Source of the DNA: Verrucomicrobiota bacterium
GTDB lineage: Bacteria > Auribacterota > JABMQX01 > JAFGEW01
DNA: 64,000 nt
Reading direction: 5' to 3'
Assembly (NCBI GenBank): GCA_016931415.1
Contig: JAFGEW010000093.1
Span: 1-64,000 of the forward strand
A program made the translations under genes and the position numbers. Positions 1 to 64,000 of the stretch are shown in pieces; within the stretch, counting starts at the first letter, position 1, and the number at the start of each line of letters is the position of its first letter. The notes below the pieces were generated by a model. It worked only from the letters and a program-made list of their open reading frames with translations, did no database searches and was not told the DNA's origin.

Positions 1-3000
1 CTTGGCCACCTGGTCCCAGTACACATCGGTGATCTCGATGTCGTCCGGGTGGATGACGTGGACACCCAACATCCACCACCCCATGTCGTCCGTGAAACCT
101 TCCGGATCGGTCCACTCAGGATCGAGCGATCCGCCGAAGATAAGACGGTAGTTCGGCGCGACAACGAACGAGCAGCCACCGACTTCATACCCGTCGGTGA
201 CATTTCGAACCGGCTCGATCGTGTTGAGGGCCCGCGTCCAGAGCAGATCGCCGTCGGTCCCGGTGTCCTGGAAGCACCAGATCATCGGCCGAAGAGCCGT
301 GTCCCACTCGGGACCCTGCGGGTTGGTGCCCTGCACGTTGTCGGGATCGTCCCACCAGCTGCGCTTGTCACCGTTCGTGGTGAAGATGACCTTGCCGGCC
401 GAGTCAGCCAACAACGCATTGGCCTGGAGGTCCCTGGGGCCAATGTAGTTGCGGCGGATGGAGTCGGAGAAGTGGTCGTAACCGGACCTCCCCTGCTCGT
501 CGACGAGTTCCTCGATCCACTTGACCGATCCGTTGAGCGTGTTCAGCGCCACGAGCATGGTCGTCTGGGTCGGATCCTGCGGGTGCGGCACGTTAACGAC
601 GTCCAGCGGAATGATGTTGTCGCCACTGTCTGCCGCTGCCCGTGTGACGACCGTGTAGAGTGTTCTCTGGTCGCGGCTCAAGCACGGCGAGCCTGGGATG
701 CCATGCGTGAGCCGGCCTCCCAGGACCGTGAACCACCTGATCGACCGGTCGGAGTTGACGTACGGCCATCCCCACTGCTGCCAGCTGGGAAATGAGGTTG
801 GGCTGTGGTCCGGTGTCTCCGGGTAGTCGGTTGCCTCCACGGCGTCGATCTGGAAGATGCCGGGTGCATTGAGCTCGCCGTAGGCATCATTGGGCCATCG
901 CCAGCTCGTCTTCGTGACGTAGACGTTGTTGGTCGAGTCAACCACCGGGAAGGCGCGGGGTGCGCTGCTTGGCCAACTCGAGGGGTGATAGCCCCACCTG
1001 TCCGGCGTCCAATTGTCGAAGCCGCAGCCGATGGTCCACAGTGTCGCCTTGTCCAAGGCGGGCCCCACTCTGTCGGCCCGGATCACAAACGCCTCGGCGG
1101 GGTAGTCGATGATGTTGTAGTTCTGAACCAACACCATCTCACCCTCATCGGCCAGCTTCATGACCGAGAAGAAGCCGCTCTGGTTCGACTCCTCGATGGC
1201 GCCGAAGAACGGCCCCTTGCGCATGCGAGCCGATGTGTTCTCCTCACCCGCGACCCACACGACGTTCCCGATCGAGCCCGCATCCTCCATGACCATGTAG
1301 GTGCGCCGATACCGAGCTTGGTCGTTTGCCACGAACTGCCAGTTGAGATCGTTCGTTCCTATGGGGCGAGGAGGAAACTCCACCCTCGGATCGTAATAGA
1401 GGAACTTCCACCCATGCCCCATCGTTAGCAGATGACCGTTCTCAAGGATCGCCTTCGGACCACGGTACTGCACCATCGGGCACGCCTCGCCTTGCAGGCC
1501 GTTCGCCAGGTAGTAGGTCAGGTCCTGCTGGAACGTCCACATAAGCGTGCCTGTCTCGGCGTTCAGGCATCCGAGAGCCGCTCTATTCGAGTCATAATAC
1601 AGACTGGGCAGCCTTGTGGCGAAGTAGAGCCGATCGGCGCACGCAGCAGCCTTCGGGTCCTCTGATGCCTCGATGCTGAGAACGCCGGGCATTGGATCGA
1701 TATTGTACCTGCCAGAGGTGAGCAGCCAGCCGGCAGTTCCCAGGTTGTACGTCCAGCAGTCTGTGGCCGTGCCTGGATCCGGATATCGCCCGCCTGGGTC
1801 GACGTCGTACGGGACAGCCGCCCATCGCGAAGAGCCCGTGTATCCCGACTCCGCCGGGTTGCCGCTGTACAAGCACTGGATGAACATGTAGCCGTTGTTT
1901 ACGCCGTCATCGTCGGGATCCTTGTGGAGGTTGGCGAACAACGGGGCATGCAGCATCTCGTAGGCCCACTGCCATGTGTCCCTCGGGTTGTACTGGAAGC
2001 CGCGGCCGTCAGGGCCTTCGCCATTGACGTTGTGCGGATAGGTCATTGGCGCGGGCAGCGTCGCGGTGCCGACGCGCCGCTTCGTGCGCTGGATGGTATC
2101 CCACACGCGGCTATCCACTGCGTCGACGGTGATGTCACGCGTCACCGTCGCAGGCTCTTCCGCCGAGTCGGTAACCGTGATCTCGACCGTGGCTGAGCCG
2201 ATCTCCGTCGGCGTGCCCGTGACCGAGCCGTCGCTGTTGAGGGTCAGCCCCGTCGTGCCCAGCGTGCCGTCGCCCGTGCCGCCGTCGCCCTTGCCGGCCG
2301 TGACGGCCACGGTGTAGGGTGGCTCGCCGCCGATGATCCACAGCTCGCCGTCGTACGCGTGCCCAACGCTGGCCAGCGGCAGGCCGGGCCCGATCTGCAG
2401 GGCGGCCATGTTGACGTCGATGACGTACGTTTTCCTGGCCGTCAGCACGGTGTCGTAAGCTTCGATCTCAACGGTGTATTGGCCCGTCGCCGTCGGTGTG
2501 CCGCGGATGTAGCCGTCATCCGAGAGGTGCACGCCGGGCGGAAAAGCCCCGCTATAGACACTGTACGTCACCGGACCCTGGATGCCCTTGCAGGCCATCG
2601 CGAGCCCCATGCCATAAGGGAAGTCGCCGTAAATCGGGATATCCTTCTCGAGTGGCCCAATCTCCACCGGCAGAATGATGTCTAACGGCGGGTTGTTCGC
2701 GTGCAGCTCGACGAGCAGATCGCCGCCCTGCCATCCAGGACCATGCGTCGCGTAGACCAGCTCGCCAACCGAAGTCATGGCGTGAGCCTGGCTGATGAGT
2801 CGGTCCCCTTGACCGGGGATCAGGTACGTGCCTCCCGATGCTTGAGGCAGCTCCAATGCTTGCCAGGTCAGTATTGCATGGTCGCCCTCGTCGGTCATCG
2901 ACCAGACCCACGAACCGTCGCCGCCGACGTTCACAGGGTTGCCCGCGGCATCAAGGATGGTTTGGCCAGTGGCCGAGGACTGCGCGGCTACGAAGGTCCA

Positions 3001-4125
3001 GAGGCCCACACCTGTCGCAGTGTCGATCGCGTAGGTGGCCGTGCCGCCTGCCCGATCACCGCTCATGTAGAGTACAGCCTGGCCTTCGTCGGCGCTCAGC
3101 GCCCCCGTGCACGGCACTTCCACCACGAGGCTGTTCTCACCTGTGGGAATGTACCAGATCCACTCCGTGTCGCCCGTGTCGCCGTCAATCTTGACAACGC
3201 CAGCCGTTACGTCGTCAGACTCCGGGACCTGCATGTACAAGTACAAGTCGTCGGCGTCGTCCACGATGATCTGGCCGTGCTTTGGAGGATTCCAGGGGTC
3301 TTCAGCGTCCCCGCCCAGCGCGACCGACCAGATCACGTCGCCGTTGGTCGCGTCGAAGGCCTTGATCGCAAAGTATGGGTAGGCGGGATCCGAAGCGTTG
3401 CGATAGACCTTGGCACTGTTCGGCGAGATGGCTGGAGCTGCCGCGTTCATCCAACCGCGGCCAGCCGTGCTGACCTGCTGGGCCCAGACCTCGCTGGCGG
3501 TGGCACCGTTGTCCACGATCTTGCGCAGGACGCTATCAGCAGTCTCGACGTAGATGTCGCCGAAGTCGTCCATGACCGCACAGGACCGGTCGACCGCGAC
3601 ACCCCCGGCGCCGAATATGTGCATCCAGATGATGTCACCTGTCGCAGTGTCTATCTTGAGCAGCGCACCGTCGGTGCCATCATTCGGCGTGGGCACGTAC
3701 CAGAAACCGTCGTCGCTCACGCAGCCCGTCGTCGACATGGCGGACCAGTTATCCCATCCCGGATTATACGGGGTGAGCACGCTGGGCGTGCTGATGCTCC
3801 ACTGCAGGTTGCCGTCGCTGTCGTACTTCCGGAGCGAGCCGCGCCAGTTCGTCCAGCCCTCCTCGCTTGCTTCAGCCTCATTGGCAACGATGTAAATGTT
3901 GTCGGCGTCGTCCAGGACAGGACCTGCCCAGTAGCCGGGGCCGTCAGACCAGGATGACCATTTGACGTAGGGGATGATGCCGCCCGTGGCACCGCCGCTG
4001 TAGGTGCTCGTCTGTTGGCTGTTGCCAAAGATGTTGGGCCATACAGACCCCGGCGCCTTGGCGTCCGAGGTGCCAACAACGGCCACCAAGCCAACGAGCA
4101 CGATGAGTAACGCTAGATTCCTCAT
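1..4125 (-). CDS. Giant exported beta-propeller protein with Ig-like domains (partial, runs off left edge)
   Basis: An uninterrupted minus-strand frame of 1375 codons runs from an ATG at 4125 to base 1 with no stop, so the C-terminus is missing. Residues 1-23 form a signal peptide (MRNLALLIVLVGLVAVVGTSDA), preceded by a GGAGGA ribosome site about 11 bases upstream. The N-terminal third repeats patterns such as DDADNIYIVANE, LKIDTATGDIIWM and FDATNGDVIWSVA, typical of PQQ-type (pyrrolo-quinoline quinone-like) beta-propeller blades. The middle holds two Ig-like He_PIG modules (PPGVHLSDDGYIRGTPTATG; LTLNSDGSVTGTPTEIGSA). A second run of propeller-like blades follows (GCLNAETGTLMWTFQQD). It probably acts outside the cytoplasm in binding or scaffolding; no enzyme motif was seen. 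Start uncertainty: an in-frame ATG at 4269 (AAAGGA upstream) would add 48 residues but spoils the signal peptide. Confidence 0.85.
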   Translation of the reverse strand, partial: MRNLALLIVLVGLVAVVGTSDAKAPGSVWPNIFGNSQQTSTYSGGATGGIIPYVKWSSWSDGPGYWAGPVLDDADNIYIVANEAEASEEGWTNWRGSLRKYDSDGNLQWSISTPSVLTPYNPGWDNWSAMSTTGCVSDDGFWYVPTPNDGTDGALLKIDTATGDIIWMHIFGAGGVAVDRSCAVMDDFGDIYVETADSVLRKIVDNGATASEVWAQQVSTAGRGWMNAAAPAISPNSAKVYRNASDPAYPYFAIKAFDATNGDVIWSVALGGDAEDPWNPPKHGQIIVDDADDLYLYMQVPESDDVTAGVVKIDGDTGDTEWIWYIPTGENSLVVEVPCTGALSADEGQAVLYMSGDRAGGTATYAIDTATGVGLWTFVAAQSSATGQTILDAAGNPVNVGGDGSWVWSMTDEGDHAILTWQALELPQASGGTYLIPGQGDRLISQAHAMTSVGELVYATHGPGWQGGDLLVELHANNPPLDIILPVEIGPLEKDIPIYGDFPYGMGLAMACKGIQGPVTYSVYSGAFPPGVHLSDDGYIRGTPTATGQYTVEIEAYDTVLTARKTYVIDVNMAALQIGPGLPLASVGHAYDGELWIIGGEPPYTVAVTAGKGDGGTGDGTLGTTGLTLNSDGSVTGTPTEIGSATVEITVTDSAEEPATVTRDITVDAVDSRVWDTIQRTKRRVGTATLPAPMTYPHNVNGEGPDGRGFQYNPRDTWQWAYEMLHAPLFANLHKDPDDDGVNNGYMFIQCLYSGNPAESGYTGSSRWAAVPYDVDPGGRYPDPGTATDCWTYNLGTAGWLLTSGRYNIDPMPGVLSIEASEDPKAAACADRLYFATRLPSLYYDSNRAALGCLNAETGTLMWTFQQDLTYYLANGLQGEACPMVQYRGPKAILENGHLLTMGHGWKFLYYDPRVEFPPRPIGTNDLNWQFVANDQARYRRTYMVMEDAGSIGNVVWVAGEENTSARMRKGPFFGAIEESNQSGFFSVMKLADEGEMVLVQNYNIIDYPAEAFVIRADRVGPALDKATLWTIGCGFDNWTPDRWGYHPSSWPSSAPRAFPVVDSTNNVYVTKTSWRWPNDAYGELNAPGIFQIDAVEATDYPETPDHSPTSFPSWQQWGWPYVNSDRSIRWFTVLGGRLTHGIPGSPCLSRDQRTLYTVVTRAAADSGDNIIPLDVVNVPHPQDPTQTTMLVALNTLNGSVKWIEELVDEQGRSGYDHFSDSIRRNYIGPRDLQANALLADSAGKVIFTTNGDKRSWWDDPDNVQGTNPQGPEWDTALRPMIWCFQDTGTDGDLLWTRALNTIEPVRNVTDGYEVGGCSFVVAPNYRLIFGGSLDPEWTDPEGFTDDMGWWMLGVHVIHPDDIEITDVYWDQVAK

Positions 4126-4587
4126 GGTATGCCTGTCCTCCGAATGAGTGGAAAACTTCCGGGTCATGCCTGGGCTCGCCCGAAGTGAGACCCCACCAGA
4201 CCCGCGGGTCACACCGCCTGCCACGAGGACGACCGCACCCGCGGTCGCAGTGGCTGGCGTTGTTTTCATCTCGATGATTCCTTTGGGCAGTTGTCTGGGT
4301 GTTAGAAGAACCTTGCTGCGGGCTCCGGCCCAAGAAGCCGCGGTTCGCCTAGACCATAGGCCCTCCTGTAGATGGGCTCTGGTGCGTCTCCTATTGCTGG
4401 CGAAAGAACTAACCTACTCCCTCGCGCCAACTTATGTACGGCTGGCGCATGTTCTCAGAGAAGGAGCGTCCTCAACACCGTGTCGCTGAGAACAGTCCGT
4501 TCATCAGCAGACAAAAGCCTTGACCTGGCAAAACACTGCCGCAAAGCGGGAAGACGCTTAAGACAGAACCCCCTATCGGACGCTAGT
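4126..4587 (-). promoter_or_regulatory. Long 5' leader of the giant exported protein
   Basis: About 455 nt separate the predicted transcript start (near 4581) from the ATG at 4125. A G5 tract at 4569-4573 sits 14 nt after the -10 box. Further down, a perfect 9-bp inverted repeat (TGTTCTCAG at 4450-4458, CTGAGAACA at 4486-4494) can form a long hairpin. No convincing upstream ORF survives: the position equivalent to the ATG in the sister copy near 5205 reads CTG and meets a TAA two codons later. No named riboswitch class is recognised. Confidence 0.5.
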
Positions 4588-4717
4588 ATCATAGCACCAG
4601 GGAGCTTCTGGGTCAACGTACCTGGTCCCAGAAGGCGAAGTGTGGACGATCCGCGCAAGACCGGACGTGGTACACAGAGAAAGGCTGAGCTTGCCCAGGG
4701 CAGATGTCCAAATTCAC
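4555..4717. repeat. Left arm of ~163-bp inverted repeat
   Basis: The minus strand of this arm matches the plus strand of 5053-5216 along its length, including about 39 consecutive identical bases at the outer-promoter end (4679-4717) and then the -35, -10 and G5 elements. The two arms point away from each other. Confidence 0.75.
4588..4616 (-). promoter_or_regulatory. Sigma70-like promoter for the giant exported protein
   Basis: On the minus strand TTGACC (4611-4616) is followed by a 17-bp spacer and TATGAT (4588-4593). It lies inside the left arm of an inverted repeat whose right arm carries the promoter of the next PEP-CTERM gene. Confidence 0.65.
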
Positions 4718-5052
4718 GAGGCGCTCGTGCGCGCCGCAAGTTGGCGGCCCCGCGTCGCCGGGCACGTGCATCAGCGTCAGTGTGCGAGCTGTGTGGGGCG
4801 TGCCCAGCCAGAGCTGCCTGGTTGCCGAGCTGTTCCTGCGCGTCCGGCGCAATGTGCGCCGACAGGCGGCTTGGGCTCTCGTCCGCAAGCTGTGCTGACG
4901 CGCCACAACAGCACCCAGACCCTGGCATGGGAAGCTACCACGTCCGCCAGGATGCGTTGAGCGCGCGCATAGCCCCCAAGCGCGACTCGAACGGCCTGAT
5001 TCCGCGGGCCGCCCGTCCCAAATACTAGGTCTGGCGGGTTTGCTGGCGCTTG
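4718..5052. other. Spacer between inverted-repeat arms, no gene seen
   Basis: These 335 bp lie between the repeat arms. The open frames are shadows that run into the repeat on both sides and resemble no protein I know. No terminal repeats, transposase remnant or RNA gene was recognised. Confidence 0.4.
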
Positions 5053-5216
5053 GTGAATTTGGACATCTGCCCTGGGCAAGCTCAGCCTTTCCCTGTACGC
5101 CGCGCCCAGGCTTGCACGGATCGTCCACACTTGGGCTTCCAGGATCAGGTGTGTTGACCGAGACAGCAACTGATGCTATAATACGGGCGTCTGACAGGGG
5201 GATTATGTCTCAAGCG
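5053..5216. repeat. Right arm of ~163-bp inverted repeat
   Basis: Inverted copy of 4555-4717. It carries the promoter and G5 tract of the PEP-CTERM gene at 5287. Similarity fades after AAGCG at 5212-5216. Confidence 0.75.
5154..5182 (+). promoter_or_regulatory. Sigma70-like promoter of the first PEP-CTERM gene
   Basis: TTGACC (5154-5159), 17-bp spacer, then a perfect TATAAT (5177-5182). A G5 tract begins 14 nt later (5197-5201). The leader to the ATG at 5287 is about 98 nt. Confidence 0.75.
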
Positions 5217-5270
5217 TTTTGCTTTTCTTGTGGCAGCGTCTCTCCGAGTCGAAGGTTCTATTCACATTAA
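5205..5270 (+). other. Possible 21-codon upstream ORF in the leader
   Basis: An ATG lies 3 nt after the leader G5 tract, which could itself serve as a ribosome site. It opens a frame of 21 codons (MSQAFCFSCGSVSPSRRFYS plus a final H) that stops 16 nt before the main ATG. The homologous leader at 4569 has lost this frame, so the peptide itself may not be conserved. Confidence 0.25.
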
Positions 5271-5286
5271 CAAGGGGGATTCTGGA

Positions 5287-6060
5287 ATGAAGAAACTTGC
5301 ACTGATCGCCGTGATGCTTCTCGTGCTTCCGGCGGCCGCGTCTGCGGTTGATCTGATCAACGACGACTTCGAGTCGTATGCGGCGGGGAGCTCCATCGCG
5401 TGGCAGTGGGGCCCTGGGGGCAACTGGATGTGGGGTGGCAGCGGTGTGCCTTACGTTGTTGCCGATCCGACCGGCACGGGCTCCGGCCAAGTACTCGCCT
5501 TTAAGGCGGGGTTGTCGACCGAGGAGGGTGTCTTCTGCGACCAGCACACTACTCCCACGCCGCTCATGATCGACCCTGGCATGACCGCGACGCTGTCGGT
5601 CGACTACTTCATCAAGAGCGAGGGGATGCTGGGCCGCACCGAGTGGGGCCCCATCGCCGACTACTACTTTGATGGGCTTGGTATCCAGAACCCAGGCACG
5701 TCCACGATCAACGCCTACATGAGTGGCCCGCAGTGGGCGGCCCTCGACCCCGGCCTCGTTGTTGCGCCGGTTGCGCCGCTGCCGATCAACGTGTGGTTCA
5801 ACGTCACTGAGGTGTTCGATGGCACCACCGGCCTCAACGACATCTACGTGAACGGCTCGCTTGTAGCCTCTGGCCTTCCGCAGATCTGGTACGAGGCCAA
5901 CTACATGGAGTTCCACTACTGGTGCTTCGATGAGGCTCTCGACGGGATCGACGGCATGTACATCGACAATGCTGTCATGTCGTACGAGGTGATCCCGGAG
6001 CCAGGCATGATCGCGCTTGGGGCGTTCGGCCTCTTGGCGCTGCTTCGCCGCAAGAAGTAG
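5287..6060 (+). CDS. PEP-CTERM sorted exoprotein, jelly-roll-like
   Basis: 257 residues. The start at MKKLALIAVML is chosen over an upstream in-frame start at 5230 because it begins a clean signal peptide (cleavage near ASA) and follows AAGGGGGAT. The body opens with NDDFESYAAGSS and has the aromatic and glycine beta-strand pattern of LamG/concanavalin-like jelly-rolls. The tail IPEPGMIALGAFGLLALLRR is a textbook PEP-CTERM signal: a PEP motif, one hydrophobic helix and a basic end. By family knowledge such proteins are exported and processed by exosortase; no exosortase gene lies in this window. It is the first of three tandem paralogs and has its own promoter and terminator. Confidence 0.85.
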   Translation: MKKLALIAVMLLVLPAAASAVDLINDDFESYAAGSSIAWQWGPGGNWMWGGSGVPYVVADPTGTGSGQVLAFKAGLSTEEGVFCDQHTTPTPLMIDPGMTATLSVDYFIKSEGMLGRTEWGPIADYYFDGLGIQNPGTSTINAYMSGPQWAALDPGLVVAPVAPLPINVWFNVTEVFDGTTGLNDIYVNGSLVASGLPQIWYEANYMEFHYWCFDEALDGIDGMYIDNAVMSYEVIPEPGMIALGAFGLLALLRRKK

Positions 6061-6092
6061 CACGGCGGTACGACAACTTAGTCAGAACCCCT

Positions 6093-6127
6093 GGAGACGG
6101 GCTCCCACAAGGAGTCCGTCTCCTTTT
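6093..6127 (+). terminator. Rho-independent terminator after PEP-CTERM gene 1
   Basis: GGAGACGGGCTCC pairs with GGAGTCCGTCTCC across a CACAA loop and is followed by TTTT. It starts 33 nt after the stop codon. Confidence 0.8.
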
Positions 6128-6406
6128 GCATTCAGACACCCGCCCGTCGTTCCAGACGCCTCGTGCTCGCTGTCAGCCCTCACCCCCATTCCCGCGGTTT
6201 CCTGTCACAGCGTGGCAGACAGATCACCTCGCACCGGTTCCGAGTCGCCGCGGCGACCACACAGATAGCACGGTGAGGAAGGCAGATGGCCCTGGTCCGG
6301 CGCGATTGGATTACCCAACCGTCCCAATCGCAGGATCCACCAAGCTCCGTTACGGCCACCGCAGATTACACGAGACTCCGCCATCTCTCCCAGACCCCGA
6401 TCTGGC

Positions 6407-6435
6407 TTGACTGATCGTTGGATCCATGAAATAAT
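6407..6435 (+). promoter_or_regulatory. Sigma70-like promoter of PEP-CTERM gene 2
   Basis: TTGACT (6407-6412), 17-bp spacer, AATAAT (6430-6435). A run of eleven G starts 13 nt after the -10 box. The 279 bp between the previous terminator and this box hold no other recognisable feature. Confidence 0.65.
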
Positions 6436-6448
6436 ACACTTGTCCTTT

Positions 6449-6459
6449 GGGGGGGGGGG
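6449..6459 (+). repeat. Homopolymeric tract of 11 G in the leader
   Basis: Eleven consecutive G lie at about +8 of the predicted transcript and are followed by TTCTGTC. The same GGGGGTTCTGTC string occurs in the leader of the giant protein (minus strand, 4573-4562). Such tracts are prone to slipped-strand change. Confidence 0.7.
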
Positions 6460-6530
6460 TTCTGTCGCTTTCAGTCCAGCGACAGCATCAGCACATAACG
6501 ATCCATTCAAACGAAGGGGGATTCCAAACC

Positions 6531-7358
6531 ATGCGTAGACTTCTACTGATTGTCGTGATGCTCGTGTTTCCGATGGTCGCCTCGGCGTACGTGGCCGTCG
6601 ACACGGACTTCGAGAATGCCGCCCTGGGGGCGCTTGACGGCCAGGTGTTCGACGGCGGTGCGTGGTCCTGCCCGTGGTGGAACAACCAACAGGTAAGCAT
6701 CATCGATGTCGAGACGCTCTTCGCTGGCAGGGGCCAGGTTGCGGCGTTCGTCTCGACGGCTCCCGGTGCTACGTCGACGGCGGTGTGCACCCGCACGGAT
6801 GGCATTGTGCCTCCGGCGGTGGACTTCTACGGCGACCCTGCTTACCTAAATGGCACGACGATCTTCGAGTTCGACTACTACGCCGCGTCCAACGCGGGCG
6901 ACTGGACGAATTTCGGAGCGTTCTACGGAAAGGGCATGTGGCGGTACCTCGAACCGACGACCAACACCATCGAGCTGTGGGACCAGTCAGGCCCGGCCGG
7001 TTGGGACTATGCCAATAAGCTGACGTTCGGCGCCGGCCCGATCCCGTTGGACCAGTGGTTCTCGGTTCGGATCGAGTACACGAACATGAGTGACGGGGGC
7101 GGCAACCCGATCTCGGGCACGTACGACTACTACGTCAACGGCGTCCTCGTGGGCGACGACATCGCGGGCGACTGGCCGGGCGAGCCCTACCTCGAGTGGA
7201 ACTTTATCCTGAACGATATGTTCCTCGATCCTGAGACGGAGGGCATCGGCTACCTCATGATCGACAAGGTGAAGTGGTCCTACGAGGCCGTTCCGGAGCC
7301 GAGCATGCTGCTTCTCAGCGGCTTGGGTCTGCTCGCCCTGCTGCGCCGGATGAAGTAA
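6531..7358 (+). CDS. PEP-CTERM sorted exoprotein, jelly-roll-like
   Basis: 275 residues. Start MRRLLLIVVMLVFPMVASA begins a signal peptide 13 nt after GAAGGGGGA; the upstream GTG of the same frame at 6447 lies in the G-tract leader and is unlikely. The body (TDFENAALGALDGQ, a dozen Trp/Tyr/Phe strands, IEYTNM, YVNGVLVGDD) resembles the paralogs on either side. The tail VPEPSMLLLSGLGLLALLRR is a PEP-CTERM signal whose DNA is almost the same as that of the next gene. It is probably exported and anchored or released through an exosortase encoded elsewhere. The binding partner is unknown. Confidence 0.85.
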   Translation: MRRLLLIVVMLVFPMVASAYVAVDTDFENAALGALDGQVFDGGAWSCPWWNNQQVSIIDVETLFAGRGQVAAFVSTAPGATSTAVCTRTDGIVPPAVDFYGDPAYLNGTTIFEFDYYAASNAGDWTNFGAFYGKGMWRYLEPTTNTIELWDQSGPAGWDYANKLTFGAGPIPLDQWFSVRIEYTNMSDGGGNPISGTYDYYVNGVLVGDDIAGDWPGEPYLEWNFILNDMFLDPETEGIGYLMIDKVKWSYEAVPEPSMLLLSGLGLLALLRRMK

Positions 7359-7393
7359 TACAGCGACACAACACTCATCATTCCGAAGCCCCG

Positions 7394-7428
7394 GGGATGG
7401 GCCGCCGCAGGTGGTCCATCCCTTCTTT
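7394..7428 (+). terminator. Rho-independent terminator after PEP-CTERM gene 2
   Basis: GGGATGG pairs with CCATCCC around a GC-rich loop and is followed by TTCTTT. It starts 35 nt after the stop. Confidence 0.65.
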
Positions 7429-7567
7429 CATGCCCGACCACAGAGGTCTGCGCCGGTGTCCTGGGCGACCGCGGCAATCCCCAGGCCGGGGGACAAGGAC
7501 TGACTTGCGGGATCGGCCTTTCTCGCGGGGCATCTCCCAGCTATCGCCCCAGACCGCTGGATGAAGT

Positions 7568-7597
7568 TTGAAAAACCGGTGCGCGCCTTGTTATAGT
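7568..7597 (+). promoter_or_regulatory. Sigma70-like promoter of PEP-CTERM gene 3
   Basis: TTGAAA (7568-7573), 18-bp spacer, TATAGT (7592-7597). Only GGG (7612-7614) occupies the place, 14 nt after the -10, where the sister promoters have five or more G. Confidence 0.6.
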
Positions 7598-7680
7598 TGC
7601 ATTCGGGTATCGGGTTTGCGCTCCTGCAGTTGAGTGCGAAATCGTCACGTGAACGTCTGGATTGGAGGGGGTAAGTGTCT

Positions 7681-8382
7681 ATGAAGAAGCTCCTTTTTCT
7701 TGTCATGGTGTTCGCAGGCCCGGCTTTTGCCTGCGCCCAGGTAACCCTGTTCGACTCGCAGGGATTCGAATCGCCCCTGTACAGCCCAGGAGACCTGCCG
7801 GGACAGGATTCCTGGATCGTGGATTCGACGGAGGGCCAGCCCAATCCTCAGGTGATCGACGATCCGACCGGTTCCGCCATGGGCCAAGTGGTCCAGTTTG
7901 ACGCCGCTGATGCCGTGAGCGGATGGTCGGGGGCGTTTCGTCCCTTCGGCCCATCGACGCCCGGCGTCGTCGTCATCGAGTGGGACCAGTACCGGGTGGA
8001 TACGGGCGACAACTTGTGGTGTGCGGACAGTGTCAGCTTCGACGGCTGGTGGGCCATGCAGTGGGACCTGAACGGCCAGGCGTCCTCCTATTTCTACGAG
8101 TTCGGAGTGGCGCTCACGCTGAACCAGTGGCAGCACGTCACGTACACAATCGACACGATCGCCCTGACGGCGACCGTTGACATCGACGGCATCTCGTTCA
8201 TGAGCGCCATGCCGGACTCCGCCATCGGCGGCCTCGCCTTCGAGCTCGAGAACACCGCCGTTGCGGGAAACGGCCCGGTGCTCGTGGACAACGTGATGGT
8301 CACAAGCAGCCCAATCCCCGAGCCGAGCATGCTGCTTCTCAGCGGCCTGGGTCTGCTCGCCTTGCTGCGCCGGAAGAAGTAG
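7681..8382 (+). CDS. PEP-CTERM sorted exoprotein, jelly-roll-like
   Basis: 233 residues. The ATG at 7681 (MKKLLFLVMVFAGPAFACAQ) is preferred to a GTG two codons earlier because GGAGGGGG ends 9 nt upstream of it. After the signal peptide come DSQGFESPLYSPGDLPGQ and alternating hydrophobic strands, with VDIDGISFMS near the end, as in LamG-like domains. The tail is IPEPSMLLLSGLGLLALLRR plus KK. It is the third tandem paralog: same layout as the two before it but a diverged body, so the three are probably old duplicates with exchanged tails. Confidence 0.85.
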   Translation: MKKLLFLVMVFAGPAFACAQVTLFDSQGFESPLYSPGDLPGQDSWIVDSTEGQPNPQVIDDPTGSAMGQVVQFDAADAVSGWSGAFRPFGPSTPGVVVIEWDQYRVDTGDNLWCADSVSFDGWWAMQWDLNGQASSYFYEFGVALTLNQWQHVTYTIDTIALTATVDIDGISFMSAMPDSAIGGLAFELENTAVAGNGPVLVDNVMVTSSPIPEPSMLLLSGLGLLALLRRKK

Positions 8383-8415
8383 CACAGGACGAAGATCCGG
8401 AGTCAGGACCTTTGG

Positions 8416-8450
8416 GGACGGGTTCCCGCGCGGAGCTCGTCCTCTTTTCT
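8416..8450 (+). terminator. Rho-independent terminator after PEP-CTERM gene 3
   Basis: GGACG pairs with CGTCC, extended through TCC/GGA, followed by TCTTTTCTT. Its layout resembles the terminator at 6093. Confidence 0.6.
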
Positions 8451-8578
8451 TGCCCCCGACGCTTCGTTGCTGAGCCCTGCAATCAGGTGGTAAGCGCCGT
8501 TTTGAGGCAGAACGGGGTGAGAACGATCTGGCGCGAAGGCAGGATCAGGGCGTCCTTGTGCAGGCTGAAGGCGCGGCC

Positions 8579-9400
8579 CTACAGGCTGGCGCCGAGCTGG
8601 TCCTTGAGGTAGTTGAACGCTTCCTCCGTGTCGTCGACGCGGTGGAGGAGCCGGAGGTCTTCGGGCGCGATCGTGCCCCACCTGACAAGGGCATCGAGGT
8701 TGAGCACCTCGTCCCAGTACTCGCTGCCGTAGAGCACGATGGTCATCGGCTTGGTCACCTTGCGCGTCTGCACGAGCGTGAGGGCTTCCATCAGTTCATC
8801 CATCGTGCCGAACCCGCCGGGGAAGATCACCATGGCGCGGGCGAGGAAGACAAACCAGAGCTTGCGCATGAAGAAGTAATGGAACTCGAAGCTGTAGCCG
8901 TCGCTGATGTACGGGTTCGGATCCTGCTCGGTCGGGATGCTGATGTTAAGGCCGATCGACTTGCCGCCGCCGCGCGCGGCGCCCAGGTTGGCGGCCTCCA
9001 TGATGCCCGGCCCGCCGCCCGAGGCGACGATGAAGCGGTGGTGCTCGTTCTGCTCGCGGGCCCAGACGGTAAGTCGCCGCGCCAGCTCGACGGCGTCCTC
9101 GTAGTAGCGCGCCAGCTTGAGCCGCATGTCGAGCCGCTCGCGTTCGGCCTTGAGCTTCGGTGTAACGCGTATGGCCTTGTGCATCCGCTGCTCGAGGGCG
9201 CGTGCGTCGGCCTTGACGACGCGCATGCTCTCGGCCCGCGACGAGCCGAAGAACACGATCGTGTCGCGCACCCGCAGCCGCCGGAAGCGGCTCGCCGGCT
9301 CGAGGAATTCGGCCAGGATGCGGATCGGCCGGGCGTCCGGGCTCGCGAGGAAGTCGAGGTTGCGGTAGGCTTTGACGGGGCTCTTGGGCTTCTTGGTCAT
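8579..9400 (-). CDS. LOG family nucleotide-binding protein
   Basis: 273 residues, starting at MTKKPKSPVKAYRNLDFL; an upstream frame to 10012 overlaps the divergent gene and is noise. It carries both LOG signatures: GGGPGIMEAAN in the middle and PGGFGTMDE about 60 residues later, on a Rossmann-like fold (IVFFGSSRAES near residue 48). Characterised relatives are cytosolic phosphoribohydrolases acting on nucleoside 5'-monophosphates, formerly called lysine decarboxylases; the substrate here is unknown. The N-terminal 45 residues and the charged helix after GSSRAES make it longer than the shortest LOG proteins. It converges with the PEP-CTERM gene and diverges from the eIF-2B-like gene. Confidence 0.85.
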   Translation of the reverse strand: MTKKPKSPVKAYRNLDFLASPDARPIRILAEFLEPASRFRRLRVRDTIVFFGSSRAESMRVVKADARALEQRMHKAIRVTPKLKAERERLDMRLKLARYYEDAVELARRLTVWAREQNEHHRFIVASGGGPGIMEAANLGAARGGGKSIGLNISIPTEQDPNPYISDGYSFEFHYFFMRKLWFVFLARAMVIFPGGFGTMDELMEALTLVQTRKVTKPMTIVLYGSEYWDEVLNLDALVRWGTIAPEDLRLLHRVDDTEEAFNYLKDQLGASL

Positions 9401-9524
9401 CGTCGATCCCGGTTGCGGTGGCTTGACTTGCCTGACGGCGCAATCCATACTACGGGCGCGACTGCCCGAGGGACAAGCACAAAGCTCCCGGGCCGGGGGT
9501 GAACGGAGGATCGCGCGCGCAGCA

Positions 9525-10445
9525 ATGACACCGACCGTGGTAGACAAGATCGAGATGATCCGCACCGACACGCGGCGCGGCGCGGGGGCGATTGCGCGCG
9601 AGGCGTTGCGCACGCTGCACCTGGCGGCGATGGAGACGGCGTTCGAGAACCGCGACGGCCTGCTCGAGCTGCTTCGCACGATCGGCCGCACGCTCATCCG
9701 GCTGAGGCCGTCGATGACGGTGCCCGTCACGAGCGGCATCCTGCGCCTATATCGTGCCGTGCTCCAGGAGTGCCGGCCGAGCGACGGCCGCGGGCCTCTA
9801 CTCCAGTTCGTCCACGATAGCGTCGAGTTGCTCTGCGAGGAATCCGCGGCGGCAGCGACGGCCGCCGCCGCGCAGGCGGCGCGCATTATCGGCTCGGTCG
9901 AGACGGTGATGACCCACAGCATGAGCGCCACGGCGCTCGCCGCGATCAAGCAGGCCGCCATCAAGGGGCTCAAGATCGTCGTGACCGAATCGCGCCCGCT
10001 CTGCGAGGGCAAGCGGGTCGCCTACGAGATCGCCGCCACGGGCGCCGACGTGACGCTGATCACTGACGCGCAGGCGGGCCACTTCATGAGCCGGGTCGAC
10101 CTCGTCCTCACCGGCGCCGACGGCGTGCTGCCCGACGGCTCGGTGATCAACAAGGCCGGCACCTATCTGCTTGCACTGGCCGCCACCGACAGGGATGTGC
10201 CGTTCTTTGTCGCGTGCGACACCTGGAAGTTCGGCGTTCAGCCCAACCACGTCATCTACGAGGAGCGGCCCGCCACCGAGATCACGCCCGAGCAGCCGCC
10301 GTTCAGCGTACGCAACGTCGTCTTCGACCGCACGCCCCGCCACCTGGTCTCCGGCTACATCTGCGAGCACGGCATGCGCGATGCCGAGGCCGTGCGCGAC
10401 TTCGTCCGCCCCTGGCAACCGGTCTACGAGTCGTTCCTGAAGTAA
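9525..10445 (+). CDS. eIF-2B alpha-type / sugar-phosphate isomerase-like protein
   Basis: 306 residues from ATG 9525; CGGAGGA lies about 14 nt upstream. The C-terminal half has the family core: VVTESRPLCEGKRVAYEI, LVLTGADGVLPDGSVINKAG and FFVACDTWKF. This superfamily includes eukaryotic eIF-2B regulatory subunits, bacterial methylthioribose-1-phosphate isomerase (MtnA) and archaeal ribose-1,5-bisphosphate isomerase. GADGVLPDGSVINKAGT is nearer the eIF-2B/R15P-isomerase type than MtnA, where GADRIAANGD is usual. It is a cytosolic enzyme, probably isomerising a sugar 1-phosphate, but no RuBisCO or AMP phosphorylase lies nearby to support a pathway. Confidence 0.75.
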   Translation: MTPTVVDKIEMIRTDTRRGAGAIAREALRTLHLAAMETAFENRDGLLELLRTIGRTLIRLRPSMTVPVTSGILRLYRAVLQECRPSDGRGPLLQFVHDSVELLCEESAAAATAAAAQAARIIGSVETVMTHSMSATALAAIKQAAIKGLKIVVTESRPLCEGKRVAYEIAATGADVTLITDAQAGHFMSRVDLVLTGADGVLPDGSVINKAGTYLLALAATDRDVPFFVACDTWKFGVQPNHVIYEERPATEITPEQPPFSVRNVVFDRTPRHLVSGYICEHGMRDAEAVRDFVRPWQPVYESFLK

Positions 10446-10505
10446 CCCGTCTCCGCGTCCTCCGCGCACGCCCGTTCCCGGGCGCCCCTGCGGCAAGTCT
10501 CCCTC

Positions 10506-11822
10506 CTACTGCTCGCCAATGGCGCGGCGCAGCTCGGCGAGCGCGATGGCGTAGTCGTAGACGGCCACGTAGTAGCCGATGCGTGCGTCGTTGAGCTGCG
10601 TCTGGTCGTCGAGCAGGTCGGTCACGAGCAGCGTGCCGGCCTCGTACTGCTGCTCGCTGACGCGGACGTTCTCGACGGCGTAATCCCAGTCCTTCCTGGC
10701 GACGCCGATCTTCTCCCCGGCCAGCGCCACGGCCAGCCACAGGCGCTCGATCTCGATGGCGACCTGATTGCGCTCGTTGTCGTAGGCGAACGCGGCGGTG
10801 CGGGCCGAGGCCTCGGCGCCGCGTACGGCGGCCCGGCGCTTGCCCCAATCCCAGACGTCCCACGACCAGTTCAGGCCAACGGCGGCGCTCTCAGTCATCT
10901 CCGTCAGGTCGGTGTCTTCCCACTGGTACGAGAGCGACGCGCCGATGCTGGGCACGTAGGCGCTTTTGGCCAGCGCGACACCCCGGCGCGCGGCAGCAAG
11001 GCGGAGCGCGCTCGCGCGTAGTTCAGGTCGTTGTACCTCAGCGGTGGCGAGGCATCCGGTGAGCGTGAGCGCAAGCGGCTCGATCTCCTCGGCCGGCGTG
11101 AGCACGAGCCTGCCCTCGCGCGCGGTCTCCGCATCGAGGTCGAGGCCAAGCACGTCGCGCAGGCCGGAGCGGGCCGATTGAAGCGCGTTCTGCGCCTCGA
11201 TCAGGGCGAGCTTCGCTCGCTCGACGGCGATGTCGGCCTTGTTCACGTCGCGCTGGAGCACGCGGCCGGCCTCGCGGTAGTTGCGCACCACCTCGAGTGT
11301 GCGCTCGAACTCCTCGATGGTCTTCTGAACCGACTCGACGGTCTTCTCGGTCTTGAGCACGCTGTAGTAGGCCTTGCGCGCACCGAAAGCGGCGGCGTTC
11401 TCCGCAGCCTGCTGCTCGAGCGCGGCGATCGTCGCCTCAAGCCGCGCGATGCCTACGGCGTGGCGCAGACCGATCTGGCCGGCCAGCGGCTGCACGAGGC
11501 TCACGTCGGCTGTGCTGATCTCCTCGACGCCAAACGCGCCGGAGCCGCCAGCACCGAACCCGCCGGTCGTCCCGGCGGTCGAAGGCTCATCGTACTTCTG
11601 GTAGAAAGCGGACGTCGTCAGCCGCGGCAAGCGCTGGGCGCCGGTCTCTCTGAGCGACTGGCGAGCGGCTTCGGTCTGCTCGCGCGCCGCGCGCACGAGC
11701 CGGTTGCGTTCGAGCGCCAGCCGGGCGCAGTCGTCGGCCGTCAGTGGCTTCGTCTCTTCCTGCGCCCGCGCTCCAGCGCAGACGCTTAACACAACGGTGA
11801 GGATCATGGCACAGAACCGCAT
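10506..11822 (-). CDS. TolC-family outer membrane channel protein
   Basis: 438 residues. ATG 11822 follows GGAGGACGGAGG and starts MRFCAMILTVVLSVCAGARA, a signal peptide; the TTG upstream is not needed. LTADDCARLALERNRLVRAA is the opening helix typical of OEP/TolC proteins, and the pattern repeats halfway (LTGCLATAEVQRPELRASAL), reflecting the internal duplication of the fold. The length is normal for the family. It would form a trimeric outer-membrane duct for efflux or secretion. No pump genes lie beside it; the nearest fusion protein and ATPase are 30 kb away with their own TolC. Confidence 0.85.
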   Translation of the reverse strand: MRFCAMILTVVLSVCAGARAQEETKPLTADDCARLALERNRLVRAAREQTEAARQSLRETGAQRLPRLTTSAFYQKYDEPSTAGTTGGFGAGGSGAFGVEEISTADVSLVQPLAGQIGLRHAVGIARLEATIAALEQQAAENAAAFGARKAYYSVLKTEKTVESVQKTIEEFERTLEVVRNYREAGRVLQRDVNKADIAVERAKLALIEAQNALQSARSGLRDVLGLDLDAETAREGRLVLTPAEEIEPLALTLTGCLATAEVQRPELRASALRLAAARRGVALAKSAYVPSIGASLSYQWEDTDLTEMTESAAVGLNWSWDVWDWGKRRAAVRGAEASARTAAFAYDNERNQVAIEIERLWLAVALAGEKIGVARKDWDYAVENVRVSEQQYEAGTLLVTDLLDDQTQLNDARIGYYVAVYDYAIALAELRRAIGEQ

Positions 11823-12245
11823 CCTCCGTCCTCCAAGCAAGATATCAAGTTGCCCAGCGCAGACGACCGCGGCGCGTCCGCACGAGCCGCCGTGCCGTCG
11901 TCAGATCTCGTTGCCTCGCTTGTAGTCGGCCAGACAGGTCGGGTCAAGGTGTTATCACTGCCGTGTTGCGCAGAGGTCGTCGAAGCCCGATGGAGGGCGC
12001 GTACCGCGGCTGTGTCAGAATGGCTCAAGGGCTTCCAGAGGCTCACACCATCGCGCCAACCTGTCACACTTCGAGCGGGCAGACGCTCGGGCGGAGCGAT
12101 GGCTGGGGTCGTCCTAACACCCTTTGAACACGCGACTTGGGGCGACAGCGCGGCGCAGCAAACCGCGTGGCATGTGTTCTGCTCAATGCTACGGCGAGAT
12201 CGCGAGGACACCCTTTCAGGGATGGATAGAAAGGAGGGAGCAAAG
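11823..12245. other. Intergenic region upstream of heat-shock genes
   Basis: These 423 bp lie between divergent genes. Frames through it do not look like protein. I looked for a CIRCE operator (TTAGCACTC-N9-GAGTGCTAA) and did not find one, and no clear sigma32 box was seen. The ribosome site GAAAGGAGGG precedes the Hsp20 start. Confidence 0.4.
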
Positions 12246-12704
12246 ATGACACTAGTCAGGTGGAGACCGAAGCGCGAGTTGGACCCGTTTGCACTGATGG
12301 AGAACCTCCAGAGCCAGATCAACCGGGTGTTCAACACCTCGCTGACCGACTGGCCGGGCGTGTCCGGTTGGGGCACGTCGTTCCCGTTGGTGGACGTGTA
12401 CGAGGACAAGGACAACGTGATCGTCACCGCCGAAGTGCCGGGGCTCGAGCAGAAGGATGTTGAGCTATCGATCACGGGCAACACGGTGACGCTCAAGGGC
12501 GAGAAGAAGCACGTGAGCGAGCGGAAAGAGGAAAGCTATCAGCGCATCGAGCGCAGTTACGGCTCGTTCCAGCGCGTGATCGAGTTGCCGTGCGAGGTCA
12601 ACGCCGACAAGGCGAAGGCCAAGCTCGACAACGGCGTGCTCGCCGTGACGCTGCCCAAGAGCGAAGCGCACAAGCCGAAGCAGATCACGATCGCGGCCAA
12701 GTAA
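12246..12704 (+). CDS. Hsp20 / alpha-crystallin small heat-shock protein
   Basis: 152 residues from ATG 12246, preceded by AAGGAGGG. The N-terminal arm (PFALMENLQSQINRVFN) leads into an alpha-crystallin domain at about 45-140: PLVDVYEDKDNVIVTAEVPG, NTVTLKGEKK, SYGSFQRVIELP and the conserved end LDNGVLAVTLPK. It is an ATP-independent holdase in the cytosol that keeps unfolding proteins soluble for chaperonins. It is the first gene of a stress cluster with a second Hsp20, groES and groEL on the same strand. Confidence 0.92.
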   Translation: MTLVRWRPKRELDPFALMENLQSQINRVFNTSLTDWPGVSGWGTSFPLVDVYEDKDNVIVTAEVPGLEQKDVELSITGNTVTLKGEKKHVSERKEESYQRIERSYGSFQRVIELPCEVNADKAKAKLDNGVLAVTLPKSEAHKPKQITIAAK

Positions 12705-12821
12705 GCGCGTGGTGTACGCGCAGGCCCCGGCGTCTCCGGGGCTTGGATGAAATAGAGCCCGCTGGTTGGGCTCGTCGAGGGCCCAACCAGCAACCGCTCC
12801 GACAAGGGAGGAAACAGAATC

Positions 12822-13175
12822 ATGGCTGACAAGGAACGCCAGACCAATACCGCGCGAACGCTGCGGCCGGCGACCAATTTCGTCGAGCTCGGCAACGACT
12901 ACGGGCTCGAGATTGAGATGCCGGGCGTGGACCGCGCCAACATCGGAATCAATGTCGAGGGCCGCGAGCTCGAGATCGTCGGCGAGAAGACCATGGTGTC
13001 CAGCGACTGGGAGCCGCTTGTGCGCGAGACCTGCCACTGCGTCTACCGCCGCACCTTCACGCTCGGCGACGAGATCGACCGCGACAACATCTCGGCCCGG
13101 TTTGACAAGGGTGTGCTGTACCTGACGCTGCCCAAGTCGCAGGCCGTGCTGCCCAAGAGGATCGAGATCGCGTAG
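12822..13175 (+). CDS. Second, shorter Hsp20 small heat-shock protein
   Basis: 117 residues from ATG 12822, after GGGAGGAAAC. It is almost only an alpha-crystallin domain: NDYGLEIEMPGVDRANIGIN, RELEIVGEK, YRRTFTLGDEIDRDNI and FDKGVLYLTLPKSQ. The N-terminal arm and C-terminal IXI tail are short or absent (it ends KRIEIA), which suggests smaller oligomers or co-assembly with the neighbouring Hsp20; the latter is inference. It lies 117 bp after the first Hsp20. Confidence 0.9.
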   Translation: MADKERQTNTARTLRPATNFVELGNDYGLEIEMPGVDRANIGINVEGRELEIVGEKTMVSSDWEPLVRETCHCVYRRTFTLGDEIDRDNISARFDKGVLYLTLPKSQAVLPKRIEIA

Positions 13176-13254
13176 CCGGGTCGCGGGAACCTCTTGCGTT
13201 CTTCCCTGCACTCGACTACAAGACGAACCTCCAGGCGAGGGCGTCGAGGACCCG

Positions 13255-13288
13255 GAGGATGAAGTCCGTCTTAGCGGGCTTCATCCTC
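13255..13288. repeat. Perfect 10-bp hairpin between hsp20 and groES
   Basis: GAGGATGAAG (13255-13264) and CTTCATCCTC (13279-13288) flank a 14-base loop holding a further CCG/CGG pair. There is no T run after it on the plus strand, so it may be a regulatory hairpin or an RNA-stabilising stem rather than a terminator. Confidence 0.5.
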
Positions 13289-13364
13289 GTTGAACCGGCA
13301 AGTCTTTCAGAATGCGATTGAGAACAACACGGTAGCTGGTTACGCGATCCACGGAGGAGGACAG

Positions 13365-13742
13365 ATGGCGACAAAGAAGAAGGCGGCAGCGAAGCCCAAG
13401 GCGGCCACCGCGCCGAAAGCGGCGAAGTCCAAGGCGCCCGCAGTGAAAGCCCCGGCCGTCAAGCCGCTGGGCGACCGCATCCTGGTCAAACGGGTCGAGG
13501 CGCGCGACATCGTCAAGGGCGGCATCATCATACCCGACAGCGCCAAGGAACGGCCGCAAGAGGGCATTGTCGTCGCGCTCGGCGAGGGCCACCGGCTCAA
13601 GAGCGGCAAGGTGCTCCCGTTCGACGTCACGGTCGGCGACCTCGTCGTGATCGAGAAGTACACGGGCAGCGAGATCACGATCGAGGGCGAGGAGTACACG
13701 ATCATCAAGGAAGATGGCGTGCTCGCCGTGCTCGAGCAATAG
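13365..13742 (+). CDS. groES: GroES co-chaperonin with basic N-terminal extension
   Basis: 125 residues, against about 95-100 for ordinary GroES. ATG 13365 has GGAGGAGG 7 nt upstream; a farther start at 13290 lacks such a site. Residues 1-31 are a Lys/Ala/Pro tail (ATKKKAAAKPKAATAPKAAK and onward). The Cpn10 domain then starts at PLGDRILVKR, with the mobile loop EARDIVKGGIIIPDSAKERP and the closing IIKEDGVLAVLE. It caps the GroEL cage in the cytosol. The tail resembles histone-H1-like or nucleic-acid-binding tails and is unexpected on a co-chaperonin. groEL follows 92 bp later. Confidence 0.93.
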   Translation: MATKKKAAAKPKAATAPKAAKSKAPAVKAPAVKPLGDRILVKRVEARDIVKGGIIIPDSAKERPQEGIVVALGEGHRLKSGKVLPFDVTVGDLVVIEKYTGSEITIEGEEYTIIKEDGVLAVLEQ

Positions 13743-13816
13743 GCGCGCAACCCCACACGAACCGAAATGGAAGGCGGAGCGCCGCGCGTATGGAACGTAC
13801 GCCGCCCGCCGCATGA

Positions 13817-15436
<1,620 letters not shown>

Positions 15437-15470
15437 GCCGCCAACACAGCAGCGTGCATATCACCCACAC

Positions 15471-15506
15471 GAAGGGCGAGGGAGCGTTCCCCCGCCCTTC
15501 TTTCTG
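15471..15506 (+). terminator. Rho-independent terminator after groEL
   Basis: GAAGGGCGAGGG pairs with CCCCCGCCCTTC (one offset), followed by TTTCTG. Confidence 0.75.
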
Positions 15507-15513
15507 TCCAGAC

Positions 15514-15562
15514 GGCACACACAAACGGCGGGCCGGGATTGTTCCGGGCCCGCCGTGGTGTG
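15514..15562 (-). terminator. Hairpin after the HEAT/CARDB giant gene
   Basis: CGGCGGGCC and GGCCCGCCG form a strong stem, extended by flanking CACACA/TGTGTG. It lies 15 nt past the stop on the minus strand. The T run is poor, so termination efficiency is uncertain. Confidence 0.5.
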
Positions 15563-15576
15563 TGCGTGTTGGGCGG

Positions 15577-18500
15577 TTACTGCGTCGGGACGTCCTCGAC
15601 GTTCCAGTCGATATCGGCGCTGGAGCGGAGATCGTAGTAGGGCTTGCCTTCGGGGTCGGTGATGTCGAAGTAGAAGCCCCAGCCGCCGACGCCGTTGCAG
15701 ATCTTGATGAGCACGCGGTTGTTGCCCTTGAGGAAGGTGGCCTTGACCTGGTCCTGGTCGGGCTCGGCGCCGCGCTGGACATCGTGGCGGTGCACTTCCT
15801 TGCCGTTGAGCCAGACGACGACGCCGTCATCGCTGCCGATGTGCATGAGCATGTCGCGCTGCTCGGGGCTGCTGATGATGGTGGTGACGTAGATGGTCTT
15901 CCACTCCGGGTCATCGATGGCCTCGTGGAAAAAGACGCCGTTCTCCTCGTCGTAGAGCTCGTCGGGCACCGCGGTCCAGCGCAGCTCGCGACCGTCGGCG
16001 GTCTTGACCACCTGCTGCATCTTGACCGATTGCTCGGGCGGATAGGCGGTGCTGAAGCCGGCGTTGCCGGCATTGTCGAACGGCCCCATCATGCGCCACG
16101 GGATGGGCCGAACGATATCGAAGAAGCTCACGTAGGGATTGCCGACGTAGTCGAGCGTGCAGACCACTTGGGCGCGCAGGCCGGTGCTCTCGCGCGGCAC
16201 GAGCACTTCGAACGGGAGGAGCGTCGTCCTCATGCCATGCAGAGTGAACGGCTCGGTGCTCGAGCGCGTGACGATGCCGGCGGTGTGCGGAGCCGCGGTC
16301 ACCTTGAACGTAACGTTCGCGCCTCCCGGAGCATAGGAGGTTGCCACGAGGAACCCCTTGTGCTGCTCCCAGCGGTCGCGTTCGTTCACGGCCATTTTCT
16401 CAACGACCAAGCGATGCTCGAGCAGGTCGTGCATCTCGATCGAGGTATAGGCGAAGCGCGGGCCGTCGTCGGTCTCGAGTCGGAACGCCGCCGGCAGGAT
16501 GCCGCGCCGCTCCTCCCACGGGAACCCGATGAGCGCGTCGAGCCGGCGCGTCTCGCCCTGGGAGAGCGAGAAAGCACCCGATTTGTCGAGGGCCTCCTGG
16601 CGCGCCATACCGCCTTCACCGATGCGCGATGTGACGCGGCTGCACCGGACGCGCCCCTCGGCAAGCCGGGTGATGAAGATTCTGCATTGGCTGGGCGCGA
16701 ACTTGCGGAACACGCCCGGCTCGCACTCGATTTCCACCATGTAATCGGTCGGTGGAACGAGCACGGCAGGCAGGCGCCCGCCATCACGCGCCACGATGAT
16801 ACGCATGAAACGGTCGAGCGCCACCGCTCTCGGGGTGCCGAGGGGCTCGCCCGCGTACCGGGTGATCTCGCGCACGACTTCGAAGCCGCCCTTGTCCTCG
16901 TTCGGCGCGAAGATGCGAATGCGGCCCGCGCCGGCCTCGGCGACATCCGCGCCGGCCTCGGCGACATCCGCGCCGGCCTCGGCGACGATGACCCGCCCAT
17001 CGGGCGACACGGTGAGGCCGACCGGCTTGCTCAGATCTTCGATGCGCTTGTCGAGCAACACCCCGTCCTTATCGAAGACGGCGACGAAGCCACGTGCGGT
17101 CTCCGGCTGTGCCGCGTAGTCGTAGGCCACGTAGATGTTGTCGTCGAGATCGAGGGCGATACCCACGGGCGTCGGGATCTCGGCGAAGCCCTGATTCGGC
17201 AGTTCCCGATCGAACACCCCGTCGGGTCCGTAGAGGAGCACGCGGTTGTTGCCCGAGTCGGCCACGATCATGCGGCCGTCGGCGGCGACGGCCATGCCAC
17301 GCGGCTGCTTGAGCGCGAGCTTGTCATCGGGGGACACGCCGTAGCGGGCCTTGATCCGGCCGTCTCGGCCAAAGACAAGGATCCCCGTCTTTCGGACCGC
17401 CGGGCTCTGGCCGTCTTGCTCGTCCCAAGTGGCGCCGGCGACGTAGATCGAGCCGTCGGGGCCGGGCGCCATCGTTGTGGCGCCCGGGCTCGCGTCGCGG
17501 CGCTCGCCCAGCTTCATGTTGTCGAGGCTTGTGGTGACGATGCGCCCCGGTTCGAGCAGGTAGAGCGTGTCGTCGATGCCGGCGAACATGCTGATCGCGT
17601 TGACCGGGTACGGCCTGGAGACGGGAACGCGCCTGCTCTGGCGCACGGCGCGAGTCACCGCGGCGACCGCGTATTCGGCGTCGGGGTTCCATGGCCAGAA
17701 GATTGGGAACTCGGTATCGATGGTCTCCTTGATGAGCACCCACTGCTGGCCGCGCGGGCGCCAGGAGACGGTGTAGTAGGCGATCGTGGGCGGCTCGAGC
17801 GTGCGGCTGCCTTGCGGCGTGTTGATCCGGATCGGCTGCGGCGGCTCCCACCGCAGCATGGTGCGGTCGCCGTCGGCCTTCTCGATGCGCACGTTGCTCG
17901 GCCGAGCGTCATTGTCTGAGAGGTTGACGGGGATAGTGAAGGACGCCTCGGCTTGGCCGCCGTTCCAGTAGGCCAGGTTGAACTGCGTGACGTCCATGAT
18001 GAAGTTCTGGTCGCCGGTAGGGAGCTTGACCTTGAACAGGACCATCGTGTTACCTAGATAGCCCGAGATGCGCTTGCCCGAGAAGAGGCTGCCGTCGACG
18101 GTGAACGAGCCCTTGTCGTTGACAGTGAAGGCCAGGTCGGGTTCGTCATCAATGAGCTTGCCGTACAGCTCGTGCGGGTTTGCCACGCTGCGGTAGACAA
18201 GCACGACGGCGTTTGGAACCGGCTGGCCGTTCATGTTGGTCACGGTGAACGTGCTCTTGGCGGGCAGGTCGCTCAGGTATTGGCCCAGGTCGGGCGAAGC
18301 GTTGACGTTGCCTTTCTCGGCGCGCACGTTGAGCCGCCGGTTGAGCGCGCAGGCCGAGTGGGCCGAGTAGCCCCAGAAGTAACTGCTGCCCATCATGACG
18401 CCGCCTCCGGCGTCGTGGACGATGTCGGCGAAGCGGTCGTAGTCGCGGCGGCCGAAGCTGTCGGCCACCTCGATGTCGCCGCCGCGGATGCCCATGCCGT

Positions 18501-20454
18501 ACAGGTCGATGAGGTAGCGGGCGTGGCTCATCTCGTGCGGCAGCGAGCCTTCGAGGTAGGCGAACATCTGGTAGTTCGTGTTGTAGAAGTGGTCGTTGTC
18601 GAGCTTCGAGGTATCGAAGCCCCACTCGACGTCGCAGGTCTTGTCCGTCAAGTCGGGGTAGTTGCCTGGAGGCCCTTGGCCGCCGAGCGGCAGGGCGCCG
18701 TCGTCAACGATGACCACCTTGTCGAGCCGGACTTGGTCAACGACACCCTCGGGCGTGTGGAGCCAGATCGAGCGCCGCATGCCGAAGCTCCACGTGCGCA
18801 TCTGGCGCTGGGCCCAATCCTCCCACGAGTTCGAGCCGATATTGAGATGGTATTGCTCGTCATTGTAGATGCCGTAGCGCGTCTTCTCGACCCAGAGCGA
18901 GGCGATGAAGGCGTTCGTTTTGTTCTCGATCGAGTTGTTCGCCTCACTGATCTCGGCGATCGCGTTCTCGGCATCGAGCACGCACTTGACCCAGTGGCCG
19001 CCGGCCTGCCACGTCCATTTCTGGTCGACCGTGGTCGTCTCGCCGGGCTTGAGGCTCTTGGCCTTGCCCTTGCCGGCCGGCTGGTCGTCGATGAACCACT
19101 GGTAGGAGAACGAGCCGGTCGGCTTGGTGCCGGCGTTCTTGATCGTAGCGGTGAACGTGACCTGGTCGCCGGGCGCGGGATTGTTCTTCTCGGCATCGTA
19201 GTCGTAGCGCGGCGTGCGGCCGATGGTGCACAGGTCGATATCAGGCAGGTCGGGCTTGGTGATGAGGCCGATCTCCGCGAGGTCCTTCGTGGCGAGCTTC
19301 TCCTTGTTCGCCTCCCACCATTCCTTCTCGCTTGCGGCCAGGTCGCTGTCCTTGTCGATCTCAACGACGGCGCCATAGTGCTTCAGGCGCTTGATAACAC
19401 GGGCTGCATCGCGTGCCACTTCGGCATCCGGGTCGTCGAGCAGCGACACGATCCGTTCGATAAGCAGCGGATCGCCCGATGAGCCGACAAAGCCGGCGGC
19501 GCGGGTGCGCACATCGGCGTTGTCGTGGCGCATCGCGTGGGCGATAAGCGTGTCGTAGCGGCCCATCTTGTAGAGGTTGTCGACGCAGGCGAGGCGGACG
19601 GCGTGGTCTTCGTCCTGCAGGCCGCGCTCCAGGGCGGCGCGGGCCGCGTCGTGCCAGAGCGCGCCGAGCACGTTGGCCCACTGGACCTTCGCGGCGCCGC
19701 GCGCTTCGAGGAACGATTGGACGAGCCGCTCGGTCACAAGGAGCCGTTCCTGCAGCTCGTAGCCGGCGATCCAGCGCACGACGACGTCGGTGTCGTAGTT
19801 GACATAGTTGCGGCCGGTCTCGTTGGCGAGCTTCGTATCGGTCTTGAGGAAGGCGACGATGTCGTTGACGCGTCCCATGGCGCCGAGTGCCCGCACCGCC
19901 AGCGCGCGCACGTTCCAGTGCTCGTCCTTGAGCATGGGGACAAGGTCGTCGCCCTGACCCATATCGTAGAGGGCGAGCACGCAGCGATTACGCACGCGCC
20001 AGACGGGATCGTTGCGGAGCGCCTTGGCCGCCTTGAGCGCGTCGTTGCCGCCGATCCGGCCGAGGCAGAAGAGGGCCGCCATGCGAAGCTCCTCGTCGGC
20101 TTCCACGTCGGCGGCCGTCGTGCTGAGCACCGGCACGGCCTTGGCGCCAACGAGGATGATCGTGCCAATGACGGGGTCATTGGCCATCACCTGCACGAGC
20201 GAGCGCTCCTCGGGCACGCGCTTCTCCAGGTAGAGCTCGAGGCCGAGCTGCACGGCTTCGACCGGCGACTCCTCGGCCAGAGCGAGCTGGTTCACGTGGA
20301 GCTCTTCCCACTGGCCACCGAGGCCGTAGAGGTCCTCGAGGTCGTCGCACACGTACGAGGCGCCCCGCGCCCCGGCAGTCGCCGCGACCGCCGCCCCCAC
20401 CAGCATCAGACACACCAAGACACGAAGACACGGACAGACGGACAAGGACATCAT
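15577..20454 (-). CDS. Giant secreted HEAT / CARDB / HExxH / NHL multidomain protein
   Basis: 1625 residues. ATG 20454 is chosen over an earlier in-frame start because TGGAGG lies 8 nt upstream and the signal peptide (VLVCLMLVGAAVAATAGARG) begins there. Order of domains: HEAT-like repeats about 60-390 (VRNRCVLALYDMGQGDDLVP, NVRALAVRALGAMG); a CARDB domain about 430-520 (APGDQVTFTATIKNAGTKPT); a possible zinc metallopeptidase region with SLPHEMSHARYLIDLYG; fibronectin-like segment near 900 (VRIEKADGDRTMLRWEPP); NHL propeller about 1000-1200 (MIVADSGNNRVLLYGPDG); a C-terminal jelly-roll-like domain (MHIGSDDGVVVWLNGKEVHR). Likely periplasmic or cell surface. No anchor or sorting tail is visible. 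Peptidase activity is an inference from HEMSH alone. Confidence 0.88.
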   Translation of the reverse strand: MMSLSVCPCLRVLVCLMLVGAAVAATAGARGASYVCDDLEDLYGLGGQWEELHVNQLALAEESPVEAVQLGLELYLEKRVPEERSLVQVMANDPVIGTIILVGAKAVPVLSTTAADVEADEELRMAALFCLGRIGGNDALKAAKALRNDPVWRVRNRCVLALYDMGQGDDLVPMLKDEHWNVRALAVRALGAMGRVNDIVAFLKTDTKLANETGRNYVNYDTDVVVRWIAGYELQERLLVTERLVQSFLEARGAAKVQWANVLGALWHDAARAALERGLQDEDHAVRLACVDNLYKMGRYDTLIAHAMRHDNADVRTRAAGFVGSSGDPLLIERIVSLLDDPDAEVARDAARVIKRLKHYGAVVEIDKDSDLAASEKEWWEANKEKLATKDLAEIGLITKPDLPDIDLCTIGRTPRYDYDAEKNNPAPGDQVTFTATIKNAGTKPTGSFSYQWFIDDQPAGKGKAKSLKPGETTTVDQKWTWQAGGHWVKCVLDAENAIAEISEANNSIENKTNAFIASLWVEKTRYGIYNDEQYHLNIGSNSWEDWAQRQMRTWSFGMRRSIWLHTPEGVVDQVRLDKVVIVDDGALPLGGQGPPGNYPDLTDKTCDVEWGFDTSKLDNDHFYNTNYQMFAYLEGSLPHEMSHARYLIDLYGMGIRGGDIEVADSFGRRDYDRFADIVHDAGGGVMMGSSYFWGYSAHSACALNRRLNVRAEKGNVNASPDLGQYLSDLPAKSTFTVTNMNGQPVPNAVVLVYRSVANPHELYGKLIDDEPDLAFTVNDKGSFTVDGSLFSGKRISGYLGNTMVLFKVKLPTGDQNFIMDVTQFNLAYWNGGQAEASFTIPVNLSDNDARPSNVRIEKADGDRTMLRWEPPQPIRINTPQGSRTLEPPTIAYYTVSWRPRGQQWVLIKETIDTEFPIFWPWNPDAEYAVAAVTRAVRQSRRVPVSRPYPVNAISMFAGIDDTLYLLEPGRIVTTSLDNMKLGERRDASPGATTMAPGPDGSIYVAGATWDEQDGQSPAVRKTGILVFGRDGRIKARYGVSPDDKLALKQPRGMAVAADGRMIVADSGNNRVLLYGPDGVFDRELPNQGFAEIPTPVGIALDLDDNIYVAYDYAAQPETARGFVAVFDKDGVLLDKRIEDLSKPVGLTVSPDGRVIVAEAGADVAEAGADVAEAGAGRIRIFAPNEDKGGFEVVREITRYAGEPLGTPRAVALDRFMRIIVARDGGRLPAVLVPPTDYMVEIECEPGVFRKFAPSQCRIFITRLAEGRVRCSRVTSRIGEGGMARQEALDKSGAFSLSQGETRRLDALIGFPWEERRGILPAAFRLETDDGPRFAYTSIEMHDLLEHRLVVEKMAVNERDRWEQHKGFLVATSYAPGGANVTFKVTAAPHTAGIVTRSSTEPFTLHGMRTTLLPFEVLVPRESTGLRAQVVCTLDYVGNPYVSFFDIVRPIPWRMMGPFDNAGNAGFSTAYPPEQSVKMQQVVKTADGRELRWTAVPDELYDEENGVFFHEAIDDPEWKTIYVTTIISSPEQRDMLMHIGSDDGVVVWLNGKEVHRHDVQRGAEPDQDQVKATFLKGNNRVLIKICNGVGGWGFYFDITDPEGKPYYDLRSSADIDWNVEDVPTQ
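16928..16990. repeat. Three tandem 21-bp units inside the giant gene
   Basis: GCGCCGGCCTCGGCGACATC plus one base occurs three times in a row (16928, 16949, 16970), the last diverging in its final bases. It encodes repeated VAEAGAD between two NHL blades, so copy changes would keep frame. Confidence 0.9.
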
Positions 20455-20553
20455 CAGGTCATCCTCCAGAGAGGGTGTATACGTACCCCTTTGCACGCAC
20501 AGAACCGATGCAAGTTCCGGGCCGAACGGGTTCGGAACCCGGATTGCTGGATT

Positions 20554-20582
20554 ATCCTACCGAAAGCCCACCCGGGTGGCAA
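20554..20582 (-). promoter_or_regulatory. Possible promoter of the HEAT/CARDB giant gene
   Basis: On the minus strand TTGCCA (20577-20582), 17-bp spacer, TAGGAT (20554-20559), then GGG (20538-20540) 13 nt later. It matches the layout of the other secreted-gene promoters but with only three G. Confidence 0.4.
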
Positions 20583-20740
20583 GACGAGGAAGGGTATGGA
20601 TCTCTCGCGGAGGCGCGGAGTTCGCCGAGATGGGAAGACGAACCAAGGGGCACGGGGCGACTTCGTGCCGTTCCCCGTGCGCCTTGTCTTCCTCGTCATG
20701 TGTTGTTTCTTGATCCTGTGCTTGGCGGCTCTTTGTCGGA

Positions 20741-21859
20741 TCAGTCCTGCTTCTTGGGGGGTGTGTAGTCGCGCAGGTTGCAGTCGAAGTTGGCGACGTA
20801 GAGCCACCAGTTGTTCCAGCCCCAAGCAGTGCGGCCGGGGTTCTTGGGCATGTGGGCCATCCACCAGACGAGGTACTTGGCCTGGTCCCGGCCCCATTCG
20901 GTACCGTCAACGGTGACCTGCTTGCCCGTGACGTTGGGCCAATTCACCCAATCCTCCGCGTAGGTCTCGGCCGTGCGCTTGTTGCCGTAGTCGTAGCCGT
21001 CCTGGCCGTTGGGCGGAACGTGGACGTTGCCGCAATGGCCGCTGCTGGGGAAATCCATGTCGCACATGCTCCAGGTGTTCCACGGGTCTTTGCCGGCGAG
21101 TTTCCTGTCCCACTTGCCGTTGCCGAACACAAGCGCCAGGATGCCCTCGACGCGGTGGCCGTAGCTGTGGATCGCTTCACCGAGACCGCGCTCATAGTTC
21201 CAGCCCATGACCCAGATCGTGCGGCCCAGATCGGGGATGTCGTACGGGCGGTAGAACCAGGGGTTGTCGGTCGGGGGCAGACGCTTGTCGCGGCCCGGGA
21301 TGAACATGGCGTACTCGTCCCAATGGAAACCGGGCGCGCCCCAAAGCCACACCTCGGTCACGTCAAAGTCCTCGACGAATCTCCTGGTCACGCCAGCCTC
21401 CTCGAAGATCTTGGCGTAGCTCGAGCCGTCGCCCTGGATCCATTTGTGGGTCTTGAGCACGTCCATGACGCCCGCGTCGTCGTAGCGAAAGCCGCTGCGG
21501 AACGGCGGGCAGCCGTCGACCTCGACCCATTTGACAATGTGGTAGTTGATGTAGCCGCCGCTGGCTTCACGGATGCCTTCGATAACCTGCTCGGTCAGCT
21601 TGACCGGATCGCTCCAGTGCCAGACCTCGGTGAGCTTCCTGCCGCCCTCCGCCTCGATGACGGGGTTGTAGTTCACAACAACGACGTTGGCTTGCTTCGC
21701 ACCGATGCCCTGGGCCGGGGGCCTGTAGTTCTGGCACGGATCCGCCCACCAGCCCCGCGGCGGCTGTTTCGGTACGTCGGTTGGGCTGATGGCGCTCGCG
21801 GCGGTCATGACGAGACACACGGCGACGAAAGCGCCTGCAATGATGAGACTCCTGGACAT
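20741..21859 (-). CDS. Secreted protein of unknown family
   Basis: 372 residues from ATG 21859, with GAGGAAAGGGAG upstream. A signal peptide MSRSLIIAGAFVAVCLVMTA ends near ASA. The mature part is Trp-rich (VWHWSDPVKL, WGWNNWWLYVANFDC) and well ordered, without repeats. Possible active or metal-binding residues lie in GLGEAIHSYGHRVEGIL (E-x-x-H-x-x-x-H) and SSGHCGNVHVPPNG. I do not recognise a named family. It sits between the HEAT giant and a PEP-CTERM gene, all exported and on the same strand. The candidate structured RNA with its terminator lies just upstream and may control it. Confidence 0.75.
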   Translation of the reverse strand: MSRSLIIAGAFVAVCLVMTAASAISPTDVPKQPPRGWWADPCQNYRPPAQGIGAKQANVVVVNYNPVIEAEGGRKLTEVWHWSDPVKLTEQVIEGIREASGGYINYHIVKWVEVDGCPPFRSGFRYDDAGVMDVLKTHKWIQGDGSSYAKIFEEAGVTRRFVEDFDVTEVWLWGAPGFHWDEYAMFIPGRDKRLPPTDNPWFYRPYDIPDLGRTIWVMGWNYERGLGEAIHSYGHRVEGILALVFGNGKWDRKLAGKDPWNTWSMCDMDFPSSGHCGNVHVPPNGQDGYDYGNKRTAETYAEDWVNWPNVTGKQVTVDGTEWGRDQAKYLVWWMAHMPKNPGRTAWGWNNWWLYVANFDCNLRDYTPPKKQD

Positions 21860-21998
21860 GGCGACAACTCCCTTTCCTCCATTCGTGCTTACTCGCCGAA
21901 GATGCACGTGCTCATCTCCGGCAAGCGGCATGATGCGTGATGACGCACCTGCCTCAACCCTTCCTATCTTCTAACGCACCGCCGGCCCGTCTGGCACC

Positions 21999-22028
21999 AA
22001 AAAACGGCCCCGGCTGTGCGCCGGAGCC
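21999..22028 (-). terminator. Strong Rho-independent terminator upstream of the 372-residue gene
   Basis: On the minus strand GGCTCCGGC-GCACA-GCCGGGGCC (8 of 9 pairs) is followed by G and then TTTTTT. It ends 139 bp before the next start on that strand, so it either closes an independent RNA or acts as an attenuator. Confidence 0.8.
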
Positions 22029-22209
22029 CATTCGCTCGCGTGCAGATCACAACTCAGGAGCGGCCCGACGCAGTCTCTCCCGGGGAGTCGTCCGTAACCC
22101 TCGTTCCCAGCCCTCGCACCGCGGACACAGGACGGCCGCGGCATGAATGCGTGGGGAAACCCGGTCGCCGGCCCAGATGGGATCCGGACTCGAACTCCCC
22201 CTTATCTCG
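21999..22209 (-). ncRNA. Candidate structured RNA or attenuator leader (~210 nt)
   Basis: The unit is bounded by a promoter (22216-22244) and a T6 terminator (21999-22028). Read on the minus strand, GGGGAGT (22200-22194) pairs with ACTCCCC (22088-22082), inside it GTCCG (22189-22185) with CGGAC (22094-22090), then CCC/GGG, then GTTTCCC (22160-22154) with GGGAAC (22108-22103), capped by CCGCGG (22141-22136) with CCGCGG (22124-22119). The result is a rod of about 120 nt with internal loops, a tail and then the terminator. A 6S-like rod is conceivable, but no conserved 6S sequence was recognised. Confidence 0.5.
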
Positions 22210-22215
22210 TGCAGA

Positions 22216-22244
22216 AGTATGACAGACTGGGCACCGCGCGTCAA
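22216..22244 (-). promoter_or_regulatory. Sigma70-like promoter of the candidate RNA
   Basis: Minus strand TTGACG (22239-22244), 17-bp spacer, CATACT (22216-22221), G5 tract (22197-22201) 14 nt later. The start context GAGATAAGGGGGAG is the same as in the leader of the PEP-CTERM gene at 24106. Confidence 0.55.
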
Positions 22245-22303
22245 CAGCAAAACTCGCCGAAGTGCATGGAGTGAAATGGATTCTGCTCGAACCGGCTCCG
22301 AGG

Positions 22304-22335
22304 CAAAAGGGAATCCCCGGCCGCTGTGACCGGGG
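22304..22335 (-). terminator. Terminator after PEP-CTERM gene 4
   Basis: Minus strand CCCCGG-TCACAGCGG-CCGGGG, then ATTCCCTTTT. It lies 30 nt past the stop and isolates the gene from the candidate RNA unit. Confidence 0.5.
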
Positions 22336-22364
22336 GCTGGACTGCTCGCCTTGGAGACCGGCTC

Positions 22365-23021
22365 TTACCGTTTCCTCATCCGCAGGAGCAGCGCGCTCAG
22401 GCCGAGGGCGGCAAGCGCCATGGTCGCCGGCTCGGGGACAGTGCCGACCGTATACGGGGAGATCCAAAGACCGCTGACTCGCGAGTCCGTCTCTTGCTTG
22501 AGATAGGTCGTGAACGTAGCCGTTTCGCTCGGGCCGAGGGTCAACGTGATGTCCCAGGTCGGGACGCTGTCTGTGGACAGGGCAGAGGCCGTCTTCCCGC
22601 CGTAGACGGTTAACAGCGGCAGGTCGGTATCGCTCATGAGGATGTATGAGAGCGGTGCCGGCGTTGGCGTGTAAGCGGACTGGTCGGGCTCGAGGTTGAA
22701 GTCGTCTGTCGCGTCGGCCCAGTGCCAGTCGCCGGTCGCATCGGCGTAGCTGTAGGCGCGCAACACGGCATCCACCTTGAGCCAAGCAAATGGGAGCACC
22801 AGCTTGACGTCATAGTAGGTGTCGGAGCCGTCGTTGGTCACGGACCAGTCGAACCGATGCACGTGGTACGTATCCGTGTCGACGAAGTACGGATCCCACA
22901 GGTCGAGTGCGAGTGTGACGTCGCCCCCAGAGAACTGGTCGATGCCGAAGTATTCGGTTGCCGCGGCCGTCGAGACCACGGTGCAGACAAGTGCTGTCAA
23001 AGCCAGGGCGAGACTTCTCAT
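22365..23021 (-). CDS. PEP-CTERM sorted exoprotein
   Basis: 218 residues. ATG 23021 (MRSLALALTALVCTVVSTAA) lies 7 nt after GGAGGG; the ATG two codons earlier abuts that site. The mature part starts TEYFGIDQFSGGDVTLALDL and has beta-rich stretches (HRFDWSVTNDGSDTYYDVKL, WDITLTLGPSETATFTTYL), like a single Ig or jelly-roll-type domain of unknown family, unlike the three plus-strand paralogs. The tail VPEPATMALAALGLSALLLR plus MRKR is a clear PEP-CTERM signal. It has its own promoter with a G5 leader and its own terminator. Confidence 0.85.
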   Translation of the reverse strand: MRSLALALTALVCTVVSTAAATEYFGIDQFSGGDVTLALDLWDPYFVDTDTYHVHRFDWSVTNDGSDTYYDVKLVLPFAWLKVDAVLRAYSYADATGDWHWADATDDFNLEPDQSAYTPTPAPLSYILMSDTDLPLLTVYGGKTASALSTDSVPTWDITLTLGPSETATFTTYLKQETDSRVSGLWISPYTVGTVPEPATMALAALGLSALLLRMRKR

Positions 23022-23240
23022 TGCCATCCCTCCGCGAGGCGCGCGGGATCTCATTGTCCCAAGCGCGCACGCCGTTTGGCCGCAACAGATCCTGGACAGG
23101 GAACTGTCTCTCTTGCGACCGGTGAGTGCGTCGGATGATGGCAGAACACGGCAAAAGAGTTGCGACGCTTCAGTTTTGGTGAGTTACCGAAAGGTGCTGC
23201 GGCGGGAATACGCTACCATACTCCCCCTTTTCTCCAAGGC

Positions 23241-23270
23241 CATAGTGTCATATCCGAACAGGTTTGTCAA
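23241..23270 (-). promoter_or_regulatory. Probable promoter of PEP-CTERM gene 4
   Basis: Perfect TTGACA (23265-23270), 18-bp spacer, ACTATG (23241-23246), a weak -10, then a G5 tract (23223-23227) 13 nt later. CACTAT with a 17-bp spacer is the alternative -10. Confidence 0.45.
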
Positions 23271-23367
23271 GAGAAAATGCGTGCACACTTGCTCTCCCAT
23301 GCAGGACGGGTCGCGCGCCGGAGGCGTGGGCGGCCACCCGCATGCGTGATCTTTGTGCAGCCCAAGC

Positions 23368-23398
23368 AGAAAGAAGCCCCGGACAACGTGTCCGGGGC
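23368..23398 (-). terminator. Rho-independent terminator after PEP-CTERM gene 5
   Basis: A perfect 10-bp stem GCCCCGGACA/TGTCCGGGGC around ACG (23376-23398), followed on the minus strand by TTCTTTCT. It lies 30 nt past the stop. Confidence 0.85.
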
Positions 23399-23428
23399 CT
23401 GAGTTCGTCTCGGCCTGTGGCCTACCGT

Positions 23429-24106
23429 CTAGCTGCGCTTGCGCAACCAGCCGAGCAGCAACCCGGCGGCGCCCAGGATCGACAAGGTGGCCGGCTCAGG
23501 GATCGGCGTGTACGTGTACTCGACGTCAATGGTCGCCTGTCCGAACGAGAAGTTCATCGCGACCACGTTGTTCGGAGCGTACTGCGAAGCGGTCGCGTTA
23601 CCGGTCGCGTTGTAGTCAACCGTGCCGGTGCCGATAAACGGGGACAGCTCGCCGGGCAGCGTGAACACGAAGACCTGGCTGTTGGACTGCGTGTAGCCCG
23701 GTTCCATGTATCCAGACGGGCCGGCGAAATCGATGGCGCCGTCAAACGCGTCGGCCACAACAGGCAGGATGCTGTCCAGGTGCTGCTCCACGTCGAACAG
23801 CTTGCTCATGCCCCGAGTGACCGTGACATCCTGGTCAAGCAGGTAGTGCAGTGTGTCGTCGATTTCGGAGGGGTTGAGGTTCTCATACCCGCCGCCGCCG
23901 AGAAGCTGGCCGGATATGGTCAACGTCACCTGGGTCAGCGTGCCGAGCGACGGATCGAACTGACCGATGCTCAGTGTCTGGTCGAAGTCGGTCGTGATGA
24001 GGCCGGTCGTGTCGCTGTCGGTGATAGCGGTCGCGCTCGCTCCAGCGACGGCAAGAAGCGTGACGAACACGGCAACGGCTGCTGCAAGGCTGAGTCTGCT
24101 AATCAT
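23429..24106 (-). CDS. PEP-CTERM protein with choice-of-anchor-E-like domain
   Basis: 225 residues from ATG 24106 (MISRLSLAAAVAVFVTLLAV, a signal peptide ending near ASA). The mature region TTDFDQTLSIGQFDPSLGTL TQVTLTISGQ and a later NNVVAMNFSFGQATIDVEYT match my memory of the choice-of-anchor E domain, a beta-sandwich found only with surface-sorting tails. The tail is IPEPATLSILGAAGLLLGWL plus RKRS. A GTG at 24187, spaced well from the leader G5 tract, could give a 27-residue longer product in frame, but that would bury the signal peptide. Confidence 0.82.
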   Translation of the reverse strand: MISRLSLAAAVAVFVTLLAVAGASATAITDSDTTGLITTDFDQTLSIGQFDPSLGTLTQVTLTISGQLLGGGGYENLNPSEIDDTLHYLLDQDVTVTRGMSKLFDVEQHLDSILPVVADAFDGAIDFAGPSGYMEPGYTQSNSQVFVFTLPGELSPFIGTGTVDYNATGNATASQYAPNNVVAMNFSFGQATIDVEYTYTPIPEPATLSILGAAGLLLGWLRKRS

Positions 24107-24212
24107 GGTGCGTCTTCCCTCTGTTTCTGCCCGACGGCGAACGGGCAGGATTTCCCCTACGTCGAAGTGAAGGAAAGAGGAGAACACGCAGTCTCCCCCT
24201 TATCTCGGAGGG

Positions 24213-24242
24213 AGTCTACCACAGTCGCCCGCGCGCTGTCAA
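24213..24242 (-). promoter_or_regulatory. Sigma70-like promoter of PEP-CTERM gene 5
   Basis: TTGACA (24237-24242), 18-bp spacer, TAGACT (24213-24218), then a G5 tract (24195-24199) 13 nt later in the context GAGATAAGGGGGAG. Confidence 0.65.
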
Positions 24243-24312
24243 TCAGAATTGCCTCGCTGCGGTGGGAGTATGCCGCCCACAGCGACGGCGGCGCTCGGGA
24301 TCGAGCACGGGG

Positions 24313-24674
24313 TCAACACGTGAGGTGGAACGGCACGGTTGCGGGAACCGTGGAGGAGGAGTAGCGCGGGATGGCCTCTGTCGGACGGCCGGAGCAGGAA
24401 GGTGGCCGCCCTTCTCGAGGAGTGTCTTGGCTCCTGGATCGAGCCGGAGGATGCCCGACTGGCCCACACCGACAACGAGCGAGCCGGTGCCGGGCTCGAG
24501 CAGGCAGGGGGAGCCGGTCTAGGCGGCTCGGTTCGAGCCGGCCGTGTTGGGCAGCGCCTCCCACCGGCTCGCGATCTCGCCGGAGGGCAGGATAACCACG
24601 TCGTGATAGTAGGCGCGCCCGCCAATAGTGATGCAGCCGAAGGACGTCGAGTCACCGTGCGGGTCGACGGCTGG
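24313..24674 (-). pseudogene. Decayed Mth938-domain (DUF498-like) gene
   Basis: Minus-strand translation just after the CDF gene gives SFGCITIGGRAYYHDVVILP SGEIASRWEALP, then an in-frame TAG (24519-24521), then GTGSLVVGVGQSGILRLDPG AKTLLEKGGHL in the same frame, and finally, one frame over, RPTEAIPRYSSSTVPATVPF HLTC and a stop at 24313. These are, in order, the N-terminal, central and C-terminal signatures of the small Mth938/NDUFAF3-like fold. No start codon remains (a TAG at 24675-24677 precedes the frame). One nonsense, one frameshift and a lost start point to a pseudogene unless the sequence has errors. It starts 13 bp after the CDF stop, as in an old operon. Confidence 0.65.
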
Positions 24675-24689
24675 CTACCTGGCGCCCTG

Positions 24690-25610
24690 TTACCGACGCG
24701 TGTCGAAGCCCTCCGGGCCGTGGCCGGCGGGCTCAAGATGGGTGACGATGGTGGTGGTATATGGAAGGGCTTCGTTGAGCTCGTGCTCGACGTGGCTGGC
24801 CTCGCGGTGGGCCTGCTCGAGAGTGACGCCGGGCCTGAAGTGCAGGTTGAGCTCGACATAGACCTGGCGGCCGAGGCGGCGGTGGCGGACGGCGTGATAG
24901 TCCCAGCCATGCTCGTCGCGTTCGGCGGCGAGCACGCGCTGGATCTCCATGTCGATAGCGGGATCGACCTCGTGCATCAAGCCGGCCACCGCCCGCCGCA
25001 GCAGGCCGGCGCCGGAGACGATGATGGCGAGCGCAATCACGAGCGCGGCGACGGCGTCGAGCCACACGGCGCCGGTGAGGATAGCCAACCCGTAGCCGAG
25101 CACGGCGCCGATGCTCGTGAAGGAGTCGGCAAGCATATGGCGACCGCTCGCTTCGAGAATGATCGTGCGGTGGCGGCGGCCGAGCTTCCAGAGGATGATG
25201 CCGAGGGCGACATTGACCGCGCCGGCGGCGATGACGAGCCACATGGCGAGGTAGCTCATCGCCAGCTTGATCGGTTCGACGAGACCCTGGATGCCGCGCA
25301 CGCCGACGAGTGCGCCCGTGGCCAGGATGAGGCTGCCCTCGACGAGCGCAGAGAAGTTCTCGACCTGCCCATGGCCATAGGGGTGGCGCTTGTCGGGCGG
25401 CCGGCGGCTCACGATGAGGCAGTAGAGCGAGAATCCGACGACAGCGTTGTGCACGATCGACTCGGACATATCGGCCAGGATGGCCGTCGAGCCGCTGATC
25501 CAGAACGCGGCGATCTTGCCCACCATGAGTGCCGCGCCGATGCCGAGCGCGCCGGCCAGTATGCGGACCAAGGTCCGGTCGTTTGATGTCGGCTGCGCAG
25601 TTGTCGTCAC
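24690..25610 (-). CDS. Cation diffusion facilitator (CDF) transporter
   Basis: 306 residues from a GTG at 25610; no ATG lies before TM1 (LAGALGIGAALMVGKIAAFW), so GTG is preferred. Six membrane segments fill about 15-215. TM2 carries STAILADMSESIVHNAV, and TM5 carries HMLADSFTSIGA with the family HxxxD metal site; between them is HPYGHGQVENFSALVEG, the classic CDF signature. A cytosolic ferredoxin-like domain of about 80 residues (YVELNLHFRPGVTLEQAH) ends the protein. It would export a divalent metal (Zn, Fe, Mn or Co) from the cytosol by proton exchange. The TM2 motif is not the HxxxD of Zn-specific ZnT/ZitB types, so the metal is open. Confidence 0.88.
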   Translation of the reverse strand: MTTTAQPTSNDRTLVRILAGALGIGAALMVGKIAAFWISGSTAILADMSESIVHNAVVGFSLYCLIVSRRPPDKRHPYGHGQVENFSALVEGSLILATGALVGVRGIQGLVEPIKLAMSYLAMWLVIAAGAVNVALGIILWKLGRRHRTIILEASGRHMLADSFTSIGAVLGYGLAILTGAVWLDAVAALVIALAIIVSGAGLLRRAVAGLMHEVDPAIDMEIQRVLAAERDEHGWDYHAVRHRRLGRQVYVELNLHFRPGVTLEQAHREASHVEHELNEALPYTTTIVTHLEPAGHGPEGFDTRR

Positions 25611-25758
25611 TGCGTTTCCCGCCTGATGCGTCCGAGGGCAGGATAGCACAACGGGCAAGGCACAACGGACGGCGTTGTCCAGGAGGGTGCTGGGGCGAAA
25701 GCGGTTGCCCGGCTGTCGCCTGAGGTTTACACTGAGGGGCCTCGTGGAGGGTTTGGAC

Positions 25759-27168
25759 ATGGGCAACGCGATCGGCGACAGCGCACCAAAGATCCTCGTT
25801 ATCGACGACAACCCGGCCGTGCTCGAGACGATCAGCGGCCTGCTGGACCACCATGCACTGCCGCACGCGACGACGCGGTCGCCGGCCGAGGGGCTGAACC
25901 TGGTGCAGGACGGCGGGTTTGACCTGGTCATTGCCGACATGCGGATGCCGGAGATGACGGGGTTGGAGCTGCTGCAGCTTGTGAAGCTGCACCGGCCCGA
26001 GACGGAGATGATTCTGATCACAGGGTTTGGGTCGATCGACTCGGCGGTGCGGGCGATGTCGCTCGGGGCGTACCACTACCTGACCAAGCCGTTCAACCAC
26101 GAGGAGCTGGTGCTCATCATTCGCCGTGCGCTGGCCGAAAAGCAGCTCACGCGCGAGTACGAGCATCTGCGCAAGCAGGTCGAGGAGCGGGCGTCGTTCG
26201 CCAACATGGTGGGCAATACGCCGGCGATGCAGCAGGTCTTCGCCATGGTGCGCAAGGTGGCGCCGACGATGGCGCCGGTGCTCATCATGGGCGAGAGCGG
26301 CACGGGCAAGGAGCTGATCGCGCGCGCCATCCACCAGCACAGCAAGCGGCGGGCGAAGACGTTCCTGCCGATCAATACGACGTCGCTGCCCGAGACCCTG
26401 CTCGAGAGCGAGTTGTTCGGCTACAGGCGCGGCGCGTTCACCGGCGCCGACCGCGACAAGACGGGTCTGCTCGAGGAGGCGCGCGGCGGCACGCTGTTTC
26501 TGGACGAGATCGGGTCGATGTCGGCCTCGTTCCAGGGCAAGCTCCTGCGCGCGGTGCAGGAGAGCGAGGTGCTCCCGCTCGGGTCGAACACGCCGGTGCC
26601 GATCGACGTGCGGTTCATCTCGGCGTCGAACCGCAACGTCAAAACGCTTGTCGACGCCGACGTGTTCCGCGAGGACCTCTACTACCGGCTCAACGTCATC
26701 GAGATCACGCTGCCGCCGCTGCGCGAGCGCGTCGACGACATCGTGCCGCTGGCCAACCACTTTCTGGCCCGGGCGTGCATCGAGCACGGCGTCGGGCCCA
26801 AGCGGTTGAACGCCGAAGCGATCAAGCTGTTGCTCGCCCACGGGTGGCCGGGCAATGCGCGGGAGCTTGAGAACGCGATCCGCCGCGCCGTCATCGTCAG
26901 CAACAGCGCGGTCATCGGCGTGGGCGACATCCTGCTCGGCGAGCCCGGATTGCCGCGCTTCCACAGCGAGGGGGTGCTCGCGCTGCAGTACGAGGAGGCG
27001 AAGGGGCGCGTCCAGGACGAGTTCCAGCGCGCCTACCTGACTCGGCTGTTCAAGCAGAGCCGGGGCAACATCTCACGGGCGGCCCGCACGAGCGGCTTGA
27101 CGCGCCAGGCGCTGTACAAGATGATGAAGCGATTGGACCTGGAGCCGGACACCTTGACGCATGACTGA
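25759..27168 (+). CDS. NtrC-type sigma54-dependent response regulator
   Basis: 469 residues from ATG 25759 with GTGGAGGG upstream. Receiver domain 10-125: IDD at 15-17, phospho-acceptor Asp60 in VIADMRMPEM, Lys in LTKPFN. AAA+ domain about 155-395: Walker A GESGTGKE, the GAFTGA loop that contacts sigma54, Walker B GGTLFLDEIG, and GWPGNARELENAI. The C-terminal Fis-type helix-turn-helix is NISRAARTSGLTRQALYKMM. It activates transcription at sigma54 promoters when phosphorylated. No histidine kinase is adjacent. The next gene overlaps it by 8 bp, so the membrane protein is probably translated with it. Confidence 0.93.
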   Translation: MGNAIGDSAPKILVIDDNPAVLETISGLLDHHALPHATTRSPAEGLNLVQDGGFDLVIADMRMPEMTGLELLQLVKLHRPETEMILITGFGSIDSAVRAMSLGAYHYLTKPFNHEELVLIIRRALAEKQLTREYEHLRKQVEERASFANMVGNTPAMQQVFAMVRKVAPTMAPVLIMGESGTGKELIARAIHQHSKRRAKTFLPINTTSLPETLLESELFGYRRGAFTGADRDKTGLLEEARGGTLFLDEIGSMSASFQGKLLRAVQESEVLPLGSNTPVPIDVRFISASNRNVKTLVDADVFREDLYYRLNVIEITLPPLRERVDDIVPLANHFLARACIEHGVGPKRLNAEAIKLLLAHGWPGNARELENAIRRAVIVSNSAVIGVGDILLGEPGLPRFHSEGVLALQYEEAKGRVQDEFQRAYLTRLFKQSRGNISRAARTSGLTRQALYKMMKRLDLEPDTLTHD

Positions 27169-27811
27169 CCGCACCGACAGATTCGCCCTGCAGTTCGCCA
27201 TCTTGTTCCTCAGCGTGCTGCTGGCGATGTTCCTGCTGTTCCACGTGATGCGCGCGTACGACGGCGTGCAGATCTCGAGCACGTGGCTACGGCTGTTCTT
27301 CCCGGGGCCAAGTGACGACACCGGGGTGTTTGACTTCAGCGAGGCGTTTCACGTCAACCTGTTCCTCATCGACCTGTCGCTGTTGCTCGTCGTGGAGAGC
27401 TTGCTCGCCTTCGTGTTCGTCCGCCACACGGTGGGCGCGCTGCTTGTCTCCTGCGTTGGCGTGCTAGGCGTCACAGGGTTCGGACGCGGCCTGATGAAGC
27501 ACGAGAGCGTGGACAACATCGTTCTGCTCCTGACGTACAACTCGTATGCCCAACTGACCCGCCACGACGGCGTGCTCCTCGTGGCGCTCAACGCGCTGCT
27601 CCTCGCCTTCCTGATTGCCATGATGCACCACTACCGCCTGATCGAGTTTCAGGAACACCTCGCCAAGATCCCGAGCAACGTCTCGCCGGAGGCGGGCGGA
27701 TCCACGCCGGGAGCGCAGCGGCCCGAGGCGCGGCGCGAGACAACCGCGCCTGAGAGCCGCGAGACCGAGCCGGCGGACAGGCCGGCGGCGGAGGCCCCGC
27801 CGAACCGGTAA
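27161..27811 (+). CDS. Integral membrane protein, unknown function
   Basis: 216 residues; its ATG lies inside the end of the regulator gene (8-bp overlap). Four or five hydrophobic segments: about 8-28 (FAILFLSVLLAMFLLFHVM), 65-90, 92-112 (VGALLVSCVGVLGVTGFG) and 140-160 (LVALNALLLAFLIAMMHHY), then a 55-residue hydrophilic Pro/Glu/Arg-rich cytosolic tail. No enzyme or sensor motif is recognised. Coupling to an NtrC-type regulator hints at a sensory or target role, but that is only context. Confidence 0.75.
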   Translation: MTDRTDRFALQFAILFLSVLLAMFLLFHVMRAYDGVQISSTWLRLFFPGPSDDTGVFDFSEAFHVNLFLIDLSLLLVVESLLAFVFVRHTVGALLVSCVGVLGVTGFGRGLMKHESVDNIVLLLTYNSYAQLTRHDGVLLVALNALLLAFLIAMMHHYRLIEFQEHLAKIPSNVSPEAGGSTPGAQRPEARRETTAPESRETEPADRPAAEAPPNR

Positions 27812-27905
27812 CGGCCGTCCCGTGCGGCAAGTTCCGGCTTGACACTCGTCGAGCGCTCACGGAAGATCGGCCGTCTGAGATGCGTCACACCGTGCGAGGT
27901 CCGCA

Positions 27906-29477
27906 ATGATTATCAGGAGCATGGGCGCCACGAGTCTTGTTCTCACGCTCTGCCTCGTCCTCCTCTTCGGGTGCATTGGTCCGAGGTCAGAGGGCGGGGC
28001 CGACCAGCGGGCAGTGACGGCGACCGGCGGGACGGACTGGTCGAAGGTGGTGGATCCGCGGACACTCGAGTTTGAGCCGCTGGAGTTTGAGGTGCCTGCT
28101 GTCGAGCGTGTCGTGCTGGCCAACGGCATGGTCGTCTACCTGATGGAGGACCACATGCTGCCGCTGGTGAAGGTCTACGCGGTGGCCAAGACGGGCTCGA
28201 TCCACGAGCCGGCCGAGAAGGCAGGGCTGGCGTCGCTCACGGGCGACGTGATGCGCACGGGCGGTACGGAGGCAATGACGCCCGACGAGCTCAACGAGGC
28301 GCTCGAGTTCATGGCGGCCGAGATCGGCATCGGGATCGAGCGCGAGGCGGGCCGGGCGACGCTCGACGTGCTCAAGAAGGATCTCGACGAGGGGCTGCGC
28401 CTCTACGCCGACGTGCTGCGGCGGCCGCGCTTCGACGAGCGGATGATCGCGCTGCGCAAGGCCGAACTCGGAGAGGAGTTCCGCCGCGAGAACGACCAGC
28501 CCGAGGAGGTGCTGTTCCGCGAGTTCCGCGAGGCGCTCTACGGGACGCATCCGTACGCACGGCGCGTCACGGGATACCCGGAGACGGTGGCGCGGATCAC
28601 GCGCGACGATCTCGTCGCGTTCCATAAGCAGTTCTTCCATCCGAACAATCTCATCATGGGGGTTTCGGGCGACTTCGAGCGCGACGAGATGCTGGCCAAG
28701 CTCGAGGCCGTGTTCGGCGACTGGCCGAAGGCCGATCTCGACATTCCGGAGCCGCCCGCGGTGCCGACCACGTTCACGCGGTCGCTCAAGCTCGTCGACA
28801 AGGACCTCGTCCAATCCAACATCGTGCTTGGCCACCTTGGCATCGACCGGCTCGATCCGGACTACTACGCGGCGTACGTGCTCAACGACATTCTGGGGGG
28901 CTCGGGCTTCAACTCGCGGCTCACCGAGCAGGTGCGGACCAAGGCGGGGCTGGCCTACAGCGTCGGCAGCTATTTCCACGCGCCGCGCTACACGGGCTTC
29001 TTCTTCGCCTACTGCTTCACGAAAACCGAGACGACCTCCGAGACGGTGCAGATGATCCTTGATGAGCTCGAGCGCGTGCGGCGCGAGCCGGTGACCGACG
29101 AGGAGTTCGAGCGCGCCAGGCGCTCGATCGAGAACCAGTTCGTCTTCCGCTTCCAGACCGCCGAGCAGATCGTGGCGCAGAAAGCCGAGCTCGAGTACAT
29201 CGGGCTGCCGAGCGACTACCTCGAGCGCTACCTCGACACGATCCGAGGGGTGACGAAAGAAGACCTCATGCGGGTGGCCCAGCGGCTCATCCAGCCGGAC
29301 CGGATCACCCTCCTCATTGTGGGCAAGCCCGAGGCGCTCGACGGCTTTCCCGAGGGCTTCGGCACGTTCGAGCCGATCGATCTCGACCAGACGCCCGTGT
29401 CGGGCCTCGTCGGCATCGTGCCGACACCCGCTGACGAGGAGCCCGGCGACAGGCCCATTGCGCCGGAAAGCGAGTAA
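27906..29477 (+). CDS. M16-family (pitrilysin-like) lipoprotein lacking the zinc motif
   Basis: 523 residues. A lipoprotein signal ends at the lipobox LLFGC (Cys about 24). The first M16 domain starts near 60 (VVLANGMVVYLMEDHMLPLV). The second holds LNDILGGSGFNSRLTEQVRT and GLAYSVGSYF, the usual C-domain signature. Where active M16 enzymes have HxxEH, this protein reads GLASLTGDVMRTGG, so the zinc ligands are missing. Known pairs combine one active and one such inactive subunit; no active partner is adjacent. It probably sits in the envelope as a substrate-binding or partner subunit. trpE begins 6 nt after it. Confidence 0.85.
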   Translation: MIIRSMGATSLVLTLCLVLLFGCIGPRSEGGADQRAVTATGGTDWSKVVDPRTLEFEPLEFEVPAVERVVLANGMVVYLMEDHMLPLVKVYAVAKTGSIHEPAEKAGLASLTGDVMRTGGTEAMTPDELNEALEFMAAEIGIGIEREAGRATLDVLKKDLDEGLRLYADVLRRPRFDERMIALRKAELGEEFRRENDQPEEVLFREFREALYGTHPYARRVTGYPETVARITRDDLVAFHKQFFHPNNLIMGVSGDFERDEMLAKLEAVFGDWPKADLDIPEPPAVPTTFTRSLKLVDKDLVQSNIVLGHLGIDRLDPDYYAAYVLNDILGGSGFNSRLTEQVRTKAGLAYSVGSYFHAPRYTGFFFAYCFTKTETTSETVQMILDELERVRREPVTDEEFERARRSIENQFVFRFQTAEQIVAQKAELEYIGLPSDYLERYLDTIRGVTKEDLMRVAQRLIQPDRITLLIVGKPEALDGFPEGFGTFEPIDLDQTPVSGLVGIVPTPADEEPGDRPIAPESE

Positions 29478-29483
29478 GCCCCG

Positions 29484-30965
29484 ATGTATACGCCGGGCAA
29501 GGAACGGTTCGTCGAGCTGGCCAAGCGGGGCAACCTCGTGCCCGTCTACCGCGAGTTCATGGCCGACATGGAGACTCCGGTATCGGCGTTCGCCAAGCTT
29601 GATCGTGGGGCTCACGCCTTCCTGCTGGAGAGCGTCGAGGGCGGCGAGAAGATCGCCCGCTACAGTTTCCTCGGCGCGGACCCGAGCGTCGTCTTCAGCG
29701 CGCGCGGGCACGAGGTGACGCTCATCGAGGACGGGACGAGCCGCACGTTCACGTGCGAGGGGAGCCCGATCGACGAGCTCGAGCGGCTGCTCGGCCGCTA
29801 CCGGGTCGTCGAGCTGCCGGAGCTGCCGCGGTTCTTCGGCGGGGCGGTGGGCTACTTCGCCTACGACGTCATCCAGTACATCGAGGAGATTCCGCAGCGG
29901 AACCCGGATGATCTGGGCTTGCCCGAGATCGCGTTCATGATCACCGACACGATCTGCATCTTCGACCACATCAACCACACGATCAAGGTGGTGTCGAACG
30001 CCCACGTCGAGAGCGACGCGGCGGCCGCCTACGATGCGGCGTGCCGCAAGATCGATCGGATCGTCAACCGGCTCGTGCAACCGGGGCCGCACACGATGGT
30101 CGAGCGCATTGAGGCGCCCGAACCGGCCGAAGCGGCCGCGGTGCGCTCGACGTTCGAGCAAGCCGAGTTCGAGGCCATTGTCGAGAAGGGCAAGGCGTAC
30201 ATCCGCGCCGGCGACATTTTCCAGTTTGTGCCGAGCCAGCGCTTCGAGATGCCGACGAGGTCGGCGCCGTTCGACATCTACCGCGCGCTGCGCAGCGTCA
30301 ACCCGTCGCCGTACATGTACTTTCTGCGATTCACGGATTTCGCCATCGTCGGCGCGAGTCCCGAGATCATGGTCCGTTGCGAGGACGGCACGATCGAGGT
30401 GCGCCCCATCGCCGGCACGCGCCCGCGCGGGGCAACGCCCGAGGAGGACGCCGCGCTGGAGAAGGAGCTGCTGGCCGACCCGAAGGAACGCGCCGAGCAC
30501 ATCATGCTGGTCGACCTGGGCCGAAACGACGTGGGGCGGGTGAGCAAGTTCGGCACCGTGCACGTGCCGGAGCTGATGGTCATCGAGCGCTACAGCCACG
30601 TGATGCATATCGTCAGCAGCGTCCAGGGCACACTCAAGGAAGGCCGGAGCGCATTCGACGTGTTCAAGGCGAGCTTCCCGGCCGGCACGGTGAGCGGTGC
30701 GCCCAAAATCCGCGCGATGCAGATCGTCGAGGAGCTCGAGAAGACCCGGCGCGGGCCGTACGCGGGCGCGGTCGGTTACTTCAGCTTCAACGGCAACCTC
30801 GACTGCTGCATCACAATCCGCACCATCGTGGTCAAGAACGGTATCTGCTATGTCCAGGCAGGAGCGGGGATCGTGGCTGACTCGGTGCCTGAGCGCGAAT
30901 ACGAGGAGACGCGCAACAAGGCGCGCGGCATGCTCAAAGCGATCACCCTGGCGGAGAGCTACTAA
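29484..30965 (+). CDS. trpE: Anthranilate synthase component I
   Basis: 493 residues. The chorismate-binding domain fills about 215-485, with [77 protein letters not shown] and the C-terminal IQAGAGI-like [20 protein letters not shown]. The N-terminal domain has [18 protein letters not shown], the tryptophan-feedback type of site. It converts chorismate to anthranilate using ammonia from TrpG, the first step of tryptophan synthesis. The p-aminobenzoate enzyme PabB is less likely because of the full N-terminal domain. trpG follows after 120 bp; other trp genes are not in the window. Confidence 0.95.
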
Positions 30966-31085
30966 GGGGCGAACCACCGACTCCCACAAGTGGCGCGGAC
31001 CGGGGCCGTTGTGGGGCGATACGGGAGACATGACCGGACGCGTCACGAAGGCCGGTCGTGCCCGGAACGAACTGGGACGGCACAC

Positions 31086-31664
31086 ATGTTGCTGGTGATT
31101 GACAACTACGACTCGTTCACCTATAACTTGGTTCAGTACTTGGGCGAGCTGGGCGCAGCTCTCGACGTTCGGCGCAACGACCGGGTTTCGCTCGACGAGA
31201 TAGAAGCGCTTAGGCCCGAGGCGATTGTGATTTCGCCGGGGCCGTGTACGCCTAAGGAAGCCGGCATCTCGAAGGATGTCGTGCGTTCTTTCTCGGGGAG
31301 GGTTCCCCTCCTAGGAGTCTGTTTGGGCCATCAATGCATTGGGGAGGTTTTCGGCGGGGTGGTTGACCGTGCCGACCGGTTGATGCACGGCAAGGTGTCG
31401 CTCATTCACCACATGGGTGATTGGATTTTCGCCGGGATCGAGAATCCGTTCGAAGCGACCCGGTATCACTCGCTCATTGTTCGCAAGGAGACCGTGCCCG
31501 AGGCGCTCGTCGTGACAGCCTGGACTGACCAGGACGAGGTCATGGGGTTGCGCCACCGCGAGCACCCGACTTTTGGGGTGCAGTTCCACCCCGAGTCGAT
31601 TCTAACCGGGGCGGGCATGCGGATCCTCGGCAACTTCCTCTCCATTGCTCATCAGTCACGCTAA
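31086..31664 (+). CDS. trpG: Anthranilate / p-aminobenzoate synthase glutamine amidotransferase
   Basis: 192 residues from ATG 31086 ([20 protein letters not shown]). It is a class I amidotransferase with nucleophile Cys79 in GVCLGHQ and the His/Glu pair in [27 protein letters not shown] is the substrate-side loop. It hydrolyses glutamine and channels ammonia to TrpE, and may also serve PabB, as TrpG/PabA proteins often do. A longer in-frame start at 30990 adds unconserved residues and is rejected. The codons hold noticeably more A/T in third positions than trpE beside it. Confidence 0.94.
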
Positions 31665-31670
31665 ACCATC

Positions 31671-31769
31671 GGCAGGCCGCCTCGCGCGCGCCTTGCGCCG
31701 GGTCGCGCGCCGCCTTCGGGTGTTGCTGCGCGGCCCTGGCCAGCGCGCAGCGCGATGGAGCGGCCTGCC
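31671..31769. repeat. Three-way palindromic structure between trpG and the MscL-like gene
   Basis: Outer arms GGCAGGCCGC (31671-31680) and GCGGCCTGCC (31760-31769) are perfect complements. Inside lie two hairpins: GCGCGCG/CGCGCGC (31684-31690 with 31704-31710) and GCTGCGCG/CGCGCAGC (31725-31732 with 31744-31751). There is no T run, so it is not a standard terminator. Confidence 0.6.
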
Positions 31770-31796
31770 ACTACACCATTTGTGCAGGAGAAATTA

Positions 31797-32507
31797 ATGG
31801 CAGAACGACTACGGTCTGCGCTCGAAACGCTGATCAACGTGCGTGACGAAACCAACGGCCTCGCCCCTTCGGGCGAAGAGCGGCGGCGCCGCCGCAGCGA
31901 GTCGATCGAGGCGTTGCGCGGCTACAGCGTGCCGGCGCTGTTTCTGGTTGCCGGCGCGATCGTGATCGCCGTGGCGACCCACTTCCTCGTGTGGTCGCTG
32001 ATCGACGACCTCCTCATGCCGCTCATCTACTCGGCCCTGCCAGGGCTCGCCGCAGTCAACATCGGCGGCGATACGCCACTGAAAGTCGGCCCCTTCATCT
32101 CGTACCTGCTGTACGCGGCCGGGATGGTCGGCGTCGCCGTGCTCGTGCTGCGCGGCGCGCTCGCCAAGCCGAGAGGCTACGTGCGCGAGCGGACGCGCAC
32201 TTGCCCGGCGTGCGGCATGACCGTCTACGAATCGGCCACCCGGTGCCGCTATTGCGGCTCGCCCCTGGCGACGCGGCGCACGTATGCCGCCTCCGCGCCA
32301 GTGAACCGGGCCGCCGGGCCGACAATCTCGAGTCCGCGCACCAGCGCCTCGTCCGAGCACGACGACCGTCCGCCAAGGCGGGGTCGCCGGGGCGGGCGTC
32401 GCCGGGGCGGCCGGAGCCGGACGGGCTCCGGTTCGGGCGGCGGCTCGGACTCGCGTTCGGGTTCAGGTTCGCCGACCGGCACGTCCGGCAGCAGGAGTGA
32501 CTCGTAA
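31797..32507 (+). CDS. MscL-like channel protein with zinc ribbon and Ser/Gly/Arg tail
   Basis: 236 residues; ATG 31797 has AGGAG 9 nt upstream. Two membrane helices lie at about 42-70 and 95-120 (FISYLLYAAGMVGVAVLVLR), with DDLLMPLIYSALPG between them, like the NDIIMPLLG loop of the large-conductance mechanosensitive channel. A zinc ribbon CPACGMTVYESATRCRYCGS follows; some MscL proteins carry the same C-terminal ribbon. The last 60 residues are Arg-, Gly- and Ser-rich low complexity. If it is MscL, it opens under membrane tension as an osmotic safety valve. The first helix is weakly MscL-like, so call it probable. Confidence 0.6.
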   Translation: MAERLRSALETLINVRDETNGLAPSGEERRRRRSESIEALRGYSVPALFLVAGAIVIAVATHFLVWSLIDDLLMPLIYSALPGLAAVNIGGDTPLKVGPFISYLLYAAGMVGVAVLVLRGALAKPRGYVRERTRTCPACGMTVYESATRCRYCGSPLATRRTYAASAPVNRAAGPTISSPRTSASSEHDDRPPRRGRRGGRRRGGRSRTGSGSGGGSDSRSGSGSPTGTSGSRSDS

Positions 32508-32549
32508 CCATACGCAACGCACGTTGCCTACGCAGACCAGAAAGCCACA

Positions 32550-32590
32550 AGGCCGCGACGGGTACACCATCCGCCGCGGCCTTTCTGTTC
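32550..32590 (+). terminator. Rho-independent terminator after the MscL-like gene
   Basis: AGGCCGCGACGG pairs with CCGCCGCGGCCT (11 of 12), followed by TTCTGTTC. The ftsK gene converges from the other side. Confidence 0.75.
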
Positions 32591-32654
32591 TCCCGCGCCA
32601 AGACGCAGAGTCCTCGGCATCGGACAACAGCGCAGGTCATGCCTGTGCGAGAGA

Positions 32655-34991
32655 TCAGTCTTCCTGGTCGAGGTCGATGCCGACGAGGACTTCGCGGGGC
32701 TTGGAGCCGCGGGCCGGGCCGACGATGCCGCGCGACTCCATGAGATCGACGAGCCGGCCGGCGCGCGCGTAGCCGATGTGCATGCGGCGCTGGAGGAACG
32801 AGGCCGAGGCGATGCCCTTGGCCTTGACGAGTTCGACGGCTTTGTCGAACAGGTCGTCGTCGAACAGCTCGCCGTCGGCGTCCTCGCTCGCGGCACTGGA
32901 GGAGAGCACCGACTCGTCGTAGTCGGGCTCGGCCTGGTCCTTGATGTACTTGAAGACGCGCTTCATCTCGGCATCGCTCAGGAACGTTGCCTGGGCGCGC
33001 ACGAGGCGGCCCGAGCCGGGCGGCAGGAACAGGCAGTCGCCATTGCCGATAAGCTTCTCGGCGCCGACGGTGTCGATGACGGTGCGCGAGTCGACCTTCG
33101 AGGCGACCTGGAAGGCGATGCGCGTCGGGAAGTTGGCCTTGATCACGCCGGTGATCACGTCGACCGATGGGCGCTGCGTGGCAAAGACGAGGTGGATGCC
33201 GACCGCGCGCGAGAGCTGGGCGAGGCGCCGGATGGCGTTCTCGATCTCAGCCGGCGCGATCATCATGAGGTCGGCGAGCTCGTCGATAACGGCGATAATG
33301 TAGGGCAGCCGGTTGGGCATCGGATCCTTGGCCTCGCCGTTCTCGTCGGCGACCACGGGTAGGTCGGCCTGAATGGGGCGGGCGTTATAGGCCTCGATGT
33401 TGCGCACGCCGGCCTCGCTCAAGTAGTCGTAGCGTTTCTCCATTTCCTTGACGAGCCAGAAGAGGCCGGCGGCCACCTTCTTGGCCTCGGTGATGACCGG
33501 CACGAGCATGTGCGGAAGGCCGTTGTAGTCGCTCAGCTCGACCTTCTTCGGGTCGATGAGGATCAGTTTGAGCTCGTCGGGCCGCATCGTGTAGAGCAGC
33601 GTCGTGATGAGCGAGTTGATACAGACGCTCTTGCCCGAGCCGGTGGTACCGGCGATGAGCAGGTGGGGCATCTCGGCCAAGTCGCTGAGCACGACCTCGC
33701 CGTCGACGGATTTGCCGATGGCGACGGGGATGCGGCCCTTGAACTTGCGGAAGGTCTCCGAGGCGATCACGTCCTTGAGGTAGACAAAGCTCTTCTGGTC
33801 GTTGGGGATCTCGATGCCGACGACGCCGCGGCCCGGAATCGGCGCGATGATGCGCACGCTGAGCGCCTTGAGCGCGAGCGCCAGGTCGTCGGCGCGTTGG
33901 GTGATCGATTGGACCTTGACGCCGGGCGCGGGGTGCAGCTCGTAGCGCGTGATGACAGGGCCGCGGTGAATCTCGCCGACGGTGGCCTCGATGTTGAAGT
34001 GGCGGAGCGTCTCCTCGAGCTTGGCAGCGTTGGCGCGCAGGGTGTCGGCAACGTCGCGCTTGTTGAGTTGCGGGCCGGTCTCGAGCAGGTCCATGGGTGG
34101 CAGGCGGTAGCTGCCCAGATCGGGCCGCGGCGGCCTGGCGGGCTCGGGTTTCGGCTTGGCGGTGCGCTTCCTGGCGCTGCGCTTCTCGGCGCCGTCGGTC
34201 GCCGCCTCCGCATGGTCGATAATGGTTGTGGCCGGCGCTCTGCCGGAGCCGAGCATGCGGCGCTTGGAGGCCGACGCGGCGTCGAGCTCGGCCTGGACAG
34301 CGGCACGGCGCTCGCGGCGCTCGTGGATCGCGTTCCGGACGGTCTCGACGAGGCGCACAAGGCTCGCCCACGTCGCCGCGGCGCCCCGCGCGATGGCGCG
34401 GCCCGTGGCGACGGCCGCACGGCTGAGCGCGCGCGCCGCGGGGTAGAGCTGCACCTCGGTAAGCCCCACGAGCGAGGCGACGAACGCCAGCGTCGCCAGC
34501 GTTGCCGTGCCGAACGTGCCGATGGCGGGCCGGAGCACCTCGGTCACAAGCCGGTGGCCGATGTAGCCGCCTGGCCCTTCCATGTCGGCCAGGTAGCCGA
34601 AGCGGCTGATCGTCACGAGCGCGCGGCCGAGATCGAGGAGACACGCGGCCGCCGTGCCGAGCGCCGCCAGGAGGAGCACCTTGAGCGCAAGCCGCGGCAT
34701 GGGCCGGCGCACGAACAGCAGCACGCTGTGCACGACCAGGAACAGCGGGATCAGATAGGCGCTCAGCCCAAGCAGGAACAGGAGAACGTAGCCGGCCGCC
34801 GAGCCGATGACACCCGTGTAGCGCGGCCCCGGCGCCGCGACACTTGTCGTGAGCATCGGGTTGCGCGCGGGACTATAGAAGTAGAGCGCAAGCCAAACGA
34901 GCGCAGCGATACTGAGCCACAGCAGGGCCCGCAGTTCCCTGTGCCGGTGCGATGAGGCCGGTAAGTTGTCGCGCTGCCGCTTGAGCGCCAT
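32655..34991 (-). CDS. ftsK: FtsK/SpoIIIE DNA translocase
   Basis: 778 residues from ATG 34991 (MALKRQRDNL). Four membrane helices lie at about 25-160 (LWLSIAALVWLALYFYSP; YVLLFLLGLSAYLIPLFLVV), then a linker rich in Ala/Arg/Lys to about 300, shorter than in E. coli FtsK. The motor follows: GPVITRYELHPAPGVKVQSI, Walker A AGTTGSGKSVCINSLI (about 450), ILIDPKKVELSDYNGLPH, HLVFATQRPSVDVITG. A C-terminal gamma winged-helix domain (KAKGIASASFLQRRMHIGYA) reads KOPS-like sites. It pumps chromosome termini through the division septum. uppP lies 78 bp upstream on the same strand. Confidence 0.94.
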   Translation of the reverse strand: MALKRQRDNLPASSHRHRELRALLWLSIAALVWLALYFYSPARNPMLTTSVAAPGPRYTGVIGSAAGYVLLFLLGLSAYLIPLFLVVHSVLLFVRRPMPRLALKVLLLAALGTAAACLLDLGRALVTISRFGYLADMEGPGGYIGHRLVTEVLRPAIGTFGTATLATLAFVASLVGLTEVQLYPAARALSRAAVATGRAIARGAAATWASLVRLVETVRNAIHERRERRAAVQAELDAASASKRRMLGSGRAPATTIIDHAEAATDGAEKRSARKRTAKPKPEPARPPRPDLGSYRLPPMDLLETGPQLNKRDVADTLRANAAKLEETLRHFNIEATVGEIHRGPVITRYELHPAPGVKVQSITQRADDLALALKALSVRIIAPIPGRGVVGIEIPNDQKSFVYLKDVIASETFRKFKGRIPVAIGKSVDGEVVLSDLAEMPHLLIAGTTGSGKSVCINSLITTLLYTMRPDELKLILIDPKKVELSDYNGLPHMLVPVITEAKKVAAGLFWLVKEMEKRYDYLSEAGVRNIEAYNARPIQADLPVVADENGEAKDPMPNRLPYIIAVIDELADLMMIAPAEIENAIRRLAQLSRAVGIHLVFATQRPSVDVITGVIKANFPTRIAFQVASKVDSRTVIDTVGAEKLIGNGDCLFLPPGSGRLVRAQATFLSDAEMKRVFKYIKDQAEPDYDESVLSSSAASEDADGELFDDDLFDKAVELVKAKGIASASFLQRRMHIGYARAGRLVDLMESRGIVGPARGSKPREVLVGIDLDQED

Positions 34992-35069
34992 GCGATGCGT
35001 GAGACTCCATGGTGTCCTCACGCCTACCCCGCCGGAAGTATTGCACGACGCCGCGGGCGGATGCAAGCG

Positions 35070-35846
35070 TTAGTGTGCGCAATGGAACACGAGCACGGCG
35101 GCGCCGACGGCGAGACAATACCAGCCAAACGGCGCCAACTTGCGGCGCCGCACAACGGCGAGGAGCAGGCGCAACGCGCCGTAGCCGACGATCGCAGCGG
35201 CAACAGTGCCCGCTGCGATCGGCCCCCAGACGCCGCTGCCAATCGGCTCCGCGCCGTTGAATGCTTTCCACAGGTCGTGAGCAAGCGCGAGCAGGATGGC
35301 CGGAATGGCGAGCAGGAACGAGAACCGCGCAGCGTCCTCGCGGTCCAGCCCCGTGGCGAGGCCGGTCGAGATCGTGCTGCCCGAACGCGAGATGCCGGGC
35401 AGGATGGCAACGGCCTGGGCGAGGCCGACGGCGCCGGCGTGCAGCCAGCCTGCGGAGCGCGTTGCGCCCGTCCGGCCGAGGCGGCTGCCGGCAAGAAGGA
35501 TGGCGCCGTTGAAAAGCAGCAGCGCGCCCACGAGCCGGCTCGAGGCGAACGCCCGCGTGAGGGGCTCGTAGAATAACGCGCCGACGACCACGATGGGCAC
35601 GGTGCCCGCAGCAATCAGCCAGATCCACGGGCGCCGCGTCGTGAACAGGGCCGCGATGTCGCGGCGAAAGACGATGAATACGGGCATGAGGGTGCCGGCG
35701 TGCAGAAAGACGTCGAGCATCAGCGAGTGCTCGTTGAAGCCGAAGAGGTCCTGGAAGATCACGAGGTGACCGGAACTGCTCACGGGCAGGAACTCGGTGA
35801 GGCCCTGGATGATACCGAGCAGAACGGCTTTGAGCAGTGTAGTCAT
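35070..35846 (-). CDS. uppP: Undecaprenyl-diphosphatase
   Basis: 258 residues from ATG 35846. Both UppP/BacA signatures are present: GIIQGLTEFLPVSSSGHLVI near the start (catalytic Glu and Ser residues) and LPGISRSGSTISTGLATGLD in the second half. About eight membrane helices. It dephosphorylates undecaprenyl pyrophosphate in the cytoplasmic membrane, recycling the lipid carrier for peptidoglycan and other polymers, and gives bacitracin tolerance. The length fits the family (260-280). Confidence 0.95.
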   Translation of the reverse strand: MTTLLKAVLLGIIQGLTEFLPVSSSGHLVIFQDLFGFNEHSLMLDVFLHAGTLMPVFIVFRRDIAALFTTRRPWIWLIAAGTVPIVVVGALFYEPLTRAFASSRLVGALLLFNGAILLAGSRLGRTGATRSAGWLHAGAVGLAQAVAILPGISRSGSTISTGLATGLDREDAARFSFLLAIPAILLALAHDLWKAFNGAEPIGSGVWGPIAAGTVAAAIVGYGALRLLLAVVRRRKLAPFGWYCLAVGAAVLVFHCAH

Positions 35847-35983
35847 GCGCACCTGTCCGGGCTGAGGATTGCGCGGACTATAGCATGCAAGTCGCGGGCC
35901 AACACGGAGAAAGGGCAACGCAAGGGGCCGGTCCGTGCGCCCGCCGACCTTGACCCGTCTGCTGCGTCGTGTTACACGGACTG

Positions 35984-36862
35984 ATGGAGGCTTCGCTCAA
36001 TCGCATGGGTGCATCACGAGTCTGGTCGTTCATTGCCGGGGTGCTGGTGTTGGCGTCGGCGGGCGTATCGGTCTACTTCCACGGCCGGTACGAGGCCGTG
36101 CAGCAGGAGCGCGCCGGGGATGCTGCGCGCATCCGCGAACTTGAGGGCCGGCTCGAGCTGGCCGAGGCAGAGGTCTCCGAGTACAAGGAAAAGCTCCAGG
36201 CGGCCGAGCAGATCGCCGAGGACCTCGGGCGTGAACGCGACGCCACGGAGCGTCTGGCCCTGGCGCATGCGGCCCGGGTCCAGGAGCTCGAGCAGCAGAT
36301 CGAGACCCTGGGCACACCGGCGCTGCCCGACAGTCCGGTGATCGCCGCCGGGGACCGGATCGAGGCGACACACACTGCGGACAACGTTGAGATCGCGGTG
36401 ATTGACGACAAGACGCTGCCGGACGCAGACGGCACGGATCCCGGACCGGCGGAGGACAGTGAGACCGGCCCGGCGGACACGACCACGCCGGTCGCGGCGG
36501 CCTCGCGCGCTGAGCTGGAGCGCGAGCTCGAGGAGGCGCGGGCCGAAAGGGCCGAGCTTGAGAAGCGGCACGCGGCGCTTGTGAGCGGCGGCGGCGTGCC
36601 GATCGGCGAGGTGCGGGTCACCACGGGGCTGAAGCTCAAGGGCAAGGTGCTCGTGGTCAACGAGCGTCACGGGTTCGTCGTCATCGACCTCGGCGCACGC
36701 GACGGCGTCGAGAAGGGCATGGTGCTCATCGTGCACCGGGGCCGCAAGTTTGTCGGCAAGTGCCAGGTGGCCAAGGTGTATGATCGGATGTCGGCGGCCG
36801 ACCTCGTGCTCGATTGGATCAAGGACGAGGTCGTCGCCGGCGACGAGGTAAGGAAGTTCTAG
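35984..36862 (+). CDS. Membrane-anchored coiled-coil protein with C-terminal barrel-like domain
   Basis: About 292 residues. A start at 35984 or 36005 (MGASRVWSFIAGVLVLASAG) is possible; no ribosome site decides it, though GGAGG lies 14 nt before the second. One N-terminal helix is followed by a coiled coil at about 35-110 (RELEGRLELAEAEVSEYKEK), an acidic linker, a second short coil (LERELEEARAERAELEKRHA), and a beta-rich domain at about 205-292: KGKVLVVNERHGFVVIDLGA RDGVEKGMVLIVHRG, ending VAGDEVRKF. That end resembles domains in envelope proteins of unclear role. The tiny lipoprotein gene follows 44 bp later. Confidence 0.7.
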   Translation: MEASLNRMGASRVWSFIAGVLVLASAGVSVYFHGRYEAVQQERAGDAARIRELEGRLELAEAEVSEYKEKLQAAEQIAEDLGRERDATERLALAHAARVQELEQQIETLGTPALPDSPVIAAGDRIEATHTADNVEIAVIDDKTLPDADGTDPGPAEDSETGPADTTTPVAAASRAELERELEEARAERAELEKRHAALVSGGGVPIGEVRVTTGLKLKGKVLVVNERHGFVVIDLGARDGVEKGMVLIVHRGRKFVGKCQVAKVYDRMSAADLVLDWIKDEVVAGDEVRKF

Positions 36863-36906
36863 CGGACCACGACGGCGCTGACGCGTCGCGCGGAGGGGGT
36901 CTTGCG

Positions 36907-37068
36907 ATGAAGCGAATCCCGTTGTTGATGGCGCTGGTGCTCGTGGTGCTCGCGCTCGGGCTGTTCGGCGGCTGCGGCAAGCCGGGGATGGCCGAAGACG
37001 AGTCGGACCTGCCGTGGGCGACGCCGGAGGACTGGGAAGGCGGTATGCCGATCGGCATTGGCGGTTGA
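36907..37068 (+). CDS. Tiny lipoprotein (53 residues)
   Basis: ATG 36907 follows GGAGGGGG. The product has a lipoprotein signal ending LFGGC (Cys about 24) and a mature part of only 30 residues, GKPGMAEDESDLPWATPEDW EGGMPIGIGG. The clear signal, lipobox and ribosome site make it a real gene despite its size. DLPWATPEDWEGG looks like a deliberate motif. The position between a coiled-coil envelope protein and the converging LptG suggests an envelope role; the function is unknown. Confidence 0.7.
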   Translation: MKRIPLLMALVLVVLALGLFGGCGKPGMAEDESDLPWATPEDWEGGMPIGIGG

Positions 37069-37163
37069 GCGCGGCGCCGCGGCCGTCCCACACGCGATCC
37101 CTTCCAGCAGGCCGCACGAAGTCCATGGGCGGGATGCCCATGCCGCAATGCCGTCGCGCTCGA

Positions 37164-38234
37164 TCAGCTCATGCGGAGGAACATGACGAGGCCGGCGGTG
37201 CCGTAGGCGAGATTGGGCACCCAGACGAGCGGCGGGAAGTCGATCCACTTGCGTGTCACAGCCGCCAGCCCGATGTAGAGCACGTAGTAGACGAAGCACA
37301 ACAGCAGGCTCGTGCCAAGCCCGGCAGTGACGGGCCGACGCCCCGTCCCCAGCCTGACCATAACGGGAAAGGTGACCAGCAGCATGAGGAAGACCAGGAT
37401 CGGGAGCAGGAGCTTGAGGTGGCGCTCGAGCCGGTACTCGAGCGCGCGCGCGGGCTGGAACTCCGCATCGCGCCGGATAGCGCGGTTCAGCTCGCCGATG
37501 GTCATTGAGCGGGGATCTTTCTCGCCGGTGATGTACTCGGGCGGCAGGTCCCAGTCGTACATGATCCGCTTATCGCGTTCGCGCTGCAGACGGTCGCCGC
37601 GCTTGACCTGCACGTCGAAGAACCACCAGTAGCCGCCGATCCACTCGGCACGGCTCGCTTTGATGAAAAGGCTCGGCGAATCGGCCGTCGCCGGGCGGCG
37701 CCATGTCGGCTCGATCATGAGGTGGTCCTGCACGTGGTACTGGGCGAACTCGAGCTTGCCGCGTTTGTCGTCGGTGTAGAAGTAGTGCGACGGCAGGACT
37801 TCCTCGATCGGCCTGTGGTAGAGTAAGCGGCTTTCCTCCTCGATGTAGTCGTGCGTGCGGGTCACGATGCGTTCGTTGAGCACGAACATCGTCACCGCGA
37901 GTGCGCCGCACGCGATGAGCAGCGGCGCGGCGATGCGGGCCGGGCTGATGCCCGCGGCGCGCATGGCGGTGACCTCGTTGTCGCGCGCGAGCCGGCCGAT
38001 GCTCCAGGCGGCGGCGATGGTCACGACGACTGGCATGAAGAGCACAAGGAGCTCGGGAGTGAAGTAGAGATAGAACTCGAGCACGCGCCAGACCGTGAAC
38101 CCATGCTGGACAAACCGCGCGGCACGCAACGAGAAATCGAACATCGAAAACAGGAACACGCAGCCGGCCATGACGGCCAGAAACGCCGTCAGAAAGCGCG
38201 CGAGCACGTGCCTGTCGAGCCGCTTGAGCTTCAT
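37164..38234 (-). CDS. LptF/LptG-family permease (second of pair)
   Basis: 356 residues from ATG 38234, overlapping the upstream permease by 4 bp (ATGA). It has YjgP/YjgQ family layout: three N-terminal membrane helices (LARFLTAFLAVMAGCVFLFS; ELLVLFMPVVVTIAAAWSIG), the conserved RLARDNEVTAMRAAGISPAR, a periplasmic beta-jellyroll at about 130-270 (SLFIKASRAEWIGGYWWFFD) and three more helices. By position it is the LptG partner. With LptF and the LptB ATPase it extracts lipopolysaccharide from the inner membrane, which implies a lipid A outer membrane. lptB is not in the window. Confidence 0.85.
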   Translation of the reverse strand: MKLKRLDRHVLARFLTAFLAVMAGCVFLFSMFDFSLRAARFVQHGFTVWRVLEFYLYFTPELLVLFMPVVVTIAAAWSIGRLARDNEVTAMRAAGISPARIAAPLLIACGALAVTMFVLNERIVTRTHDYIEEESRLLYHRPIEEVLPSHYFYTDDKRGKLEFAQYHVQDHLMIEPTWRRPATADSPSLFIKASRAEWIGGYWWFFDVQVKRGDRLQRERDKRIMYDWDLPPEYITGEKDPRSMTIGELNRAIRRDAEFQPARALEYRLERHLKLLLPILVFLMLLVTFPVMVRLGTGRRPVTAGLGTSLLLCFVYYVLYIGLAAVTRKWIDFPPLVWVPNLAYGTAGLVMFLRMS

Positions 38235-39427
38235 CGTCCTCGATTGACCCGCACCGTAAGCGCCACGCCGATGGCCAGGAACACCACGCACGGGACCCAC
38301 ACGACAGCGCTGGGCACCGTCGTACGGGCCGTGACGCCCTTCTCGATGCCGATGATGAGCAGATAGTAGGCGAGCGCGATCATGCCGGCCAGCGCCGAAC
38401 CGAGGCTGCGCTCACTTCGGTGCACGCGAACTCCAAGCGAGACCCCAAGCAAGGTGAACACGAGCGGTGTGAGCGAAAAGACGAACCGTTTGTTGATTTC
38501 GAACAGGTAGGCGCTGGCCTGAACGGTATCGTCGTCTTCCCGCTCATCCGTGCGACCCAGAAGTACAGCGCGGCGGGCGAGCAGCTCGCGCATTGTCATG
38601 TCGTCCTTATCGGTCGAGCCCGTGTGGAGGGAACGGATGTCCTCGAAGTCGAAGATGATCTGGTAAAGCTTGGCCGTTTCGTCCATGAGGCGCCGCGTCG
38701 TGGTCGTGCCGGGGCTTTCGTGGCCGGCCGCTGTCGACGGGGCGTCCGCCGACAGAGCGTCGGGTGATCCGCCGTCGGCGGGCTGTTCGATCACCTCGGT
38801 GATGTTAAACTCGACGTCATAGAGGTCGAGCTGGACCTTGCCCTCGGCACGCCGGTCGACGAACTGGCCGTGTTTGGCGTCAACACGCGTGGTGCGGCCG
38901 TCGGCGGCACGCTCGGTGATGGACACGTCGTCGAGCACGTCGCCGCGCCGGGCGCCGACGACGATGGTGTAGTTCTTGACCCGGACCGTTCGGCCCGGCG
39001 AGAAGAACGCATCGAGACTGAAGGCGCTCGTGCGCAGGTCGGCGAGGGCGGCGTGGCTGCGCGGGGCAGCCCAGCCGTTGAGCCACAGCATGAGGAACGA
39101 GGCGACGACGCTCAGGCCAAGCACGGTCGAGAACGCGCGTATGGGTGCGATGCCGCTGGCACGCAGCGCCATAAGCTCGTTGTCGGCCGAGAGCCGGCCA
39201 AACACGAGCAGGCAGGCGATGAGCATCGAGATGGGCACCGAGTAGATCGAGAGAAAAACATTATAGTACGCGAGCAGGATGAGCACAAGGACGGGCGGGA
39301 TGGCCAGATAGCGGTCGTTGCCCAGCTTGATGAGCGACATCACGGCCAGACACAGCGAGCAGACGATGACGCTCGCGGCCAGCGCAAGGGCCACCTTGCG
39401 CAAGATGTAGCTATGGTATAATTTCAT
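38231..39427 (-). CDS. LptF/LptG-family permease (first of pair)
   Basis: 398 residues, ATG 39427. Same fold as its partner: YILRKVALALAASVIVCSLC, then VPISMLIACLLVFGRLSADN ELMALRASGIAP, the family signature, a periplasmic jellyroll at about 130-285 and three C-terminal helices. The periplasmic domain has an acidic, low-complexity insert (SPDALSADAPSTAAGHESPG) not usual in LptF. It diverges from the TolC gene that starts 165 bp away. The pair would form the transmembrane core of the LPS extractor. Confidence 0.85.
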   Translation of the reverse strand: MKLYHSYILRKVALALAASVIVCSLCLAVMSLIKLGNDRYLAIPPVLVLILLAYYNVFLSIYSVPISMLIACLLVFGRLSADNELMALRASGIAPIRAFSTVLGLSVVASFLMLWLNGWAAPRSHAALADLRTSAFSLDAFFSPGRTVRVKNYTIVVGARRGDVLDDVSITERAADGRTTRVDAKHGQFVDRRAEGKVQLDLYDVEFNITEVIEQPADGGSPDALSADAPSTAAGHESPGTTTTRRLMDETAKLYQIIFDFEDIRSLHTGSTDKDDMTMRELLARRAVLLGRTDEREDDDTVQASAYLFEINKRFVFSLTPLVFTLLGVSLGVRVHRSERSLGSALAGMIALAYYLLIIGIEKGVTARTTVPSAVVWVPCVVFLAIGVALTVRVNRGR

Positions 39428-39591
39428 TGGGGGAGGCGCCCCGGCCCGAGCGAAATATGCCTGCTGTGACGAAACCAGCGGGGATCTCGAGCGTTAGTAT
39501 AGGAGTCGGCGCACAGGACGAACAAGTGCTTTCTTCCCCGTCTCCCCGGGCGGCGGGCCCGCCGGCTTGTATGAACCAGAGAAGGAGTGCC

Positions 39592-41214
39592 ATGGGCAGA
39601 CGAAGCGCCGTACACGGGCCTGTGGCTCGCACTGTGATCGTTGCTCTGCTCCTGGCGGGTACGCTCGCGCTCCCGGCCTCGGCGGCCGAGGGGCGTGCTG
39701 CCGACGATCGTTCGGCCGACGAGGGCGCGGTCGAGGACCGGAGCCCGCTGGAGCTGTCGATCGAGGGCTGCATCGCGCTCGGTATCAAGCAGGGTCTCGA
39801 CTACCTCACCGAGGAGGAGGACTACATCCTCCAGCAACTGAGCACGTCGCTCACACGGCACAGCTACGGGCGGATCTGGTCGAGTACGGTCTCGGCAGGC
39901 ACCGACTCGGACAGCACGAACACCGAGTCGGCCTCGGTGCAGATGGCGAAGCGGCTGCTGACCGGTGGTGAGGTGCAGGTGGCAGCCGACACCGCGGGCT
40001 CGCAGCCCGACGCCGAAGACAACGCCTACAGCTCGTCGGTTGAGGTGTCGCTCACGCAGCCGCTGCTGCGCGGCGCGGGCCGTCTGGCGGCGCGCGAGAA
40101 CCTGACGCAGGCCGAGCGCGATTTCATCTACGCCTGGCGCGACCTGACGCTGTTCAAGCAGGAGTTTCTGATCGAGCTGGTGGCCAAGTACTACCGGCTT
40201 GTGCAGTTGCAGCTCGAGATCGGCAACCGGCTCGAACGCGTCGCGAGCGCCGAGGAGCTGGCGATGCTGACGCTCGCGCGCCTGGCGACGGGGACCGCCT
40301 CGCGCATCGACATGCTGCGTGCCGTGGTCAACCTGCTGCGGGCGCGCAACGACCTGGTCGACGCCGGGCAGCGCTACGAGCTGCAACTCGACAGCTTCAA
40401 GCTCGATCTGGACCTGGCGATGGACCGGCCGGTGACGATCGTCCCCCCGGAGACCTTGCCGTACCGCCCGATGCTCGAGATCCGGCTCGAACTGCCCGCA
40501 GCGATAAAGGAGGCCCTGCGCACGATGGCCGAGGAGGCGGACACAGGCGCCGAGGCACAACGCACCGCGATGCTCCAGACCGAACAGGACGGCGGATCGG
40601 CCGAGGAGCTCGGCCGCCAGAGCATGTCGGCGGCGCTCGAGAATCGGCTCGACCTCCGGACGGCGCGCGACCAGGCCGACGATGCGCGCCGAGGGCTTCG
40701 ACTCGCGCGCAATGACCTGCGCGGCGACCTCAATCTGAGGGCGCGCGCCGGCTACACCACCGAGCCGGAGACCTCGTTCGACGACCAGCGTTTCGGCCAA
40801 GCCGAGTGGTCGGTCGGGCTCGAGTATGCGCTGCCCCTGGACCGGGTGCCCGAGCGCCTCTCGTACCAGCGGCAGCTCATCGTTGTCACCCGCGCGTTGC
40901 GCCAGACCAGCCGCGTGCAGGACCGGGTGCTGCTCGAGGTGCGCACGACAGTCCGCGAGCTGCACCGGGCCGAGACTACCGTGCTGATCCAGCAGCTCAA
41001 CGTGGTGGCTGCCGAACGGCGGCTCGAGCGGGCACGCGCTGATTACGACTTGGGGGAAATCACCAACCGGGACGTGGTCGAGGCACAAACGGAACTGCTC
41101 GACGCCCGGAACGCCCTCGACCAAGCCAAGGTCGACCATATTATCGCCACGCTGCAACTGCAGAAAGACACCGGCGAGCTCGACTTCGACCGGTGGCGGG
41201 AGCTGATCCAATGA
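39592..41214 (+). CDS. TolC-family outer membrane channel protein of an efflux operon
   Basis: 540 residues. ATG 39592 is chosen because AAGGAG lies 6 nt upstream; the frame opens farther at 39427 without support. A signal peptide (VARTVIVALLLAGTLALPAS AA) is followed by the OEP domain: SIEGCIALGIKQGLDYLTEE, ISLTQPLLRGAG-like VEVSLTQPLLRGAGRLAARE, and LENRLDLRTARDQADDARRG in the second repeat. A loop at about 325-345 (EEADTGAEAQRTAMLQTEQD) is longer than in typical TolC. Its stop overlaps the next start (ATGA), so it is translated together with the fusion protein. It is the outer-membrane duct of a tripartite pump. Confidence 0.88.
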   Translation: MGRRSAVHGPVARTVIVALLLAGTLALPASAAEGRAADDRSADEGAVEDRSPLELSIEGCIALGIKQGLDYLTEEEDYILQQLSTSLTRHSYGRIWSSTVSAGTDSDSTNTESASVQMAKRLLTGGEVQVAADTAGSQPDAEDNAYSSSVEVSLTQPLLRGAGRLAARENLTQAERDFIYAWRDLTLFKQEFLIELVAKYYRLVQLQLEIGNRLERVASAEELAMLTLARLATGTASRIDMLRAVVNLLRARNDLVDAGQRYELQLDSFKLDLDLAMDRPVTIVPPETLPYRPMLEIRLELPAAIKEALRTMAEEADTGAEAQRTAMLQTEQDGGSAEELGRQSMSAALENRLDLRTARDQADDARRGLRLARNDLRGDLNLRARAGYTTEPETSFDDQRFGQAEWSVGLEYALPLDRVPERLSYQRQLIVVTRALRQTSRVQDRVLLEVRTTVRELHRAETTVLIQQLNVVAAERRLERARADYDLGEITNRDVVEAQTELLDARNALDQAKVDHIIATLQLQKDTGELDFDRWRELIQ

Positions 41215-42569
41215 ACCAGACCGGGCCCATGCGGCCGAGACCGATAGCGCTGACACGGAAACGCACCCCCCGTCGGCGCCTGCTGCTCTTCTCGGTGGGC
41301 GGTGCGCTCGTCGTTGTGCTCGCGCTGAGCGCGTTTTTCTACGGCCGCGCCAAACGCGCCGGGAGCGGTGCGCTCTACACGGTCAGAGAAGGGACCTTGC
41401 GCATCGTGATTACCGAGGACGGCACGCTCGAGGCGCAGGAGAGCGAGAAGGTCGTGGCCGACATCGAGGCCCAGGCCAAGATCGTCTGGGTCATCGACCA
41501 GGGCACGTTCGTGACCAAGGGCACGAAGCTCGTGGAGCTTGACAAGACCCAGCTTGAGGACGTGCTCGAATCGCTCGATCTCGATCTCATCACGCTCGAG
41601 GCCAACTACGAAAGCGCCAAGGGCCGTCTCAACGTGCTCAAGGCCGAGGGGCCACAGCAGCTCGCGAAGCTCAAGTTCGAGATCGAGAAAGCCACCGCGC
41701 GCCGCGACAAGGCCATGGCCCAGAAGCCGGCTCAGGACAAGGCGCATCTCTACAGCGCCAGCGAGCTACGCGACGCGCAGATCGCCGTGGATGAAGCAAA
41801 GATGAGCCTTGCCTCAGCCGAGCTCGCCCTCGACCTGTATGAGAACTATACCCACCCGCAAAACCTGAGCGAAGCCGCCGCCGAGCTCGAGCGCTCCGAG
41901 CGCATTTACATGAGCAAGCGCGAGAAGCACAAAACGGTCACGGAGCAACTCGAGAAGATGGAGTTGGTCGCCCCGTCCGACGGGTTGGTCATCTACGGCG
42001 ACCCCGCGGGCTCACGGCGCCGGTGGGACTCTCAGGAGGAGGAGATCAAGGTCGGCGCGAACGTCTTCAAGGGTCAAGTCGTCATCACGCTGCCGAACGT
42101 GACCAAGATGCAGGTCGGCATCAAGATCCACGAGATGGACTTCCTCAAGGTCCAGAAGGGGCAGCCGGCCGTGATCCGCGTCCACGCCTTCCCCGACGAG
42201 GAGTTCACGGGCTCGATCGACTCGATCGGCGTGCTCGCCTACGAACGCGACAGTTGGCGCAGCCAGGGCGTGAAGGTCTTCGACGCCGTGGTCAAGATCG
42301 ACGGCGCGCAGCGACGCCTGCGGCCCGGCATGATGGCGCGCGTCGACGTGCGCGTGGCGGAAGTTCCCAACGTGCTGCTCGTGCCTGTCGAGGCCGTGTT
42401 CGTCGAACCGGGCAAGAATGAAACCTCCTGCTACGTCAAGACGGCGTCGGGCCCCGACCGGCGCCCGGTCAAGCTCGGCCAATCGAACAACACGTACGTG
42501 ATTGTCCTCGAGGGGCTGAAGGAGGGCGACGTCATCTACCAGTACGACCCGACGACGAAGATCGACTAG
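41211..42569 (+). CDS. HlyD/MacA-type membrane fusion protein
   Basis: 452 residues starting at the ATGA overlap with the TolC stop. One N-terminal membrane helix (RLLLFSVGGALVVVLALSAF), a barrel-sandwich half at about 57-100 (TVREGTLRIVITEDGTLEAQ), a long alpha-hairpin at about 115-245 (LEDVLESLDLDLITLEANYE, AAAELERSERIYMSKREKHK), then MELVAPSDGLVIYG closing the sandwich and a beta-barrel (VGIKIHEMDFLKVQKGQPAV, RRLRPGMMARVDVRV). It bridges an inner-membrane ABC pump and TolC in the periplasm. The ATPase gene begins 1 nt after it. Confidence 0.9.
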   Translation: MNQTGPMRPRPIALTRKRTPRRRLLLFSVGGALVVVLALSAFFYGRAKRAGSGALYTVREGTLRIVITEDGTLEAQESEKVVADIEAQAKIVWVIDQGTFVTKGTKLVELDKTQLEDVLESLDLDLITLEANYESAKGRLNVLKAEGPQQLAKLKFEIEKATARRDKAMAQKPAQDKAHLYSASELRDAQIAVDEAKMSLASAELALDLYENYTHPQNLSEAAAELERSERIYMSKREKHKTVTEQLEKMELVAPSDGLVIYGDPAGSRRRWDSQEEEIKVGANVFKGQVVITLPNVTKMQVGIKIHEMDFLKVQKGQPAVIRVHAFPDEEFTGSIDSIGVLAYERDSWRSQGVKVFDAVVKIDGAQRRLRPGMMARVDVRVAEVPNVLLVPVEAVFVEPGKNETSCYVKTASGPDRRPVKLGQSNNTYVIVLEGLKEGDVIYQYDPTTKID

Positions 42570-42570
42570 C

Positions 42571-43299
42571 ATGGATGAGAGCGGCGTCCTGATCGATCCC
42601 AGCTACCCCGGCCCCGTTGTGGAGACAACGGCCCTGCACCGCGTTTTCGCCATGGGCACGAGCGAGGTGCGTGCGCTCGACGGCCTCGAGCTGCGCATCG
42701 AGCGCGGCGAGATGGTAGCCATCATGGGCGCATCGGGCTCGGGCAAGTCGACGCTGCTGTATCTGCTGGGCTGTCTCGACCGGCCCACGGAAGGCTCGTA
42801 CCGGCTCATGGGGCAGGACGTGTCCGAGCTCGACGACGAGCAACTGAGCGCCATCCGCAACACGCTGATCGGGTTCGTGTTCCAGACCTTCCACCTCATC
42901 CCGCAGCTCACCGTGCTCGAGAACGCCGAGGTGCCGCTGTTCTACCGCGGCACACCTCCGCACGAGCGCCGCGAGCGCGCCACGGCGCTCCTCGAGATGG
43001 TCGGCCTCGGCGATCGCTTGCACCACCGGCCGAACGAGCTGAGCGGCGGCCAGATGCAGCGCGTCGCCATAGCGCGCGCGCTGGTCAACGATCCCGTGTT
43101 ACTGCTTGCCGACGAGCCGACGGGCAACCTCGACAGCCACTCGGGCGAGGAAATTCTTAAGATCTTCGACAAGCTCCACGAAGCGGGCCGCACGATCGTG
43201 CTCATCACCCACGACAGCCACGTCGGCGAACGTTGCCAGCGCATCGTGCACCTGCGCGACGGCAAGGTCCTCCTCGAAGAGACTCCACCCGGCGCATGA
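42571..43299 (+). CDS. MacB/LolD-type ABC transporter ATPase
   Basis: 242 residues. Walker A GASGSGKST (Lys59), Q-loop FVFQTFHLIPQLTVLENAEV, signature NELSGGQMQRVAIARAL, Walker B LLLADEPTGNLD, H-loop VLITHDS. GNLDSHSGEEIL is characteristic of the MacB/LolD/FtsE class. It energises export of an antibiotic, peptide, lipid or lipoprotein with the fusion protein and TolC before it. The membrane permease expected directly downstream is absent: the next gene lies on the other strand. Confidence 0.92.
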   Translation: MDESGVLIDPSYPGPVVETTALHRVFAMGTSEVRALDGLELRIERGEMVAIMGASGSGKSTLLYLLGCLDRPTEGSYRLMGQDVSELDDEQLSAIRNTLIGFVFQTFHLIPQLTVLENAEVPLFYRGTPPHERRERATALLEMVGLGDRLHHRPNELSGGQMQRVAIARALVNDPVLLLADEPTGNLDSHSGEEILKIFDKLHEAGRTIVLITHDSHVGERCQRIVHLRDGKVLLEETPPGA

Positions 43300-43307
43300 C
43301 GCGCGCC

Positions 43308-44309
43308 TTACGCACCGACGACGTTGACGGCCCGGCCGCACTGCGTGCAGCGGCCATCCTTGATGCCGGCGACAACGGTACGGTAGCCGAGCCTTCTGAT
43401 GAGCGTCGCCCCGCAGCCGGGACAGACCGTGTGCGTACCCTCGGCGGCGGCGACGTTGCCGAGGTAGACGTGGTCGAGCTTCTCTAAGGCGATCGCTCGC
43501 GCGCGGTCGAGCAGCGCCTCGCCGGTCGGCGGCAGGTCGAGCTTGTGGTGCGGGAAGTAGCGCGAGAAGTGGAGCGGGGTGTCGCGCCCAAGCGTGTCGG
43601 CCACCCAATCGCGCATGCGGCGCACGTCGTCGAGGATGGCCGTCTCGGCCTTGTACGGCACGACGAGGTGGGTCAGTTCGACGTGCCAGTGCGCGCGCAC
43701 GCGCTCGATCGTGCGCAGCACGGGCGCCAATTCGCCCTTGCACATGCGGCGGTAGAACTCGGGGTCGAACGACTTGACGTCGATGTTCGCTGCGTCGATG
43801 TGCGGGAGCAGCTCCTCAAGCGGCGCCTCGCAGACGTACCCGTTGGTCACGAGCACGTTCTTGAGCCCGCGCTCGTGGGCGAACCGGGCCGTGTCGAGCA
43901 CGTACTCGAACCAGATGAGCGGCTCGGTGTAGGTGTAGGCGATGCCGAACGAGTCGTGGCGCAGCGCGAGCGCGACAGCGTCCTCGGGCATGAGGACGTG
44001 CGACGGCGCGTCGGCGCGCTGGGCGATCTGCCAGTTCTGGCAGAAGAGGCAGCCGAAGTTGCAGCCCTTCGTGCCGAGGCTGAGGATCCCCCGGCCGGGG
44101 AAGTAGTGGTAGAGGGGCTTCTTCTCGATCGGGTCGACGCCGCAGCCGGTCACCTCGGCGTAGATGACCGTGATGAGCCGGCCACCGTCGTTGGTGCGCG
44201 TGCGGCAGAAGCCGAACTGCCCCTCCTTCATCGTGCACAGCTTCGGGCAAAGCGAGCACTGCACGCGCCCGTCGTCGAGCACGGTGCCGTATTTCGCCTC
44301 GTGCTTCAT
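43308..44309 (-). CDS. amrS: AmmeMemoRadiSam system radical SAM enzyme
   Basis: 333 residues. Radical SAM cluster motif Cys83-x3-Cys87-x2-Cys90 in KGCNFGCLFCQNW. It is preceded by a cysteine-rich N-terminal knuckle (Cys18, 21, 25, 35 in VQCSLCPKLCTMKEGQFGFC) and followed by a C-terminal zinc ribbon (CPGCGATLIRRL, CTQCG). SLGTKGCNF and IDVKSFDPEFYRRMC are typical of the pyruvate-formate-lyase-activase-like AmrS family. The usual partners AmmA and MemO are not in the window. The biochemical role of the family is unknown; it probably modifies a protein or small molecule in the cytosol. Confidence 0.88.
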   Translation of the reverse strand: MKHEAKYGTVLDDGRVQCSLCPKLCTMKEGQFGFCRTRTNDGGRLITVIYAEVTGCGVDPIEKKPLYHYFPGRGILSLGTKGCNFGCLFCQNWQIAQRADAPSHVLMPEDAVALALRHDSFGIAYTYTEPLIWFEYVLDTARFAHERGLKNVLVTNGYVCEAPLEELLPHIDAANIDVKSFDPEFYRRMCKGELAPVLRTIERVRAHWHVELTHLVVPYKAETAILDDVRRMRDWVADTLGRDTPLHFSRYFPHHKLDLPPTGEALLDRARAIALEKLDHVYLGNVAAAEGTHTVCPGCGATLIRRLGYRTVVAGIKDGRCTQCGRAVNVVGA

Positions 44310-44396
44310 GCGTCGTCATCTCCACCAAGGACTCTCCCGCGCGGCGCCTTCGATGTCAAGCGCGGTGGGTCTACGCTGACGGCGGCCTGCACGCGG

Positions 44397-45452
44397 CTAG
44401 CCGTAGTCGCGTACAGCCTCGAGGAACGCGGCGATGTTCGCCCAGGGTACATCGGGTGTGTCCACGTCATAGCTGGGGCACGCGACAAAGGCGGTTCGTC
44501 CGAGCTGCTCGATGCGGCGGCGAACCTCGTCGCGAATCTGCTCCGGTGTCGCCGAGCCGAACGTCGTCTGCCGGCCGACGCCGCCCCAGAGAGCCAGGCG
44601 CTCCCCGTAGGCCTGCCGGATTCGCGCCGCGTCCATGTGCTCCGGCTCGATCGGGTTCAGGGCATTGACGCCGATCTCGATCAGGTCGCCGACGATCGGT
44701 TCGATGGACCCATCGCTGTGGTAGAGGACGGTGAGCTCGGGCTTGACGGCGCGGGCGGCGGCGATGATCGCCGCCATCCGCGGCTTGAGAAACCGCCGCC
44801 ACACCTCCGGGCTGACGATCATCCTGCCCGGCATGCCGACGTCGTCGTCGAGCACGAGGATATCCACGTTCGCCTCGGCGAGCGTCCGGGCGTTGCGGCA
44901 CCCCACGGCGGCCAAGCGATCGAGCAGGAAATCGGCCCAAGCGGGTCGCTCAATCAGGTCGAGCAGAAAGTTCTGCAGGCCGCGCAACCGCCAAGCCGTC
45001 TCGAGAAGCTCGCCGCCCAGGTGCGGCAGGTTGCCGCCCACTGCCAGCCCACGGGCATGCAGCCGGGCGACGCTCCGGCGCGCGGCCTTGAGCCGATGCG
45101 TGCCGCCGGCGTCCGGAAAGGGGAAGCGGCGCAGCTCGTCGAGCGTGTCAACGTCGAGGAGCGGGTTGCGCCGGGCGGGCTCCGCCGGCCGGTAACCCCA
45201 GCGGGCGTAGGCGGCAAGCTGGCCGGGCGATCCGAGCCGTGTGTCCTCGGCGGCCTCCTGCATCGCGCGGGCGAGGCTTCTTTCGTGGGGCGAGAGCGGC
45301 GGCGAGGCGAATCCCACGTCGAGCAGATCGAGAAGGTGCGCTCCGTGGGCGGGAACGTGTTCCAGTTCGACGTGATAGAAGGCCAGCGCGCACGGCACCC
45401 GGTCGGGTGTGCCGCCCCGCATGGCTGTAAGGACACGCTCTCGAGAGTTCAT
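44397..45452 (-). CDS. Uroporphyrinogen decarboxylase (URO-D) superfamily protein
   Basis: 351 residues from ATG 45452 (MNSRERVLTAMRGGTPDRVP, the usual opening of this superfamily). The barrel shows ILVLDDDVGMPGRMIVSPEV WRRFLKPRMAAII, LYHSDGSIEPIVGDLIEIGV NALNPIEPEHMDAARI and LALWGGVGRQ, as in corrinoid methyltransferase-type and uncharacterised URO-D paralogs. True HemE signatures are missing, so haem synthesis is unlikely. Methyl transfer from a small molecule or corrinoid protein is the usual guess, but no corrinoid protein is adjacent. The C-terminal half has SPEWxxF/H-S-D-G residues that would line the pocket. Confidence 0.85.
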   Translation of the reverse strand: MNSRERVLTAMRGGTPDRVPCALAFYHVELEHVPAHGAHLLDLLDVGFASPPLSPHERSLARAMQEAAEDTRLGSPGQLAAYARWGYRPAEPARRNPLLDVDTLDELRRFPFPDAGGTHRLKAARRSVARLHARGLAVGGNLPHLGGELLETAWRLRGLQNFLLDLIERPAWADFLLDRLAAVGCRNARTLAEANVDILVLDDDVGMPGRMIVSPEVWRRFLKPRMAAIIAAARAVKPELTVLYHSDGSIEPIVGDLIEIGVNALNPIEPEHMDAARIRQAYGERLALWGGVGRQTTFGSATPEQIRDEVRRRIEQLGRTAFVACPSYDVDTPDVPWANIAAFLEAVRDYG

Positions 45453-45520
45453 ACGCCGGCGCGCCGGTACCGCCTCTCGCCCTCTGGCGCCCGCGAGCAC
45501 CGCGACCGGGCGGGCCGCCT

Positions 45521-46027
45521 CTACGAGCGCTCCTTGAACAAGTCGCCGGTGCGGCGGCGGATGGCCTCCTCGCGGCGGTCGGTCTCGACGCGCTTGGCCT
45601 CGTCAACGAACTCGTCGATGTCGCTGAACGCGCGGTAGACGGACGCGAACCGCACGTAGGCAACCTCGTCGAGCTTGCGGAGCTCGCGCATGACGAGCTC
45701 GCCGAGCTGCGTTGAGCCGATCTCGCGGCCGGCGATGTTCGAGATCTCGTTTTCGATCAGGTCGATGACGTTGTCGATGGCCTCGGTCGGCACAGGGCGC
45801 TTGCGGCAGGCGACCTCGAGCGAGCGCTGGAGCTTGTCGCGCTCGAAGGCCTCGCGCCGGCCGTCGCGCTTGATGACGCGCATCGGCGCGTGCTCGACGC
45901 GCTCGTAGGTGGTAAAGCGCGCACCGCAGCGGTCGCATTCGCGCCGGCGGCGGATAATGAAGCCCTCACTCGAGCTGCGCGAGTCGATCACCTTCGAGTC
46001 GGGCGTCTTGCAGAAAGGGCACTTCAT
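45521..46027 (-). CDS. nrdR: Transcriptional repressor NrdR
   Basis: 168 residues. A zinc ribbon MKCPFCKTPDSKVIDSR with its second pair CDRCGARFTTYERVE, then an ATP-cone domain at about 48-138 (VIKRDGRREAFERDKLQRSL). It senses ATP/dATP and represses ribonucleotide reductase genes at NrdR boxes; none of those genes are present here. The acidic/basic tail after 140 is a little longer than usual. ATG 46027 overlaps the stop of the acetyltransferase gene (ATGA). Confidence 0.95.
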   Translation of the reverse strand: MKCPFCKTPDSKVIDSRSSSEGFIIRRRRECDRCGARFTTYERVEHAPMRVIKRDGRREAFERDKLQRSLEVACRKRPVPTEAIDNVIDLIENEISNIAGREIGSTQLGELVMRELRKLDEVAYVRFASVYRAFSDIDEFVDEAKRVETDRREEAIRRRTGDLFKERS

Positions 46028-46551
46028 GCCGGGGCGCTCTCCGCCGGGACGTCCTCTAGCCGGAGCATCACGGCTATCTCGTCGCAGTTGGGGAACTTGT
46101 GGCAGCGCACGCAGTCGCTCCAGATCTTGCGTGGCAGCTCTTCCTTCGAGCACTCGTGGAAACCGAACCGCGCAAAGAAGCCGGGACGGTACGTGAGGGC
46201 AAAGACCCGCTCGACGCCGAGCTCGCGCGCTTCGGCCAGGCACCGGCGCACGAGCGCCGTGCCGATCCCGCGGCCCTGTTCGTCCGGATCGACGGCCATC
46301 GAGCGAATCTCGGCCAGATCCTTCCAGTCGACGTGAAGCGCCGTCGTGCCGAGCACGTGGCCGTCCTGCTCCCAGACCCAGAAGTCGCGCAGCGACTCGT
46401 AGATCTCCGACAGCGGCCGGAACAGCATCTCGTCCTGCTTGGCCCAGTAGTTGACGAGCGCCTGGATCCGTTCGGCGTCCTTGACGTGGGCCTTGCGCAC
46501 GCGGCCCGTCTGCAGCGGTTGATTGACCATACTGTGGGTGTGCTCACTCAT
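46024..46551 (-). CDS. GNAT acetyltransferase, short ArgA-type
   Basis: 175 residues. The GNAT fold has the acetyl-CoA loop SMAVDPDEQGRGIGTALVRR. Surrounding motifs EMLFRPLSEIYESLRDFWVW, LGTTALHVDWKDLAEIRSMA, VFALTYRPGFFARFGFHECS and the closing CVRCHKFPNCDEIAV are those of stand-alone N-acetylglutamate synthases (short ArgA), which start arginine synthesis. The cysteine pair CVRC/CDE is kept. A second in-frame ATG at 46530 is possible. It is translationally coupled to nrdR by a 4-bp overlap, which seems a chance neighbour functionally. Confidence 0.82.
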   Translation of the reverse strand: MSEHTHSMVNQPLQTGRVRKAHVKDAERIQALVNYWAKQDEMLFRPLSEIYESLRDFWVWEQDGHVLGTTALHVDWKDLAEIRSMAVDPDEQGRGIGTALVRRCLAEARELGVERVFALTYRPGFFARFGFHECSKEELPRKIWSDCVRCHKFPNCDEIAVMLRLEDVPAESAPA

Positions 46552-46648
46552 GCGCGCCGAACCCGCGACTTGTCTCGTTTCGTGATTGGATCATTGCTGC
46601 GAGGATACATCCTCCCGGCCTCTGGAACAACGGTGACGATCCGGGCGG

Positions 46649-47506
46649 CTACCGCCCGGCCTGGAGAGCCCGCCAGCGCTCGCGCAAGGCCTCGACTCGC
46701 GCGTGCGGCAGCCGCACCCGGCCCATAGCGATACTGCCGTCTATCTGGTGGCAGTCCGAGCCACCGGTAACGACCAGGCCGGCCGTCTCGGCCATGCGCA
46801 CATAGCGAGTAGTGACCTCGGGTGAGACGTAGGCGTAATACGCTTCGAGGCCGAGGGCGCCGTCGCGGATGATCTGGGCAACGAGCGCGTCGTCTCTGAG
46901 CAGCATCGGATGAGCGAGCACGGGCACGCCCCCGATGCGGCGCACGAACGCGCAGGCCTCGGCCGGCGTCATCTTCCACTTCGGCGCATAGCCGGGCAGG
47001 CCGGGCGACAGGTAGCGCACGAACGCCTCGTCGATGGTGCGCACATGGCCGGCCTCGATCATGGCCTGCGCCAGGTGTGGGCGGCCGATGGCGCCCTCGC
47101 CGGCGAGCTCGTGGACGCGGCCGATGTCAATGGGGACGCCGACCTTGGCGAGGCGCTCGACCATCGTGTCCATACGGTGGCGCCGGTGGGTGCGGCACGC
47201 CTCGAGCACCTCGCGCAGCTCGCGCGCCTCGCAATCGATGTGGTAGCCGAGGATGTGCACTTCCTTCTCGCCGACGGCTGTGCTGAGCTCGACGGCGGGC
47301 ACGATCTCGACGCCGCAGGCTCGGCCCGCCTCGATCGCCTCGGGGATGCCGCTGATCTCGTCATGATCGGCGATGCCGACGGCGCTGAAGCCGATCTCGG
47401 CGAGGTAGCGCACGACGTCGCCCGACGACCAGTGGCCATCGGAGGCGGTCGTGTGGACATGGAGATCGGCGACGCGCGGGGCGGACTGACTGGCGTTCGG
47501 CATCAT
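46649..47506 (-). CDS. PHP-domain phosphoesterase (YciV/TrpH-like)
   Basis: 285 residues from the double ATG at 47506 (GGGGCGG upstream); a GTG at 47515 is the alternative. PHP metal-site motifs in order: DLHVHTTASDGHWS, VGIADHDEISGI, PAVELSTAVGEKEVHILGYH, GAIGRPHLAQAM, GGVPVLAHPM and GGSDCHQIDG. Relatives include RNase AM (YciV), a 5'-to-3' exonuclease/phosphatase acting on short RNA and 3',5'-bisphosphates with three metal ions. It follows pilT by 15 bp, so the two are likely co-transcribed. Confidence 0.88.
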   Translation of the reverse strand: MMPNASQSAPRVADLHVHTTASDGHWSSGDVVRYLAEIGFSAVGIADHDEISGIPEAIEAGRACGVEIVPAVELSTAVGEKEVHILGYHIDCEARELREVLEACRTHRRHRMDTMVERLAKVGVPIDIGRVHELAGEGAIGRPHLAQAMIEAGHVRTIDEAFVRYLSPGLPGYAPKWKMTPAEACAFVRRIGGVPVLAHPMLLRDDALVAQIIRDGALGLEAYYAYVSPEVTTRYVRMAETAGLVVTGGSDCHQIDGSIAMGRVRLPHARVEALRERWRALQAGR

Positions 47507-47521
47507 GCGCTGCACCCGCCC

Positions 47522-48616
47522 CTACTGGGCCAGGATGCGCCGGGCCTCATCGAGGAAGATGCCCTGCATGTTCATCTTGAGCGCCTCGGGATTCGACGAG
47601 TATTCGAGCGCGGCCTCGCGCGTGATAAGCTTCTCGTTGAACAGCTTGAGCAGCGACTGGTTGAAGGTCTGCATCCCCTCGTCCTGGCCGGTCTCGATGG
47701 CGGCGGTCAGGCGGTCGAGCTTATTCTCGTAGATCATTTTTTGCACGGTGAGCGTGCCGACCATGATCTCGACGCTGGGGATCACCCCGGTGCCGGCCGC
47801 GCGCGGCACGAGGCGCTGGCAGATCACCGCGCGCAGGTTGGTCGAGAGCTGGAGGCGAACCTGCTCGCGTTCGTGCTCCTGGAAGAAGTCGAGGATGCGA
47901 CCGATGGCCTGCGAAGCGTTGGTCGTGTGCAGCGTCGAGAACACCAGGTGGCCGGTGTCCGAGGCGGCGAGCGAGGCCATGAAGCTCTCGGCGTCGCGCA
48001 TCTCGCCGATGACGATCACGTCGGGATCCTGGCGCATGACGTGCTTGAGCGCGCGGTGGAACGAGATCGTGTCGAGGCCGACCTCGCGCTGGTTAATGAT
48101 CGACGTCTTGTCGCGGTGGAGGTACTCGATCGGGTCCTCGACGGTCATGATGTGCTTCTTGCGGTTCTGGTTGATCCAGTTGATCATCGAGGCGAGCGTA
48201 GTGGACTTGCCGCAGCTCGTTGTGCCGGTGACCAGAATGATGCCGCGCTCACTGAGCGCGATCTGGCCGATCTGGCGCGGCAGCCCCAACTCCTCGAAGC
48301 TCGGGACCTCCATCTTGACCATGCGCATGACGATGCCCACCGAGCCGCGCTGGCGGAACACGTTGGTGCGGAACCGGCCGACACCCGAGTACTCGTAGGC
48401 AAAGTCGACCTCGTTATCGGCCTCGAACTTGCGCCGGTGGATGTCGCTCATGATTTCGCGCGAGATCCGCTGCGTGTCGTCGGCGGTGACAATGTCGTAG
48501 TCGGTCGGCGTCAGAACGCTGTCGACGCGGAGGAAGGGATGGTTGCCGACCTTGAGGTGCAAGTCGGATGCGCCGCGGGTCACCATGTCGGCCAGCAGAG
48601 TGTGGATGTCGAGCAT
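47522..48616 (-). CDS. pilT: PilT/PilU-type twitching motility ATPase
   Basis: 364 residues. N-terminal PAS-like domain (DLHLKVGNHPFLRVDS), then the secretion-ATPase core: Walker A GTTSCGKSTT (about 133, with Cys in place of the usual Gly), Asp box MTVEDPIEYLH, Walker B PDVIVIGEMRDAESF, His box FSTLHTTNA. EGMQTFNQSLLKLFNEKLIT REAALEYSSNPE is the PilT/PilU C-terminal signature. It powers retraction of type IV pili at the inner membrane. Other pilus genes are not present. It heads an operon with the PHP gene. Confidence 0.93.
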   Translation of the reverse strand: MLDIHTLLADMVTRGASDLHLKVGNHPFLRVDSVLTPTDYDIVTADDTQRISREIMSDIHRRKFEADNEVDFAYEYSGVGRFRTNVFRQRGSVGIVMRMVKMEVPSFEELGLPRQIGQIALSERGIILVTGTTSCGKSTTLASMINWINQNRKKHIMTVEDPIEYLHRDKTSIINQREVGLDTISFHRALKHVMRQDPDVIVIGEMRDAESFMASLAASDTGHLVFSTLHTTNASQAIGRILDFFQEHEREQVRLQLSTNLRAVICQRLVPRAAGTGVIPSVEIMVGTLTVQKMIYENKLDRLTAAIETGQDEGMQTFNQSLLKLFNEKLITREAALEYSSNPEALKMNMQGIFLDEARRILAQ

Positions 48617-48657
48617 CGAGCGGTGCCTCCTGGAATCTTTTTGAGCGTGCCGGTGTT

Positions 48658-48686
48658 AACATACTCTGAGACGACAGGGAGGTCAA
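48658..48686 (-). promoter_or_regulatory. Promoter of the pilT operon
   Basis: Minus strand TTGACC (48681-48686), 17-bp spacer, TATGTT (48658-48663). No G tract follows, unlike the secreted-protein promoters. Confidence 0.6.
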
Positions 48687-48744
48687 CGTCGGCCTTTCTC
48701 GGTTGGCGTGTGTTGCCGAGGGGTAATGCAGGAGCGGAAAAGAC

Positions 48745-48773
48745 TTGACTTGCATGCCCTGACGAAGTAGAGT
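48745..48773 (+). promoter_or_regulatory. Promoter upstream of the zinc-ribbon peptide
   Basis: TTGACT (48745-48750), 17-bp spacer, TAGAGT (48768-48773), 58 bp before the ATG. Confidence 0.5.
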
Positions 48774-48830
48774 CTGTTACAGACAGGGTATGCCCCGTTA
48801 TTGACGCGTGTTTTTCGGGGGGCCTCAGCC

Positions 48831-49046
48831 ATGAGAGAGTGCCCATATTGCAGCGAGCCCTTGGGACCGACTCAGGTGACCTGTCACAACTGCAAGATGC
48901 TTGTCTCGCCACGGTTACAGACACCGACAGAGCTGGCAGCGCAGACGACCAAGCACCTCCAGAAGATCATGGCACGATCGCCCGGGTGTCCCGCCAAGGG
49001 CAAGTTGGACCCGCTCGAGAGCCGGGGCCGCACGTTGTTGACGTGA
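48831..49046 (+). CDS. Small zinc-ribbon protein (71 residues)
   Basis: The ATG at 48831 opens MRECPYCSEPLGPTQVTCHNCKM, a CxxC-x10-CxxC zinc ribbon, then a short helical part (TPTELAAQTTKHLQKIM) and a Pro/Gly/Lys tail. The GGGGGG about 10 nt upstream and the clear promoter support it. No known family. The end may be unconserved, since the last 20 residues look random. Confidence 0.5.
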   Translation: MRECPYCSEPLGPTQVTCHNCKMLVSPRLQTPTELAAQTTKHLQKIMARSPGCPAKGKLDPLESRGRTLLT

Positions 49047-49257
49047 ACGCCCGAGCGCTCCTGGGAATGCTCCACGTCCCGCCGGAGAGAGCGGGATCCG
49101 TGCAAGGGGGTAGTCTGTATCCGCTGATCGCCCCTCCCAATGTGTTGCGCTGGGACACGATTCGATGTTGACAGCGCCGCGCCGATGCCGTACACACAGC
49201 CGAACGCGCAGGTCGCTTCGGACCCTTGATGGGCTGGGGCGACCTTGCATGCTCAAT

Positions 49258-49335
49258 CGGGGTGTAGCTCAGTTGGTTTAGAGCACTGCCTTCGGGAGGC
49301 AGGGGCCGGTGGTTCGAGTCCACTCACCCCGACCA
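49258..49335 (+). tRNA. tRNA-Pro(CGG)
   Basis: Acceptor stem CGGGGTG (49258-49264) pairs with CACCCCG (49325-49331), followed by discriminator A and an encoded CCA. D arm GCTCAGTTGGTTTAGAGC, anticodon arm CTGCC-TTCGGGA-GGCAG (anticodon CGG, Pro), T arm GGTGG-TTCGAGT-CCACT. All four arms fold. Confidence 0.95.
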
Positions 49336-49528
49336 CCTTTTGCCTGCGGCGCAAGCAGGTAGAGCAGGAGAAAGGAGAGAGGGTCGGGGGGAGCCCAGCG
49401 CGGCTCGCGACGTGCTGCAGAGACTTGCCCTAAGAGACGAAGGGCGCCTTTTTCTTGCGGTCTGCTTTCTCCTTTCCACTCTGAGAGCATCCTCGATCGG
49501 ATTGACGCTCACCTTCACTGGGTTCGCC

Positions 49529-49798
49529 ATGAAGCGCTTGCATGCCACGTTTTCCGGCACGGTGCAGGGGGTAGGCTTCCGCTATACGGCGATTCGCATC
49601 GCGCGGCGCGCGGGGGTCACGGGTTGGGCCAGGAATCTGGCGGACGGCCGGGTCGAGACGGTGGCCGAGGGTTCCGGGCAGGCGCTTGAGCAATTCGTGC
49701 GTGAGCTGCGCGAGTTCTTCGAAGGCTGCGTGTGCGAAGTGCAGACTGAGTGGGGCGAAGCGACGGGGCAGTTTGCCGACTTTGGCGTTCGTTACTGA
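49529..49798 (+). CDS. acyP: Acylphosphatase
   Basis: 89 residues. The family signature TFSGTVQGVGFRYTAIRIAR holds the phosphate-binding loop and catalytic Arg, and GVTGWARNLADGRVETVAEG supplies the catalytic Asn. It hydrolyses acyl phosphates in the cytosol. The frame continues upstream to 49340, but the extra part is not conserved and passes close to the tRNA. No strong ribosome site lies before the ATG. Confidence 0.92.
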   Translation: MKRLHATFSGTVQGVGFRYTAIRIARRAGVTGWARNLADGRVETVAEGSGQALEQFVRELREFFEGCVCEVQTEWGEATGQFADFGVRY

Positions 49799-49908
49799 CG
49801 GTTGGGGAACCTGTTCCGCACATTGAGCGTTGATTTGGTGCGAGCCATTGGCTATCGTGAGCCGCTGAGAGCGAGTTTCGAACACGAGCGAGGGCTGCTG
49901 CTGGTTCC

Positions 49909-50627
49909 GTGAAAATCGCCATCCTGAGTGATATCCACGCAAACATGCCCGCACTCGAGGCGACATTGAGCGCCATCGAGGCCGAGGGCGTCGACCGGAT
50001 CATCTGCGGCGGTGATCTGGTCGGCTACAACGCCGAGCCGCAGCAGGTCATCGACCGGGTCCGCGCGCTCGAGATCCCCTGCGTGATGGGCAACCACGAC
50101 GCGGCGGTGGCCGGGCTGACCGATCCGGAGCTGTTCAATGCGCCGGCGCGCGCCGCAGTCGAGTGGACGGCGCACCAGCTCGATGAGGGCGCGATCGATT
50201 ACCTGCGCGGGCTGCCGTACGTGACGCGCGTCGAGAGCTTTACGCTCGTCCACGGCACGCTGCACAACCCCGAGCAGTGGGGCTACATCTTCAACGCCCA
50301 CGAGGCCGAGGAGCATTTCCGCCATCAGCGCGACACGCTGTGCTTCATCGGGCACTCGCACATCCCTGGGGTGTTCATCGCCGGCGACATGATCACGCTG
50401 AGCCGCGGCAGCCGGGTGCGTGTCCAGGCCGGCCATCGCTACGTGGTCAACGTGGGCAGCGTCGGTCAGCCGCGCGACAACAACCCGGCTTCGTCATACG
50501 TGATCTACGACATGATCGACAACGTGATCCACTTCCGTCGCGTGCCGTATGACGTGCGGACGACTCAGCAGAGGATCCTCGACGCAGGGCTGCCCAATGT
50601 GCTCGCCATGCGGCTCGGGCTGGGCAA

Positions 50628-50631
<4 letters not shown>
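49909..50631 (+). CDS. Metallophosphoesterase (YfcE/MJ0936-like)
   Basis: 240 residues from a GTG. Calcineurin-like metal motifs: ILSDIHANMPAL (Asp, His), IICGGDLVGYNAEP (GGD), CVMGNHDAAVAG (GNHD), FTLVHGTLHNPEQW (GH-type), CFIGHSHIPGVF (GHS/TH). It is a cytosolic phosphodiesterase with two metals; the substrate is unknown. The C-terminal RYVVNVGSVGQPRDNNPASS YVIYD is typical of this subgroup. The VanZ-like gene overlaps its stop by 4 bp (GTGA). Confidence 0.9.
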
Positions 50632-53052
<2,421 letters not shown>

Positions 53053-53064
53053 AGGGAAGCGTCT

Positions 53065-54150
53065 ATGAGCCTACAGAAGCTCCTGGCCCTATCGATCAGC
53101 ATCTTCCTCGTCGTGCTTCTCATCGGGTTTGTGGGCTTCCTGGTCCTCAACGGCGGCCAGGACCCGCTCCGGTCGCTGTACATGGCTATCATCACTGTTT
53201 TCAGCGTCGGCTATGAGGAGGTCATCCCGGTTAAGGACAACCCGGCAGCAGAGGTCTTCACGATCCTGTTCATCGTGGCGGGCATGACGAGCTTTGTCTT
53301 CGTCACGGCCACCGCAACGGGCTTTATTCTGGAAGGCTACCTCCACCAGATCCTCTGGAGGAAGAAGATGCACAAGCGAATCGAACATCTTAATGAGCAC
53401 TACATTGTCTGCGGCTCGGGCGACACAGGGCACCATGTGATCGAGGAATTCGCCAAGATGGGTGTCCCCTTCGTCGTCATCGACCGCAACAGGGAGCGCG
53501 TCGAGCGCCTCGCAGGGAGTGAGGGGTTCTGCTATATCGAGGGCGACGCGACAGACGAGGACCTGCTCAAGGAGGCCGGCGTTGAACGGGCGCGCGGACT
53601 GGTCACCTCGTTGCCCGACGACAAGTCAAACCTCTTCGTCGTGCTCACAGCGCGCGGACTCAACAAGACGATGCGCATCGTCGCGCGCGCCGTCGATGAG
53701 GGCACGCCGGCCAAGCTTCTCAAGGTCGGCGCCGACGCCGTGATCAGCCCGAACAGCATCGGCGGGCTGCGCATGGCCAGCGAGATGCTGCGGCCCAACG
53801 TGACAACGTTCCTCGACATCATGATGCGCGACCGACGCAACACGCTCCGGTTCGAGGAGGCAACGATCCAGGACGACAGCGAGTTCGCGGGCAAGACGAT
53901 CGCCGAGGCCGACGTCGGCAAGAAGACGGGGGCTATTATTGTCGCCGTGCGCGACGCCGAGACCGGCCACTACACGTTCAACCCGCGCGGCGACACGCCG
54001 CTCAAGGTGAACGACGTCATGGTGCTCATCGGCGACCTCGACCAGATCACCAAGCTGCGCCGACTGGCCGCGAAACGGGGTCTGACGATCACCGAAACCT
54101 CCGGCGCCGCCCCGGTCAACCCCGATGCAGGAGAACGTACCGATGCGTAA
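53065..54150 (+). CDS. Potassium channel with TrkA-N (RCK) domain, unusual filter
   Basis: 361 residues. Two membrane helices (IFLVVLLIGFVGFLVLNGG; FTILFIVAGMTSFVFVTATA) flank a pore loop AIITVFSVGYEEV (about 41-53). The selectivity filter reads SVGYE instead of T-V-G-Y-G. The RCK domain at about 108-240 starts HYIVCGSGDTGHHVIEEFAK MG and VVIDRNRERVERL; a TrkA-C domain follows at about 265-345 (SEFAGKTIAEADVGKKTGAI). It would gate K+ flow by a cytosolic ligand such as NAD, ATP or Ca2+. The gene begins 12 bp after ligA. Confidence 0.85.
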   Translation: MSLQKLLALSISIFLVVLLIGFVGFLVLNGGQDPLRSLYMAIITVFSVGYEEVIPVKDNPAAEVFTILFIVAGMTSFVFVTATATGFILEGYLHQILWRKKMHKRIEHLNEHYIVCGSGDTGHHVIEEFAKMGVPFVVIDRNRERVERLAGSEGFCYIEGDATDEDLLKEAGVERARGLVTSLPDDKSNLFVVLTARGLNKTMRIVARAVDEGTPAKLLKVGADAVISPNSIGGLRMASEMLRPNVTTFLDIMMRDRRNTLRFEEATIQDDSEFAGKTIAEADVGKKTGAIIVAVRDAETGHYTFNPRGDTPLKVNDVMVLIGDLDQITKLRRLAAKRGLTITETSGAAPVNPDAGERTDA

Positions 54151-54976
54151 GCAGCATGTTTGGATTGCCGTTGTACTCGCCGCGGCCCTGCTCGTGTGGT
54201 GCCAGTGCGGCGGGCAACAGGACGATGCCGGCCCTGAGGCCGGTGACGACAATGCGGATGCCGGCGGCAACGGCAAGGAGTCACAGGGCGTACACCCGGA
54301 CTGGTCCGAAGCCGATGACATTCCCTCCGACAAGCCGTCCGAGCCGGTCATCAGGCAGACGGGCGAGCACACCTACCTTCTCGACGGCATTGCGCTCGAC
54401 ACGAACACCAAGACGGTGCGTTTCGCCGCCGCGGTCAACCAGATCGCCGAGAACCTGCCCCTCGAGGTGCTTGTCTGCACCGAGTACGGCAAGACGCACG
54501 AGGCGTTGTTCCGCACGAGCATCAACCCCACGTACCTCAACGTGGCGCTCAAGCTCATCGGCTGCGAGGGCGGCAAGCCGCGCGCCGGGGCGGGCGACCC
54601 GAACGTGCCGGTCGGGAGCGCGCTCGAGATCGAGGTGAAGTGGACCGACGCGGACGGCAAGGAACAGACCGTCCAGCCCGAGGGTTGGATCTGGAACCGT
54701 ATGACCAAAGCGCCGCTGGCCGACACGACGTGGACCTACACCGGCAGCGTGTTCCACATGAACCGCTTCATGGCCGAGGCAACGGGGACCATCGTCAACC
54801 TCTACGTCGACCCGAGCACGCTCATCGAGCCGCCCATCGACGAGATTGACGACGACGAGGCCCTTGGCGTCTACGAGAAAGCCGTTCCGCCCCAGGGCAC
54901 GAAGGTCGAGCTGATCTTCACGCTTCTGCCCAAGAACGAGGCGGCGGAACCCGCCGACGCGGAGGCGGCGGAGTGA
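54143..54976 (+). CDS. Secreted YdjY-like domain protein
   Basis: 277 residues. ATG 54143 lies 7 nt after AGGAG, inside the end of the channel gene. A signal segment (VWIAVVLAAALLVWCQCGG) is followed by an acidic linker (DDAGPEAGDDNADAGGNGKE) and, from about 80, a domain with YLLDGIALDTNTKTVRFAAA VNQIAENLPLEVLVCTEYGK THEALFRTSINPTYLNVALK LIGCEGG, which I recognise as YdjY-like. The lipobox is poor. It is probably periplasmic, with unknown function. It ends in a Glu/Ala tail. Confidence 0.72.
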   Translation: MRKQHVWIAVVLAAALLVWCQCGGQQDDAGPEAGDDNADAGGNGKESQGVHPDWSEADDIPSDKPSEPVIRQTGEHTYLLDGIALDTNTKTVRFAAAVNQIAENLPLEVLVCTEYGKTHEALFRTSINPTYLNVALKLIGCEGGKPRAGAGDPNVPVGSALEIEVKWTDADGKEQTVQPEGWIWNRMTKAPLADTTWTYTGSVFHMNRFMAEATGTIVNLYVDPSTLIEPPIDEIDDDEALGVYEKAVPPQGTKVELIFTLLPKNEAAEPADAEAAE

Positions 54977-55026
54977 TCGTCCGCCGAGGCGCGCGGCCCC
55001 GCCGGCCTCCCCTGCCCTGAATGTGC

Positions 55027-57018
55027 CTACTGCACCTGCGTGCGATACGTAAGCGAGTAGCGGTAGTAGACCTCGAGCATGAGGCAGCACATGGCGGTCG
55101 TGTAGACGTCGAGATTGTCGGAGCTCGTCCCGTTGATCGCGTTGCGCACGAGCGCGGCGTTGCCGCCCTCGGGGTACTTCCAGTGTCCGTCGGGATCCTG
55201 GTTCGAGGTCAGCATAGGGCTGAGCAGGTCGTTCCAGCGCTTCCAGACGCGCTTGCCCTGGGTGCTGTGCTGGCCCTGGAACATCGCCTGGGTGGCGTAG
55301 TACCAGCCGTAGAGCGGCCCGCCGGAGCCGCCCGATGTCTTGGTCCAACTGCAACTGTACTTGGACATGATATCGAGGCCGCCGCTGACCTCGGCGCAAC
55401 GCCACTGGCCGAGAAACTGAAGGCAGAGCGTGCCGATGGCCGTGGTGCAGTAGTTGCTCTCGAGGTCGCGGCTCGGCCCGGTTTCCTGATAGCCGAAGCC
55501 GCTGTCGCGACTGAAGCGGCTCTTGAGGTCATCGATGGCGCGCCGGCGGGCCGCCGCCACCATGTTATCGGAGAACTCGATACCCGCGTGCTTGGCGGCG
55601 GTAAGCGCCTGGACATGCCAGCCGCACACGCTCGTGTCGCCACCGGGCCACGGGGTGCCGTCCTGCTTGACTTTGTCGTAGCCGTAGTACCAGCCGCCCT
55701 GTGGCGTCTGGCCCTCGCAGATGCGCCGGATCGCTTTGGAGGCGACGGGCCTCAGATCCTCGAGCTCGGTCAGACCATAGGCTTCCGCCATGGCGTAGGA
55801 AGCGATGCCGTGCTGGTAGACCCACCACTCGCGGCTCGGCTGCCGGGTGAAGTATCCTTCGTCGTCCTGCTGCTCGACGAACCAGGTGATCGCCTTGCGC
55901 ACGGCCTCGCCGAACTCGATGGAGAGGTGGTCCTCGCCGTGGCCGAGGAAGCAGAGCAGGGCCAGCCCGGTCAGTGACGGCTGGATGGGCGGATCGCCCC
56001 ACGAGCCGTCGCCGTTCTGGTGCGCCTTGAGCCAACGCAGCGCCTGGAGCACGGCCCACTCGGTCTTATCGCTGCCGCCGCCTTCTTCGAGTGCGTACTC
56101 GCGATTGTAGCGCTGCTGGTATTGCGGGTTGCGCTTCTGGCGCTTGGGCTTGAGGCGGGTTTCCTCCTCGGTCTCTTTCTTGGTGAAGATCATGTCGTTG
56201 TCGGTCAGGTAGTCGATGTCGCGCACCTCGGGCGGGACGATCTCCTCGATCTCGGGCTCGATCAGCTCATCCTCGACCTCGATTTCCTCGAGCTGGAGAT
56301 CCTCGACCTCGAGGTTCTGCGGCACGTAGCCGCCGGGCTTGCCGAACTCGACGTCCGAGGTGCCCGGCGTGCGCTGGGCGACCACGTAGGTGGCCAGCGC
56401 CATGTAAAGCATGAGCAGCACGTGGGCGGTGACCGAGATGAGCGTGTACATCGGCCGGACCACGGCCTCGCGCGGCTTGTGGGACACGGCCATGCGCAGC
56501 GTATGCCAGAACACGTAGCCGCCGTAGACGCCAATGCCGGCAAAGACTGCCGCCGAGATGATCACGGTGACCCAGTCGAACGGGAACCAGTAGACGATGG
56601 CCGCGGCGATGGCACTCGCGTAGAGCGCCGGCAGCAGGTATCGCAGCGCGCGCAGGCCGTAGGCGCGCCGGTCGCTGAAGATCGCCAGCGCCGCGTAGCC
56701 GGTGGCCGTGGTGTTGATCGCCGACCACATCAGGTACAGGAAGGTGATGTCGTGCTCCTGGTAGACGAACGCATAGCGCACCGTGAGCGCCAGCCCGACG
56801 ATGGCGAGCAGGCCGAACAGAATGCCGAGCACGAGGAAGTGCTTGTGCAGGTTCAGGTTCGACCAAGCGCACGCGGGACAGACCCAGGCGTCGCGCTCGC
56901 CCACGTGCTCGACGACGAACTCCTTGTCGCACTTGAAGCAGAAGATGCGGTCGCGTTCTTCGGGGTCCTCGAACACGTCGGGTTCGAGGCCCTCCATCTT
57001 CATTCGGATGTCGTCCAT
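55027..57018 (-). CDS. Membrane-anchored alpha/alpha-toroid (prenyltransferase/squalene-cyclase-like) protein
   Basis: 663 residues from ATG 57018 (GGGAGG upstream). Residues 15-55 form a zinc ribbon (IFCFKCDKEFVVEH, WVCPACAWSN). Five or six membrane helices lie at about 60-250 (FLVLGILFGLLAIVGLALTV). An acidic linker at about 270-300 (VEDLQLEEIEVEDELIEPEI) leads to a Pro/Lys/Arg stretch and then, from about 340, toroid repeats LQALRWLKAHQNGDGSWGDP, VRKAITWFVEQQDDEGYF, ICEGQTPQGGWYYGYDKVKQ. The cyclase DxDD motif is absent, so it is not a hopene synthase. It is the last gene of an ExbB-ExbD-ExbD operon and is laid out like an energised TonB: membrane part, charged linker, periplasmic domain. 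Confidence 0.8.
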   Translation of the reverse strand: MDDIRMKMEGLEPDVFEDPEERDRIFCFKCDKEFVVEHVGERDAWVCPACAWSNLNLHKHFLVLGILFGLLAIVGLALTVRYAFVYQEHDITFLYLMWSAINTTATGYAALAIFSDRRAYGLRALRYLLPALYASAIAAAIVYWFPFDWVTVIISAAVFAGIGVYGGYVFWHTLRMAVSHKPREAVVRPMYTLISVTAHVLLMLYMALATYVVAQRTPGTSDVEFGKPGGYVPQNLEVEDLQLEEIEVEDELIEPEIEEIVPPEVRDIDYLTDNDMIFTKKETEEETRLKPKRQKRNPQYQQRYNREYALEEGGGSDKTEWAVLQALRWLKAHQNGDGSWGDPPIQPSLTGLALLCFLGHGEDHLSIEFGEAVRKAITWFVEQQDDEGYFTRQPSREWWVYQHGIASYAMAEAYGLTELEDLRPVASKAIRRICEGQTPQGGWYYGYDKVKQDGTPWPGGDTSVCGWHVQALTAAKHAGIEFSDNMVAAARRRAIDDLKSRFSRDSGFGYQETGPSRDLESNYCTTAIGTLCLQFLGQWRCAEVSGGLDIMSKYSCSWTKTSGGSGGPLYGWYYATQAMFQGQHSTQGKRVWKRWNDLLSPMLTSNQDPDGHWKYPEGGNAALVRNAINGTSSDNLDVYTTAMCCLMLEVYYRYSLTYRTQVQ

Positions 57019-57116
57019 GGTTGATGCCTCCCGGCCATGACGGCCGAGCCGGTCCCCTCTCCGAGGTGTTGTCGGCTTCTCAACGAGAATGGGAACGGCC
57101 CCCATCCTCCGGTCGC

Positions 57117-57533
57117 CTAGTCGATCTCCTCATAGGGCGGCTGCACGGTGACCTTGGCGCCGACCTCGCGCACGAGGTCGAGCACCTTGACGAAGAACTC
57201 GTGCTGCGCCTCGTCCTCGGCGTCGATGAAGACGTAGGCCTCCTCGCCGTGGGCGACCTGCGAAACGAGCGCCGCGCGCAGACGCGCCAGCGTGCTGTCG
57301 TGGCCGTTGAGCTTGATACGGCCGTGCTTGGTCACCATCACGATGAACTGTGTCGGCGTCTCCTCATCCTGTTCGCGCTGTTCCTTGCGCGGCAGGTCGG
57401 TGGGCACCTGCGACTCCGGGTGGATGAACGAGGTGGCGACCAGGAAGAAGATGAGCAGCAGGAAGACGCAGTCGATCATCGGCGCCATCTGGAACTGGAT
57501 CTCGTCGTCTTCTTTCGCGCGTAAGAATGCCAC
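57117..57533 (-). CDS. ExbD/TolR biopolymer transport protein
   Basis: 138 residues from a GTG at 57533 with GAGGAG upstream. One membrane helix with the proton-pathway Asp at FQMAPMIDCVFLLLIFFLVA, then a periplasmic domain (FIVMVTKHGRIKLNGHDSTL, DAEDEAQHEFFVKVLDLVRE). With ExbB it turns proton flow into movement of a periplasmic partner. It is the second of two ExbD genes here, and they are clearly different. The toroid gene follows 98 bp later. Confidence 0.9.
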   Translation of the reverse strand: MAFLRAKEDDEIQFQMAPMIDCVFLLLIFFLVATSFIHPESQVPTDLPRKEQREQDEETPTQFIVMVTKHGRIKLNGHDSTLARLRAALVSQVAHGEEAYVFIDAEDEAQHEFFVKVLDLVREVGAKVTVQPPYEEID

Positions 57534-57566
57534 GGTGTCTCCTCGCCGGCCAAGCCCGCCGGCCGC

Positions 57567-58118
57567 TTATTCTTCCTCGGGCAGATCAGACTCCGCACCG
57601 TCGAGGGTCTCGTCGTCCTCGTCCTCGCCGGTGCCCAGTCCGAGCAGGTGTTCTTCGCTCGTCCCGGCGCCTCCTTCACCCGGGCGCTGGCGCGTCTCGG
57701 TCACGAGCGTGACACGGGTCAACCCGACACTGGCGGCGGCCCGGTAGATGTCCTTGATCTCCTTCCAGCGGGCTCGCTTGTCGGCGCGGATGGCCACACG
57801 GTAGTTGGTGGTGCCGAGCCGGTCGACCAGGTTCTGGAAGTAGTTCTGAAGCTCTTCCTTGGGCTGGTGCCTCATGGGCTTTCCGCCCGCCACGATCGTG
57901 CCGTCGGGGCGCACCTGGACCACGAGTGTGCCTTTGTCCTTGGTGTACTCATCGGCGGTGTCGGCATAGGCGAGCCGCAGGTCCTCGCGCTCGACTTTGT
58001 CGAAGTTGGTCACACAGATGAAGAAGATCAGGATCAGAAACACGCAGTCGATCAGCGGGGCCATCTGGAAATGGACCTCGCCGCTGAGCCCAAAGCGGTC
58101 TTTCTTCTTGCGCGCCAT
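57567..58118 (-). CDS. ExbD/TolR biopolymer transport protein with acidic tail
   Basis: 183 residues. Helix with FQMAPLIDCVFLILIFFICV and its Asp, then a periplasmic domain (GTLVVQVRPDGTIVAGGKPM, YRVAIRADKRARWKEIKDIY). It ends in a 30-residue acidic tail (GTGEDEDDETLDGAESDLPE). Short N-terminus MARKKKDRFGLSGEVH. It pairs with the second ExbD, 33 bp downstream, to give the mixed dimer that such operons may form. Function as for its neighbour. Confidence 0.9.
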   Translation of the reverse strand: MARKKKDRFGLSGEVHFQMAPLIDCVFLILIFFICVTNFDKVEREDLRLAYADTADEYTKDKGTLVVQVRPDGTIVAGGKPMRHQPKEELQNYFQNLVDRLGTTNYRVAIRADKRARWKEIKDIYRAAASVGLTRVTLVTETRQRPGEGGAGTSEEHLLGLGTGEDEDDETLDGAESDLPEEE

Positions 58119-58136
58119 AAGCTGCGTCCCGTGTGC

Positions 58137-59366
58137 CTAGCCCAGGATGATGTAGAGCACGAGCACAAGCGGCCAGATCACGATGTCGATGGCGCCGAGC
58201 ACCAGCGCCATGGTGGCTTTCCACGGCTCGGCCGTCAGCGCCGCGCTGGTCGGATTGCCGCCCACCTCGCGCAGCTCGGCCTTGATCTTGATCGCCTTGC
58301 TGATGGCGAAGGGGCCGAGGATGAAGCCGACCACGGGCATGACGCCGACAAACGCGTTCGAGAGCGCCTCGTCCACCAGGAGCACAAGGCGCTGGGGCAC
58401 GATGCCGCCGCGCGGCACGCCGCGGTTGTCGGGCTGCGTGCGCCACTTCATGAAGCGCTTAACGCTGTTCTCGACGACCATGAGGATCTTCAGGCCGCGG
58501 TTCTTGAAGTAGTAGTACATGAACATCGCGGGGATGCCGATGATGAGGCCGAACGCGGTGGTGAGCAGCGCCTGGTTGATGCCGCCCGCCAACTGCTCGG
58601 GTTTGCCGAGCCCGCCCGACTGCGCCACCTCCCGGAAGGCGATGATCATACCCGTCACCGTGCCGAGCAGGCCGACCATCGGGCTGATCACGGCGAACGT
58701 CGACAGGTAGCCGACGTGCGTCATGAACGACTCGCCCTCGTGTTCGCCGGCGAGCTCGATCGCCTCCTTGACGTCGGCGTCGGACGCTGACGGCGCGGTC
58801 AGCCCCGCGTGGAGCACGTTGGCCAACATGCCCGGGTTCTCCTCGCACTTCTGGACGACGGCGTCGACGTCGTTCTTCTCGAAGTCCTCTTCGATCGTCT
58901 CGACCAGCTCGACGGGGAGCACCTTGAGCGAATTGACGTTGAAGCCCGACTCGATGATGAGCGCCACCACGACGATCTCGATGGCGAGCAGCACGTACAT
59001 GAGCGGGCCGCCCTGGTTGAGCATGTAGATGAACTTCTGGCGCTGCTCGGTCGAGGTGTCGCGGTCTTTCTTCTCCTCACCCGTGTCGAGGGCAGCAAAC
59101 CCCTCGTCGTCGGTGTCGTCGCCCTCGCCGTCGATGGCCTCATCGTCGATGGCCTCGCCGTCGATGGCCTCGCCGCCGTCGTCATCGTCACCAAGCCCAC
59201 CGATGTCGTCTCCGGTGTCGTCTCCGGTGTCGTCGTCGAGTATGTCCTCGAGGCCGTCGTCCTGGGCTGGGGCGTTGAAGATCACGCCGGCCGTGCCGAA
59301 CACGAGCAGCACGGCGGCCAGCACGAGCCAGGTTCTCCACGGGCCGCCACGAAGCGTCCGTCTCAT
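58137..59366 (-). CDS. MotA/TolQ/ExbB-family proton channel with acidic N-terminal insert
   Basis: 409 residues from ATG 59366 (GAGGAGGAACTTGA upstream). A signal-like helix (WLVLAAVLLVFGTAGVIFNA) is followed by about 75 acidic residues built from repeats (DDTGDDTGDD, GEAIDGEAIDDEAIDGEG). Then comes the ExbB core: MLNQGGPLMYVLLAIEIVVV ALIIESG, YLSTFAVISPMVGLLGTVTG MIIAFREVAQSG and LLTTAFGLIIGIPAMFMYYY, with the channel Thr/Gly pattern. An extra segment of about 85 residues (VGVMPVVGFILGPFAISKAI, MALVLGAIDIVIWPLVLVLY) adds two helices not seen in normal ExbB. With the two ExbDs it forms a proton-driven motor. Confidence 0.9.
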   Translation of the reverse strand: MRRTLRGGPWRTWLVLAAVLLVFGTAGVIFNAPAQDDGLEDILDDDTGDDTGDDIGGLGDDDDGGEAIDGEAIDDEAIDGEGDDTDDEGFAALDTGEEKKDRDTSTEQRQKFIYMLNQGGPLMYVLLAIEIVVVALIIESGFNVNSLKVLPVELVETIEEDFEKNDVDAVVQKCEENPGMLANVLHAGLTAPSASDADVKEAIELAGEHEGESFMTHVGYLSTFAVISPMVGLLGTVTGMIIAFREVAQSGGLGKPEQLAGGINQALLTTAFGLIIGIPAMFMYYYFKNRGLKILMVVENSVKRFMKWRTQPDNRGVPRGGIVPQRLVLLVDEALSNAFVGVMPVVGFILGPFAISKAIKIKAELREVGGNPTSAALTAEPWKATMALVLGAIDIVIWPLVLVLYIILG

Positions 59367-59412
59367 TCAAGTTCCTCCTCTGTATCTCTGGTGCCTGTGT
59401 TTCCTTGGAGTC

Positions 59413-60279
59413 CTAGAAGGGCATGCGCGAGACGCGCGATTGGATCTTCTCGACGCGGCGCTTCATCTCGGCGCTCGACGACTTGCTGAGCTTGTCGCAG
59501 CACAGGAGCGCGTTGCTCTTGGCCTCCTTGAGCTGGGCGCGCGCGACGGTAATGTCCCGGCCGGCGTAGCCGCCGTAGAGGATCAGCACCTGCAGGCTGG
59601 CGCGCAGCGACAAGGAGTAGTCCTTGTTCTCGTAATGGAGCGCGGCGAGCATGTTCAGCGCCTTCATGGTGAGCACGTCGTCCGTCACGCTGACGACGCG
59701 GTCGAGCTGCGCGATCGCCTCGGCGCGATTGTCCTTGCCGCCGACCTTCTTGAGGACCTCGGCGTAGTTGTAGCGGCGCTGCGCGGTGAGGTCGTCGCCG
59801 CTGTACTCGCTGAAGAGCTTCTGGTACGTGCTCACCGCCCGGGCCACCTGGGTCATGGCCACCTCGGCCCGCGCCTTGCCGTCGAGGGCCTCGGCGCCGA
59901 AGATGTAGAGATGGGCATACTTATCGTAGATCTGCTGGAACGTGCTCGCCGCGGCCTGGTAGCTCTTCTGGTCCTTGCGAGCCAACAGGCCTTGCGCAAC
60001 GCCGAACTCGGTGGGGCGCTGCTTGGGCTGGACGGACGACCACTGCTGGCGCCGAAACTCCTGCATGCCTCCGGCGGTGCGCACCTTGAGCGTGCCGTCC
60101 TGGGTCCCCTCGACGAGCGTGCCCCCCATCGTGGTGCCGCCGGGGAAGGTGATGACCACCTCGACCGTCGGCTTGTCGGCAGCTTCGGCGGCTGCACCTT
60201 CGGCCTCGCCGGCGTGAGCCGGCGCCGCGACGACCATCATCAACGCGGCCAAGGCGGCACAGGCTATGGATAGACGCAT
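59413..60279 (-). CDS. Secreted TPR-like helical protein
   Basis: 288 residues from ATG 60279 (AGAAAGGAAG upstream). Signal peptide MRLSIACAALAALMMVVAAP AHA. A short beta region (VEVVITFPGGTTMGGTLVEG) is followed by alpha-helical pairs at about 85-270 (AEALDGKARAEVAMTQVARA VSTYQKLFSEY; LTMKALNMLAALHYENKDYS) with TPR-like spacing. It is probably a periplasmic adaptor of the motor operon: it precedes exbB by 46 bp on the same strand and follows a much larger TPR protein. No enzyme motif. Confidence 0.75.
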   Translation of the reverse strand: MRLSIACAALAALMMVVAAPAHAGEAEGAAAEAADKPTVEVVITFPGGTTMGGTLVEGTQDGTLKVRTAGGMQEFRRQQWSSVQPKQRPTEFGVAQGLLARKDQKSYQAAASTFQQIYDKYAHLYIFGAEALDGKARAEVAMTQVARAVSTYQKLFSEYSGDDLTAQRRYNYAEVLKKVGGKDNRAEAIAQLDRVVSVTDDVLTMKALNMLAALHYENKDYSLSLRASLQVLILYGGYAGRDITVARAQLKEAKSNALLCCDKLSKSSSAEMKRRVEKIQSRVSRMPF

Positions 60280-60491
60280 CACACAGACTTCCTTTCTACG
60301 GAACCAACCCGCCGGAGGAAACCGGGGCACGGGACCGTGGCCCCGGCAGGAATCCGTTGCGTGCCAGAACAGGTTAGCACAAACGTGTCACCCCTTCAAG
60401 GGCTGAATGGGCCTTTGGCCCATTTGGCTTCGTTCATTGCGCCTGGAGCGCAACGTGCCGGCTGCACGATCCCGTGACCGGGATCTGTGGC
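60280..60491. other. Hairpin-rich gap between the two TPR genes
   Basis: Three hairpins: AATGGGCC/GGCCCATT (60406-60424), TTGCGC/GCGCAA (60437-60453) and GATCCCG/CGGGATC (about 60468-60485). None has a T run on the minus strand, so read-through into the motor genes is likely, perhaps with RNA processing. Confidence 0.4.
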
Positions 60492-63400
60492 TCAGCCGGC
60501 GCTCGGGGCTTCGGCCGTCTCCTGTTCGATCTCCCTGAGGCGTTCGCGCGCCTGGGTCACGGCGTTCTGGATGTCCTTGCCCTCCTCCTGGGCGAATGTC
60601 TCGATCAGCTTGGTGAACTGCTCCTTGGCGGCGTTCTTCCTGTCAAGGGTGTATAGGGCGATACCGGCGTGGTAGCGCGAGAGCGCGGCATAGGTCTTCC
60701 ACGCTGCGTTGGTCTTGTCGGCGTAGTCAATGATGTAGATGTAGCTTGCCAGCGAACGCTTCGGATTGCCGCCCTCGCGCCAGACGTTGCCGCGCTCGTA
60801 GTAGGCCTTGAGGAAGTCCGGGTGATCGGGCGCGGCAAACGTGATGATCTTATTGAGCGCCCGGGCGGCCTTGTCGCTCTCGCCGGCGCGCTTGAGCATG
60901 GAGGCGGTGCGGAAGTAGACCTCGATGCTGTTGGCTGGGATCTTGCCTCTGCCCAGGATACGCTTGGCCTGTTCGAGGTGGCGGGCGAGAAAGTCGCCGG
61001 CGGTGACGTCGAACTGCCTGGTGTCGGCGCCCTTCTTGGCGAGCTCATCGGCGGTGTCGGCGATCATGCCGCCCGCTTCGAACAGCAGTTGGGTGTAGCT
61101 CGCGAGCGCCCGGCGGTTGTCCTCGACGCTCGCGCCGGCACGGTCGAGGTGCAGGCGCTGGTTGGCGTCGAGCGCCTTGTAGGCAGCGAGCATGTCGTCA
61201 AAGCGCCCGGCGTCGCGAAATGCGGCCGCCACGGTCATATACGCTTGATGGCCAATGGGCGTGGTGCGGTAGACCTCGTAGAGGCGCTCGGCTTCGGCAA
61301 CGGCTTCGGCGACGAGCTCCTTGGCCTTGGCCGCATCTGCCTCGGCGGCGCCAAGCTTGAGCAGCGAGGCCGCGAGGACGGCGACCGCCTCGCCCCCCTT
61401 GTCCTGGGTCGGATCGAGCCCGCCGCTCCCATTGAGCGCGGCGGCAAACGGCCGGACCACGGCGACCGCGTCGGCGTAGCGGCCGGCATCGTAGTAGGCC
61501 TGCGCGCAGCGGGCGAAGCCTTCGGCGCGGAAGCTGTTGCCCGGCGGCGCGATGTCCACGAAGGTCTGGTAGAACTCGATCGCCTTGTCGGTCTGGCCGA
61601 TCTTCTCATAGGAGAAGCCGGCGTAGAACATGGCGTTGGCGAAGATCTTACCGAACTCGCGCTCGCGCTGGAGCGGGGGCAGCCAAGCGAACGCGTCGGG
61701 TTTGAGTTTCGAGTACTCGGCGGCGGCCTTGGCGTAGTAGGCCTGCTCCTGCTCGGGCGCCTGAGCCGCCTTGGCGCGCTTGAAGAAGGCGTTCCCCTTG
61801 AGGTCGATGATGCGCACCACGCCGGGGTCTTTGGGGTACGTCTGCTCGAACTCCGAGGCGGCCCAGAGCACGTCGTCGAGCCGGTCGAGCTCGCGGTAGA
61901 CGTAACAGAGATTCACGAGCGCCTTGGGCCGGTCGGGGTGGCTGGGGAACAAGGTCACCATCTTGTGGTAGGCCAGCCCGGCGCGCACGTATTCCTTGCT
62001 GCGGAGATAGTGGTGGCCGACGTTGAGCAGCGTCTCGGCCGTCTTGGGGTGGTAGGGTTGGATGTAGGCGAGCTTCTCGAAAGCCAGGATGGCTTCGGCA
62101 ATGAAGGCGTCCTTCTGCCTGCCTTCATCCATGCCCTCGGCGAGCCGCCAGTTCGAGTGGCCCTCCCAGTACAGCGCCTCGGTAATGACCCAGACGTTCT
62201 GACCGTCTTCGAGCGGGACCGTGACGCGCGAGTCCGTCATCTTGGACAGGTACTGGAACACGGCGGCAGCCTCGAAGAGCCGGCCGTCGTCGCCGCTGCC
62301 GTAGAGGCTCTTGCCCCAGTAGTAGAGCACCTTGTCGCGATGGTCCCAGGTGCGTACGCCTTTGAACTGGCGCCAGATGCGCTCGAAGTCGGCTGCGGCG
62401 CTTTCGCGCTGGCCGGTGACGTACTTGTTGTAGGCCAAGTCGTAGGCCTTGATGGCGTCTTCTACGGTGGCGACAACGCGTTTCTGGTCCTTGTCGATCT
62501 CGGCGAGGCACTCGTCGAGCATCCGGGTCGCTTCGGCCTTCCATGGGTTGTCGCCGCCCATGTTCATGACACGCTCGAACCACGTCTTGGCGTCCTCGTA
62601 CTTCCTGTCCTTGAAGAAGCTCTTGCCGTAGAGGTAGTAGATCTCGGGCCAGAGCGAACGGACCCACCGTGCTTCGACGCCGTTGGGGTTGTCCTTGAAC
62701 AGGGCGTAGGTGTCGTTGAAGAACTTTTCGTTGTCGCGCAGCAGGTCGCGGCAATCGTTGGTGCTGCCGATCTCGTAGAGGCACCACGCTTCGCCCAGCT
62801 TGGCGTCGTCGCTGAACTCGCTGCGGCCGCCTGGGCCGGTGCCGTAGAACATGATGTTCTTGAACTCATCGCGCGCCTTGGTGAACCGCTCGACGCTGCT
62901 GCCTCCAGCCGCACGGGCCCAGTCGAGGTAGGTCTGGCCGATCATGAACTGGGCTTCGTCGCGGCCCCAGTCCGCGAACTCGGGTCTGGCGGCCAAGATT
63001 CTGTAAACGGCGACCGCTTCGCCGAACTGCCCGAGGCCGCGCCGGCACTGGGCGATGTTGTAGTAGGCGGTCACGACGCGGCGCGTCATGTCCTCGAGCC
63101 TGTTCGTGTTGCCTTCGGAGGCGAGCTTGGCCAGGTCGGTGTTCTCAATGAAGGCGGTGTATTCGGGCAAGGCGCGTTCGCACGCCTTCTTGAACTTGGC
63201 CTCGACTTCGGTCGTCGGCTGGTTGTTGCGCTTGAGCTTATTGAGCTCGGCCTCGAGTTCGAGGGCTTCGTCCATCGCGATCTCGCCCAGGAGGAAATAG
63301 CCAAGGTTGAACCGCGGGTGGTTGGGGTAGTTCTTGTGGAACTCGGCGACGGCCTGTCTGGCCCTGTTCCGGAACGTGCTGCGCGTGCTGTACCTGTACC

Positions 63401-63632
63401 AGGCGTAGGCGCGATAGTAGGCGGCAGAGCCCGCGTTGGGATCCCGGGGGAAACGCGTGACGAAGAGGCCATACTCCTCGGCCGCTTCGTAGTACAGGCC
63501 CAAGCGCATGAGCCCCGTGGCGTAAGTGAGCTGCTTGGCCTCGGGCGTCGAGAGGTCAGCGGCCGACAGGCAGGTGGAGGCGACGCAGATGGTCAGCAGA
63601 AGAATGGCGGTTGTAAGCTGCCTCATGGCCAT
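60492..63632 (-). CDS. Giant secreted TPR protein
   Basis: 1046 residues; starts at 63632 or 63626 (MRQLTTAILLLTICVASTCL, a signal peptide ending near SAA) are equally possible, and neither has a ribosome site. Nearly the whole protein is TPR-type helix pairs (LMRLGLYYEAAEEYGLFVTR FPRDPNAGSAAYYRAYAWYR; GFSYEKIGQTDKAIEFYQTF VDIAPPGNSFRAEGFARCAQ; GLAYHKMVTLFPSHPDRPKA), like the periplasmic YbgF/CpoB of Tol-Pal but far longer. It lies upstream of the ExbB/ExbD operon on the same strand and starts close after the guanylate kinase gene, so it is probably the periplasmic assembly platform of that motor. This is inferred from context. Confidence 0.85.
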   Translation of the reverse strand: MAMRQLTTAILLLTICVASTCLSAADLSTPEAKQLTYATGLMRLGLYYEAAEEYGLFVTRFPRDPNAGSAAYYRAYAWYRYSTRSTFRNRARQAVAEFHKNYPNHPRFNLGYFLLGEIAMDEALELEAELNKLKRNNQPTTEVEAKFKKACERALPEYTAFIENTDLAKLASEGNTNRLEDMTRRVVTAYYNIAQCRRGLGQFGEAVAVYRILAARPEFADWGRDEAQFMIGQTYLDWARAAGGSSVERFTKARDEFKNIMFYGTGPGGRSEFSDDAKLGEAWCLYEIGSTNDCRDLLRDNEKFFNDTYALFKDNPNGVEARWVRSLWPEIYYLYGKSFFKDRKYEDAKTWFERVMNMGGDNPWKAEATRMLDECLAEIDKDQKRVVATVEDAIKAYDLAYNKYVTGQRESAAADFERIWRQFKGVRTWDHRDKVLYYWGKSLYGSGDDGRLFEAAAVFQYLSKMTDSRVTVPLEDGQNVWVITEALYWEGHSNWRLAEGMDEGRQKDAFIAEAILAFEKLAYIQPYHPKTAETLLNVGHHYLRSKEYVRAGLAYHKMVTLFPSHPDRPKALVNLCYVYRELDRLDDVLWAASEFEQTYPKDPGVVRIIDLKGNAFFKRAKAAQAPEQEQAYYAKAAAEYSKLKPDAFAWLPPLQREREFGKIFANAMFYAGFSYEKIGQTDKAIEFYQTFVDIAPPGNSFRAEGFARCAQAYYDAGRYADAVAVVRPFAAALNGSGGLDPTQDKGGEAVAVLAASLLKLGAAEADAAKAKELVAEAVAEAERLYEVYRTTPIGHQAYMTVAAAFRDAGRFDDMLAAYKALDANQRLHLDRAGASVEDNRRALASYTQLLFEAGGMIADTADELAKKGADTRQFDVTAGDFLARHLEQAKRILGRGKIPANSIEVYFRTASMLKRAGESDKAARALNKIITFAAPDHPDFLKAYYERGNVWREGGNPKRSLASYIYIIDYADKTNAAWKTYAALSRYHAGIALYTLDRKNAAKEQFTKLIETFAQEEGKDIQNAVTQARERLREIEQETAEAPSAG

Positions 63633-63643
63633 AGAAGTAAGTA

Positions 63644-64000
63644 TCAGTCCGTTGCCGAATTGTCAATGTCCGGCGCCGCGGATCGTCTGCCGCGCTCGGC
63701 GGCGACAAGGCGGCGCAGCTCCTCGAGCGCGCGTTCGATGGAATCATTGGTCACCCGATAATCATAACGCGCGGCACGGGCGAGTTCGGTGTCGGCGCGG
63801 GCGAGCCGCCGCGCGGCGGTCTCGGCGTTCTCGGTGCCGCGTTCCGCGATCCGGTTGTGCAGCTCGATCACCGATGGAGGCAGGATGAAGATCGTCACCG
63901 CCTTGCCGTAGCGGGCGATGAAGTTGTCCTTACCGTCAACGTCTATGACGAGCACGAGGTCCTCGCCGTTACGCCGGGCGGCCTCGAGGTCGCGCTCGAA
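63644..64000 (-). CDS. gmk: Guanylate kinase, C-terminal part (cut by right edge)
   Basis: The frame is open through the right edge and stops at 63644; about 118 C-terminal residues are visible. They hold FERDLEAARRNGEDLVLVID VDGKDNF, GKAVTIFILPPSVIELHNRI AERGTENAETAARRLARADT ELARAARYDYRVTNDSIERA, matching the nucleotide-monophosphate-binding and lid parts of guanylate kinase. The P-loop end lies outside the window. It converts GMP to GDP with ATP. VDGKDN replaces the more common VQGA. The TPR gene starts within 20 bp of its stop. Confidence 0.88.
   Translation of the reverse strand, partial: FERDLEAARRNGEDLVLVIDVDGKDNFIARYGKAVTIFILPPSVIELHNRIAERGTENAETAARRLARADTELARAARYDYRVTNDSIERALEELRRLVAAERGRRSAAPDIDNSATD

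What the first reader, a model, noticed from the sequence alone, without database searches (positions are those of the whole stretch)
21999..22244. Rod-shaped RNA candidate ending in a T6 terminator upstream of a secreted-protein gene
A promoter of the shared type starts a ~210-nt unit with nested long-range pairings (22082-22088 with 22194-22200; 22090-22094 with 22185-22189; 22103-22108 with 22154-22160; 22119-22124 with 22136-22141), then a strong terminator. A terminator of the preceding gene isolates it on the other side. The next gene on the strand starts 139 bp past the terminator with no clear promoter of its own, so this may be an attenuator or riboswitch-like control of the 372-residue protein, or a separate 6S-like RNA.
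Basis: partly seen in the sequence, partly recalled or inferred. Interest (0 to 1): 0.7.

Follow-up and report, generated by a model that had tools for sequence, protein, structure and literature searches.

The report
Short noncoding unit behind PEP-CTERM-type promoter
A bacterium uses the same unusual promoter and start-of-message sequence that it places before its PEP-CTERM surface-protein genes to make what looks like a roughly 210-base RNA with no coding frame, ending at a strong terminator just before another secreted-protein gene; the RNA has no detectable relatives and its folding is no stronger than chance, so it is probably a leader or small RNA of that gene set and not a new structured RNA class.

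Summary
The coordinates hold up on the minus strand: an extended -10 promoter (22244-22216), about 210 nt without coding periodicity, and a 9-bp G+C-rich terminator with T6 (22028-21999). It is the only such promoter-terminator pair in the window (0.05 expected in shuffles). The structured-RNA reading does not hold up: folding energy equals that of shuffled sequence, one of four reported helices is barely populated, Rfam finds nothing, a covariance model finds no homologue in 44 genomes of the phylum, and orthologues of the downstream gene lack the unit. The genome's 6S RNA is on another contig. Covariation could not be tested for lack of homologues. What stands out is the 5' end. Its promoter (TTGAC-N17-TGn-TATAnT) and a GAGATAAGGGGG element near the transcript start are shared with PEP-CTERM genes of this genome; a neighbouring PEP-CTERM gene has the identical 15-mer. 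A model built without the unit scores it 33.5 bits, against at most 16.8 in shuffled contigs. Best reading: a promoter of the PEP-CTERM gene set whose transcript stops 139 nt before a secreted-protein gene, acting as a mostly terminated leader. A separate sRNA or a remnant of a lost gene remain open.

The parts
22216..22244 (-). extended -10 promoter: TTGACG (22244-22239), 17-nt spacer ending TGT, CATACT (22221-22216)
   Evidence: leave-one-out score 33.5 bits against PEP-CTERM promoter modules, shuffled maximum 16.8
22195..22209 (-). transcript-start element CGAGATAAGGGGGAG; inferred start of transcription near 22209, G-run 22201-22197; identical 15-mer in the promoter region of the PEP-CTERM gene at 24106
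21999..22209 (-). predicted noncoding transcript of about 210 nt
   Evidence: promoter plus terminator; flat G+C by codon position; length inferred, no RNA data
22082..22200 (-). predicted closing helices 22194-22200/22082-22088 and 22185-22189/22090-22094; the first hides four Gs of the G-run
   Evidence: pair probabilities 0.91-1.0, but energy not below shuffles and no homologues
21999..22028 (-). intrinsic terminator: 9-bp stem, 5-nt loop, G, T6
   Evidence: hairpin -19.3 kcal/mol
20741..21859 (-). downstream gene, 372-aa secreted protein, no Pfam or NCBIfam family and no PEP-CTERM tail; starts 139 nt after the terminator
   Evidence: orthologues of 42-58% identity in other lineages
22315..22335 (-). 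terminator-like hairpin of the preceding PEP-CTERM gene, weak U-tract
23223..23270 (-). same promoter + G-run module in front of PEP-CTERM gene 22365-23018
24195..24242 (-). same module in front of PEP-CTERM gene 23429-24106
5154..5201 (+). same module in front of a PEP-CTERM gene
6407..6454 (+). same module in front of a PEP-CTERM gene
4569..4616 (-). same module, long leader, then an ORF that runs toward the contig edge

Best explanation
The unit is a promoter of this bacterium's PEP-CTERM surface-protein set followed by a leader of about 210 nt that ends at an intrinsic terminator, 139 nt before the start codon of a secreted 372-aa protein. Most polymerases would stop at the terminator, so the secreted gene would be expressed at a low level by read-through, switched on together with the PEP-CTERM genes. 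Shown in sequence: promoter, shared transcript-start element, terminator, absence of coding signal, co-directional secreted gene without a recognisable promoter. Inferred: that it is transcribed, that read-through feeds the gene, and that the shared element means shared regulation.
For: Promoter-terminator pair rarer than chance (1 against 0.05). Promoter and GAGATAAGGGGGAG shared with PEP-CTERM genes; leave-one-out score 33.5 bits. Of 30 PEP-CTERM upstream regions with a scored site, 19 have a strong promoter of this kind and 11 of those have a run of at least four G 12-20 nt after the -10 box; the chance per region is 0.042, binomial p about 4e-11. The other modules with an intact downstream reading frame lead into PEP-CTERM genes through leaders of about 77-214 nt, so a secreted-protein gene downstream is the expected target. 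The 139-nt gap has no convincing promoter.
Against: No other inspected leader of the set has a strong internal terminator. No alternative antiterminator fold was seen. The downstream gene lacks a PEP-CTERM tail, and its orthologues elsewhere are not preceded by the unit. There are no RNA data. The set was first recognised with this promoter among the hits, so the leave-one-out score is not fully independent of selection on the promoter hexamers.
Confidence: 0.45

Rival explanations
1. A free-standing small RNA of about 210 nt, made together with the PEP-CTERM genes and acting elsewhere, for example on their messages or on whatever binds the G-run element.
For: Own promoter and strong terminator, noncoding; the RNA carries the same 5' element as PEP-CTERM leaders, as a decoy might.
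Against: Structure not more stable than shuffles; no homologues in the phylum; pairing to eight start regions (seven PEP-CTERM genes plus the 372-aa gene) no better than shuffles (z = 0.13).
Confidence: 0.3
2. A remnant: a third PEP-CTERM transcription unit in a tandem array (24.2, 23.2, 22.2 kb) that lost its coding sequence and kept promoter, leader and terminator; any RNA is a by-product.
For: Three same-strand modules about 1 kb apart, the first two with PEP-CTERM genes; no coding signal and no conserved RNA.
Against: No similarity of the unit to other PEP-CTERM leaders or genes beyond the 15-mer, though that would fade with time; promoter and terminator are both intact.
Confidence: 0.18
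3. The hairpin with T6 is only a second, back-up terminator of the preceding PEP-CTERM gene, and the promoter match is chance.
For: The nearer terminator at 22335-22315 has a poor U-tract.
Against: The promoter carries the full module including the G-run element (33.5 bits against at most 16.8 in shuffled contigs).
Confidence: 0.06
4. A 6S RNA or other described structured RNA.
For: A rod-like fold is drawn by the energy model.
Against: No Rfam match; 6S is elsewhere in the genome; no homologues.
Confidence: 0.01

Closest known systems
Shared cis-regulatory site upstream of proteobacterial PEP-CTERM genes (Haft et al. 2006, PMC1569441)
   Same: Many PEP-CTERM genes of one genome, mostly single-gene units with long noncoding upstream regions, share a DNA element.
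   Different: The proteobacterial element is a sigma-54 -24/-12 site with an activator motif, and the paper found it in Proteobacteria only. Here it is a sigma-70-type extended -10 promoter plus a G-run element 12-20 nt past the -10 box, in an unnamed lineage.
Transcription attenuators / terminated 5' leaders
   Same: Promoter, leader and intrinsic terminator precede a co-directional gene.
   Different: No antiterminator alternative, leader peptide or known ligand-binding fold was found.
6S RNA (RF00013)
   Same: Similar length and a rod-like predicted fold.
   Different: No match to the family; the genome's own 6S is on another contig.

Membership tests
6S RNA (RF00013) | match to the family covariance model | tested here: not met
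   no 6S match at the locus even at E <= 10; the genome's match is G000:C39:14500-14692
6S RNA (RF00013) | conserved structure with compensatory changes | not testable with these tools
   no homologues found
Known riboswitches and leaders in Rfam | match to a described family | tested here: not met
Attenuator | promoter, leader and intrinsic terminator upstream of a co-directional gene | tested here: met
Attenuator | alternative antiterminator structure | tested here: not met
   terminator stem probability 0.90-0.997; no competing fold in partial transcripts
Attenuator | regulated read-through | not testable with these tools
   needs RNA data
PEP-CTERM promoter module of this genome | TTGAC-N17/18-TGn-extended -10 | tested here: met
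PEP-CTERM promoter module of this genome | G-run element 12-20 nt after the -10 box | tested here: met
   14 nt; identical 15-mer in the module at 24242
PEP-CTERM promoter module of this genome | PEP-CTERM gene downstream | tested here: not met
   the next gene is secreted but has no PEP-CTERM match
Proteobacterial PEP-CTERM sigma-54 site | -24 GG / -12 GC sigma-54 element | not tested
   a sigma-70-type promoter explains the sites; no dedicated sigma-54 scan was run

The most novel reading that the evidence does not exclude
This lineage controls its PEP-CTERM surface proteins through a previously undescribed element, a G-run at the start of the message behind a strong extended -10 promoter, and the unit is a small RNA of the same set that carries the element and titrates the factor that reads it.
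Probability: 0.1. Interest if true: 0.65.

Novelty: new member of a known kind. Interest (0 to 1): 0.3.

Why it matters
As an RNA the unit is ordinary or unproven. The useful result is the shared promoter and transcript-start element of many PEP-CTERM genes in this genome. A shared upstream element had been reported for Proteobacteria only (PMC1569441), and that paper says further regulators remain to be found. If real, it offers a concrete site with which to look for the regulator of PEP-CTERM/exosortase cargo in this lineage.

Tried and rejected
6S RNA. Any Rfam family (the two weak matches, BjrC68 and MicL, are only terminator-like). A tRNA-like 'GUUCGAGUC' stretch: ARAGORN finds nothing. 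Homologues by BLAST (one 34-nt match in G039, rejected because it reads as part of what looks like a coding region for a diadenylate cyclase-like protein, identified by eye; a 30-nt match in L013, rejected because it lies in the gene upstream) and by a covariance model in 44 genomes (only an E = 0.24 match, which looks coding). Phage and plasmid records (none). Upstream regions of orthologues of the 372-aa gene (some have the terminator of the neighbouring gene, none has the unit). Coding frame (none). Antisense action on start regions (no better than shuffles). A consensus RNA hairpin around the G-run (zero pairs). Leader peptides or a CsrA-like site after the G-run: considered by eye, not consistent across leaders. 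The sequence-only model R2 recovered only its eight training sites and did not list the unit at E <= 10; it scores uninformative spacer positions and uses a coarse first filter, so the direct matrix was relied on instead, which is a weakness. Searching the phylum with TTGAC-N38-GGGGG gave no clear excess outside this genome except in the same-class genome G001 (19 against 2), whose sites mostly lack -10 boxes; promoter-like sites in G006 lead into tRNA or unrelated genes.

Full report
Observation. The described feature is on the minus strand. The promoter TTGACG-N17-CATACT, with TG one base before the -10 hexamer, is at 22244-22216, and a 9-bp, 8-GC-pair hairpin followed by G and six T is at 22028-21999. 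On the whole window a promoter of at least 9/12 followed within 60-400 nt by a strong terminator occurs once, against a mean of 0.05 in 40 dinucleotide shuffles. The DNA between has G+C of 0.66/0.67/0.69 at the three codon positions, whereas neighbouring genes have 0.81-0.93 at the third, and the plus-strand ORFs there are equally flat, so it does not look coding. The preceding gene has a hairpin at 22335-22315 with a poor U-tract, and the best promoter between the terminator and the next gene is 8/12, equalled by 37% of shuffles.

Structure. The 211-nt transcript folds at -94.3 kcal/mol against a shuffled mean of -94.9 (z = 0.11), and the core at z = -0.27. Long-range pairing of this extent arises in 24 of 200 shuffles of this G+C-rich sequence. 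The rod is therefore not evidence of a structured RNA. The terminator stem has probability 0.90-0.997 and partial transcripts show no antiterminator.

Relatives. Rfam has nothing at the locus. The genome has its 6S RNA on another contig, G000:C39:14500-14692, 65.8 bits, and 6S is found over the cut-off in 29 of 43 genomes searched, nearly all of the phylum. BLAST and a covariance model of the core find no convincing homologue in 44 phylum genomes, and there is none in phage or plasmid records. Only one other genome of the class is held, so absence of homologues is weak evidence and covariation could not be tested. Orthologues of the 372-aa gene (42-58% identity) are preceded by unrelated genes or short gaps.

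What the promoter belongs to. The window has six extended -10 promoters where shuffles give 0.38. Aligning them showed a second shared feature that was not part of the search: a run of G at a nearly fixed 42-44 nt from the start of the -35 box, with CGAGATAAGGGGGAG in the unit and in the PEP-CTERM gene promoter at 24242. The exact pattern TTGAC-N38-GGGGG occurs 13 times in the 4.06-Mb genome (5 times for the reversed control). Six of the 13 lie in this window; with the sites on C30 and C82 these eight carry convincing -10 boxes and lead, where the coding sequence is intact, into proteins with PEP-CTERM tails, the exceptions being the unit and the 4616 site, whose ORF runs toward the contig edge. 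The remaining five look like chance matches in or near other genes, one of them (C79) with a TATGGT box.

Test on all PEP-CTERM genes. The genome has 33 matches over the PF07589 cut-off. Taking upstream regions on promoter score alone, 19 of the 30 with a scored site have a strong promoter of this type on the gene's strand, against 1 on the opposite strand; 11 of the 19 have at least four consecutive G at 12-14 or 19-20 nt after the -10 box, where the chance per region is 0.042 (binomial p about 4e-11). The two spacings differ by about six bases, and variants read GAGATAAGGGGG and GGGTATCGGGGGTTCTG. No consensus hairpin is found around it. A matrix made without the unit scores it 33.5 bits; the best of 12 shuffled contigs is 16.8. 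This is leave-one-out, but the sites were first picked by promoter hexamers, so only the G-run part is independent. A sequence-only covariance model returned its training sites only and did not list the unit.

Interpretation. The unit starts like a PEP-CTERM message but has no such coding sequence, and ends at a terminator 139 nt before a secreted-protein gene without a recognisable promoter. I favour a mostly terminated leader that lets a fraction of polymerases into that gene (0.45). A separate small RNA (0.3) and a remnant of a lost PEP-CTERM unit in the tandem array 24.2/23.2/22.2 kb (0.18) are live. No inspected PEP-CTERM leader has a strong internal terminator, which makes the unit the odd one out and is the main argument against the leader reading.

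Known work. Haft et al. (PMC1569441) reported a shared sigma-54-type site upstream of proteobacterial PEP-CTERM genes, stated that among their genomes only Proteobacteria shared it, and expected further regulators elsewhere. A search of the held library found no report of a G-run transcript-start element at PEP-CTERM genes (judged from titles and abstract openings; subscription papers are not covered). The element's function (DNA operator, RNA site or ribosome-loading site) is not established here.

Noticed in passing
window 5154, 6407, 4616(-), 23270(-), 24242(-); G000 C30:40256(-), C82:999(-), C92:46833, C39, C50, C54, C132: PEP-CTERM genes of this genome share an extended -10 promoter plus a G-run element (GAGATAAGGGGG or GGGTATCGGGGGTTCTG) at 12-14 or 19-20 nt after the -10 box; apparently a shared control element, not described in the papers found.
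   Followed up: partly
window, start regions of PEP-CTERM genes at 5286, 6530, 7680; L140: The Shine-Dalgarno regions of several PEP-CTERM genes read like AAGGGGGATTC, much like the G-run element at the start of the message.
   Followed up: no
G000:C39:14500-14692: The genome's 6S RNA (RF00013, 65.8 bits), followed by CTTTTTTT.
   Followed up: yes
G000 (whole assembly): No 16S rRNA match was found in the assembly, so the organism was not identified beyond an unnamed phylum of 44 held genomes.
   Followed up: no
window 31099 +: A further, weaker match (17.0 bits) to the PEP-CTERM promoter module, about the level of the best shuffled score.
   Followed up: no
window 21934-21947 (-): TGCGTCATCACGCA, an inverted repeat between the terminator and the 372-aa gene, possibly an operator or chance.
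   Followed up: no
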